Shown: positions 1 to 34,935 of the stretch, piece after piece
Layout of the letters: every line of letters starts with the position of its first letter
Numbering within the stretch: position 1 is the stretch's first letter
From: a virus
IMG/VR virus record: IMGVR_UViG_3300046452_000229
Span: 1-34,935 of that record
DNA length: 34,935 nucleotides
Direction: 5' to 3' (one strand)
Notes under the pieces: model-generated
Databases searched by the model: none
The model's input: only the letters and a program-made list of their open reading frames with translations
Told to the model about the DNA's origin: nothing
Made by a program: the position numbers and the translations under genes

Positions 1-209
1 TTGGTCGCCGGCATCGGTGATGCCGATAATTCGTTGAGCATGCGCTGGGTCAAGTTGGGCTCTTGTGGCGCCATGAACCACGCTGCCGGTGGCGGTGGTG
101 GCTGACACTGGACGGCCACCGCTGACATCGGTGGCGTCGAGTAGGACTGACAGGCGCAGATCAGCAGTGGCAAGGCGGTCGCGCAGGCGACCTTGATCAC
201 GTTGGGCAT
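1..209 (-). CDS. Rz1: Rz1-like outer-membrane lipoprotein spanin, nested in Rz (partial)
   Basis: An open frame embedded in the +1 frame of the Rz gene starts with ATG at base 209 and is still open at the window edge (69 codons visible). It begins with a short Lys-containing, hydrophobic signal (MPNVIKVACATALPLLICAC). The lipobox is I17-C18-A19-C20, so Cys20 would be lipidated. A proline-rich stretch (QPPPPPAA) follows at about residues 36-43. A signal-peptidase-II lipoprotein rich in proline, nested out of frame in Rz, is the hallmark of o-spanins in lambda-like lysis cassettes. Its stop codon is outside the window. Confidence 0.82.
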   Translation of the reverse strand, partial: MPNVIKVACATALPLLICACQSYSTPPMSAVAVQCQPPPPPAAWFMAPQEPNLTQRMLNELSASPMPAT

Positions 210-483
210 CGCTCAGGGCTCGGTAATGGGTTTGTTCACTTGCTGCAAGCCGCTGCTCCAGGGCCAGACGTTTGTCCTGCTCGGCCTGTTGCTGCGCGGC
301 AGCGGCCAGCGTTAGTTGGTTAAGGGTTTCAGTCTGGAGGCGGGCTTGTTGTTCAAGCTGCCGACCGTAGCGCCAGCCCTGAACCTGCCACGCTAACGCG
401 GCAGATCCACCGGCCAATACGATCAGCAGTACGCCGATGGCCAGCAGCCGATACGGCGCCGGGATCAAGTCGACGATACGCAT
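1..483 (-). CDS. Rz: Rz-like inner-membrane spanin (partial)
   Basis: This gene runs off the left edge of the window; 161 codons are visible. An N-terminal membrane segment at about residues 13-31 (LLAIGVLLIVLAGGSAAL) is followed by a long Gln/Glu/Ala/Arg-rich stretch typical of the periplasmic coiled coil of i-spanins. Such proteins pair with a lipoprotein o-spanin (Rz1) to fuse inner and outer membranes in the last step of lysis. The start ATG lies inside the 3' end of the endolysin gene (19-base overlap), so the two are probably translationally coupled. A second reading frame inside it encodes the matching Rz1. The assignment rests on architecture and position, since spanins are poorly conserved in sequence. 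Confidence 0.85.
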   Translation of the reverse strand, partial: MRIVDLIPAPYRLLAIGVLLIVLAGGSAALAWQVQGWRYGRQLEQQARLQTETLNQLTLAAAAQQQAEQDKRLALEQRLAASEQTHYRALSDAQRDQGRLRDRLATADLRLSVLLDATDVSGGRPVSATTATGSVVHGATRAQLDPAHAQRIIGITDAGDQ

Positions 484-1028
484 AACACTGCCCTCGCCCG
501 CTCCCACAACTGCAGCCGATCCGCCAGGCCATTCAGGCCGCCGTTGATCTTGCGGGTGATCGCTTCGAATTCATCCCGATCCGCCAGCGCGTTCAGCTCG
601 CGCACCCACCAGAACCAGGCGGCCGACTCGGCGGCCCATTGCGGCAGCTCGAGCAGCTCCGGGGTGCGCAGCAAGCGCTCATCGCCGAACAGCGCCAGGC
701 TGCAGCGCAAGTAGTTGTTGCGGCCGGTAATCTGGATCAGGCCGCGACCGCGATAGCGCTGACCGTCACCGTCCACTTTTGGGGTATTGCCCAGCTTCGC
801 CGCGAGATTGCCGGTGTCGTACTTGCTCAGGTACTGGTCGCCGCCCAGTTCGCGGATGTACTGCAGCTGGCCGGACTCGTGCCCGATTTGGGCCAGGAAC
901 GCCGCCTGGCGCTTCGGCGTGTTGATCTGCCGATGGGCCATCGCCGCGTTGAGGGCAGACATAAAAACGCCCGCTTGGCGGCGGGCGTTGGGCATGATGC
1001 GTTGTAGCTGTGGCTCTGTCAGTGACAT
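465..1028 (-). CDS. Endolysin, GH19 chitinase-like muramidase
   Basis: This 187-residue lysis enzyme of glycoside hydrolase family 19 cleaves the glycan strands of peptidoglycan. It shows the family landmarks: NTPKRQAAFLAQIGHESG at residues 36-53 with catalytic Glu51, a second acidic residue Glu60 (IRELGG), the substrate-cleft motif YRGRGLIQITGRNNY at 92-106, and INGGLNG at 161-167. No signal peptide is present, so release depends on the holin encoded at 21.8-22.2 kb. The start is supported by GGAG eight bases upstream, and the N-terminus LTEPQLQRIMPNA is typical of phage GH19 lysins. An intrinsic-terminator-like hairpin lies inside codons 14-23 (see separate entry). Confidence 0.93.
   Translation of the reverse strand: MSLTEPQLQRIMPNARRQAGVFMSALNAAMAHRQINTPKRQAAFLAQIGHESGQLQYIRELGGDQYLSKYDTGNLAAKLGNTPKVDGDGQRYRGRGLIQITGRNNYLRCSLALFGDERLLRTPELLELPQWAAESAAWFWWVRELNALADRDEFEAITRKINGGLNGLADRLQLWERARAVLCVSST
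961..988 (-). terminator. Intrinsic-terminator-like hairpin inside the endolysin coding region
   Basis: On the minus strand ACGCCCGC (988-981), a six-base loop and GCGGGCGT (974-967) form a perfect 8-bp GC-rich stem followed by TTTTTAT. This has every element of a rho-independent terminator, but it lies within the first 25 codons of the endolysin. It may attenuate lysis-gene expression unless antiterminated or kept open by translating ribosomes. The structure is seen directly; its function is inferred. Confidence 0.6.
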
Positions 1029-1061
1029 AGCGGGTCTCCATGGGGATTGGGGGTTGCGGCG

Positions 1062-2111
1062 CTACTGCTTGAGCTGAACGACCTTCAGATCCTTCGCCGA
1101 CTTTTTCTTTTTGCCTTTGGCTTTCGCCTTGCCTTGCTTGCCACCGTTGCACTCAATGGTCGTACCCCAACCAGCCTGGGTGTAAACCTGCTCCACCGAG
1201 TCCACCAGGTACTCGCCATCGAAGCCGACCTTGAAGCCTTGGGCATCGATCATTCGCTCGGCAAACAGGTCAGTGCGTCCTGGCATTTCCAGACGAACCC
1301 CGGCCGTCGACCGATTGAAGGCCGCCAGTCGAGCCTTGGCGGCTTGTTCGGCTGCCGACTTGTTGGGGTAGATGTGACGGTCGGTGTGCACCGGCGGCAG
1401 GCCGTCGGGGGAGTCGTCGTTGTCCAGAGTGACGACGGCGAGCTTTCCGTTTTTCTTGTCCTGGTGCTTGGTCGACACCGCTTTGTGGCTGTTGCGATCA
1501 CCCAGTCGGAACTGAAAGCGGCTGACGTCACGGCGATGAAGCACGACCACGCCAAAGGCCTTGCCCGAGGCGCTTTGCCCGGCCTGCCGAGGCATCACCA
1601 ACAATTTGCCGTCGGCCACCTTGGCGGTGCAGTCGTATTGCTTGGCCAGGCGGGTGATGAAGTTGAAATCAGACTCGTTGAGCTGATCAGCCCGGGGCAC
1701 CTTGGTCTGTACCGGGCACACCGGCTGCCAGCCGTTACGCGCGGCGACATCGCCGACGATCCGCGACAGGGGCACGTCTTCCCAGCTGCCGCTACGCGTG
1801 GTCTTGCCACTGCCACGCATGTCGCTGGCCTTGCCGGTAATCACCAGGGTGTCTGGCGGCCCGGAGAAATCCACATCATCGACGACGTAGCGCCCGATGC
1901 GGGTCAACGACGTTCCGGCGTAGCCCAGATAGATCTCGATGCCGGCCCCGCGCGGCGGTAGGGCCACGGCGCCGTCACGGTCATCGATGCGCAGCTCGAA
2001 CTCGTCGGACTCCATGCCGGTCTTGTCAGTGGTTTTCAGTTGCAGCAGCCGATCATTGATCAGGGCCGTGATGTCGGCGCCATTGGCGACGACGCGAAAG
2101 GCGGGAGTCAT
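1062..2111 (-). CDS. D: Baseplate hub / late control protein, P2 gpD-like
   Basis: This 349-residue protein of the P2 gpD family is the trimeric hub at the centre of the contractile-tail baseplate, to which the gpV spike attaches. It shows the family pattern: N-terminal MTPAFRVVANGADIT, then an acidic DEFELRIDDRDG segment, GIEIYLGY, and RLAKQYDCTAKVADGKLLVMP in the middle. The C-terminus is Lys-rich (about residues 325-345). It is the last tail gene before lysis, with a 33-base gap to the endolysin. An intrinsic terminator sits between it and gpX upstream, so its transcription needs readthrough or its own promoter. Confidence 0.92.
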   Translation of the reverse strand: MTPAFRVVANGADITALINDRLLQLKTTDKTGMESDEFELRIDDRDGAVALPPRGAGIEIYLGYAGTSLTRIGRYVVDDVDFSGPPDTLVITGKASDMRGSGKTTRSGSWEDVPLSRIVGDVAARNGWQPVCPVQTKVPRADQLNESDFNFITRLAKQYDCTAKVADGKLLVMPRQAGQSASGKAFGVVVLHRRDVSRFQFRLGDRNSHKAVSTKHQDKKNGKLAVVTLDNDDSPDGLPPVHTDRHIYPNKSAAEQAAKARLAAFNRSTAGVRLEMPGRTDLFAERMIDAQGFKVGFDGEYLVDSVEQVYTQAGWGTTIECNGGKQGKAKAKGKKKKSAKDLKVVQLKQ

Positions 2112-2120
2112 TTATTTTTT

Positions 2121-2150
2121 CCATAAAAAAACCCGCACGAGGCGGGTTTT
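2121..2150 (-). terminator. Intrinsic terminator between gpX and gpD
   Basis: The arms AAAACCCGC (2128-2136) and GCGGGTTTT (2142-2150) form a 9-bp perfect inverted repeat with a five-base loop. Read on the minus strand, the stem is followed by a run of T, so it would act on transcripts leaving gpX. It lies in the middle of the tail operon, only about 17 bases before the gpD start codon. Confidence 0.75.
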
Positions 2151-2188
2151 GAAGGGGAGTGAAGCGGCTACACCATGACTATAGTTCA

Positions 2189-2395
2189 TCAACTCCAAAG
2201 CGCTATACCCTCTTGTGTCGTACTGAGAAAATCCGGCAGTTCGATGACAATACCGGCACGATACGGTTGCGGCTCATCGGCCAGCCCCTGGTTGGCATCC
2301 AGCACCGCCTCGACGGTGCCGCCCAGATGCCCATAGGCGTGGTAGCACAGGGTATCGAGCAGATCCCCGTCAGACGTTCTGCAGGTCGTCGCCAT
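2189..2395 (-). CDS. X: Tail protein X, P2 gpX-like
   Basis: This 68-residue protein matches P2 gpX, a small baseplate-associated tail protein of contractile phages. The conserved core reads SDGDLLDTLCYHAYG (about residues 8-22), with ANQGLADEP and the closing GIVIELPD-like segment. The ATG at 2395 is chosen over an upstream TTG because GGAG lies ten bases before it. It overlaps the end of gpU by 26 bases, as neighbouring tail genes often do. A strong terminator follows. Confidence 0.85.
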   Translation of the reverse strand: MATTCRTSDGDLLDTLCYHAYGHLGGTVEAVLDANQGLADEPQPYRAGIVIELPDFLSTTQEGIALWS

Positions 2396-3215
2396 AGCGT
2401 GCAAACTCCAAGGTGAACGCTTGCTTGCGCGGGATCCCGCCCTGCAGCAGCGCGCTCTGTTCTTCTTCGACGTTCTTCAGGCACCAGGTGCCCAGCACGT
2501 CGCCATAACCGGTGGTCAGGGTCAGGGGTTTCAACTGCGCACCAAGGCTGCGCAAGGTGTCCAGTTGTTTGAGCCCACCCTTGAACCCGGGAAAGATCGC
2601 GCCCTTAAGGGTGATCTTCTCTTCGCCCATGCCGACCGCTTGCTGCGCCGGTCGCCGACTCAGGCGCTCCTGGGACGCCCAACGAAACTCCGTCGAACGC
2701 CGCAGTTCGTCAAAGGCGGCGGTGTCCAGGTTGAAGTAGTAAGGCTGTGCCTTCGGATCCTGCGGCTGGATGATCAGCAAGTGCGGAAACGGCGTGACCG
2801 CCTCCGGCAATGGCGTGGCATCTCCGGCCAGCGAACCGGTGGGCACGATGTTGGCCAGCGAGGGGCTGACCTTGCCGGCAATCTTGTTGATCGCGGTGGA
2901 CGCCCGCGCGGCCTGCTCTTTCAGCTGCCCCATGCGTTCATCGATCTGCGACACGGCCCGCGTGGCTTTGTTGTACGTGGCCACCACCTGCCCCACTTTG
3001 GCCTGCGCGGCGTTGACACCGCGCATGACCCGTTGCAGTTTCTGACTAACCGCCGGGCCCACGATTGGCAAGCCCTCCAGCTCCGAGGCCACGCCGCTGA
3101 TTTCACTGATGGCGCCGTTGACCGGCCCCATCATGCCGTCCAGGCTGCGACGCCCTATCTCCCCCGCCGCCGCCAGATTTTTCAGGCCCGCCTGCAGCTG
3201 TTCCATGTAGGCCAT
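2370..3215 (-). CDS. U: Tail protein U, P2 gpU-like, with N-terminal extension
   Basis: Of 281 residues, the C-terminal part (about 145-281) resembles P2 gpU. It has a FRWASQERLSRRPAQQAVG segment, the beta-rich EEKITLKGAIFPGFKGG, then LDTLRSLG and a closing FTLEFARYGDD. P2 gpU is about 160 residues, so the first 130 or so are extra. That part is alanine-rich and predicted mostly helical (for example VSQIDERMGQLKEQAARASTAINKIAG) and could contact the tape measure. gpU proteins act late in tail assembly, near the tail end or in length completion. It lies 12 bases downstream of the tape measure gene. Confidence 0.85.
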   Translation of the reverse strand: MAYMEQLQAGLKNLAAAGEIGRRSLDGMMGPVNGAISEISGVASELEGLPIVGPAVSQKLQRVMRGVNAAQAKVGQVVATYNKATRAVSQIDERMGQLKEQAARASTAINKIAGKVSPSLANIVPTGSLAGDATPLPEAVTPFPHLLIIQPQDPKAQPYYFNLDTAAFDELRRSTEFRWASQERLSRRPAQQAVGMGEEKITLKGAIFPGFKGGLKQLDTLRSLGAQLKPLTLTTGYGDVLGTWCLKNVEEEQSALLQGGIPRKQAFTLEFARYGDDLQNV

Positions 3216-3227
3216 AAGCCCTCCTCG

Positions 3228-5723
3228 TTAGACATGCGGCTCGTCGTACAGCTTGCGGTTCTGCAGCTGCTGCGTGGCATCGCGCATTTGCTGTTCAATG
3301 AATGGCCGCAGCTCGCGCGCCAATTGCGCCGGATCTTTCACGTCGCCTTGCACGGTGATGCTCAATGGGGCCTGGATCTCGACCCGCTGCTCGATCTTCG
3401 GTGGTTCGCTCTTGGTCGCGACCGGCACCGGGGCCAACAATGCCGGCACACTGGGCGCCGCCGGAACGGTCAGGGATCGCGTCACGTCGCCCAATGCAGC
3501 GCCGTCGGCGTCCCGCTCCGGCAATAGGCTTTGCCCGGTCGAGGGCTTTGGCGACACCGGCACACCGGGACTGCGTGGGCCACTGGCAGCCGCCGGCGCA
3601 AACGAGCGGGCAATGTTGCCCATCACCGGCGGCAGGTTCTGCCCGGCGTTGGTCATCATCAGCGGCCCGGCTGCGGGCACGGTCTTTAGCGAATCGTCCG
3701 TGCCGAACATCGATTTGCCCAAGGAACCGCCGAGGGCATCACCGCCCATGTAACCGAGATAACCGCCAATCAATCCGCCGACGATGTTGCCAATGATCGG
3801 TACCGCCGTACCGATGGCGGCACCGGCGGCTGCCCCGGCCAGCGTGCCGGCCAGTCCACCGGCGGCTTGTCCGTAGCCCTCGGCCTTTTCGTCCTGAGTC
3901 TCCGCATTTTGGTAGGTGTCCCACGCCTTGTAGCCGGCATCGGCTACCGCAAGTACGGCTGGGCCTTTCATGCCGCTGAGGACTTTGGCACCACGCCCGC
4001 CGCGTGCGCCGGGTTTGCCGGACGTCTTCGATTTGCCATCGCCGTCCATCCCGCCATCCAGTCCGCCGGCACCGGCTGGCAGGTTGGTGACGATCACCTT
4101 CTGCGGAATGTTTGGGTTGCCCAGCAAGGTGCCGCGCCCAATGTTCATCAGCCCCTTGCCTATCTTGAAGGCACTAACGGCCGTCTTCAGGGCCATCAGT
4201 CCGGCCACGGCCGTACCAATGCCGGTGACTAGCCGTGGGGTTTCGTCGGAGAGCGCTGTGAGGCGTCGGGCGACGCTGGTGATGCCGTTGGCCACCGCAT
4301 CGGTGACCGGCCTTAACGCGTCGCCGATGCTGCGCATGCCGTCGTCCATGCTCTGGGCCATCTCGGCCCATTTTTGCGAGGACGTCTGCCGGCGCTCGGC
4401 CAGGTTCTTGTCGAGGATACCGGTGGCATCCGCCGAGTCCTTTTTCAGCTGGTTATACAGATCCTTGTTCTGCATGTACGCGGTCAGGGCCGCCTTGACC
4501 TGCATGTCGGCAAACAGGTCACCGGTGCGCAGGGCCTCCTCGAGCGCGATGATCATGCCCTTGGCCTTTTCCGGATCGGTCTCCTCACTGATCCTGGCGG
4601 TGGCCTCGGCCATCGCTTTGGCCTTCTTCGGGTCGGTGGCGGCGATGTACTTCTGCGCCAGAGCAAAGCTTGATTCCAGGGTCGACATGCCGTTCTGCAG
4701 GCCGGTGGTCATCGACGCCTGGTAGTCGATGCCGGCCTTCTTGTATGCCTCCACCGTGTCGCCCGAACCGATCTTGCCCATCCAGTTCTTCAGGTTGTTG
4801 GCCGCCTCATCGGCGCCGCCGGCGGTCTTCATCTGCACCTGCAGCATCGACCCCAACTGGGTCACCGCGTCCATGCCGTAGATCTTCAGGTTGGCCATGT
4901 TGGCCAGCAGCTCAGGAAACCAGCGGGCCATGTCCGCCGATTCGAAACTGCCCGCCTGACCCTGAAAGGCGATCGCCTCCAGCGCCTTCTGCATCATCGC
5001 CGGATCGGTGATCTTGGCGTTCTGCCCCAGGGCGTTGATCATCTTTGCGGTTTCGGTGCCATCCGCCCCTTGGCCGACGACGAACTTGGCCGCCTTCGGC
5101 GCGTACTCCAGGGCCTTGGTCAGGTCCATGCCGGCACCGACCAAGGCGTTCACCACCTCGGCCACCTGGTTGCGCGCCATGCCCGTGTCCTGCGACGTGG
5201 TGATGATCGTGCGGGACATGCCCTGCTCTTGCGTGGTGTTAGCAATGCCGGCCTTGATCGAGATGTCGCGGATAATCGCGCTGAAGTCCGCGCTGACCTT
5301 GGTCGGAATGGCCACCCCCGCCGTCAGCGCTCCGGCCTGACCGATACTGCTCTTGAGGCCGGATCGCCCCGCCTCCAGCTGGCGGTGCCCCAGCGCCTTC
5401 AATTCGGCCCCGGCTGCTACCCGGCCCATCGCGGCGTAGGCCTTGTTGAGCCGGCCGACCTCAATGCCTTGTTTCTTCAGCAGTTCGAGATTGGATTCGA
5501 GCTTGCTCAGCAGCTTGTCCGCGCCTTCGGCGCCGGCCATGTGCGCCTTGCGCCATTCCGCGCGCAGACGGATCGTATCGCCGATGGTGTTCTGCAACAC
5601 CCGGGCTTTGCTGCCCACCGCGTCCAGATGTTTGATCTTGCTTTCGACGTCCTTGAACGCTTTGCCCACCGTCGAATCGACGGCGCCGCCAATGACAAAG
5701 CCGAGCGCCATTTTGTTCGCCAT
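3228..5723 (-). CDS. T: Tail tape measure protein, P2 gpT-like
   Basis: This 831-residue protein sets tail length and is ejected ahead of the DNA. Residues about 110-320 hold the tape-measure core domain (SADFSAIIRDISIKAGI, then QVAEVVNALVGAGMD and QNAKITDPAMMQKALEAIAFQG). Around 630-680 there are hydrophobic Gly/Ala-rich segments (AAGGLAGTLAGAAAGAAIG, GNIVGGLIGGYLGYMGG), typical membrane-active parts of tape measures. The C-terminal region is Pro/Ala-rich. The position directly after the E/E' chaperone genes is diagnostic. The length is close to P2 gpT (about 815). Confidence 0.95.
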   Translation of the reverse strand: MANKMALGFVIGGAVDSTVGKAFKDVESKIKHLDAVGSKARVLQNTIGDTIRLRAEWRKAHMAGAEGADKLLSKLESNLELLKKQGIEVGRLNKAYAAMGRVAAGAELKALGHRQLEAGRSGLKSSIGQAGALTAGVAIPTKVSADFSAIIRDISIKAGIANTTQEQGMSRTIITTSQDTGMARNQVAEVVNALVGAGMDLTKALEYAPKAAKFVVGQGADGTETAKMINALGQNAKITDPAMMQKALEAIAFQGQAGSFESADMARWFPELLANMANLKIYGMDAVTQLGSMLQVQMKTAGGADEAANNLKNWMGKIGSGDTVEAYKKAGIDYQASMTTGLQNGMSTLESSFALAQKYIAATDPKKAKAMAEATARISEETDPEKAKGMIIALEEALRTGDLFADMQVKAALTAYMQNKDLYNQLKKDSADATGILDKNLAERRQTSSQKWAEMAQSMDDGMRSIGDALRPVTDAVANGITSVARRLTALSDETPRLVTGIGTAVAGLMALKTAVSAFKIGKGLMNIGRGTLLGNPNIPQKVIVTNLPAGAGGLDGGMDGDGKSKTSGKPGARGGRGAKVLSGMKGPAVLAVADAGYKAWDTYQNAETQDEKAEGYGQAAGGLAGTLAGAAAGAAIGTAVPIIGNIVGGLIGGYLGYMGGDALGGSLGKSMFGTDDSLKTVPAAGPLMMTNAGQNLPPVMGNIARSFAPAAASGPRSPGVPVSPKPSTGQSLLPERDADGAALGDVTRSLTVPAAPSVPALLAPVPVATKSEPPKIEQRVEIQAPLSITVQGDVKDPAQLARELRPFIEQQMRDATQQLQNRKLYDEPHV

Positions 5724-5759
5724 GTGCGCACCCTCTGCGTCGGAGAAATGAAAGGTGGC

Positions 5760-5873
5760 TCAATCCGTGAGCCACCACACCAGCTCGTTGAAGGGCATGA
5801 CCACGATCTCGGCCGCCGAGAACCCGGTCTCTTTGGCCACCCGTTTGGCCAGCGCCTTCAACGTGGTCGCATC
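5760..5873 (-). CDS. gpE' frameshift extension of the tail assembly chaperone
   Basis: An open segment of 37 codons overlaps the end of gpE in another frame and has no start codon or ribosome site of its own. It reads DATTLKALAKRVAKETGFSA and ends NELVWWLTD, a classic tail-chaperone extension (helix, then a conserved Trp-Trp). It should be made as a fusion with gpE by programmed frameshifting, and the fusion recruits the tape measure. The frame is +1 (equivalently -2) relative to gpE, and the gpE stop is GTT-TGA-T. P2 itself uses a -1 slip on a T-run, which I do not see here. The frame is closed by a TGA further upstream in gpE, so the shift must occur within its last 23 codons or so. Confidence 0.72.
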   Translation of the reverse strand, partial: DATTLKALAKRVAKETGFSAAEIVVMPFNELVWWLTD

Positions 5874-6183
5874 AAACGCCGTCGTCCTGGACCAGACGAA
5901 AATAGCCGGCCTGCAGGCGCATGTAGTCCACCAGCTTGAGCGCCATCAGGTCCGCCTCGGGGGTCTGGGTCAGCGAGGCAAACAGCGACATTTCGCGTTT
6001 CTCCTCATCGCCGTTGCAGGTGGCCTGCGCGGCCCGGATATCGCGTACGCAGGGGGCGCGCAGGGTCATGCTGTCGACCAGCACGCCGGACAGTTCGGTC
6101 GGGTATTTGAGGGTGATGCGGAAACCGTCTTCGGTGAGTTGCAGCCACTTGGGCAGTGGCTTTTCTTGAGTTGCTTGAGTCAT
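5872..6183 (-). CDS. E: Tail assembly chaperone gpE
   Basis: This 103-residue protein of the P2/Mu gpE chaperone family is made before the tape measure and coats it during tail assembly. The sequence has the family order: PLPKWLQLTEDGFRITLKYP, a beta-rich middle, then DLMALKLVDYMRLQAGYF near the end. The start is ATG at 6183, shortly after the tube gene. Its 3' end overlaps the E' frame (separate entry), so two products are expected: gpE alone and a minor gpE-E' fusion. Position between tube and tape measure supports the call. Confidence 0.87.
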   Translation of the reverse strand: MTQATQEKPLPKWLQLTEDGFRITLKYPTELSGVLVDSMTLRAPCVRDIRAAQATCNGDEEKREMSLFASLTQTPEADLMALKLVDYMRLQAGYFRLVQDDGV

Positions 6184-6194
6184 GTGTTTTTTCC

Positions 6195-6698
6195 TTAGAG
6201 GCCCAGGGCCGAACGTTCTTCCGCGAGTTGATCGACGCCATCGACCACCAGCACCATGCCCACCATGTCGATCTCGTAGATCAATCGGCCATCGACTTCG
6301 AGCTTGTAATAGGTCAGCGCCATGTTGTGTTTGCTCTCGGCCTTTTCGCCGGCCTTCCAGTCGCCCATGTCGACCTCTTTGAGGCCGCCGCGCATGGTGA
6401 CAATGACCGGGGTGACCCTGCCCTTGAGACCCTTGAACGAGCCCCGGAATACGGCGTTGCACGCGGTGCGGTCGGACAGACCGAACCACTTCAAGGCCTC
6501 GCGGCGCACGCCGTTGGTGGTGAACCCGGCTTCGAGTTTTTCCACCCCGGTCGGAATCTCGATTTCGCCGGCCATGCCGCCGCCCCGGTAGGTTTCGGTT
6601 TTCAGCACCACCTTGGGCAGGGTGAGACTCGGCATCTCGCCGGAAAAGCTCACGCCGTCGATAAACCCGGCGCAGTTGGACAGAACTTCAGGAATCAT
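6195..6698 (-). CDS. FII: Major tail tube protein, P2 gpFII-like
   Basis: This 167-residue protein forms the inner tube of the contractile tail. It starts MIPEVLSNCAGFIDGVSFSG and contains LPKVVLKTETYRGGGMAGEIEIP and the C-terminal DMGDWKAGEKAE segment, all typical of the P2 FII family. It lies 12 bases downstream of the sheath gene, the invariant sheath-tube order of P2-like phages and R-type pyocins. Confidence 0.95.
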   Translation of the reverse strand: MIPEVLSNCAGFIDGVSFSGEMPSLTLPKVVLKTETYRGGGMAGEIEIPTGVEKLEAGFTTNGVRREALKWFGLSDRTACNAVFRGSFKGLKGRVTPVIVTMRGGLKEVDMGDWKAGEKAESKHNMALTYYKLEVDGRLIYEIDMVGMVLVVDGVDQLAEERSALGL

Positions 6699-6710
6699 CA
6701 GGGGGCCTCC

Positions 6711-7877
6711 TTAGGCGGCTTCAAGCACTTCGGTCATCCATTCATTGGTGACTTCGAAAAGGAAATTCGGGTTCTCGGCCGGCGGTACGTCGGTGAAGCG
6801 AATGCGCCAATACACCTTGCCCTGCTCGATCTGGCTGGCCGTGTTCAACTCATGGTCGGCATACACCTCGAAGTTGATCACCGCGCCCTGATTCTTCAGA
6901 TCACGCATGAACGCCTCCAAGCCGTCGGTGACGTCCTTGACGTAGGTCTTGGTGATTGAGCGGTCGACCGCCCATTTGTGACCCGCCTGCACCGCATCCA
7001 TGAGGATGAACAGCGTGCGCACCCGGGTGACAAAGGCCCACTTCGGATCGCTGGACAGCGTGCGGTTGCCCCACAGGCGGTAGCCGTCGTCGCGAATGAT
7101 CGTGGTGATCTTGGCGTTGTTGAGCAGGTTGGCCCGGCAGGTTTCGTCGCCGTCCAGGTACTCGACGGCGCGGGTGGTGCCGGTGATGCCGACAAACTCC
7201 TTGTTCGACGGCGACGCCCAAAAACCGTAGGTCGCATCGGTCCAGGCGAACAGACCCGCCGTCCAGGCCGAGCCCGGCGCATCGACCGTGGCACTGGTGC
7301 CGGTGTCCCAGAACTGCACGCCCGGGTCGACCATGAACAGGTTTCGACTGCCGAAGTTATCGGCATAAGCCATGGCGGCCTCATCGGTGGTGCAGGGTCC
7401 GTCGATAATGCCGATGGCCCGCAGCTTCTGCGCCAGGCTATCGAGCGCGGCGGCCACCGCTTGTGTGGCCGAATGCCCCGGCGCGATCAACAGCCGCGGT
7501 TGGGCGTTGAACAGGCTTTTGCCATCGAGCAACGCCTGCAGGCCGGTACGCTGCCCCGAGGCCAACACCCCGCCGATGATCGCCGAGGTTTGCAATGCGG
7601 CGTCTTCCAGCTTGGGCACGCCGATGGCGACGATCACCGCCTTGGCTTTGCTGTAGATCGCCTGGCAGGCCTTGGTGATCGCAGCACCGGCGCCGAAGGC
7701 GGCGATGGCTTCGCGTTCGGTGGTGATCAGTTTTAGCTCGCCGGCCTTGGCCGTGCCGCCACCGATGACGCCCGGGGTGAAAGTGTCACACAGTCCAATG
7801 ATCGAGGACGACGGTAACGAGATGGTGCGTGCGCCGGTATCGACCGACGTGGTCGTGACGCCGTGAAAGAAACTCAT
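6711..7877 (-). CDS. FI: Tail sheath protein, P2 gpFI-like
   Basis: This 388-residue contractile sheath subunit opens with MSFFHGVTT and an IGLCDTF segment, as in P2 FI. It carries RLWGNRTLSSDPKWAFVTRVRT at about residues 265-286, the most conserved part of phage sheaths, and ends with a beta-rich region (INFEVYADHELNTASQI, GKVYWRIRFTDVPPAENPNFLFEV). This shows the tail is contractile (myovirus-type). GGAG lies ten bases before the ATG. Two hairpins stand in the gap upstream of it, so the gene may need its own promoter or antitermination. Confidence 0.96.
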   Translation of the reverse strand: MSFFHGVTTTSVDTGARTISLPSSSIIGLCDTFTPGVIGGGTAKAGELKLITTEREAIAAFGAGAAITKACQAIYSKAKAVIVAIGVPKLEDAALQTSAIIGGVLASGQRTGLQALLDGKSLFNAQPRLLIAPGHSATQAVAAALDSLAQKLRAIGIIDGPCTTDEAAMAYADNFGSRNLFMVDPGVQFWDTGTSATVDAPGSAWTAGLFAWTDATYGFWASPSNKEFVGITGTTRAVEYLDGDETCRANLLNNAKITTIIRDDGYRLWGNRTLSSDPKWAFVTRVRTLFILMDAVQAGHKWAVDRSITKTYVKDVTDGLEAFMRDLKNQGAVINFEVYADHELNTASQIEQGKVYWRIRFTDVPPAENPNFLFEVTNEWMTEVLEAA

Positions 7878-7891
7878 AAGGCTCTATCTCC

Positions 7892-7922
7892 ATAAACGAC
7901 AAGGCCCCGCATAAGCGAGGCC
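7892..7922 (-). terminator. Second hairpin upstream of the sheath gene
   Basis: On the minus strand GGCCTCGC (7922-7915), a four-base loop and GCGGGGCC (7910-7903) pair fully, counting one U-G pair, and are followed by TTGTCGTTTAT. The T-run is interrupted, so this is a weaker terminator than the one 40 bases before it. Confidence 0.45.
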
Positions 7923-7954
7923 GTGAGGGCTGTTCGTGTTGCGCGTAACGGAAA

Positions 7955-7983
7955 AGAAAACGCCCCGTCAGTGCGGGGCGTTT
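7955..7983 (-). terminator. Intrinsic terminator after the tail fibre genes
   Basis: The arms AAACGCCCCG (7958-7967) and CGGGGCGTTT (7974-7983) form a 10-bp perfect stem with a six-base loop. On the minus strand the stem is followed by a T-rich stretch. It begins on the stop codon of the fibre assembly gene and would separate the fibre block from the sheath gene. Confidence 0.75.
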
Positions 7984-8551
7984 ATTGGGGTTCTACGGGG
8001 GCCGGCTCAGGCTCGGGCGACGGCAACGAATCCGGCCAACCTTGGGTCAGCATGTCATCGCTGTAGCTCCCCATTTCAATCGCGCGCAGCAATGTCAGCT
8101 CGCGATCAAAGCAGGCCTGTACGTGCGCACGCACAGCCGTGGCGACCTCCAGAATGCCCGAGGCTGCCAACTCCACGAACCCCGAGACTGTTTTGAAGTT
8201 GCAGACATAGACCGGATCCATCAGCGCCGAAACAGCCGTTCCGGCGATCAGCGACTGGCTGTCGCGAGAGGTATCAATGCCCATGCCATTTACGACGATG
8301 CCCTGGCCCTCACGCTGGAAGCGCTCCGACGCGATGAGCGACGTTAGCTCTTCGATGGTTCGGACAGGCACGATGGGCTCGCTGAACACCCATGTGTCAC
8401 CCTCCTGAAGCGCCGTCCAACCCACAGCCACACTTACGTCATCTGGCACAGCAACCCACACAAGATCAGGGTGGAACATGCGAGTAATATCGCCCGCTGT
8501 TTTGAGTAGCTCGAACACGACTCCGCTATCAATACGTGCGTAATTTTTCAT
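7982..8551 (-). CDS. Tail fibre assembly protein with DUF4376-like domain
   Basis: This 189-residue protein sits directly downstream of the tail fibre gene (TAATG overlap), the usual place of a fibre chaperone. The N-terminal part (MKNYARIDSGVVFELL, then EGDTWVFSEP) resembles Pseudomonas fibre-assembly proteins. Residues about 75-155 fit DUF4376: RFQREGQGIVVNGMGIDTSRDSQ, VYVCNFKTVSGFVEL, AAVRAHVQACFDRELTL-type pattern. The C-terminal tail is Pro/Glu-rich (SPEPEPAPVEPQ). It probably helps fold or attach the fibre. Confidence 0.8.
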   Translation of the reverse strand: MKNYARIDSGVVFELLKTAGDITRMFHPDLVWVAVPDDVSVAVGWTALQEGDTWVFSEPIVPVRTIEELTSLIASERFQREGQGIVVNGMGIDTSRDSQSLIAGTAVSALMDPVYVCNFKTVSGFVELAASGILEVATAVRAHVQACFDRELTLLRAIEMGSYSDDMLTQGWPDSLPSPEPEPAPVEPQ

Positions 8552-10344
8552 TATGCGTATTCCTCAAGCAGCATTTTCCCAGGCATACCTGCGACACCCG
8601 ATCTGGCAGCAGTAGATGGAGGGGTTGCTATCCCACTTGAGCCAGCTCCCGGCCCTGTTCCTGGATAGCCAGCTCCTGAAAGCCCAGCCACTGCACCGCC
8701 GGCTGCAAATTCAGAATCCCCACCGGCGCCGGAAAGCGTGCCCGATGCCACATTTATGGGACCCGTACCGTTGCTTCCACTACGAGCAATCAGGTTTGCA
8801 CCACTTGGCCTGGCTCCACCGGAAGTACCACTTGTTATGAAGCTACTGGTAGACGCAAACGCCGTACCAGCTGCACCACCGACTGATCCAGGCGCAGAGA
8901 CGAGAGCGCCAAGTGACGTGGTACCACCATTGCCACCATTTCCGCCGGGCGCTCCAGCAATGCCAGCCACACCGATGAGGACTTCTTGACTGTCACCAAT
9001 CTGCGCAGCCGTCAGCAGTGCCTCGGCATAACTACCGCTACCAGTCCCGCCGGAAAGCGCGTATTGCGTTGATGATGTGGCCGGGGTGCCACCGCTGCCA
9101 CCGCTCGCGCCGACCATTCGCACCCGTACCGATTTCATCTCCGACGACGGGATGTACGTCCCATTTACAGTGAACTCTATGGTCCTTAAAAGGCGCCCGT
9201 ACTCGTTGTTTCTGACCCGCTGCTCCAAAGCAGCAATATCAATGCTTCCCTGATTGATCGGCGCGTTCCAGGCCTTGATGCACCACATCACCGCCAAGTT
9301 GCGCGGGCGAGCCTCAGCCCCGCCTGAAGAATTGGTTGCGACGTTATTGTTTGAGCCGAATTGCTGAACATACAGGCGCGAAACCGTGCCTGACTGAAAT
9401 GTATCGACGACCTCATCGTAGGTGGTCGCGTGATTGTGAGCCTTGTTGTCATCGGCCTGCCAGCTGCCGATCGCACGACCAGGATCAACACCACGGTTAT
9501 GGTCCCAGCCCCGCAAGAACTCACCGCGCGACTCGGGCAAACGGAAGTTACCAACGCCCTCATTACCCTTGTTGAAGGTGGTCCCGAGGTAAGCCGCAAG
9601 ATCCGGATAGACCGCAATGCTTTTCACACTACCATCCAGCTCAAGAAACCCCGGCGCCGCTGTCCCAGCGGGAAACGCCACGGTGGCTCCGACAGGTAAT
9701 GCCGAGGCCTGCGCAATCATCGCCTCGATCTCGGCCTTGGTGTAACTGTCGGTGATGCCAAATCCCGCCAGCGTGTTTGGATTCGACCCGGACACGAACA
9801 CCCCGCGATCATTCACCGTGACCTTGGTATAGGTCCCGGCGACTTTGTTGGCGGGTAGCAGACCGTTAACCGTCTCATCGACGTACTGACGCGTCGCCAG
9901 CACTACCGAGGGATCGATTTTCAACTGAATATTCGCGGTGCCGCTGGTGATGATGTGCATCCGCACCACCTGATTACGCCCCGACCCTTGAGCCAGCAAA
10001 GGCTTGTAACTTGGCGCTGCGTTGGCTACCGCTGAGAACACACCGTCCTTATCTTCCAGCGCCAGTTCGCGAATCCACCAGCCGCCCACGTCCGGCGGCA
10101 ATACCAGCTCGGCAATCAAAATGTTGTCGTCGGTGGGAGAGACACGCAACTGATTGAGCTGTGCTCGATAGACCTGATTGACCAGCTTGGTCTGTGATGG
10201 GCTAGGCACCGGATCGGTACCGTTCGCATCACCGATTAGCATGTAGCGCGGCTCCCACGGGATACCCAGCGCGTCGCAGTTGGTTTTCTTGGCGGCCCCC
10301 TGAGTCGTGAGCATGCCGCCGAAAATAGAGTTTTTATCAACCAT
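8551..10344 (-). CDS. H: Tail fibre protein, P2 gpH-like, with collar domain and glycine-rich tip
   Basis: This 597-residue receptor-binding fibre has three parts. The N-terminal particle-binding region (about 1-155) is of the tail-collar/DUF3751 type, with KLVNQVYRAQLNQL and GGWWIRELALED. The middle (about 230-380) holds a phage tail collar domain (FPAGTAAPGFLELDG, then NFRLPESRGEFLRGWDHNRG). The C-terminal half is very rich in Gly, Ala and Ser, with runs such as GAPGGNGGNGG, ending LLEEYA. Glycine-rich tips of this kind bind surface receptors through packed polyglycine helices in some phages. ATG at 10344 overlaps the end of gpI by eight bases. Upstream in-frame codons lie inside gpI and are not used. 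Confidence 0.93.
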   Translation of the reverse strand: MVDKNSIFGGMLTTQGAAKKTNCDALGIPWEPRYMLIGDANGTDPVPSPSQTKLVNQVYRAQLNQLRVSPTDDNILIAELVLPPDVGGWWIRELALEDKDGVFSAVANAAPSYKPLLAQGSGRNQVVRMHIITSGTANIQLKIDPSVVLATRQYVDETVNGLLPANKVAGTYTKVTVNDRGVFVSGSNPNTLAGFGITDSYTKAEIEAMIAQASALPVGATVAFPAGTAAPGFLELDGSVKSIAVYPDLAAYLGTTFNKGNEGVGNFRLPESRGEFLRGWDHNRGVDPGRAIGSWQADDNKAHNHATTYDEVVDTFQSGTVSRLYVQQFGSNNNVATNSSGGAEARPRNLAVMWCIKAWNAPINQGSIDIAALEQRVRNNEYGRLLRTIEFTVNGTYIPSSEMKSVRVRMVGASGGSGGTPATSSTQYALSGGTGSGSYAEALLTAAQIGDSQEVLIGVAGIAGAPGGNGGNGGTTSLGALVSAPGSVGGAAGTAFASTSSFITSGTSGGARPSGANLIARSGSNGTGPINVASGTLSGAGGDSEFAAGGAVAGLSGAGYPGTGPGAGSSGIATPPSTAARSGVAGMPGKMLLEEYA

Positions 10345-10948
10345 GGGGGTACACGTCCAATTCGTCCAGGATGTATTCGCTAACGCCGTGGTGCCCCTGA
10401 ACCACCACGTCAACATCCGGATTGCTCCAGGGGTAAACGTCGATCTCGTCGCCGTCATACACAGCGAACCCGACATAGGCGTTTAAATGGGTTTCCAGCG
10501 TTATATCGAGCCCGATCAAATGTCGGCTTACGGGTTTGGCATCGTCGATCAGGCGCTCCAGCTCCTGATACATTTCCTCGGTGATCCCGGTGTCCAGAAC
10601 ACCGACTTTCAGGGCGAAGGTGCCCGGCACACCCTCCGGCACCGTGTTGAACCACTCGACGGTTTCGATCAGGTAACCCAGCGGCTCGACTACCCGACGC
10701 AGCGCGCCAATGGTGCCCTTGTGCGCATGGATGTAGAACGAGGCCTTGATCGCGGCCCGCTTGACCGGCTCTGACCAGTTGGGATCCCAGCGGTCCACCG
10801 ACCAGGCCCAGGCCAGGTGTGGCAGCAGGTGAACCGGACAGGTGTCGGGGTTGTACAACGTGCGCAGCGGGATCAGGGTCTGCTCAGCGAACGTCGCCTC
10901 AATGGCTCGCTCCAGTGGGGTGCTGTTGAGCGGTAAAAGACTGCGCAT
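10337..10948 (-). CDS. I: Baseplate protein gpI
   Basis: This 203-residue protein of the P2 gpI family is a baseplate wedge component next to the fibre attachment point. Conserved parts are SLLPLNSTPLERAIEATFA at the N-terminus, the CPVHLLPHLAWAWSVDRWDP motif at about 37-56, and the helix IKASFYIHAHKGTIGALRRVVEPLGY at about 67-92. Order W-J-I-fibre is as in P2. Stop and following start overlap the fibre gene. Confidence 0.94.
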   Translation of the reverse strand: MRSLLPLNSTPLERAIEATFAEQTLIPLRTLYNPDTCPVHLLPHLAWAWSVDRWDPNWSEPVKRAAIKASFYIHAHKGTIGALRRVVEPLGYLIETVEWFNTVPEGVPGTFALKVGVLDTGITEEMYQELERLIDDAKPVSRHLIGLDITLETHLNAYVGFAVYDGDEIDVYPWSNPDVDVVVQGHHGVSEYILDELDVYPHG

Positions 10949-10949
10949 T

Positions 10950-11834
10950 TCAACCTCCCAGCACGACGCTGTATCCGGTGCAGTACGCCGCCTGCGCCTT
11001 GGTCGGCTTCAGATCTTGCCAATCCGCAAGCTCCACACGGGCGACACCGGCGACATGCAACTGGGCATCGACGCCGGAGCGGGCCACCTCAAGCCCCAGC
11101 CGCCGACGCGGGTTGATCCACGCCTCCAGACGCTTGATCGCCTCGACGAGCGCGGCATCGTTTTCCGGGCCGGCACCTTTCATGTGCAGCACCGCGTCGA
11201 TGCGGTAGCGCAGGATCTCGGCGCCCCGCACCGTCACACGGTCACCGACCGGTCGCACGTCGTCGTCATTTACGGCGGCGGCGACCAGGGTCAGCAGCTC
11301 GGGCCTGGCCTCGCCGTCTCCCTCCAGGCCCAACACGGTCACATCGACGCAAGCCGGCGCCGGGCTTTCCGCCGTGGCATCGGCGACTAGCGCCGATGCA
11401 TTGCGGGCGTGCAGTATGTAGCTGTTGCGCGGCCCGGCGGTGGTTAAACCTTCGTAGGCCAGCTGCACCCGCTCACGCAGTGCGTCGTGCGATTCCAGGA
11501 TCGCCTCGACCGGCGGCACGGCTAGCGGATCCGCCGGCTGAATCACCAGACGCTTCAGGTTGACGTTGGCCGCCAACTGATCGAGATCGCCGTTGATGGC
11601 ATAGGCCAGATACTGCGCCTTGGCCGCGTCGTTGACCCGTGCCCGGTTGCCCAGCTTGATGTAGCTGCCGACCTCCAGCAGCTTGGTGACCGGGTCGCTT
11701 TCCAGCGAGGCCGTCCAGTTATCGCCCATGTGTCCACGGAACACCTGCAGCGCTTCGTCGTAGACGACTTCAAAATCCAGCGGCTCCAGCACCTCCGGTG
11801 CCGGCAACTCCGACAGATCCACCAGGGTACTCAT
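10950..11834 (-). CDS. J: Baseplate assembly protein gpJ
   Basis: This 294-residue protein of the P2 gpJ family is a baseplate wedge component. It starts MSTLVDLSELPAPEVLEPLDFE, followed by SDPVTKLLEVGSYIKLGNRARVNDAA, both strongly typical. Later parts show AGPRNSYILHARNASALVADA and SPAPACVDVTVLG. The ATG at 11834 overlaps the TGA of gpW (ATGA), indicating translational coupling. It ends one base before the gpI gene region begins. Confidence 0.94.
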   Translation of the reverse strand: MSTLVDLSELPAPEVLEPLDFEVVYDEALQVFRGHMGDNWTASLESDPVTKLLEVGSYIKLGNRARVNDAAKAQYLAYAINGDLDQLAANVNLKRLVIQPADPLAVPPVEAILESHDALRERVQLAYEGLTTAGPRNSYILHARNASALVADATAESPAPACVDVTVLGLEGDGEARPELLTLVAAAVNDDDVRPVGDRVTVRGAEILRYRIDAVLHMKGAGPENDAALVEAIKRLEAWINPRRRLGLEVARSGVDAQLHVAGVARVELADWQDLKPTKAQAAYCTGYSVVLGG

Positions 11835-12157
11835 ACCCACACCTCCAACGTGCCGCGCACACCGAGGTATTCGCCGCTGATCTTCATATTGATTTGCCCG
11901 CCCAGCACGGACAGCACGCGCAACCGTTCCAGTTTCAGGCGCGGCTCCCACAAACCCAAGGCCCGAGCGGCTTCAGCCTGTGCGGCGCTTTTCCAGCCTT
12001 CGTTGATCGGCAAGTCGACCATGCGCCGCAGCTTGCTGCCGTACTCCGGACGCTCGCGTCGACTCAGCAGCGGCGTGCTGAGGATGTCTTCAACGGACTG
12101 ACGTAAATGCTCAATGCCGGAGATGGGCTGCCCGGTGTGGCGATCCATTCCGATCAT
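11831..12157 (-). CDS. W: Baseplate protein gpW, gp25-like
   Basis: This 108-residue baseplate wedge protein belongs to the P2 gpW / T4 gp25 family, the most conserved wedge piece of contractile injection machines. The signature EHLRQSVEDILSTPLLSRRERPEYGS spans about residues 16-41, followed by LPINEGWKSAAQAEAARAL and WEPRL. AGGAG lies eight bases before the ATG at 12157; an in-frame ATG three codons later is also possible. Confidence 0.95.
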   Translation of the reverse strand: MIGMDRHTGQPISGIEHLRQSVEDILSTPLLSRRERPEYGSKLRRMVDLPINEGWKSAAQAEAARALGLWEPRLKLERLRVLSVLGGQINMKISGEYLGVRGTLEVWV

Positions 12158-12162
12158 CGGGG

Positions 12163-12396
12163 TTACTCCTTGAGCAGCTCGAATTCGGTGTGGGCTTTGA
12201 GGTAGTTCAGCGCCAGATCATCCGAGGTATTGACCGAGACAGCGCCCGTCACCACGGCCAGTGTTCGATCATCCGGCAGAATCAGCGTGCGGGAGGTGTA
12301 GAGGGTGTCGCGAAAGGTCGTGGTCAACGCCGTCGGTGTTGAGCGGGTGGCGATGACTGGATCCTGCACCGCCGAGTCGTCTTGAGATTTGGCCAT
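12163..12396 (-). CDS. Small conserved tail-region protein, function unknown
   Basis: This 77-residue protein lies between the spike gene and gpW. The sequence (LYTSRTLILPDDRTLAVVTGAVSV) suggests a small beta-rich domain, and it ends with an acidic helix (THEFELLKE-like). It has a strong ribosome site (GGGGAG) and lies five bases before gpW, so it is probably translated with the baseplate genes. I do not recognise the family. Location suggests a baseplate or spike accessory role. Confidence 0.6.
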   Translation of the reverse strand: MAKSQDDSAVQDPVIATRSTPTALTTTFRDTLYTSRTLILPDDRTLAVVTGAVSVNTSDDLALNYLKAHTEFELLKE

Positions 12397-12412
12397 GGTT
12401 GCTCCCCATATG

Positions 12413-12434
12413 AAAAAGCCCGCACAGGGCGGGC
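12413..12434 (-). terminator. Intrinsic terminator after the spike gene
   Basis: GCCCGC (12418-12423) and GCGGGC (12429-12434) form a 6-bp GC stem with a five-base loop, followed on the minus strand by TTTTTC. It stands in the 55-base gap between gpV and the next tail gene, the third such element inside the structural operon. Confidence 0.7.
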
Positions 12435-12451
12435 AGAGATAAAAAATGTCG

Positions 12452-13033
12452 TTAGTGCGAGTGATGGTTGCTGTTGCCAGCGGTGTCGAGAATTGCCCCG
12501 TCGCTGCTGATGTTCTGCGTCGCGTGCAACGGGCCGTCGATGTTCACCGGCCCCTTGATGTTCACGCTCGCCTCCAGGTTGATCGTGCTGGACGTCACCG
12601 TCACGGCACTGTCCGTCACCTCGGCCTGGGTGGCCCCGACCTTGATCGTGACCGTGCCGCTGGGCAGGATGATGCTGTAGCTCTTGGCCTGCCAGTCGTA
12701 GACCAGCGAACCGCCATCGTCAAAACGCCAGATCTCAACGTGGTCGCGATTGTCCGGTGGCGGACCACCGTTGCCGTACAACCCGGGAATGAACGTGCCT
12801 TGTGCCACCTCACCGCTGGCACTGATCAAGGTGCCCTGCTCGTTCAGGCTGGGTGCCCGCCAATGCCGCGCCTTCCCGGCGGCGACGCTGTGCCAGCGCA
12901 CCCAGCCGCTGACCCATTCCCCGTCGGATACCCGGCACACCGGCGGCGATGCGGCGAGATCCACCGCGACGACGTAGCAGTCCTTGACCAGGCCGGCAAG
13001 CATGCGGTCGTGCTGCGCGGACGCATAACTCAT
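12452..13033 (-). CDS. V: Baseplate spike protein gpV
   Basis: This 193-residue protein is the membrane-piercing spike of the P2 gpV family. The N-terminal OB-fold-like domain contains VARVDLAASPPVCRVSDGEW-type sequence at about 20-45, followed by GTLISASGEVAQGTFIPGLYGN. The C-terminal half is a repetitive beta-helix (VTIKVGATQAEV, TVTSSTINLEASVNIKGPVNIDG). It ends in NSNHHSH, the His motif that binds iron at the tip of P2-like spikes. The start overlaps the upstream stop (ATGA). Confidence 0.95.
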   Translation of the reverse strand: MSYASAQHDRMLAGLVKDCYVVAVDLAASPPVCRVSDGEWVSGWVRWHSVAAGKARHWRAPSLNEQGTLISASGEVAQGTFIPGLYGNGGPPPDNRDHVEIWRFDDGGSLVYDWQAKSYSIILPSGTVTIKVGATQAEVTDSAVTVTSSTINLEASVNIKGPVNIDGPLHATQNISSDGAILDTAGNSNHHSH

Positions 13034-13569
13034 GACAATGACTCAGGTGCAAAATACTTGTCCTTGTTAGCCAATCCAGCATCCGGATCTACACCAAACA
13101 TCAGCGTTCCCGGCGGCTGATCCGGCCATGGCCACTGGGCTTCGCCCAGGTAGATCTGCTGCGTCCACTCCACCACCCAGACGGTGTAGCCATCCAGTTC
13201 GGGTTTGGTCCAGTCCTGCATAGCCTGGACAAATTCGGACGGTTCCACCGCCACACCCCAGCTCTGCATCCGCAGCAACACCGCAAGCTGCCCCGCGAGG
13301 AACACCGCCTGCTGGTGGTGATCCGGTTGGATCGGGTCGGTGATCACCCGCGCTTCGAACTTGCAAGCCAGTGCCGTCTCGCCGGTTGCCGTATCAATCC
13401 CCGACTCCATTTCCGCCAGCTCGACGAACACCGCCGGCAACGCAACGCGGTCTTCGATGTTCGGCCACACAGCGACCGTCTGCACGCCCGGCAAGTGCGC
13501 CCGGATGTGTTGCTCGATGGCCTGGTACAGTTGCTCAAGGCTGAATGGTTCGTCCGATTCATCCGTCAC
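13030..13569 (-). CDS. Putative tail terminator/completion protein
   Basis: This 179-residue protein sits between the gpZ-like gene and the spike. It begins with GTG after a good ribosome site (AAGGGG). The pattern LEQLYQAIEQHIRAHLPGVQTV, LPAVFVELAEME and CKFEARVIT resembles small tail completion/terminator proteins (gp37-like) of mosaic phages, which cap the tail before joining to the head. I am sure that it is a conserved tail-region gene, less sure of the precise role. Confidence 0.6.
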   Translation of the reverse strand: MTDESDEPFSLEQLYQAIEQHIRAHLPGVQTVAVWPNIEDRVALPAVFVELAEMESGIDTATGETALACKFEARVITDPIQPDHHQQAVFLAGQLAVLLRMQSWGVAVEPSEFVQAMQDWTKPELDGYTVWVVEWTQQIYLGEAQWPWPDQPPGTLMFGVDPDAGLANKDKYFAPESLS

Positions 13570-13570
13570 A

Positions 13571-14227
13571 TCATTTCCCCTTCAGGTACTTCTGCAGTTC
13601 GAAATTGAGTTCCTGCTGCAGGACGTGCAGCAGCTGTGCATCGGCCTTGCGCACCCAGCTTTCGAAGTGCGGCCGGGCCTGCTCCAGCGAGACTTTGGCC
13701 TTGGCCAGCGGAAAACGGCTGTCGTGTTCGGCAATCCAGCCCGAACTCGCCCCGCCTCGCGCACTGACGGTGCTGTCGGGGTAGTCGTCGGCATTGAAAT
13801 GTTTGCTGGCCGTGCGGATCCAGATGTCCGCGCGGTTGCCGTAGACCTTCTTGAAAAAGGCCCCCTGATAACGGCGCCCCGCCACCGATACGCCGGACTG
13901 ACCCTGCCGAGGATTGCCGATCCGGCTCGCCTCGATGGCGTTGAGACCGAACCACAACTTGCCGCTGTTGGCACCACCGCTGACCGGGTAACTACGCAGG
14001 CGTTGACGCACCGCCGCGACCGCGATCCGTTCCTGCCGACCCACCGCGCGAGCGATTTGCGTACGCAGCCACCCCAGCGTTTTGTTGATCGCCCGTCGCT
14101 GGGCAGAGGCAGCGGCTTTCGGCACCAACTTGGCAAAGTCCTGGAATGCCTGCAGATCCGCGGTTGAGGTCTGCAAGGAGATCATTCCGCCGTCGGCCGA
14201 GGGTTTGAAGTAGCTCCCAACGCTCAT
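13571..14227 (-). CDS. Z: Minor tail protein Z-like (lambda gpZ family)
   Basis: This 218-residue protein matches the minor tail Z pattern: RRAINKTLGWLRTQIARAVGRQERI (about 44-68), VRQRLRSYPV and LWFGLNAIEASRIG (about 91-104), then GVSVAGRRYQGAFFKKVYGNRADIWIR. In lambda gpZ is needed for correct attachment of DNA and tail. Here it is the last lambda-type gene before the P2-type tail module, so it marks the junction between the two modules. The ATG at 14227 overlaps the preceding stop (ATGA). Confidence 0.82.
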   Translation of the reverse strand: MSVGSYFKPSADGGMISLQTSTADLQAFQDFAKLVPKAAASAQRRAINKTLGWLRTQIARAVGRQERIAVAAVRQRLRSYPVSGGANSGKLWFGLNAIEASRIGNPRQGQSGVSVAGRRYQGAFFKKVYGNRADIWIRTASKHFNADDYPDSTVSARGGASSGWIAEHDSRFPLAKAKVSLEQARPHFESWVRKADAQLLHVLQQELNFELQKYLKGK

Positions 14228-14538
14228 GCTTTGGCCCTCAAAAGCAACGCCACCCAACCGGTGCCGTCCGGTTCCAGCTTCACCAGGTCATAGTCACCAC
14301 CGCCATCCTGTACCGGCAAATCGATGACCACTAACTGTCCCGGCTCAATGCCCGCAACATCGCTGACGCGGATCTCGAACTGCGGCTCCCGCAGCGCGGT
14401 GTTGATCCGCCCCATACGCGGCTGCAGCCAGGGCGCCGAAAAGAAGCCGGCAATCTCACGACCGTCGACCAACCCAATGTCGCCCAGGCCATCCAGCACC
14501 AGGGCGTCCATGTCGTCGCTCAACTCCCGAAAGCGCAC
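14224..14538 (-). CDS. Head-tail attachment protein, lambda gpFII-like
   Basis: This 104-residue protein starts with GTG. The central part (INTALREPQFEIRVSDVAGIEPGQLVVID) fits the head-tail joining family of lambda gpFII: a small beta-barrel that sits at the bottom of the head connector and accepts the tail. It lies between the capsid genes and gpZ, the same order as in lambda. The identification is by pattern and position. Confidence 0.7.
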   Translation of the reverse strand: MRFRELSDDMDALVLDGLGDIGLVDGREIAGFFSAPWLQPRMGRINTALREPQFEIRVSDVAGIEPGQLVVIDLPVQDGGGDYDLVKLEPDGTGWVALLLRAKA

Positions 14539-14540
14539 AG

Positions 14541-14765
14541 TTACGTACCGTCGTCAGAGCTGTCGTCGGTATCACCGGTGACGGCCTGAGTTTGACGCAG
14601 CAGCTGTTGCGCGAGCGGATCCTTGATCGAGGCGATGCGCCCCTCGGCGAGCAGCGCGTCTGCCACCTCTTTGCTCGGCGGGTTGTACGGCTCGCCTTTC
14701 ATGACCACCGTGCGCCCGTCCTGCACGCAACCGTCGATTACGAGGAATTCGTCTTTTTTGGCCAT
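14541..14765 (-). CDS. Small head completion protein (gpFI position)
   Basis: This 74-residue protein lies immediately after the major capsid gene. It contains VIDGCVQDGRTVVMKGEPYNPPSKEVADALLAEGRI and an acidic Ser/Asp C-terminus (DTDDSSDDGT). Lambda has gpFI, a DNA-packaging accessory factor, at this place. I see no clear sequence similarity, so the role is inferred from position. ATG at 14765 is used; the codons before it overlap the capsid stop. Confidence 0.6.
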   Translation of the reverse strand: MAKKDEFLVIDGCVQDGRTVVMKGEPYNPPSKEVADALLAEGRIASIKDPLAQQLLRQTQAVTGDTDDSSDDGT

Positions 14766-14766
14766 G

Positions 14767-15795
14767 TCACACCACCTTGGCGTAGATGAAGGCATCCGGC
14801 TCCAGCAAGCCGGCCAACGCGGCGCTCTGCAGCTTCAACCAGCGGGCGCTCGGCTCTTGGGTCACCCAGCTTTTCGGGAAACGTGCGGCTTCGACAAGAC
14901 CGCTCTCCACCGCCTCCAGATCCTGGATGGCGCCGTAGAGCATGGCGTTGCGCGTCGAGGTGGAACCGAGGATCAGGCCGCCCGCTGGAATCATCGGCTG
15001 CTCGTCATCGTCATCGTCCAGGTACCACTCGTCATAGCCATACAGGTCGACGCCCGGATCGTTCAGGTAGCCCAGGTAGGTCACGCCGTCCGGGAGTTCT
15101 TCGGGCTTGATCAGGCCCATGTCGACGCGGCGAGTGTTGAGCTGTTTCATCACCGTTTCGTTGGACTGGAACGCGTCCAGTGCCTCGCCACTCATGGCCA
15201 CGGTATTGGCCGTGCGCCCGGAGTCCTTGGCGATCTTGCGTTTCCAGCCACGCAGGTTGGCAATCGGGTCGCTGTCGGCAGTGCCCCATTGACCGCTGCC
15301 CAGGCTGATCTTGTGGTCGCTGGCCATCAGGAAGTCGATGGTGTCGTCCACGCCTTCGCCCACCACCCGCACCTTGCCGGTGGTCAGCGCTTGGGCGCAC
15401 ATCCACTCCTCGCGCCGGGTGATCTCATCGTCGAGATCACGCAGATCCTTGCCCAGCAGTTGCCCCGCGCGTTCCAGCGGGGTGCGTGACGAAAACGGGT
15501 TGTCGCCGGCCGCACGCTTGAGCACCAGTTCGGCGGTGGTCTCGCGCTTGGGCTGGATATAAGGCGGCGTATAGTTGTCGGTGTGGTAACCGTCACGCAG
15601 CGACACGCTGCCTGGCAGGCGCGGGTGAACAAACGGCGCCATCTTGCGTTTGCCCTTGATGATGTCGATGTCCACGGTTTTGGTGGGGAACGTCACCGGG
15701 CTGCCGCCGTTAAAGAAAGTGTTCAGCAGAAAGCGGCGCGCAGTCGGCATCTGCTCGACCGCTTCCAGCATGGTGCGGGTATCAAAAATATCCAT
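14767..15795 (-). CDS. Major capsid protein, lambda gpE family
   Basis: This 342-residue protein of the lambda gpE capsid family has the HK97 fold. It starts MDIFDTRTMLEAVEQMPTARRFLLNTFF. It also carries SRTPLERAGQLLGKDLRDLDDEITRREEWM (about 123-152), the helix region typical of the family, and LGYLNDPGVDLYGYDEWYLDDDDDEQPMIP towards the C-terminus. GGAG sits eight bases before the ATG. It follows the decoration gene by 13 bases. Confidence 0.95.
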   Translation of the reverse strand: MDIFDTRTMLEAVEQMPTARRFLLNTFFNGGSPVTFPTKTVDIDIIKGKRKMAPFVHPRLPGSVSLRDGYHTDNYTPPYIQPKRETTAELVLKRAAGDNPFSSRTPLERAGQLLGKDLRDLDDEITRREEWMCAQALTTGKVRVVGEGVDDTIDFLMASDHKISLGSGQWGTADSDPIANLRGWKRKIAKDSGRTANTVAMSGEALDAFQSNETVMKQLNTRRVDMGLIKPEELPDGVTYLGYLNDPGVDLYGYDEWYLDDDDDEQPMIPAGGLILGSTSTRNAMLYGAIQDLEAVESGLVEAARFPKSWVTQEPSARWLKLQSAALAGLLEPDAFIYAKVV

Positions 15796-15808
15796 CGGAA
15801 GCTCCGGT

Positions 15809-16159
15809 TTAGCGTATGAACAGGCACAGGTCACGCAGCGCGGCTTTCGCCTGCGCCAGGGTGAGGCCCGCACCGAGAGTGAGTTGGCTGCCCAGCACTT
15901 CGCCGGTCAGACGGATCGGCGCCACTTGGGCGCCTTGGCTGGTGTCGGTGGCTTGGTCGAGGATCGCCCTCGGCGCCTCGGAGCCATCCGTGGCAGCGGA
16001 CGTGCACAGCACGTATTCGCCACTGGTTTTCACCTGGCCCACGACAGCGCCTCGCTTGAGGTTCTGGCCCGCTGCGATCACGGCGGTGTCGATCATCACG
16101 GGAAAGGAACCTGCCGACAGCTGATCCGGCACGTAGGTTTGACGTTCTGGGTTGCTCAT
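15809..16159 (-). CDS. Head decoration protein, lambda gpD-like
   Basis: This 116-residue protein of the lambda gpD decoration family trimerises on the expanded capsid and stabilises it. It shows NLKRGAVVGQVKTSGEYVL and the later ATDTSQGAQVAPIRLTGEV segment, as in family members. The ATG at 16159 (GGAG seven bases before it) is preferred over an in-frame upstream ATG. Order protease-decoration-capsid is as in lambda. Confidence 0.9.
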   Translation of the reverse strand: MSNPERQTYVPDQLSAGSFPVMIDTAVIAAGQNLKRGAVVGQVKTSGEYVLCTSAATDGSEAPRAILDQATDTSQGAQVAPIRLTGEVLGSQLTLGAGLTLAQAKAALRDLCLFIR

Positions 16160-16171
16160 AGGGTTCTCCAA

Positions 16172-16573
16172 TCAGCGGCGCGAAGCGCCTGCGACGATGG
16201 CGCCGACCACGGCCTTGCGTTCGCCTTGGTCATCATTGCCAGGTGGGGTAGAAGTCAAAGCACCGGTGCCATCGGCCTTGATCGCATTCAGGGAAATGCC
16301 GCGATCCTGGGCCGCCTTAAACAGCTGCAGAGCGGTGGCCTCGATCGAGGTGCCGGCATTGATGGCGGCGGCGATCTCGGTCTCGAAGCCCTTGCTGGCC
16401 ATGGCGTTGATGCCGGTAATGCGCTGTCGCTCGGCGGTAGCACCCTCCTCACGGCTTTGGGTGCGAACACTCTCAAGATCCGGTTGACTCGCTTGAGCGA
16501 TCTCGATGGTTTGCGGATCCGTGCCGGCGGCCAGCGCCTCACGCAACTCCGCCGTGCTGCTGACGGTGGTCAT
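16172..16573 (-). CDS. Nested scaffold protein, Nu3-like (internal start)
   Basis: An in-frame ATG at codon 278 of the protease gene is preceded by GAGGA at the right distance (nine bases). It would give a 133-residue product from the helical C-terminal part (STAELREALAAGTDPQTIEIA, SREEGATAERQRITGINAM). Lambda makes its scaffold Nu3 from the same kind of internal start in gene C. Expression is inferred; the ribosome site and frame are seen directly. Confidence 0.6.
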   Translation of the reverse strand: MTTVSSTAELREALAAGTDPQTIEIAQASQPDLESVRTQSREEGATAERQRITGINAMASKGFETEIAAAINAGTSIEATALQLFKAAQDRGISLNAIKADGTGALTSTPPGNDDQGERKAVVGAIVAGASRR

Positions 16574-17404
16574 GTTGTATTTCCTCGGTTGGGTTGCGGC
16601 CGGTTTGGCCAGTTCAGTAATCAATGTTTCGAGTGAGCCAAGGCGGTGGGCCAAGCCGGAGTCAACGGCGGCGGCGCCCACACGCAAACCGCCGAAGTCG
16701 CCCATCTCGGGGACACGCTCCGGATCCACGCCCAGGTTGCGGGCCACCTTGGCCACGAACACGTCGCCCATGGCATCAACTGTCTCGCCGACTTTGGCCC
16801 GACCTTCTTCGGTGGCCAGATCCACTCGCTTGTTGGGCGCATTGCGACTGACGATTTGGTAGCGCTTGCGACCGTTGGCTTCATCAGCGCCGACGACTGC
16901 CTCGACCACGACGCCGATGCTGCCGGCAAGGGCCGTCTCGTCGATAACGATCTCGCTGGCTGCCGATGCGATCCAGTAGGCCGCGCTGGCACCAGTGCCA
17001 CCGATGTAGGCGACAATGCGTTTACGATCACGGGCCGAATGGATCTGGTCGGCCAGCTCGTTGATGCCAGCCGCTACGCCGCCAGGGCTGTCGATGTTCA
17101 GGATGATTGCACTGACCTTGGGATCATCCAGCGCCGTTTGCAGGTCGGTGGCTAGCACCTGGGTACTGGTCGCGCCGCTGATTTCGGTAAAGAGATTGGC
17201 GTAACGAAACACTGGGCCAACCACCGGAATGATGGCCACGCCATTGCGCACACTGACGGTGCGGCTGTTATCCAGCCGCATGCCGGTGCGGGTTTCCAGC
17301 GCTGCCGGATCGCCCATCCGATCTGCAATGGTCAGCAGGTTGTCCAGGGCGCCAGGCAGCATCAGCCAAGGCTGCGAGGCAGCCAGCTCAAATGCGCGGG
17401 GCAT
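16172..17404 (-). CDS. Head maturation protease, S49 (SppA-like), lambda gpC-like
   Basis: This 410-residue capsid protease is fused to a scaffold domain. Residues about 50-260 form the S49 peptidase: SVRNGVAIIPVVGPVF, LNIDSPGGVAAG, then YIGGTGASAAYWIASAAS with nucleophile Ser140. Lys192 in SRNAPNKRVD is 52 residues later, the same spacing as the Ser-Lys dyad of lambda gpC. GSIGV follows at 161-165. The rest (about 278-410) is Ala/Glu-rich and helical and can be translated separately as a scaffold. The portal gene precedes it by two bases, so translation is coupled. Confidence 0.94.
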   Translation of the reverse strand: MPRAFELAASQPWLMLPGALDNLLTIADRMGDPAALETRTGMRLDNSRTVSVRNGVAIIPVVGPVFRYANLFTEISGATSTQVLATDLQTALDDPKVSAIILNIDSPGGVAAGINELADQIHSARDRKRIVAYIGGTGASAAYWIASAASEIVIDETALAGSIGVVVEAVVGADEANGRKRYQIVSRNAPNKRVDLATEEGRAKVGETVDAMGDVFVAKVARNLGVDPERVPEMGDFGGLRVGAAAVDSGLAHRLGSLETLITELAKPAATQPRKYNMTTVSSTAELREALAAGTDPQTIEIAQASQPDLESVRTQSREEGATAERQRITGINAMASKGFETEIAAAINAGTSIEATALQLFKAAQDRGISLNAIKADGTGALTSTPPGNDDQGERKAVVGAIVAGASRR

Positions 17405-17406
17405 GG

Positions 17407-19017
17407 TTATTCCTCGTTGGGGTTATTGGGCGGCGGCGATTCCTGCTCGCGCCCCTTGGGCAAAACGTGCAAGCCGTCAGCACGGCGCTGTTCCACTTCG
17501 CGCACGCGCTGGCGGTACACCTGCTGCCACGGCTCGCCGGTCATGGCGGCGGTTTCCAGCGTTTCATTGCTGACGCCGATTTCGATGCGCTTGCCAGCGG
17601 CGTTGGCCTCTTTCAGTTCATCGATGGCGCCGCGTGCCGGACCGATCCAGATCGCCTGGCAGTACGCCTTGCGTTTGGCCGGATCGGAGTAGCCGGGCAA
17701 CTTGATCAGCCCACGCGCCACCGCTTCGTCGATCAGCAGTTCACGGCTGGGCTGGCAGAAGTCGCAGATCAGCCACCAGCGGCGCAGGCTGTAAAAGCGC
17801 CATGCCTGCAACATCGCCGCACGGGCCGCGCTGTAGCTGCTGCTGTAGTGCAGCAGCAGCTCCTCCATCGGTTGTTCCAGCGCCGCGCCAATCTCTTTCA
17901 CCACCGCCGTGAAGAACGGGTCGAACTGCGCATTGGGCCGCGCCGGGTTGGCGATCACCGGCTCCTCGCCCTGTCCCAAGTCGACAATCGCCCCCTCGCC
18001 CAACGCCAGCTCGCCGTCGGCGGTGCTATCGCCGCCGACACCATTGCCTTCGTTGGCCAGCGCCGACAGCGGCAGGTTCGAAACCTGGAAGTCGTTGTTC
18101 TTCTTGATGAACACGGTGAACATCGCCGAGATCACCGCCGCCATCAGCTCGGCGCTGCTGTAGCGCTCCAGCTTTTGCAACGGCTCCAGCACCGGCGCCA
18201 AGTACGGCGCACCGCGCTTCTGGCCCGGTCGCTCCTTGTCGGCCATGACATGCATGACCCGGCGTCGGCCGGTGGCCTCACCAAAGGCCGGCAGCCGCTC
18301 CCAGCGAAGCGCCTGCCCCGCCGTGTACTCGTTCGGGTAGCCGTTGCAGACGTGGTACGCCAGTGGCGCCCCGAGCTGGTCGAACTCGACGCCGTCCACC
18401 AGGTTCGCGCTGTCCAATTGCCCGGCCGGGTTGCACACCCGATCCGACTCGATCAATTGCAGACGCGTGCTGAACACGCAGCCCGGACGCTCATCGTCGG
18501 GACTGGCAATCAACACGTCGCCACAAACCATCGACGAGATCATCACCAGCGCCTGCAGCTGGTAATGGTTCAAAGTTGCCTCGGCATCGCATTCGCGCGG
18601 ATCGTCGGCATACAGCGACCACAACCGGTCAAGCTGGGTGTTGAGTTCTTCCGCTTGCTCTTCGCTCAACCCCAACGCGGTGTGATCGATCTGCGATCGG
18701 CAGACCAGCCCGGTGCCCACCACGTTGGTGCGCAGGCGGGTAATGGCCGCCCGGGCGATCAGGTGGTTGCGCATGGCATCCCGCGAACGGGCGACCAGCA
18801 TGCGCCGCTCGCTATGGTCGAGGTCGCGGCGCGGACTGCCCAGCCCGGGAATCCAGCTGGCCATGCTGCGCAGTACACGCGAGGCGCCCCGCCAGCGGGT
18901 CTCGGTGCCGCCCCCGCCGCCCTGGGCAACGATGGGCCGTGCGCCGGACGCCGACTTGGCGAGCTTGATAGCCTCGCGCATCAGCAGCTCGGCCGGATCC
19001 TTTCGAAAGAAACCCAT
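17407..19017 (-). CDS. Portal protein, lambda gpB family
   Basis: This 536-residue portal forms the dodecameric ring through which DNA is packaged and ejected. Family landmarks are RRDLDHSERRMLVARSRDAMRN (about 63-84), NVVGTGLVCRSQID (about 99-112), GVEFDQLGAPLAYHV (about 208-222) and the C-terminal SYSAARAAMLQAWRFY (about 393-408). The start ATG is two bases after the gpW stop, which suggests coupling; I see no strong ribosome site of its own. Confidence 0.95.
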   Translation of the reverse strand: MGFFRKDPAELLMREAIKLAKSASGARPIVAQGGGGGTETRWRGASRVLRSMASWIPGLGSPRRDLDHSERRMLVARSRDAMRNHLIARAAITRLRTNVVGTGLVCRSQIDHTALGLSEEQAEELNTQLDRLWSLYADDPRECDAEATLNHYQLQALVMISSMVCGDVLIASPDDERPGCVFSTRLQLIESDRVCNPAGQLDSANLVDGVEFDQLGAPLAYHVCNGYPNEYTAGQALRWERLPAFGEATGRRRVMHVMADKERPGQKRGAPYLAPVLEPLQKLERYSSAELMAAVISAMFTVFIKKNNDFQVSNLPLSALANEGNGVGGDSTADGELALGEGAIVDLGQGEEPVIANPARPNAQFDPFFTAVVKEIGAALEQPMEELLLHYSSSYSAARAAMLQAWRFYSLRRWWLICDFCQPSRELLIDEAVARGLIKLPGYSDPAKRKAYCQAIWIGPARGAIDELKEANAAGKRIEIGVSNETLETAAMTGEPWQQVYRQRVREVEQRRADGLHVLPKGREQESPPPNNPNEE

Positions 19018-19019
19018 AG

Positions 19020-19235
19020 TCAGATCGCCATGTAAGAGATGCGGTTGCGGCCTCGGCCCTGTTGTTGGGCCTGTTCCAGGGTGACCTCCTTGGCGTACTG
19101 CTGCTCCAGCAAGCGCAGGCTGTTCAGCTCGGCGCGGTACAGCTCGCGATCCGCACGACGCAGGCGCTGCCCTTTTTTCAGGACGTCAGAAATCGCCGCC
19201 CGAACTTCCGCTAGGCGCTGTTGTGCGTCTGTCAT
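19020..19235 (-). CDS. Head-tail joining protein gpW (lambda type)
   Basis: This 71-residue helical protein sits between the large terminase and the portal, exactly where lambda places W. It starts MTDAQQRLAEVRAAISDVLKKGQ and continues RRADRELYRAELNSLRLLEQQY. gpW binds the portal and allows tail attachment. Not to be confused with the unrelated baseplate gpW of P2 type at 11.8-12.2 kb. Confidence 0.88.
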   Translation of the reverse strand: MTDAQQRLAEVRAAISDVLKKGQRLRRADRELYRAELNSLRLLEQQYAKEVTLEQAQQQGRGRNRISYMAI

Positions 19236-19245
19236 GATTTATCCC

Positions 19246-21258
19246 TTAGTAGCCCGCACGACTGCGGGTGCCTCGCCCTCGAGCGACTGCTCGACGCGGT
19301 ACCGGTGCAACTGGTTGTTCGGTGTTGAACAGGGTTGGCTGCAGCAGCTGCTGCTCCAACTGATCCCACTCGTGATCGCGCAGCAGGTGGGTTTTCAAGC
19401 TGCGTGCGGCGTGCAAGGCGTACACCTCACAGTCCAGCGCCTCGTTACGGCGACCGGCCTTTTTCTGCCAGACCATCTTGCTGGGGTTGCGCGGATGCGG
19501 CGCCAGCACTTCGTTGGTGAGCTGCTCGTAATAGTCCGAGCGGATCTCGCTGTACCAGTGCATGCGCCCCGGCCCGACACCCTTCAGCCGTAGACGGCCA
19601 TCGATCAACGTCTTGGCTTTGTGCGTGCCAACGATGTGCACCCGCAGGCCGTATTTCGCGGCCTTGGTGTTGTCTTGTGAGGTGTCCACCGACTGCGGCG
19701 GCTTGGTGAAGATCTCCTTGTCACGGCTGTCGATGGACGCGCCCTTGATCGCCATCACGTTGTAGCGCTGACGGTCGCGCACGTAGGTGTACACCGCATC
19801 GCTGGTATTGCCGTCCGAGCTGTCGATGCTGACCGCCGACACCGCCAGCTGCGCACCACCGCCTGTGGGAATTGGCCGGGAAATGACCCGATCCAGTTCC
19901 TGCCAGACAGCATCATGCGGGTCGATGGGATTGCCGTGCAGTTCGCCCCAATACAATCGCCAGGATTCTTCGCCTCGGCCCCAGCCGGTGATGACCAGTG
20001 CGAGGCGGTCACCTTGCACGTCCACGCCGACGGTGATCAGCAGCACCCCTTTGGGCGCCGTCAGTTCGCCATAAGGTTCGGCGCGTTTCTCCAGCTCGTC
20101 GGTCTTCGGCGCATCGCTCTGGTATTCGTAGCTCTCGCCTTTGGAGCTGTTCACGAAGGCGATCATCGGCCCGATGTTGCCCTGCGCCGCCGCATGTTCG
20201 GCCTGGAGCTTTTTCTCCATCAGTACCTGGAAGCGCGATCCCCAAAATGTCGCGTACAGCTCGTTGAGGATGTAGCCGGCGATCCCGCGAAACTCCGACG
20301 TGGCCGACCAGCGCCCGTGCTTGAGGTTGGCGTTTTTCTGGTTGTCGTCCCAGATCGCACCGCAATGCGGGCACGAGTAGAACGTCCTCTCCGGCCGCTT
20401 CTTGCCGTACACCTCGTGCAGGTACTGCGGGTCTTCATCGCAGTGCAGATTGTCGAAACTCAGCGCGTGTTCCTGGCCACATTCGTGACACGGCACCAGG
20501 CCCACGCGCTTGTCCGACAGTTCCAGCTCCGCATCGATAGCCGACAGGCCTTTGATGGTCGGCGTGCCGCCGATGATGATCTTGGAGCGGCGAAAGGTTT
20601 TCAGACGCTCCTTGGCCAGCTTGATGCTGTCGCCCTGCCCGCGCAGGTTGAGGTTGCAGTCGTCGGGCTCTTCGATGGCTACCCGTGGCACTGGCGTGGA
20701 TTTCACGCTGGCCGGGCTATTGGAGCCGACCATTTTCAGGAAGCCCCCGGGAAAACGCTTGAAGTCCTGACGCTGTTGCAGCTTACGGCTGCGCAGGTCG
20801 ACTTTCTTGCGCAGCCGAGGCGTGGCCTCGATCATCGGTTCGAGCTTTTCACCGACGTACTGCTTGGCGGCTTCGGCCTTGGGAAACAGCACCAGGATGG
20901 GTGACGGGTCGATGTCGATCCATTTGCCCAGGGCATTTCCCAGAACGCCAGAAGTCCAAGCAACCTGTGCCGATTTACGCCCAACGATCTCGCTGACTTT
21001 TGGATCGTCCAACGCTTCCAGTGGACCGCCGGGCCAAATGAGGTGTGGCGTCACGTCAAACCGATACTTACCAGGACGGGCCGCCTCCTCCGGTGCGAGC
21101 CAGCGGTATTTGTCCGCCCACTCGATGATGCTCATGCGTGGCGGTGGTGCCCACCTCCTGCAGGCGCCGCGCAGCGCGTTACTCGCGGTCTTCTTCAAAG
21201 CCCTCCGGATGGTCCGGTTCGTCAGAATCTCCAGCTGACTGGGTATCATCCTTGTCAT
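19246..21258 (-). CDS. Terminase large subunit, lambda gpA family
   Basis: This 670-residue protein is the packaging motor and cos-cutting nuclease. The ATPase part has the adenine/Walker A region IVGRKSAQVAWTSG at about 91-104 and the Walker B-like RVAIEEPDD at about 192-200. A zinc-binding insert CHECG...CPHCG follows. The C-terminal nuclease begins near ITVGVDVQGDRLALVITGWG and includes VDTSQDNTKAAKYGL. Lambda gpA has 641 residues, so this is full length. It overlaps the small subunit gene by 80 bases. Confidence 0.96.
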   Translation of the reverse strand: MTRMIPSQLEILTNRTIRRALKKTASNALRGACRRWAPPPRMSIIEWADKYRWLAPEEAARPGKYRFDVTPHLIWPGGPLEALDDPKVSEIVGRKSAQVAWTSGVLGNALGKWIDIDPSPILVLFPKAEAAKQYVGEKLEPMIEATPRLRKKVDLRSRKLQQRQDFKRFPGGFLKMVGSNSPASVKSTPVPRVAIEEPDDCNLNLRGQGDSIKLAKERLKTFRRSKIIIGGTPTIKGLSAIDAELELSDKRVGLVPCHECGQEHALSFDNLHCDEDPQYLHEVYGKKRPERTFYSCPHCGAIWDDNQKNANLKHGRWSATSEFRGIAGYILNELYATFWGSRFQVLMEKKLQAEHAAAQGNIGPMIAFVNSSKGESYEYQSDAPKTDELEKRAEPYGELTAPKGVLLITVGVDVQGDRLALVITGWGRGEESWRLYWGELHGNPIDPHDAVWQELDRVISRPIPTGGGAQLAVSAVSIDSSDGNTSDAVYTYVRDRQRYNVMAIKGASIDSRDKEIFTKPPQSVDTSQDNTKAAKYGLRVHIVGTHKAKTLIDGRLRLKGVGPGRMHWYSEIRSDYYEQLTNEVLAPHPRNPSKMVWQKKAGRRNEALDCEVYALHAARSLKTHLLRDHEWDQLEQQLLQPTLFNTEQPVAPVPRRAVARGRGTRSRAGY

Positions 21259-21703
21259 AGTCAGACAGCCTCCTCAGGATGGATTCAATGGGATCTCTAA
21301 TCAGTAGGTCGTCCACCTCGACGCCGTAGCGCGCAGACAGCTCCGCCGCCAGCGCATCTGGAAAGGTGTTGAGCAACTCGACTTTGGCCGAGGTGATCAT
21401 GGCTTCGAAACGTTCGACCAGGTCTGCCGCGATCACCACCTCTCCCAGGTCCTTGGCCAGTGCCAGCTCTTCGCGATTGGCCCTGACCCGGTCGAGCCGG
21501 TCGCGGGAGGATTCTTTCTTGCCGTTGAGCGAGGCCTGATGCATCAGCCACTGGATGACCGCTTCGGTGTCGTACTGGTTTTCGTTGCCCCGCCCCAGGC
21601 CAAACTCGATTACGGGCATGCCGTCGTTCTGCCAACGGGTCAGGGTGCGTTCGTCGCGGCCAACAATCTCACTCAAGTCGGCCTTGCTGACTGTCTTGCC
21701 CAT
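21179..21703 (-). CDS. Terminase small subunit, lambda Nu1-like
   Basis: This 174-residue protein has an N-terminal winged-helix DNA-binding domain (KADLSEIVGRDERTLTRWQNDGMPVIEFG, with QYDTEAVIQWLM) and a helical oligomerisation region (SSRDRLDRVRANREELALAK). The C-terminus is acidic (DYDKDDTQSAGDSDEPDHPEG). Nu1-type proteins bind the cos region and position the large subunit. The non-coding stretch just before it is therefore the likely cos. Confidence 0.92.
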   Translation of the reverse strand: MGKTVSKADLSEIVGRDERTLTRWQNDGMPVIEFGLGRGNENQYDTEAVIQWLMHQASLNGKKESSRDRLDRVRANREELALAKDLGEVVIAADLVERFEAMITSAKVELLNTFPDALAAELSARYGVEVDDLLIRDPIESILRRLSDYDKDDTQSAGDSDEPDHPEGFEEDRE

Positions 21704-21834
21704 GTCTAACCCTTTGAAAAGACGGACATCCCTGCAAGATTCTCAGCTGCAGAGAATCCGCGAGTTCGATGACCCGTGTAGGGGACGGCCCTCGGGGAGG
21801 ACCCAGAAAAATCGGCCCCCGGCCGGGGCGCCGC
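21704..21834. other. Probable cos / packaging initiation region
   Basis: This 131-base stretch without a gene lies between the holin and the small terminase, where lambda-like phages keep cos. It contains an inverted repeat GATTCTC...GAGAATC (21738-21758), a GC-rich core around GTAGGGGACGGCCCTCGGGG (about 21778-21797), and a 12-bp palindrome CCCCGGCCGGGG (21817-21828). On the minus strand the palindrome is followed by TTTTT and could double as a terminator for the holin transcript. The exact cut site cannot be read from sequence alone. Confidence 0.5.
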
Positions 21835-22173
21835 CTAGGTGTGGTCGGTCGAAGCCGACTCGGAAACGCCCAACCGCTTGGCGACCCAGCGTTCGTAAAG
21901 GCCGATGGCGACATCGGCGCCAGCCATCGCGGTCAGGCAACCCAAAGCGCCCGCCGTCCAGATCGACATGCCAGCGGCGATCATCAGCATCATCGCTGTC
22001 ACACCGCAGGCGATACAGGCACCGGACCGCAACGCGAGGCGGCGTAACAACGCCCAGCCCCGCGCCCCGTCCTTATCGGCTCGCCACATCTCCCCCGAGA
22101 CACCGCCGACCAGGGCCAGGACGATCACTAACCAGATCGGCATCTCTGCCAGCGCTTGTTGCTCGTTTGTCAT
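21835..22173 (-). CDS. Holin-like membrane protein (holin family III / LydA type)
   Basis: This 112-residue protein has an N-terminal membrane segment (MPIWLVIVLALVGGVSG, about 11-27), a short basic loop (WRADKDGARGWALLRRLALRSG), and two more hydrophobic stretches at about 51-65 and 69-85. The C-terminus is hydrophilic. This matches three-segment phage holins that open the inner membrane for the endolysin. It lies beside the packaging genes, far from the endolysin, as in several Pseudomonas phages. ATG at 22173 is chosen for its GGAG seven bases upstream; longer in-frame versions lack a ribosome site. Confidence 0.8.
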   Translation of the reverse strand: MTNEQQALAEMPIWLVIVLALVGGVSGEMWRADKDGARGWALLRRLALRSGACIACGVTAMMLMIAAGMSIWTAGALGCLTAMAGADVAIGLYERWVAKRLGVSESASTDHT

Positions 22174-22191
22174 TTCTCGCTCCGACAGAGA

Positions 22192-22220
22192 GGCCATCAC
22201 TGTGATGGCCATTCTAGAAT
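22192..22220. promoter_or_regulatory. Two adjacent palindromes in the holin/DUF1883 divergent gap (candidate operator)
   Basis: GGCCATCACTGTGATGGCC (22192-22210) is a perfect 9+1+9 palindrome. It is followed at once by ATTCTAGAAT (22211-22220), also palindromic and containing a possible -10 box TAGAAT for the plus-strand gene. The pair lies between divergent starts at 22173 (minus) and 22266 (plus), where a regulator could control one or both. No T-run follows on either strand, so it is not a standard terminator. Confidence 0.5.
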
Positions 22221-22265
22221 TTCCTGCTAACGTCAAATCGCCTATTGAAAGGGCTAGGAGGCCAC

Positions 22266-22532
22266 ATGAACTTTTTGCACTCACGGGAATACTTGGAGGA
22301 AGGCGATATCGTTGTTGTGCAGTGCTCTCACCAGTGCAATGTGCGCTTAACAACCGATACCAATTTCGCAAGCTTCAAAAGGGGTGGTGCTCATCAATAC
22401 CTGGGTGGGTTCTACAAAATGTTGCCAGCGCGTATTGCCGCACCTCACTCCGGTTACTGGAACATAACGATTGATCTAGGGGGTGGAAGTGCAAACATCC
22501 GCCATTCGATCAACATCATCAGAAACAGCTAA
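22266..22532 (+). CDS. DUF1883 family protein (moron)
   Basis: This 88-residue protein is clearly of the DUF1883 family: MNFLHSREYLEEGDIVVVQC, a middle NFASFKRGGAHQYLGGFYK, then SGYWNITIDLGGGSANIRHSI. The fold is a compact beta barrel of unknown activity. From memory, the domain also occurs fused to TIR domains in bacterial proteins, which hints at a sensor or binding role. It is the only plus-strand gene in the late region, has lower GC than its neighbours and a strong AGGAGG site four bases before the ATG. It overlaps tail-to-tail with the next minus-strand gene by 57 bases. These are signs of an independently acquired and expressed gene. Confidence 0.82.
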   Translation: MNFLHSREYLEEGDIVVVQCSHQCNVRLTTDTNFASFKRGGAHQYLGGFYKMLPARIAAPHSGYWNITIDLGGGSANIRHSINIIRNS

Positions 22533-22682
22533 CTCACCACGACACTGATACAACGCTGATTCGAGCGCATCTCGAATCAGCATCAGCGTGGAATCCTTTG
22601 CGTACGAGGGAGATGTAAAACCTCCTACCGCACTTCTCGCCCATATCAGTGCTCCATCACCATCGACTACACGCACTTCCAT
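22476..22682 (-). CDS. Small hypothetical protein
   Basis: This 68-residue protein begins MEVRVVDGDGALIWARSAVGG and ends VDRMADVCTSTP. The ATG at 22682 has AAGGGGA seven bases before it; a TTG further upstream has none and lies beside a terminator. It contains a helical stretch LMLIRDALESALYQCRGEL. I do not recognise a family. As the first gene after the early-operon terminator it could belong to the late transcript. Its 3' end is antisense to the DUF1883 gene. Confidence 0.6.
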   Translation of the reverse strand: MEVRVVDGDGALIWARSAVGGFTSPSYAKDSTLMLIRDALESALYQCRGELAVSDDVDRMADVCTSTP

Positions 22683-22710
22683 ACGTAATCCCCTTCTTGA
22701 TTCCAAGAAA

Positions 22711-22739
22711 CGCAAAAACCCGGCGCAATGGCCGGGTTT
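22711..22739 (-). terminator. Intrinsic terminator at the early/late boundary
   Basis: AAACCCGGC (22716-22724) and GCCGGGTTT (22731-22739) form a 9-bp perfect stem with a six-base loop; on the minus strand it is followed by TTTTTG. It stops transcripts coming from the Q-like gene and origin region before the late genes, the place where a Q-type antiterminator would act. Confidence 0.78.
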
Positions 22740-23220
22740 GGTGGTGTGGTGCCTGCCGCTCTCTGCGGTCGCACCTATCGAAGATGACTACTTTTTACAG
22801 GTCGAATTTCCTGGCAGCAACCCCACTTTAATGCCACCCGGTGAATAAGTGGGTAACACCGGGTGAACGCCTAGCGAATGTCGGTGAATATCCCACCACG
22901 GCATTCTGTTGTTTTAGCGTTGTCCCATATGTCCCATGCTTCGAAATCTCTATGGGACGCCTGAGAGCGCCTAAATTCGGAGCCTCGCCCCATTGTCCCA
23001 TCTGTATTCTCTTTTCTCGTGTAAAGAAGAAAATCGAAAAACACGCGTGCGCGCGATAGCGCGTACAGCTCTGCGCTTCGCTCACACGGGCGGGAGGCGT
23101 TTTGAGCTGGGACAATGGGACAACCCAACAAATACAAGGCCCGCGCTTGTCCCATTACGTCGAAACGCAATGGGACAAGGTGGGCCAATGGGACAGCAAT
23201 AGCCAGAGCCAAACCTGGGG
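22740..23220. other. Non-coding region with octamer repeats; candidate replication origin
   Basis: No convincing gene is present in about 480 bases. The stretch holds a 9-bp inverted repeat CACCCGGTG/CACCGGGTG (22835-22843, 22857-22865), the ATGGGACA octamer array at 22921-23195 (separate entry), and an alternating CG-rich segment (about 23043-23062). It directly follows the primase-helicase and Q-like genes. Phage origins often lie in or beside their initiator genes, so this is the best origin candidate in the window. A late promoter could also be here. Confidence 0.45.
22921..23195. repeat. ATGGGACA / TGTCCCAT octamer array
   Basis: Full copies of TGTCCCAT start at 22921, 22930, 22994 and 23148. 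Full copies of ATGGGACA start at 23115, 23170 and 23188. Near copies are CTGGGACA at 23107 and ATGGGACG at 22952. Nine copies in 275 bases, in both orientations, cannot be chance. Iteron-like binding sites for the primase-helicase or an origin-binding protein are the simplest reading. Confidence 0.8.
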
Positions 23221-23583
23221 TCACGCAGCCTTCCCCATCAGCATGCCGGCGATGTATTCGTGAGCCTCGTGCAAGCGCTCGTAGTAGGTTTTGCGGGAGC
23301 AGCCGCAATAGATGATCTTCTGCGTCAGGAAGCTGTCGTGATTGCAGTAGTGCTCGCGCACAACCACCGACAGCTGCGGCGGCAGATGCTTGTTTACGAT
23401 CAGCTCGATATCCGCCGATTCGTCCAACAGCACCCGACTGCCCCGCGTACCACGGATCAACTCGCCCTTGCACTCGATCAGCATGGCGATCATGTTGCCG
23501 CCGCCCAACTCCGCCCCACTGTCGTGCGGGCTGTGCAGATCCTCTGCCCACAGCTTGAGCATTTCGTCGATTCGCTTAATCAA
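23221..23583 (-). CDS. Q-like late antitermination regulator
   Basis: This 120-residue protein has a C-terminal helix-turn-helix-like region (VVREHYCNHDSFLTQKIIYC, GCSRKTYYERLHEAHEYIAG) of the kind found in phage Q antiterminators and related late regulators. The TTG start at 23583 is preferred because GAGGAG lies seven bases upstream, inside the end of the primase gene; a weaker ATG occurs at 23562. It is the last early gene and is followed by a strong terminator and then the late genes. That is the textbook position of Q. The several terminators inside the late operon fit such a mechanism. Confidence 0.65.
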   Translation of the reverse strand: MIKRIDEMLKLWAEDLHSPHDSGAELGGGNMIAMLIECKGELIRGTRGSRVLLDESADIELIVNKHLPPQLSVVVREHYCNHDSFLTQKIIYCGCSRKTYYERLHEAHEYIAGMLMGKAA

Positions 23584-25792
23584 AGCAAGGCTCCTCGAAC
23601 GCTTCCCGCTGCAATGCCGAGGCGCCGCCCCACCCTGTCGGCTTCTTGTACGCCCAAGGACGCTGACCGCTTTTCGCCAATGCCGGCAGACGCACACGCC
23701 GCCAACCCAGCCGGTGCATGATCGCCCCCACCCGTATCTGCTCAGGCTTGCTCCAGTGCCCGTAGTCCAGCTTCAGCGCGTTGGCCAGCACTTCGCTGCC
23801 GGTGGTGGTTTCGCCGATCTGCGACTCTTCAAGCCAGGTCAGAATTGGCCCTTCCCACTCGTCCACCACAAAGCGCTCGTCCTGCTCCTCGCCGAACATC
23901 GCCGCCTCGTCCAGCGTCACCCACCAAAGGTCACCCGCCTCGTAGCAGAACATTGCCTCGGCCCACAGCTGGTCGCGGATCGTGCGCAGCAGCTCCAGAT
24001 CCACCTTGGTACAGGCCACCGGCCAATAACGACGGTTACCGGTCGCATCCTTCAGGTATTCGTCCTGGTTGGTCGTGCCAACGAACACACACTGGCGTGG
24101 CACATCCATGGTTCTGCGGCCGTAACTCTCGCGGTAGGTGTCGGTCGATGCCGAAAAGAACTGCTTGGCCTTGGTGCTTTCGGCCTTGTTGAAACTGTCC
24201 AGCTCGCCCAGCTCAACGATCCACTTACCCCGGATCGCCTGAAACCCGTCCTTGTCACCCAGGGCGAAAGGCGTATCCATAAACCATTCGCCGCCGAGGA
24301 TGTTCATTGCCGTCGACTTACCGGCGCCCTGCGCGCCTTCGAGGATCATCACCGAGTCGGCCTTGCAGCCAGGTTTCATCACCCGCGCCACGGCCGAGAG
24401 CATCCAACGCTTGCCGACTTTCGACGAGTATTCGCTTTCCTTCACACCCATGACATCCGTGAGCCAGCTTTCAAGGCGCGGTGCACGATCCCACTCCAGC
24501 TTTTGCAAGTACTGTCGCACCGGGTGAAAGGCATGGTCATGGGCAACCACACTCACAGCCTCGATCACATGAGACGCCTTAACCCGCAGGTTGTACTGCT
24601 GCGCGAGCCACTTCATGACACGCATATCGTCGATATCGGCCCAGTCTCCCGTGCCGCCACCATAAGGTGCAGCCCGTAACTTCACGATCTTCGAGCTGAA
24701 AGCGCTGTAGCTGATCACTCCGGCCCATCGCTCGTCATTGGCCAGAATCAGCTCGACGTTCTGCATGTGCGCAATCAACGCACCGCTTTCACTGCGGGCC
24801 AGCAGATCCTTCCAACCGCCCGCTGCCGGCGGCCTGACCACCGCCAGCACCTGGCGGCGCACCGCGTCCAAACCTTCGGCGACATGCAGATCATTGAAGT
24901 CGGTCCACTTGTCTTCCCGTTCGCCGGAAAAGATCGGCGCGACCACCTGACCTCCAACGACCAAAGCGGCGTTGTTCGCCTTTTCTTCACCGGGGTTCCA
25001 AGGCTCACCGTTCGGGCGCTTGGTCTTCCAGTCATCGTCACGACAGACAATCAAAGGGCAACCCGGGAAGCGTTCGCGCATGGCCTTGCAGACCACCAAT
25101 AGATTGCCCGCATCGAAGGCGATAGCCACCGTTAGCGAGGTCGCCATGTGCAGGCTGGCGCCGGTGGCATAGCCCTCGCACACCAGCACTGGCTCACCTG
25201 GATCAGGGTGCGGCCCGATCAAGTGAAAGGCGCCCTCCTTGGACATCCCGTAGGGCCAATAGGATTTGTCCCGGCCGGTGTCTTCCTGTTTGGTGGGAAA
25301 TACAACTTGCAGGCCGACGATCTCATCCCGCACGTTGCACATAGGCACCAAAAACGCGCCGGAGCGCGGTGCGTATCGGACGCCGAAACCGACGATCTGC
25401 TTTCGGTCCAGATAGTCGCTTCGGCCCTTTTCCGGCATGCGCTTGAACATGCCCGCCGCTCGGTTCGCGGCTCGACGTGCGGCATTAGCCTTAACCTCTG
25501 CGGCGCGACGCTTGGCCTCCTCTTGCCGAGCACGCATGACCTCACGTTCTTCCGGCGACATTCGTCCCGGCTTTACCTTCACCTTCTGCGACTCACCCGA
25601 ACGCCAGTCACCGAAACTGCCGAAGATCAGCGTTTCGTTTTTCTCTGTGTGGTGTTCGTGGACAACGTACCAACCGTTCTTTTCCGCCCCCCTGTCCTGC
25701 GCTGTTTTGCACCGCGTCAGCTTGCCAAAAGTCAGCGGTAGTTTCGGCTCAAGACCAAAGTCTACGAATTGACCCAATACCTCATCGAGCAT
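23576..25792 (-). CDS. Primase-helicase, TOPRIM plus VirE/D5-type helicase
   Basis: This 738-residue replication protein has a Lys/Arg-rich linker at about 80-120, then a TOPRIM primase part with VCEGYATGASLH (Glu206) and CRDDDW (Asp252-254) and WTDFND at 296-301. The C-terminal half is a VirE-type superfamily 3-like ATPase with Walker A LEGAQGAGKST at 484-494, then IVELGELDSFNKAESTKAKQFF and a sensor-like FVGTTNQDEYLKD and GNRRYWPV. Such proteins prime and unwind phage DNA. It overlaps the genes on both sides by 8-11 bases. Confidence 0.93.
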   Translation of the reverse strand: MLDEVLGQFVDFGLEPKLPLTFGKLTRCKTAQDRGAEKNGWYVVHEHHTEKNETLIFGSFGDWRSGESQKVKVKPGRMSPEEREVMRARQEEAKRRAAEVKANAARRAANRAAGMFKRMPEKGRSDYLDRKQIVGFGVRYAPRSGAFLVPMCNVRDEIVGLQVVFPTKQEDTGRDKSYWPYGMSKEGAFHLIGPHPDPGEPVLVCEGYATGASLHMATSLTVAIAFDAGNLLVVCKAMRERFPGCPLIVCRDDDWKTKRPNGEPWNPGEEKANNAALVVGGQVVAPIFSGEREDKWTDFNDLHVAEGLDAVRRQVLAVVRPPAAGGWKDLLARSESGALIAHMQNVELILANDERWAGVISYSAFSSKIVKLRAAPYGGGTGDWADIDDMRVMKWLAQQYNLRVKASHVIEAVSVVAHDHAFHPVRQYLQKLEWDRAPRLESWLTDVMGVKESEYSSKVGKRWMLSAVARVMKPGCKADSVMILEGAQGAGKSTAMNILGGEWFMDTPFALGDKDGFQAIRGKWIVELGELDSFNKAESTKAKQFFSASTDTYRESYGRRTMDVPRQCVFVGTTNQDEYLKDATGNRRYWPVACTKVDLELLRTIRDQLWAEAMFCYEAGDLWWVTLDEAAMFGEEQDERFVVDEWEGPILTWLEESQIGETTTGSEVLANALKLDYGHWSKPEQIRVGAIMHRLGWRRVRLPALAKSGQRPWAYKKPTGWGGASALQREAFEEPCFD

Positions 25793-26012
25793 GCCGGGCC
25801 TCCCGCGATTCTTCGATGGACTGGCAGCTCACGCACTGAGTGCAACCCGCTTGAGCTAACCGACGAGACTCTGGAATCGGATCGTCACAACTCTCGCAGA
25901 ACAGAAATGAATGCAGCGCCAAAGCGGGCTTAGCGGCGTTACGACGGGCAGCCAGGGCTTGATCAAGACGCTCCTGCACCAAGTCATTGGCAAAGTCGAC
26001 GATATCAACCAC
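25782..26012 (-). CDS. TraR/DksA-type zinc finger protein
   Basis: This 76-residue protein has Cys39-x2-Cys42 and Cys57-x2-Cys60 forming the C4 zinc finger of the TraR/DksA family, after an N-terminal helix (DIVDFANDLVQERLDQALAARR). Short phage members such as TraR bind the RNA polymerase secondary channel and reprogramme host promoters without ppGpp. The GTG start at 26012 gives the typical TraR length; upstream codons lie in the cII-like gene, which it overlaps by eight bases. Confidence 0.85.
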   Translation of the reverse strand: MVDIVDFANDLVQERLDQALAARRNAAKPALALHSFLFCESCDDPIPESRRLAQAGCTQCVSCQSIEESREARHAR

Positions 26013-26523
26013 GGTCGATACCCCGCGTTGTGTGATTGACGTAAGTGGCGCGGTTGAACATCCCCAGCAGCCCTTGAATACCGCGAAACACCTGCAGGCG
26101 GATCGCCGCCAACTCATGGTCACTGACCACGCCGTCACCGATGCTTTTGGCCCATGTCTCAGCCAAGTCAGCTACTTGCCGAAAATACTCAGCAATGCCG
26201 GTGGTCAAGGTTTCAGGCATGTCGTTGGTGTACGCCTCGGCTAATTCCTGCCAGGTCGTATCCCCCACCAACGCGTGTACCGCATCCAGAATGCGGCGGT
26301 CCTTGGTCAGCTCGAGGATCTCGCCAAATTCCTGAATATTGACCGTATGGCTGGGGTGCGTTGGAGATAGCTTGTGCTGCAGCGTGGTGGCGTTTCTGCC
26401 GGTGGTGGCGGCAATTGCAGCGGCGCCGCCGGGATAGTCCCGAGCAGCATGGTAAAGCGCTAGATCGAGCGGCAGGATCTCCCGCTGCGCCCGTTCTACA
26501 GAACTCAGAGCGATTCGGCTCAT
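26005..26523 (-). CDS. CII-like phage regulatory protein
   Basis: This 172-residue protein belongs to the phage CII / CP76 regulatory family. Landmarks are LDLALYHAARDYPGGAAAIA (about 19-38), the helix-turn-helix ATTGRNATTLQHKLSPTHPSH (about 39-59) and IQEFGEILELTKDRRILDAVHALVG. In P2-like and lambdoid phages such proteins influence the lysis-lysogeny choice. AAGGA lies before the ATG. A 331-base structured gap separates it from the cro-like gene upstream. Confidence 0.85.
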   Translation of the reverse strand: MSRIALSSVERAQREILPLDLALYHAARDYPGGAAAIAATTGRNATTLQHKLSPTHPSHTVNIQEFGEILELTKDRRILDAVHALVGDTTWQELAEAYTNDMPETLTTGIAEYFRQVADLAETWAKSIGDGVVSDHELAAIRLQVFRGIQGLLGMFNRATYVNHTTRGIDRG

Positions 26524-26849
26524 GGCATTAATCCTTACAGGTTGCCAGTGCCGCGCGACATGCAGTGGTGATACATTTGCCGCGTGGCTTGAAAGGGCCC
26601 AAACGCCGGCTAGATCTTCAGGATCGATACCGGCACCGTGCCGAGACGAACGATCCGTCGTTCACCTCTGGCGCAACAGCTGCCCAATCTGTGGTGGAAA
26701 AGGCAGCAACACCAAGGCATCCGTGCCTTGGAAAGCGCGATAAAGAGAGGTGGTTAGCATGTGGTGTGCCCGCCTATCTTTATCGCGACCCGACAGCGCT
26801 GTGGTGGTGCGTGCCGGGAGGAACTGGGCGGCCTTTGGGTCGCCTTTTT
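26524..26849 (+). ncRNA. Candidate structured non-coding RNA between cro and cII
   Basis: No good gene occupies this gap. It holds an 8-bp hairpin CCAAGGCA/TGCCTTGG (26712-26731), a 10-bp inverted repeat CGCGATAAAG/CTTTATCGCG (26736-26745, 26778-26787), and then a terminator with a T6 tail active only on the plus strand (26826-26849). A weak promoter-like pair TTGAAA-N16-TAGATC (26589-26616) could start a transcript of about 230 bases. This RNA would run against the early operon leader. Phage C4-type antisense RNAs have comparable stems and terminators, but I cannot confirm family membership. Confidence 0.45.
26826..26849 (+). terminator. Plus-strand intrinsic terminator upstream of cII
   Basis: GGCGGCC (26826-26832), loop TTTG and GGTCGCC (26837-26843) pair over 7 bp including one G-U, followed by TTTTTT (26844-26849). 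It implies a plus-strand transcript here although no plus-strand gene is visible. On the minus strand no T-run follows the stem. Confidence 0.7.
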
Positions 26850-26854
26850 TCTAG

Positions 26855-27088
26855 CTATGCCGCTTTGTGTCCTGGATTTGTCTCGGTGATACCAAAATGC
26901 TCCAGCACCTCAGCCAAGGAAACACAGCCTTCGCTTTGACGGGCCAACGACTTGATCAAGGAGACACTAGGGTCTTTGCTCGCATATTTGACGTGGAGCC
27001 GCAGGTAGCTGACAGCTATCCGGCAACGCCCGGCATATGCCGTTAAGGCTTCGGAATCCAAACGGTTTATGTAATCGCGCAGCTTCAT
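26855..27088 (-). CDS. cro: Cro-like repressor (YdaS-type helix-turn-helix)
   Basis: This 77-residue protein starts MKLRDYINRLDSEALTAYAG and contains a helix-turn-helix stretch around AYAGRCRIAVSYLRLHVKYAS and SVSLIKSLARQSEG, as in YdaS/Cro-like phage proteins. It is the first gene of the right early operon and divergent from the CI gene. The ATG at 27088 has an excellent AGGAGGTG site, whereas the upstream in-frame codon has none. It would bind the same operators to lock in lytic growth. Confidence 0.82.
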   Translation of the reverse strand: MKLRDYINRLDSEALTAYAGRCRIAVSYLRLHVKYASKDPSVSLIKSLARQSEGCVSLAEVLEHFGITETNPGHKAA

Positions 27089-27110
27089 GTGATACACCTC
27101 CTGAGACCCA

Positions 27111-27138
27111 ATTTAACCATATAGGTTATTTTTTACAA
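27111..27138 (-). promoter_or_regulatory. PR, early right promoter
   Basis: On the minus strand TTGTAA (27138-27133), a 16-base spacer and TTAAAT (27116-27111) precede the cro-like gene. The first operator lies within the spacer and -10 box. The same arrangement recurs at PL near 30.3 kb, which supports both. Confidence 0.55.
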
Positions 27139-27168
27139 TACCTATAAGGACATTCACCTAAAAGGTTA
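27114..27168. promoter_or_regulatory. Right operators for the CI/Cro repressors (three sites)
   Basis: Three 15-base sites share the form CC-N5(A/T-rich)-GG with outer AT arms: TAACCATATAGGTTA (27114-27128, perfect arms), ATACCTATAAGGACA (27138-27152) and TCACCTAAAAGGTTA (27154-27168). Centres are 24 and 16 bases apart. They fill the 99-base divergent gap between cro and cI. Two more copies lie at the left promoter. Confidence 0.78.
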
Positions 27169-27187
27169 ATACAGACAGAATTGGTGC

Positions 27188-27835
27188 ATGAAAATTTCAG
27201 ATACCCGCCTACAAAATTTCCGAAGAGTCCTGGGCGAGAGGAAGCTCCGCCTGACAGACGTTGCCGATCTGCTGGGTAAAGCCCCCGCACAGGTCAGCGC
27301 GTTCGGGGGGAAGAACCCCACTAAAGGTATCGGAGATCAGATAGCTCGCGAGATTGAGAAGGCGCTGGGCCTGCATAGCGGTTATCTCGATATGCCGTAT
27401 GGGTTGGGCGAGTTCAACAATGCGACGGTAATAAGCCATACAGGGCGTAAATTACCCGTGATCGGATCAATTGCTGCTGGGGCTTGGTGCGAGTCTCACG
27501 GTAGCTTCGACCCGCGAGATGCTGAAGAATGGATTGACGCTCCCGGTCCAGTGGGACCACGTGCTTTTATCCTTCGAGTAGAGGGAATCAGCATGGAGCC
27601 GAAATTTCTAGAAGGTGACAAGATCGTAATCGACCCGTCTCTTGAAGCGCTCCCTGGGCATTTTGTAGCAGCAAAAAGAACCAGAGACGAAGCTGCAACG
27701 CTTAAACAACTTAAACAAGAAGGTATTGAGCGCTACTTGTATGCGCTCAATCCTGATTGGCCAGAGCGTATAATTAAAATGAATGAGGAATGGTCGATAT
27801 GCGGCAGAGCCAGGTGGAAAATCTCTGACTTATAA
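27188..27835 (+). CDS. cI: CI-type repressor, S24 (LexA-like) autocleaving
   Basis: This 215-residue prophage repressor has an N-terminal helix-turn-helix (LRLTDVADLLGKAPAQVSAFGG, about 20-41) that binds the operators just upstream. The C-terminal S24 domain has a likely Ala97-Gly98 cleavage site (SIAAGAW), nucleophile Ser135 (EGISMEP) and Lys163 (GHFVAAKR), so RecA-stimulated self-cleavage and SOS induction are expected. The ribosome site is weak, as for several CI genes. It is convergent with the TOPRIM gene 42 bases away, with no clear terminator between. Confidence 0.93.
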   Translation: MKISDTRLQNFRRVLGERKLRLTDVADLLGKAPAQVSAFGGKNPTKGIGDQIAREIEKALGLHSGYLDMPYGLGEFNNATVISHTGRKLPVIGSIAAGAWCESHGSFDPRDAEEWIDAPGPVGPRAFILRVEGISMEPKFLEGDKIVIDPSLEALPGHFVAAKRTRDEAATLKQLKQEGIERYLYALNPDWPERIIKMNEEWSICGRARWKISDL

Positions 27836-27877
27836 ACGGTTCGTAAATCTCCCAATTAATGAAACCACCCTTACAGT

Positions 27878-28801
27878 TTATCTATGCACCATAGACTGAA
27901 ATCTGTTTTTAATGTAAGACAAACTTGGCTGCTGCACATCCTGCAACAATATTTGTTCCATATGCGAACTCGAAAAATTTGCAGTTAATGCATACATACA
28001 GTTTTGATACACTTCTCGAACGCAATACTGACACTTTGCAACTGCGTTTGTTTTACACATCTCAGGCAACGATGCCAACTTTGATATCAAGGTATCAATA
28101 AAAACCTGAAACACCCACTTCCCCTTACATATAGTCAAGATAGATTCCCAGCTTTTGTCGACCCCTATGCTATCTGCAAAAGCAGCAAGCTCTTGCTCTT
28201 TTGCAATCAATCTATCAGGTTTTCCTTGCTTAATAATCGACCTGATTTTTTCACTGTAACCTAGCTCAGCATCATAGTTCCGATCGCAGGCATTCTTTAA
28301 CGCCTCCAAGGAGCACAAATATAGAACATCCAAATCACTCTTTATTTCATTGAATATTAACTCGCAGCTTTCTTCAGACAGAAGCTCACCAGTAATCCTT
28401 GTAGTTTTCTCAGCTATATAGCGTACAGCCTCCTTGCTAACAAAATGGCTTTCAATTGAGTAATAATGCAATATCAATAAGGCATCATCCTCAAAAATCT
28501 CTTTACGATAATAACGAGCATCGCGATCAATTATCCCTAACACATAGGGCGTAATATCCATCATTCCACTACGCTCTCTAATTTCAGAAATATTTCTAAT
28601 TACCCCGACACATCCAGGTGAAGCCACTAAATTCTCACTAGCAAACACACTACATCTTCTACCAACACTTTCAGCTAATCGTTGATAAATAGCAATATCA
28701 TCTCTACCTTCAACAATTAATACCGGAACCTTTGTCATAATAGCTAAATTAAGTAACTCTACAGCTTTATAAGATAGGCTTTCAGGCAGCACAGAAGTCA
28801 T
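27878..28801 (-). CDS. ariB: DUF4435/TOPRIM effector, PARIS AriB-like
   Basis: This 307-residue protein has the TOPRIM-like core of DUF4435: VPVLIVEGRDDIAIYQRL with Glu31, YVLGIIDRDARYY with Asp92 and Asp94, and HYYSIESHF with Glu117. In PARIS, AriB is the nuclease toxin held by the ATPase AriA and released when a phage anti-restriction protein is sensed; it then cuts host tRNA. The ATG at 28801 is chosen for AAGGA eight bases upstream; an in-frame ATG nine bases earlier has no proper site. It follows the ATPase by 11 bases as one operon. Base composition is much more AT-rich than the phage core, a sign of transfer. Family is seen in sequence; the PARIS role is inferred from the pair. Confidence 0.8.
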   Translation of the reverse strand: MTSVLPESLSYKAVELLNLAIMTKVPVLIVEGRDDIAIYQRLAESVGRRCSVFASENLVASPGCVGVIRNISEIRERSGMMDITPYVLGIIDRDARYYRKEIFEDDALLILHYYSIESHFVSKEAVRYIAEKTTRITGELLSEESCELIFNEIKSDLDVLYLCSLEALKNACDRNYDAELGYSEKIRSIIKQGKPDRLIAKEQELAAFADSIGVDKSWESILTICKGKWVFQVFIDTLISKLASLPEMCKTNAVAKCQYCVREVYQNCMYALTANFSSSHMEQILLQDVQQPSLSYIKNRFQSMVHR

Positions 28802-28812
28802 GCTTATCATCC

Positions 28813-30186
28813 TTAATTCACTTTCTCAGGCTTAAGTTCAACGAGACACCACGGATTCTCTTGAGCAATAGCAGGGCTATGCGAGGCGACAATAATTTGG
28901 GTGTCTGGAGCAATTTTCTTGAGCAGTTCGAGTAACGTACGCTGCCAAAGCATATTTAACGAAATCTCCGGTTCATCTATGAAAATGAAGTCACGAGAAC
29001 GACCTGCAACCACTATCAGCGCTAGGAAAGTAAATATATGACGTTCACCGCTCGAAAGAACGTCAATCGAATGGTGCTCATCCCCATCAATTACGATATA
29101 GAGCTCATCTTTTGTTACGACTAGCTCCTTACCCTCAACCAAGAAACTATTAAAAGTATCCACGAAAATATTGATAGCACTTAGCAATTGCCTCTCAATC
29201 TGAAGCTCAGTAGTCATGTTTATTATAAGCTGACATAAAATCTGATTCTCCATCAACTTGACAACTTCATCAGGAGAAGTAAAACCATTCAAAAAACTTA
29301 TGACACGATTTTTAAACTTATTCTCGGAGCCGTCCTTAAGAGCTTCAATAATTCGTTCTTTACTTCGCAAAATCAAGCCGCCAAAATCATTTGGCATCTT
29401 CTTTAATTCCGGCGCGCCAAGCTCACTTTGTTCAATAGCAACTGCTAAGGTATCGAAAAGAGCATTTTGGATTTTACCTGTAGCAATATTTTTAGCGACT
29501 CTATAACGCTCCAATAGCAGGCTTTCAATATTACTTATTTTTATATTATGAAGATAAGGATGAGCATCCTCAGGATCAAAGCCCTCTCGATTACCTCTTG
29601 ACCTTACTGCTTGAAAATTTCGAAGATGGACGACTAAACCTTCCGAAAACTCTACGGCCCGGCTTCGAGGTATGTCTCGAAAACCTGCCGCTCCTATATA
29701 TCGAAGTATATCCTCTACTTCTAAGCGTGCCGGCAATGTGGTAGTACCACGTTCAACCCCCATGGACAACGAACTGGAATATGAAAGCTCTGACCCCTCA
29801 ATCTCTCGCCAATCATACATTCCATCTAAGTTCAACGATGAAGCATCCACGCTTTCCATCGCCACTTGATAGCCGTCAGGAAAAGGTTGCACAGATACCG
29901 ACTGAATACCACCATCATCTACGCGATAATCAATCTCGGCCCTTTTAACACCTTCTTTTTTTAGTATATTTGAATCTTTGTTTAGAACAGCATGAATCAA
30001 CTTCAAGAAGGTTGTCTTCCCACAGCCATTATCTCCATAGATAACGGATGCTGCATCACGCGAAAAATACACCTCAGCTCTTCTGTTTGGAGATTGAAAA
30101 CCATAGAAGGCCACACGCTCAAGCCTAATTACCGCATAACTTTTTTTCGGTATACCGGACGGTAAAATTTTCCTTCTCAGCGCCAT
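28813..30186 (-). CDS. ariA: AAA/ABC-type ATPase, PARIS AriA-like
   Basis: This 457-residue ATPase of the AAA_15/ABC-like kind has Walker A YGDNGCGKTTFLKL at about 50-63 and a signature-like LSSGERH at about 377-383. Walker B FIFIDEPEISLN follows at about 400-411, then a switch His in IIVASHSP at about 431-438. Between them is a long helical insert. ATPase plus DUF4435 partner in this order is the PARIS gene pair, in which AriA forms the sensor scaffold that sequesters AriB. A TTG at 30240 could lengthen it by 18 codons. The ATG at 30186 has GAGGG six bases upstream, and the TTG lies before the predicted transcription start. AT-rich composition marks it as cargo. An OLD- or Gabija-like role is less likely, since the TOPRIM is on a separate protein of DUF4435 type. 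Confidence 0.82.
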   Translation of the reverse strand: MALRRKILPSGIPKKSYAVIRLERVAFYGFQSPNRRAEVYFSRDAASVIYGDNGCGKTTFLKLIHAVLNKDSNILKKEGVKRAEIDYRVDDGGIQSVSVQPFPDGYQVAMESVDASSLNLDGMYDWREIEGSELSYSSSLSMGVERGTTTLPARLEVEDILRYIGAAGFRDIPRSRAVEFSEGLVVHLRNFQAVRSRGNREGFDPEDAHPYLHNIKISNIESLLLERYRVAKNIATGKIQNALFDTLAVAIEQSELGAPELKKMPNDFGGLILRSKERIIEALKDGSENKFKNRVISFLNGFTSPDEVVKLMENQILCQLIINMTTELQIERQLLSAINIFVDTFNSFLVEGKELVVTKDELYIVIDGDEHHSIDVLSSGERHIFTFLALIVVAGRSRDFIFIDEPEISLNMLWQRTLLELLKKIAPDTQIIVASHSPAIAQENPWCLVELKPEKVN

Positions 30187-30219
30187 AGATCCCTCTAACA
30201 ATTCAAGTAAATATTTTTC

Positions 30220-30248
30220 AATGTAGCTGGGTAGTAGCAAAGTGCCAA
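30220..30248 (-). promoter_or_regulatory. Promoter of the ATPase/TOPRIM module
   Basis: On the minus strand TTGGCA (30248-30243), a spacer of exactly 17 bases and TACATT (30225-30220) give a near-consensus sigma-70 promoter. Transcription would start near 30213, leaving about 27 bases before the ATG at 30186. It lies 34 bases outside the nearest repressor operator, so the module should be expressed in the lysogen. Confidence 0.6.
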
Positions 30249-30267
30249 GTAAAACCCTTGGCTTTTT
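30244..30267 (+). terminator. Plus-strand intrinsic terminator before the left operators
   Basis: GCCAAG (30244-30249), a seven-base loop and CTTGGC (30257-30262) are followed by TTTTT on the plus strand. It would stop antisense transcripts running from cI through the defence module before they reach the left early operon. It overlaps the -35 box of the opposite-strand promoter. Confidence 0.6.
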
Positions 30268-30281
30268 GACCAGCAGACAAA

Positions 30282-30327
30282 AAACCTTTGAGGTTATTTT
30301 TCTTGCGCAAGTTAACCTTTGAGGTTA
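30282..30327. promoter_or_regulatory. Left operators (two sites)
   Basis: AAACCTTTGAGGTTA (30282-30296) and TAACCTTTGAGGTTA (30313-30327) are near-identical 15-base sites with the same TAACC-N5-GGTTA form as the right operators; centres are 31 bases apart. They show that the repressor also controls the left plus-strand operon. Confidence 0.75.
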
Positions 30328-30330
30328 TTT
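30303..30330 (+). promoter_or_regulatory. PL, early left promoter
   Basis: TTGCGC (30303-30308), a 16-base spacer and TTATTT (30325-30330) match PR in spacing and in carrying an operator within the spacer. The start would be near 30337, about 30 bases before the first left-operon gene. Confidence 0.5.
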
Positions 30331-30367
30331 TTTACGCCTCTCTTCACCACAGAGCGAGGCAATACCC

Positions 30368-30544
30368 ATGCACACCACCGCCACCTTGCACGTCCACCCA
30401 GCCGCTGCTGACCCCTTCCGAATCTTTGGGATCCGCCGTTTGGCTCGCGAATACGGCTGCTTGTTTGTCACCACCAAACCGAAGCAGAAAGCCCCCACCG
30501 CTCCCGCGCCATTCGACCCGAACGGCGGAGGGCATGCAGCATGA
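30368..30544 (+). CDS. Small left-operon protein, function unknown
   Basis: This 58-residue first gene of the left early operon starts with ATG after CGAGG and ends ATGA, overlapping the next start. It contains ADPFRIFGIRRLAREYGC and a basic VTTKPKQKAP stretch, then GGGHAA at the end. I do not recognise a family; early small basic phage proteins often modify host functions. Coupling to the following gene and the ribosome site support that it is real. Confidence 0.6.
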   Translation: MHTTATLHVHPAAADPFRIFGIRRLAREYGCLFVTTKPKQKAPTAPAPFDPNGGGHAA

Positions 30545-31131
30545 TCAGATTCAAAATCGACAACCGCACCCTGCAGTTGCTCAGAGCTCAGGTCAATCTA
30601 ACCGAGACCTTCAACCACGTCCTCCGGACTGCGCCCAAGCGTGAGTGCTTGGCGTTCCGCCTCAAGGTAGAGCGCGGCACAGAGGAAAGCGTTTTCGTCG
30701 TCGAGTTGGACAGCGAGCGCCACACGCTCACCCTGCAGAACGAAAAGAAAATGCACCTCAAGCTGGCCGACTTCATTGAAGAGATTGCCAACGGCCCATT
30801 CGACACGAGCAACACCAGCGGTCTGGTGCACCGCCCGCACGCCAGTCGTGAATACGGTCGCTTTGAAGTTCAGGATAAGCAGCGCGTGTTCGAGCTGGTT
30901 CGCACTGGCGGCGTGCTGCGCCTCGATATGGGCTTCGACCTCACCCTACACGTTGCGCTGCACCGCACGCACACGCGTTCGGGTGTCACCGCCATCTTGA
31001 GCATCGGCAACGAAAGCCCACACACCCGATGCTTCACGGTGTACGGCTCCGATGCCGAGATCTACGGCAAGGTCAACGAGTCCATCAACTGCCTCGCTGC
31101 AGCGGCAACTCCTGCCGCGCACGCGGCATGA
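30541..31131 (+). CDS. Left early operon protein of unknown function
   Basis: This 196-residue soluble protein has no obvious signal, membrane segment or known motif. The sequence alternates charged and hydrophobic residues (RLKVERGTEESVFVVELDSERHTLTL) with beta character, and later shows MGFDLTLHVALHRTHTRSGVTAILSIGN. It is translationally coupled to the gene before it. Its place right behind PL means it is among the first proteins made on infection or induction, when anti-host and anti-defence proteins are typical. No function is proposed from sequence. Confidence 0.7.
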   Translation: MIRFKIDNRTLQLLRAQVNLTETFNHVLRTAPKRECLAFRLKVERGTEESVFVVELDSERHTLTLQNEKKMHLKLADFIEEIANGPFDTSNTSGLVHRPHASREYGRFEVQDKQRVFELVRTGGVLRLDMGFDLTLHVALHRTHTRSGVTAILSIGNESPHTRCFTVYGSDAEIYGKVNESINCLAAAATPAAHAA

Positions 31132-31141
31132 GGAGGACGCC

Positions 31142-31426
31142 ATGGAACGTAACCTCGCTCAAGCCGCGACCCAGCTCGGCCTGACCCGGACCCAGCTGAT
31201 TGCTCTCATGCAGGAAAAAGGTCTGCTCAATGAACGTCGATTGCCGGCCTACCCCACCCGTGACCGCGAGTACCTGCGGATCAAGGACGGCCAGTGGTTT
31301 CACGAGAAGTACGGCCTGCAGTACACCCAGTCGACCAAGGTCAGACAAGCCGGCATCCGCTGGCTGGCCGACCAGTTGGGCATCGACCTTCCTGCCATCC
31401 CGACAGACAACCGTGACGTGGCCTAG
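31142..31426 (+). CDS. KilA-C (antirepressor C-terminal) domain protein
   Basis: This 94-residue protein consists of the DNA-binding domain found at the C-terminus of phage antirepressors: AATQLGLTRTQLIALMQEKGLL, PTRDREYLRIKDGQWFHEKYG and STKVRQAGIRWLADQLGI. The N-terminal domain of full antirepressors is absent, so it is a stand-alone form. A strong GAGGAGG precedes the ATG at 31142. It could bind DNA or interfere with the repressor. Confidence 0.72.
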   Translation: MERNLAQAATQLGLTRTQLIALMQEKGLLNERRLPAYPTRDREYLRIKDGQWFHEKYGLQYTQSTKVRQAGIRWLADQLGIDLPAIPTDNRDVA

Positions 31427-31592
31427 GGAATACGCCCGCCAGATCATCGCTATGCGGACACGAGAGGAGCGCAATGCCGCGCTCCTCGAAGTGCCCGAAC
31501 ATCTGCGCGAGCTGACCAAACGCCACTGCCTGAACGCCTGGAACCACCCGGCAAGAACACAACGCAAGGAGGCCCAACAAAGCCATGAGTAA
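31413..31592 (+). CDS. Small conserved phage protein
   Basis: This 59-residue protein starts with GTG inside the end of the KilA-C gene (14-base overlap). It reads MTWPREYARQIIAMRTREERNAALLEVPEHLRELTKRHCL and so on; similar short proteins with PREYA...EVPEHLR are common in Pseudomonas phage early operons. Role unknown. The start is supported by frame coupling more than by its weak ribosome site. Confidence 0.62.
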   Translation: MTWPREYARQIIAMRTREERNAALLEVPEHLRELTKRHCLNAWNHPARTQRKEAQQSHE

Positions 31593-31902
31593 CACAGCAC
31601 AGAACCCGCTCCGCCTGCATCCAGCGCCGGAGTCAGCCACCGTCGAGCTGCTTTACCGCATCTTCGGCGACGTCCTGATCCCGCTGGACAAAGTGCGTGA
31701 GCAGTACTTCCGCAACCTCAACGAGCAATCGTTCGTGGCCGAGATCAGCAGCGGCCGCATCCAGCTCCCCATCACCACGCTGGATACAAGCCGCAAGGCA
31801 CCGAAGTACGCACACATCCGACACGTCGCGTCACTAATCGATATCCGTGCCTACAAGGCCGACGAAGACATGCAGCGACAGCAGGACGAATCTCCCGAGT
31901 AG
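31585..31902 (+). CDS. PrtN-like (pyocin activator) protein 1
   Basis: This 105-residue protein matches the PyocinActivator family: VELLYRIFGDVLIPLDKVREQYF (about 20-42), VAEISSGRIQLPITTLDTSRK, then YAHIRHVASLIDIRA. PrtN of P. aeruginosa activates pyocin genes. Phage-borne members are frequent near integrases and act as regulators or directionality factors. AAGGAGG precedes the ATG, which overlaps the end of the upstream gene. A second, divergent paralogue lies 0.9 kb downstream. Confidence 0.85.
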   Translation: MSNTAQNPLRLHPAPESATVELLYRIFGDVLIPLDKVREQYFRNLNEQSFVAEISSGRIQLPITTLDTSRKAPKYAHIRHVASLIDIRAYKADEDMQRQQDESPE

Positions 31903-31960
31903 CCCCCACAAACCTTACGGCTGCCACCACCTGCCAACGACATCACCAGGAGCACACCAC

Positions 31961-32380
31961 ATGACCGCAATTCAGATCTGCGCACTCATCGCCCTGATCG
32001 CCTTCGCCGGACTACTTATCTGGGCCGGCTACAAGATGGGCCACAGCGACGGAAAGTCCGCTGGCATGAAGAAAGGCGACGAGATCCAACGCGCCGAAAG
32101 CGCCAAGACCAGTCGCGAACTGCGGGCGTCCCGCGATTTCATCCAGGCCGACCACCGGGGCCTGGCACAGCTCTGCACGCGACAGGAGAAGGCTCAGCGT
32201 ATGGGTGAGCCAGAACGCCAAACACTGCTCGACATCGCCGAAAAGCTCCGGATCGCCACCGAGACCTTCGCCGCCTTCCGCACCGGCAAAAAACTGGAAC
32301 GCGAAACCTGCGCCTTGCGCGACCAGGCGCTCACCCTCGCCGCTCTGCTGGAACCGTCAAAGCAGGAGAACGCAGCATGA
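31961..32380 (+). CDS. Membrane-anchored coiled-coil protein
   Basis: This 139-residue protein has one N-terminal membrane segment (ICALIALIAFAGLLIWAGYKMG, about 5-26), followed by a Lys/Glu/Arg-rich helical region that would sit in the cytoplasm or periplasm. AGGAG lies eight bases before the ATG at 31961; 58 non-coding bases precede it. Superinfection exclusion or host-membrane modification are possible for such early proteins, but nothing in the sequence proves it. Confidence 0.65.
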   Translation: MTAIQICALIALIAFAGLLIWAGYKMGHSDGKSAGMKKGDEIQRAESAKTSRELRASRDFIQADHRGLAQLCTRQEKAQRMGEPERQTLLDIAEKLRIATETFAAFRTGKKLERETCALRDQALTLAALLEPSKQENAA

Positions 32381-32775
32381 ACAGGATCCTCACCGACTCC
32401 AGCATTCACCCCAGCCCGGCTCACGCTCAATCATCGGTTGATGTACCAACTCGCTATCGAACCTCGGAGGAAAGCGGCGTGCAAAAGGATCAGAACAACA
32501 TACAATCCATGACCGCTTTGCTCTGCAAGGAAGTCCGGGTCGACACACCAGAAACAAACAGCCTCTGCTGCGCAGCAGCAGGCATTATTGCTCCTTCCAG
32601 CAGCATCACCGAAGTGCTTACCCCCCACGAAAAGCTGCGCGGGGCAGCCACACCCAATGCAGCGCTAATCGCTCAGAATAGCCCGCCCGCGCAGCCTGTC
32701 TTGGGGTATAAGCAGGGAGGTCGCGACGAAGCCTGGGAGTCGTGCGTGGAGTACTTGGAGGGGCCAGAAGAATGA
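32377..32775 (+). CDS. Hypothetical left-operon protein
   Basis: This 132-residue protein starts with ATGA overlap on the previous stop and has AGGAG at the right distance. The sequence is low in order-forming residues, rich in Ser, Pro, Ala and Gln, and ends with an acidic AWESCVEYLEGPEE. I find no known domain. The ending resembles small Pseudomonas phage proteins whose conserved part is only the last 25 residues or so. Confidence 0.55.
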   Translation: MNRILTDSSIHPSPAHAQSSVDVPTRYRTSEESGVQKDQNNIQSMTALLCKEVRVDTPETNSLCCAAAGIIAPSSSITEVLTPHEKLRGAATPNAALIAQNSPPAQPVLGYKQGGRDEAWESCVEYLEGPEE

Positions 32776-32834
32776 CCTTTTTCAGCTCAACTCCGAACAA
32801 TCCAAACGAAAGTGAAATGCTGGAGACTGCATGA
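32772..32834 (+). CDS. 20-codon coupling peptide ahead of prtN 2
   Basis: A 20-residue frame (MTFFSSTPNN...) is linked by ATGA overlaps to the gene before it and to the PrtN-like gene after it, with GGAGG ten bases upstream. The exact tiling suggests that ribosomes pass from one gene to the next through it. It may have no function as a peptide. Confidence 0.4.
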   Translation: MTFFSSTPNNPNESEMLETA

Positions 32835-33100
32835 ATACTCTCTTCTTATTAATGGCTCAATATGAGGGGCAAGCAGTCATCCCGCTCGATCGAGTATGTA
32901 AAGATTACATGCACCTGACTGTTGAAAAATTCAAACGCAAGCAGTTAGATGGAGAAATCGACATCCCAGTCGTCCGCATGGGAGCTAACACCCAAAAAGC
33001 CGCTCTCGGCATCCACCTGAAAGATTTAGCTGACTACATTGACAGACAACGTGAAAAAGCAAAAACAGAACAAAACAGATTAATGGGAAGGGCAGCGTGA
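32831..33100 (+). CDS. PrtN-like (pyocin activator) protein 2
   Basis: This 89-residue protein is a closer match to the PrtN family core than paralogue 1: NTLFLLMAQYEGQAVIPLDRVCKDYM, KRKQLDGEIDIPVVRMG, then LKDLADYIDRQ. It is the last left-operon gene, convergent to the integrase unit, where an excisionase-type regulator would be expected. GGAG lies five bases before the ATG. A bidirectional terminator follows at once. AT-richer than genes before it. Confidence 0.88.
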   Translation: MNTLFLLMAQYEGQAVIPLDRVCKDYMHLTVEKFKRKQLDGEIDIPVVRMGANTQKAALGIHLKDLADYIDRQREKAKTEQNRLMGRAA

Positions 33101-33102
33101 AA

Positions 33103-33125
33103 AAAGGGGGCACAGCCCCCTTTCT
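33103..33125. terminator. Bidirectional intrinsic terminator
   Basis: AAAGGGGGC and GCCCCCTTT with a three-base loop form a 9-bp stem. On the plus strand it is followed by CTTCC after TTT; on the minus strand by TTT in a T6 run. It closes both the left operon and the integrase-membrane protein unit. Confidence 0.8.
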
Positions 33126-33130
33126 TCCTA

Positions 33131-33814
33131 TCAGGATTTGTTCGAGTCACAAAGACTTGATCGAAGTGAATCATCATCGCGACAAGCTATCCGAATGGCC
33201 TCTTTTAGAGATTCCGACCGGGTTTCGTACCAATAGTTATCAACAACGAGATACCTGATTTTCGTCTTCTCGTTACGCAAACCAACAGCCCGCAACGCCA
33301 CATCCACCAGGGCTAATAGCCTATTAGTAGGAATCACATCATATTGCACCTCGAATATTGCGGCTACAGGCTGCATGTAATCCCTACTACTCAACGGCGG
33401 CATTCTAAATTTATGCACATTGTGCGCAGGCAAATCTTTTCCATCTAGCTCATGAAACTCAACAGCGGGAATCGAGCTTATATTACCACCAGGAAGCGTT
33501 GCACTTCCGTTATCATCAAGATCACCGTACACATCCTTTGTAGTTTTAAAGATAAAAGACTGAGGGCCAGGCGGCATCACAGAAAAAGACTTTACAACCT
33601 GATCAACTGGGGTCTCGTTATTCAACTGAAATATATAATACCGCCCATACGGCCTTATAAAATCCAACGTGACATCTTTTACAAAGTATCCATAAATGCT
33701 TGCAACAAGAAAGCCGACGCCGCCAGTTGTCACTAGGAGGCCTAGACCGGCCACCCCCAACAATCTCAATCTCGCAACTAATCCTTTTTCTTTTTTAGAA
33801 AGAGCCTTCCTCAC
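33131..33814 (-). CDS. Membrane-anchored cargo protein, function unknown
   Basis: This 227-residue protein has a basic N-terminus (RKALSKKEKGLVARLR), one long membrane segment at about 17-46 (LLGVAGLGLLVTTGGVGFLVASIYGYF), and a large soluble domain that should face the periplasm. It starts with GTG after GGGAG. It lies 29 bases behind the integrase on the same strand and ends at a terminator, so it is probably co-transcribed with the integrase and expressed in the lysogen. It is more AT-rich than the integrase. No known family is recognised. Superinfection exclusion or another lysogenic conversion role is an inference from position only. Confidence 0.7.
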   Translation of the reverse strand: MRKALSKKEKGLVARLRLLGVAGLGLLVTTGGVGFLVASIYGYFVKDVTLDFIRPYGRYYIFQLNNETPVDQVVKSFSVMPPGPQSFIFKTTKDVYGDLDDNGSATLPGGNISSIPAVEFHELDGKDLPAHNVHKFRMPPLSSRDYMQPVAAIFEVQYDVIPTNRLLALVDVALRAVGLRNEKTKIRYLVVDNYWYETRSESLKEAIRIACRDDDSLRSSLCDSNKS

Positions 33815-33843
33815 TACAATCTCCCTTCACGAACAATAAAGTA

Positions 33844-34935
33844 TCAACTCAATATTTTTTCCATGTGGCACCACCCAGTATATCGATCTCCCTTTCCTCG
33901 CAGATGGGTATATCGCCGAAGTGAGTTCCAATCCCTGTGCCCGGATACACTCGATACCCTAGGGATGTCCCAGTCCATCTCAAACAGCCGGCTCACGCCT
34001 TCATGCCGCAGGTCATGGAAATGCAGGTCTTCAATTCCCAGCAGCGGGCACGCCCGCGTGAATGAGGCCGATACTGATTTGGCGTTATAGGGAAAGATCT
34101 CCCGCTCAGTCCTGGGCATGCTGTGCAGGATCGCCCAAGCCTCATCCGGTAGATGACACCACACGTCATTGCCGATCTTCTGCCCGGGGTTCTTCATGTC
34201 GCGCACCAGGACGGCCTGCCGGTTTTCGTCGAGATCATCCCAGCGGATCCGCGTGATCTCTTCCTGCCGGCGCGTCGAGAAGATCGCAAAGGCGATGATC
34301 TTCGGCATGTCGATCTGGGCTTTGCGCCGCGTCTGCATCTCGAAGAAATGCTTCATCAGCTTGTCCAGCTCTTCCAGCGTCGGCCGCCGGTTGCGCTCCT
34401 TGCTCTTGCTCACCATGCCGAGTTTGCGCAACACCTTACGGGCATCCGGCATTGCCAGCGGATCGACCTCATAGCCCCAGGCTGGCCGCGCCACGGACAG
34501 CACCGCCCCCAAGTGCGAAAGGTCGTTGCCGACCGTCTGTGCCTGGACGCCGCCGCCCTCCTCACTCATCCGCCATTGCGCGAACTCCACCAGCTTCTGA
34601 CTGTTCAGCGCCGAGTCGTCGAGCTCGCCCAGCCAGGTGTCCTTGATCGCTTTCAGCGTGGCGTTTTTGGTCTTGCCCAGCGGCCGGATCTTTTCGTATT
34701 CCTCCAGGTACTGTTCGATCATCTTTTTGATCGTCACACCCTTGCGGTTCGCGCGCTCGATGCCCCCAGGCTCCGCCAGCTCCGTCTCGCGGCGTTTGAT
34801 CCAGGCCTGGGCAACCTGCTTGCGGTCGAAGGTCTGGCTTTCCTGATAAACTGTCTTCCCGTCCCGATTGATCCGTATTTGCGCCGTATAGGCCGTCGAG
34901 TTGTCCTTGCGCTTGCGTGATGTGATCGTGCCCAT
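33844..34935 (-). CDS. int: Tyrosine site-specific integrase
   Basis: This 363-residue phage integrase has an N-terminal arm-binding part (SRKRKDNSTAYTAQIRINRDGKTVYQES), a core-binding helical domain, and the catalytic domain. Residues visible are Arg223 (STRRQEEITRIRW), a Lys in MKNPGQKIG (about 248-253), His307-x2-Arg310 (HFHDLRHEG), His333 (SGHRDW) and nucleophile Tyr342 (RRYTHL). It is complete; its ATG is the last three bases of the window. The attachment site should lie beyond the right edge. Confidence 0.96.
   Translation of the reverse strand: MGTITSRKRKDNSTAYTAQIRINRDGKTVYQESQTFDRKQVAQAWIKRRETELAEPGGIERANRKGVTIKKMIEQYLEEYEKIRPLGKTKNATLKAIKDTWLGELDDSALNSQKLVEFAQWRMSEEGGGVQAQTVGNDLSHLGAVLSVARPAWGYEVDPLAMPDARKVLRKLGMVSKSKERNRRPTLEELDKLMKHFFEMQTRRKAQIDMPKIIAFAIFSTRRQEEITRIRWDDLDENRQAVLVRDMKNPGQKIGNDVWCHLPDEAWAILHSMPRTEREIFPYNAKSVSASFTRACPLLGIEDLHFHDLRHEGVSRLFEMDWDIPRVSSVSGHRDWNSLRRYTHLRGKGDRYTGWCHMEKILS

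Follow-up and report, generated by a model that had tools for sequence, protein, structure and literature searches.

An octamer array with dyad layout 3' of a VapE-type primase-helicase gene is a predicted origin of replication in a temperate Pseudomonas phage

We propose that an array of octamers lying 3' of the primase-helicase gene is where a temperate Pseudomonas phage starts to replicate its DNA and is served by the phage's own primase-helicase, a reading that we place, from comparisons of sequences, at a probability of roughly 0.86. The window analyzed here (34,935 bases) is an entire IMG/VR virus record and reads as a lambda-like prophage; it carries genes for terminase and holin together with CII-like, DksA-like and S24-repressor genes. 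The initial annotation had suggested an origin whose iteron-like sites the primase-helicase would bind, and this suggestion is supported: exact octamers occur nowhere else in the window, homologous primases again have such an array on their 3' side, and variants of the sites covary with residues of a predicted winged helix in the C-terminal part of the protein. A related protein family is reported to use its C-terminal domain to bind iterons located immediately downstream of its gene (PMC7581432). The proposal gives hundreds of contigs of temperate Pseudomonas phages a defined candidate origin and initiator.

Octamer sites and their dyad layout

Seven exact copies of ATGGGACA occur in the window, every one within 22921-23195, compared with a mean of 0.85 and a maximum of 4 in shuffled versions of the window. 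Matches with at most one mismatch number 25 across the window against 24.85 expected, and nine of them are in the array; because such copies elsewhere are at the chance level, only the array is special, and we ruled out the octamer as a genome-wide motif. These counts bear out the seven exact and two near octamers, in both orientations, that had been reported for this stretch, the near copies being ATGGGACG and CTGGGACA. The nine sites are thus real, but the total is 11 (7 exact, 2 with one mismatch and 2 with two mismatches; Table 1), since alignment with relatives added ATGGGGCG and GTGGGCCA, whose positions are conserved. We count these two weak sites of the 11 against the origin reading.

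The claim that the 275 bases are non-coding also held, because the central spacer changes in length among relatives by non-multiples of three, leaving no open reading frame in the array that looks real. The features said to flank the array fared less well: inverted repeats of 9-10 bp, reported as a 9-bp flanking pair, are mostly the octamer sites themselves, and the CG-alternating segment is at the array centre, at about 23041-23063. As for position, the array is on the 3' side of the primase-helicase gene as described, but the 120-aa phrog_4300 gene stands between the two.

The earlier account did not include the layout. Around an axis at ~23053.5, 10 of the 11 sites have mirror partners, with spacings outward from the axis of 8-34-22-9 on the left and 8-33-22-10-8 on the right, and each half-array contains one inverted single site. 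Pairing of 10/11 was reached in 1 of 2000 trials when gaps and orientations were shuffled, and in 135 of 2000 when orientations alone were shuffled with positions fixed. The AT-rich patch occupies one side of the spacer, and the spacer centre is CG-rich. As single-stranded DNA the spacer folded no better than shuffles (z = -0.85), and scans for tRNA, Rfam and sigma-70 matches at the array found nothing. A GC-skew check lent the origin reading no support; within the window, skew is negative throughout 22001-26500 and does not switch at the array.

Table 1. Positions of the octamer sites and neighbouring features in the window (left and right in window orientation)
Feature	Position	Strand	Remarks
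Terminase genes	21179-21703 and 19246-21258		
Intrinsic-terminator-like hairpin	22716-22739	-	Faces late genes
Strongly conserved block	22768-22842	-	Downstream of array; kept across 37 representatives; outside origin
Site ATGGGACA	22921-22928	-	Left half, outermost
Site ATGGGACA	22930-22937	-	Left half
Site ATGGGACG	22952-22959	+	Inverted single site of left half; 1 mismatch
Site ATGGGGCG	22986-22993	-	2 mismatches; position kept in relatives
Site ATGGGACA	22994-23001	-	Left half, innermost
Central spacer	23002-23106		105 bases around dyad axis
AT-rich patch	23005-23034		73% A+T over 30 bases; candidate melting region
CG-alternating palindromic segment	23041-23063		At dyad axis
Site CTGGGACA	23107-23114	+	Right half, innermost; 1 mismatch
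Site ATGGGACA	23115-23122	+	Right half
Site ATGGGACA	23148-23155	-	Inverted single site of right half
Site ATGGGACA	23170-23177	+	Right half
Site GTGGGCCA	23180-23187	+	2 mismatches; position kept in relatives
Site ATGGGACA	23188-23195	+	Right half, outermost
phrog_4300 gene	23221-23583	-	120 aa, with a TTG start assigned by eye; Q-like judging from its position
Primase-helicase gene	23576-25792	-	738 aa; Toprim_3, VapE-like_dom, DUF5906; phrog_2249; proposed initiator
C-terminal winged-helix codons (aa 647-716)	23645-23854	-	Proposed site-binding domain
Codon of aa 699	23696-23698	-	Column best matched to site base 3
Codon of aa 686	23735-23737	-	Column best matched to site base 1
Codon of aa 677	23762-23764	-	Column best matched to site base 8 (weak)

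Conservation among relatives

Searches of viral and genome contigs with the primase and with phrog_4300 yielded 80 loci apiece. From 204 distinct downstream stretches we dropped three that were without the anchor block, aligned the remaining 201 and chose 37 representatives (<85% identity). Array position and spacing are conserved in all 37, with a spacer of 97-109 bases. The core of two G's and a C is kept at nearly all 11 positions (e.g., in 36-37 of 37 at R3-R6), and site bases 1, 3 and 8 are variable. These three bases are more alike within arrays than in column shuffles (0 of 2000 reached the observed likeness, a comparison that ignores remaining relatedness): across relatives the octamer changes as a set and the layout is kept. 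The densest 300 bases within 1400 bases 3' of the primase hold 3-10 T.GGAC cores in 36 representatives, and at least five cores per 300 bases were found in 31 of these 36 segments vs none of 200 other segments, which hold 0-4. Most relatives have a further gene between initiator and array, which we count against the origin reading. Text searches confined to open-licence literature turned up no account of this array.

A scan of viral contigs that started from the array instead of the genes gave at least 80 loci from at least 119 stretches. Among the 80 listed, 53 carry the primase, and the array is 3' of it in 53/53. The 27 listed without primase include two that end at a contig edge (L272 and L278) and one that retains the last 24 primase residues (L303); the remaining 24 are without the conserved block. 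An array is likewise kept in L148, a locus from another search with 46 primase residues left, and we count these two arrays beside primase remnants against the origin reading. Large ORFs scanned from 10 of the 27 listed primase-less loci encoded an AAA_25 ATPase domain in eight and PriCT_2 as well in five, so other replication proteins also adjoin arrays of this octamer unit. Phages at five loci (L256, L263, L285, L290 and L298) have PriCT_2/AAA_25 replicases, and in each a TGGGACA array occupies the 3' end of the replicase gene; in L298, L263 and L285 it falls within the open reading frame of that gene. Another locus, L421, encodes a Bro-N protein (7826-8641; PF02498, E = 1.2e-24) immediately before its array (8674-8848), and the C-terminal end of this protein shares 54% identity with the primase winged helix across 41 residues; it is possibly an origin competitor or regulator.

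Marinobacter phage PS3 has a primase 47% identical to that of the window and an array directly 3' of the primase gene, with a different repeat unit, GGGGTGACC. With at most two mismatches allowed, PS3 has 14 sites, of which 12 have mirror partners about a single axis; a stricter pattern gives 10 of 11, and 0 of 2000 shuffles reached either value. With the dyad present and the unit different, the layout has been kept while the recognition sequence was replaced. PS3 was one of seven more distant phages examined; no array was found in Mano, FoX2, ep3 and PPpW-3. Corynebacterium phage Adelaide (L249:4326-4631, unit TGGGACAA) and Paenibacillus phage Bob (L250:4251-4537, unit CTGCAACA) have iteron arrays in the gap 3' of a VapE-type helicase gene, with sites in both orientations and without a convincing dyad, which we also count against the origin reading. 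A dyad as a general rule for all VapE helicases is therefore not supported.

Covariation of the sites with the primase-helicase

In a column scan of 191 complete primases, base 1 of the site was best matched by residue 686 (A with Ile in 19/19, G with Met in 170/172), base 3 by residue 699 (G with Arg in 134/134; the 57 non-G cases have 56 Lys and one gap) and base 8 by residue 677 (G with Pro in 19/19). We drew independent pairs from a FastTree tree of primase residues 1-640, on which the labels for bases 1, 3 and 8 change 6, 5 and 6 times, respectively. Residue 686 agreed with base 1 in 6/6 pairs (sign test, P = 0.031), the only scanned primase column to do so. Residue 699 agreed with base 3 in 4/4 supported pairs (P = 0.125; four pairs cannot reach significance), with residues 710 and 668 close behind. 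For base 8, agreement with residues 677, 700 and 703 in 2-3 of 4 pairs makes a tie suggestive but weak. Given the covariation of base 1 with residue 686 and of base 3 with residue 699, we propose the primase-helicase as the reader of the sites.

Held-out loci (L372-L454, 83 in all) served to check consistency and fall short of independent proof, many members coming from clades already seen; 4 were without primase and another 22, either duplicated or truncated, were set aside, leaving 57 new primase sequences. Base 1 had a G majority in 52/52 loci with M686 and was A in 3/3 loci with I686 and an array within 1400 bases; in the fourth I686 locus, L421, the array is farther away and its unit is ATGGGACA. 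Base 3 was G in 21/21 loci with R699, plus L421, and its top base was non-G in 35/35 loci with K699 (A, C, T ties included). Phages with the natural combinations I686/R699, M686/R699 and M686/K699 exist, and these I/M686 and R/K699 differences offer a readout of how a winged helix specifies origin sites. One further primase, in L376, has Gln at 686 and a downstream array with mixed T/G at base 1, possibly a third specificity.

The same data bear on the idea that the sites are bound instead by the phrog_4300 product, which as a Q-like regulator would control the late operon beginning immediately downstream. The phrog_4300 gene is the one nearest the array, the conserved block and terminator-like hairpin follow the array in the manner of the lambda order Q-pR'-tR', the PS3 array adjoins an antitermination-Q homologue (PF06530, E = 7.8e-10), and several phrog_4300 columns track base 1 in 6/6 pairs. 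We nevertheless consider this idea improbable. The accuracy of those columns for base 1 is at most 0.907 among those listed vs 0.994 for the primase, and no phrog_4300 column tracks base 3 (best 1.9 of 4 pairs). Linkage alone would favour phrog_4300 because its gene is nearer the array, and the observed fit does not favour it; its 6/6 columns for base 1 appear to reflect linkage. The PS3 array comes ahead of the Q-like gene, and five loci of one near-identical lineage, which we infer to be tailocin-like (L006 and L372-L375), keep phrog_4300 and the downstream conserved block with both primase and array absent. The array, for its part, can exist without needing phrog_4300. The block and hairpin (22716-22842) possibly resemble a late promoter with an early terminator, and no sigma-70 consensus was found in that interval.

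Covariation between initiator and sites would be explained equally well by a partition or copy-control (incompatibility) array, or by a site that limits the initiator by titration, neither of them a start point, and iteron arrays elsewhere can have control roles. The window, however, has a single array, and its dyad symmetry about an AT-rich spacer, set at a constant distance, suits a start site, so that we see very little chance of a pure control function. The slimmest chance goes to a packaging (cos/cosB-type) site for the terminase small subunit, whose gene is about 1.2 kb away among nearby terminase genes; lambda cosB likewise has repeated sites. Against it, the site bases covary with the primase, and each of the Haddon and LPPA36 records has a terminus immediately upstream of terS, >1 kb from the array, which suggests that cos is there if the record ends are physical.

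Proposed mechanism and comparison with known origins

The primase-helicase matches PF05272 (E = 1.4e-80). Its full-length model is poor (pLDDT 64, pTM 0.41); the best Foldseek match of this model is 7pds, PriRep1 with dsDNA (E = 5.7e-18), which the helicase part also matches in sequence (E = 2e-66). The C-terminal piece is predicted as a winged helix with a core pLDDT of about 90, in which residue 686 falls in the third helix (682-694), the predicted recognition helix, 677 in the turn preceding it, 699 in the first wing strand (698-701) and 703 in the wing loop. A PDB sequence search with this piece gave no match, and a structure search gave generic winged-helix matches (7pds_B, Z = 6.7 over 89 residues at 3.8 Å), with the P4 alpha domain absent among the structural matches listed.

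The C-terminal domain of this self-loading VapE-type primase-helicase probably binds the array, as two opposed hexamers. The winged helix would bind the octamer sites, the protomers collected on each half-array would build a helicase ring, and one ring would be loaded from each half-array, the pair facing one another; melting of the AT-rich portion of the spacer would follow, and the Toprim primase domain of the same protein would begin bidirectional (theta) synthesis. More tentatively, we can picture the array as a template for ring assembly, read by a 686/699 site code, in an organization common to ordinary phages, a combined proposal that we find possible but would not yet bet on. Each half-array would then provide one site per hexamer protomer (6+6 in PS3, 6+5 in the window), and the mirror-placed sites would position the two opposed self-loading rings. 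The recognition helix and wing (686, 699, perhaps 677/703) would follow a simple code for bases 1, 3 and 8, under which phages could alter the specificity of their origin with all sites changing in concert. With this array geometry, the loading of a double hexamer by a bacterial-virus helicase can be tested directly.

Iterons of lambda-type origins are inside the initiator gene O, and the array here is outside the primase gene. The alpha protein of phage P4 is, like the present protein, a primase-helicase fusion, and uses a C-terminal winged helix to act on repeated sites. P4 replication needs two separated sites, ori and crr; the exact octamers of the window are all in one array, in a record that may be incomplete.

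The array also resembles the origins of PICI and SaPI satellites, in which the array directly follows the gene for a VapE/D5-type initiator helicase, with two iteron sets around an AT-rich region and a C-terminal domain that reads the iterons (PMC6092414 and PMC7581432). The same arrangement appears here: the array is 3' of the helicase gene in all 53 listed array-first loci with primase and directly 3' in PS3, two site sets flank a 105-base spacer with a 73% AT patch on one side, and the VapE-type helicase (PF05272, 7pds) has a predicted C-terminal winged helix. The phages here differ in being full-size, with terminase, portal and tail genes, and in having 11-12 sites in a measured dyad, an inverted single site in each half and usually a gene in between. 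The comparison thus extends to full-size phages a layout described as exclusive to phage satellites, and, if the ring-template proposal holds, satellite-type origin organization would be widespread in ordinary phages. A PICI rep-ori segment is reported to sustain plasmid replication in E. coli (PMC6092414).

SCCmec Cch2 is likewise a Primase_Cterm/D5-type helicase; on its own, its C-terminal domain binds direct repeats that lie downstream of the gene (PMC7581432). It differs in having three short iterons only (AAGTG) and a separate polymerase-type primase, and the passages cited describe no dyad. Opposed site sets that load two hexamers facing each other are also reported for the SV40 T antigen origin (PMC9894130), whereas T antigen binds through an N-terminal domain (PMC7581432), and we claim no homology.

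The window is not itself a PICI satellite, which would be without its own capsid, portal and tail genes: it carries TerL and TerS, and the related U5 record has portal, terminase and Clp protease genes. A stretch of ~40% GC at 27500-30500, inside a prophage of 60% GC, contains a DUF4435 gene (27878-28810) and a 475-aa ORF (28813-30240) and is perhaps an acquired accessory or defence module.
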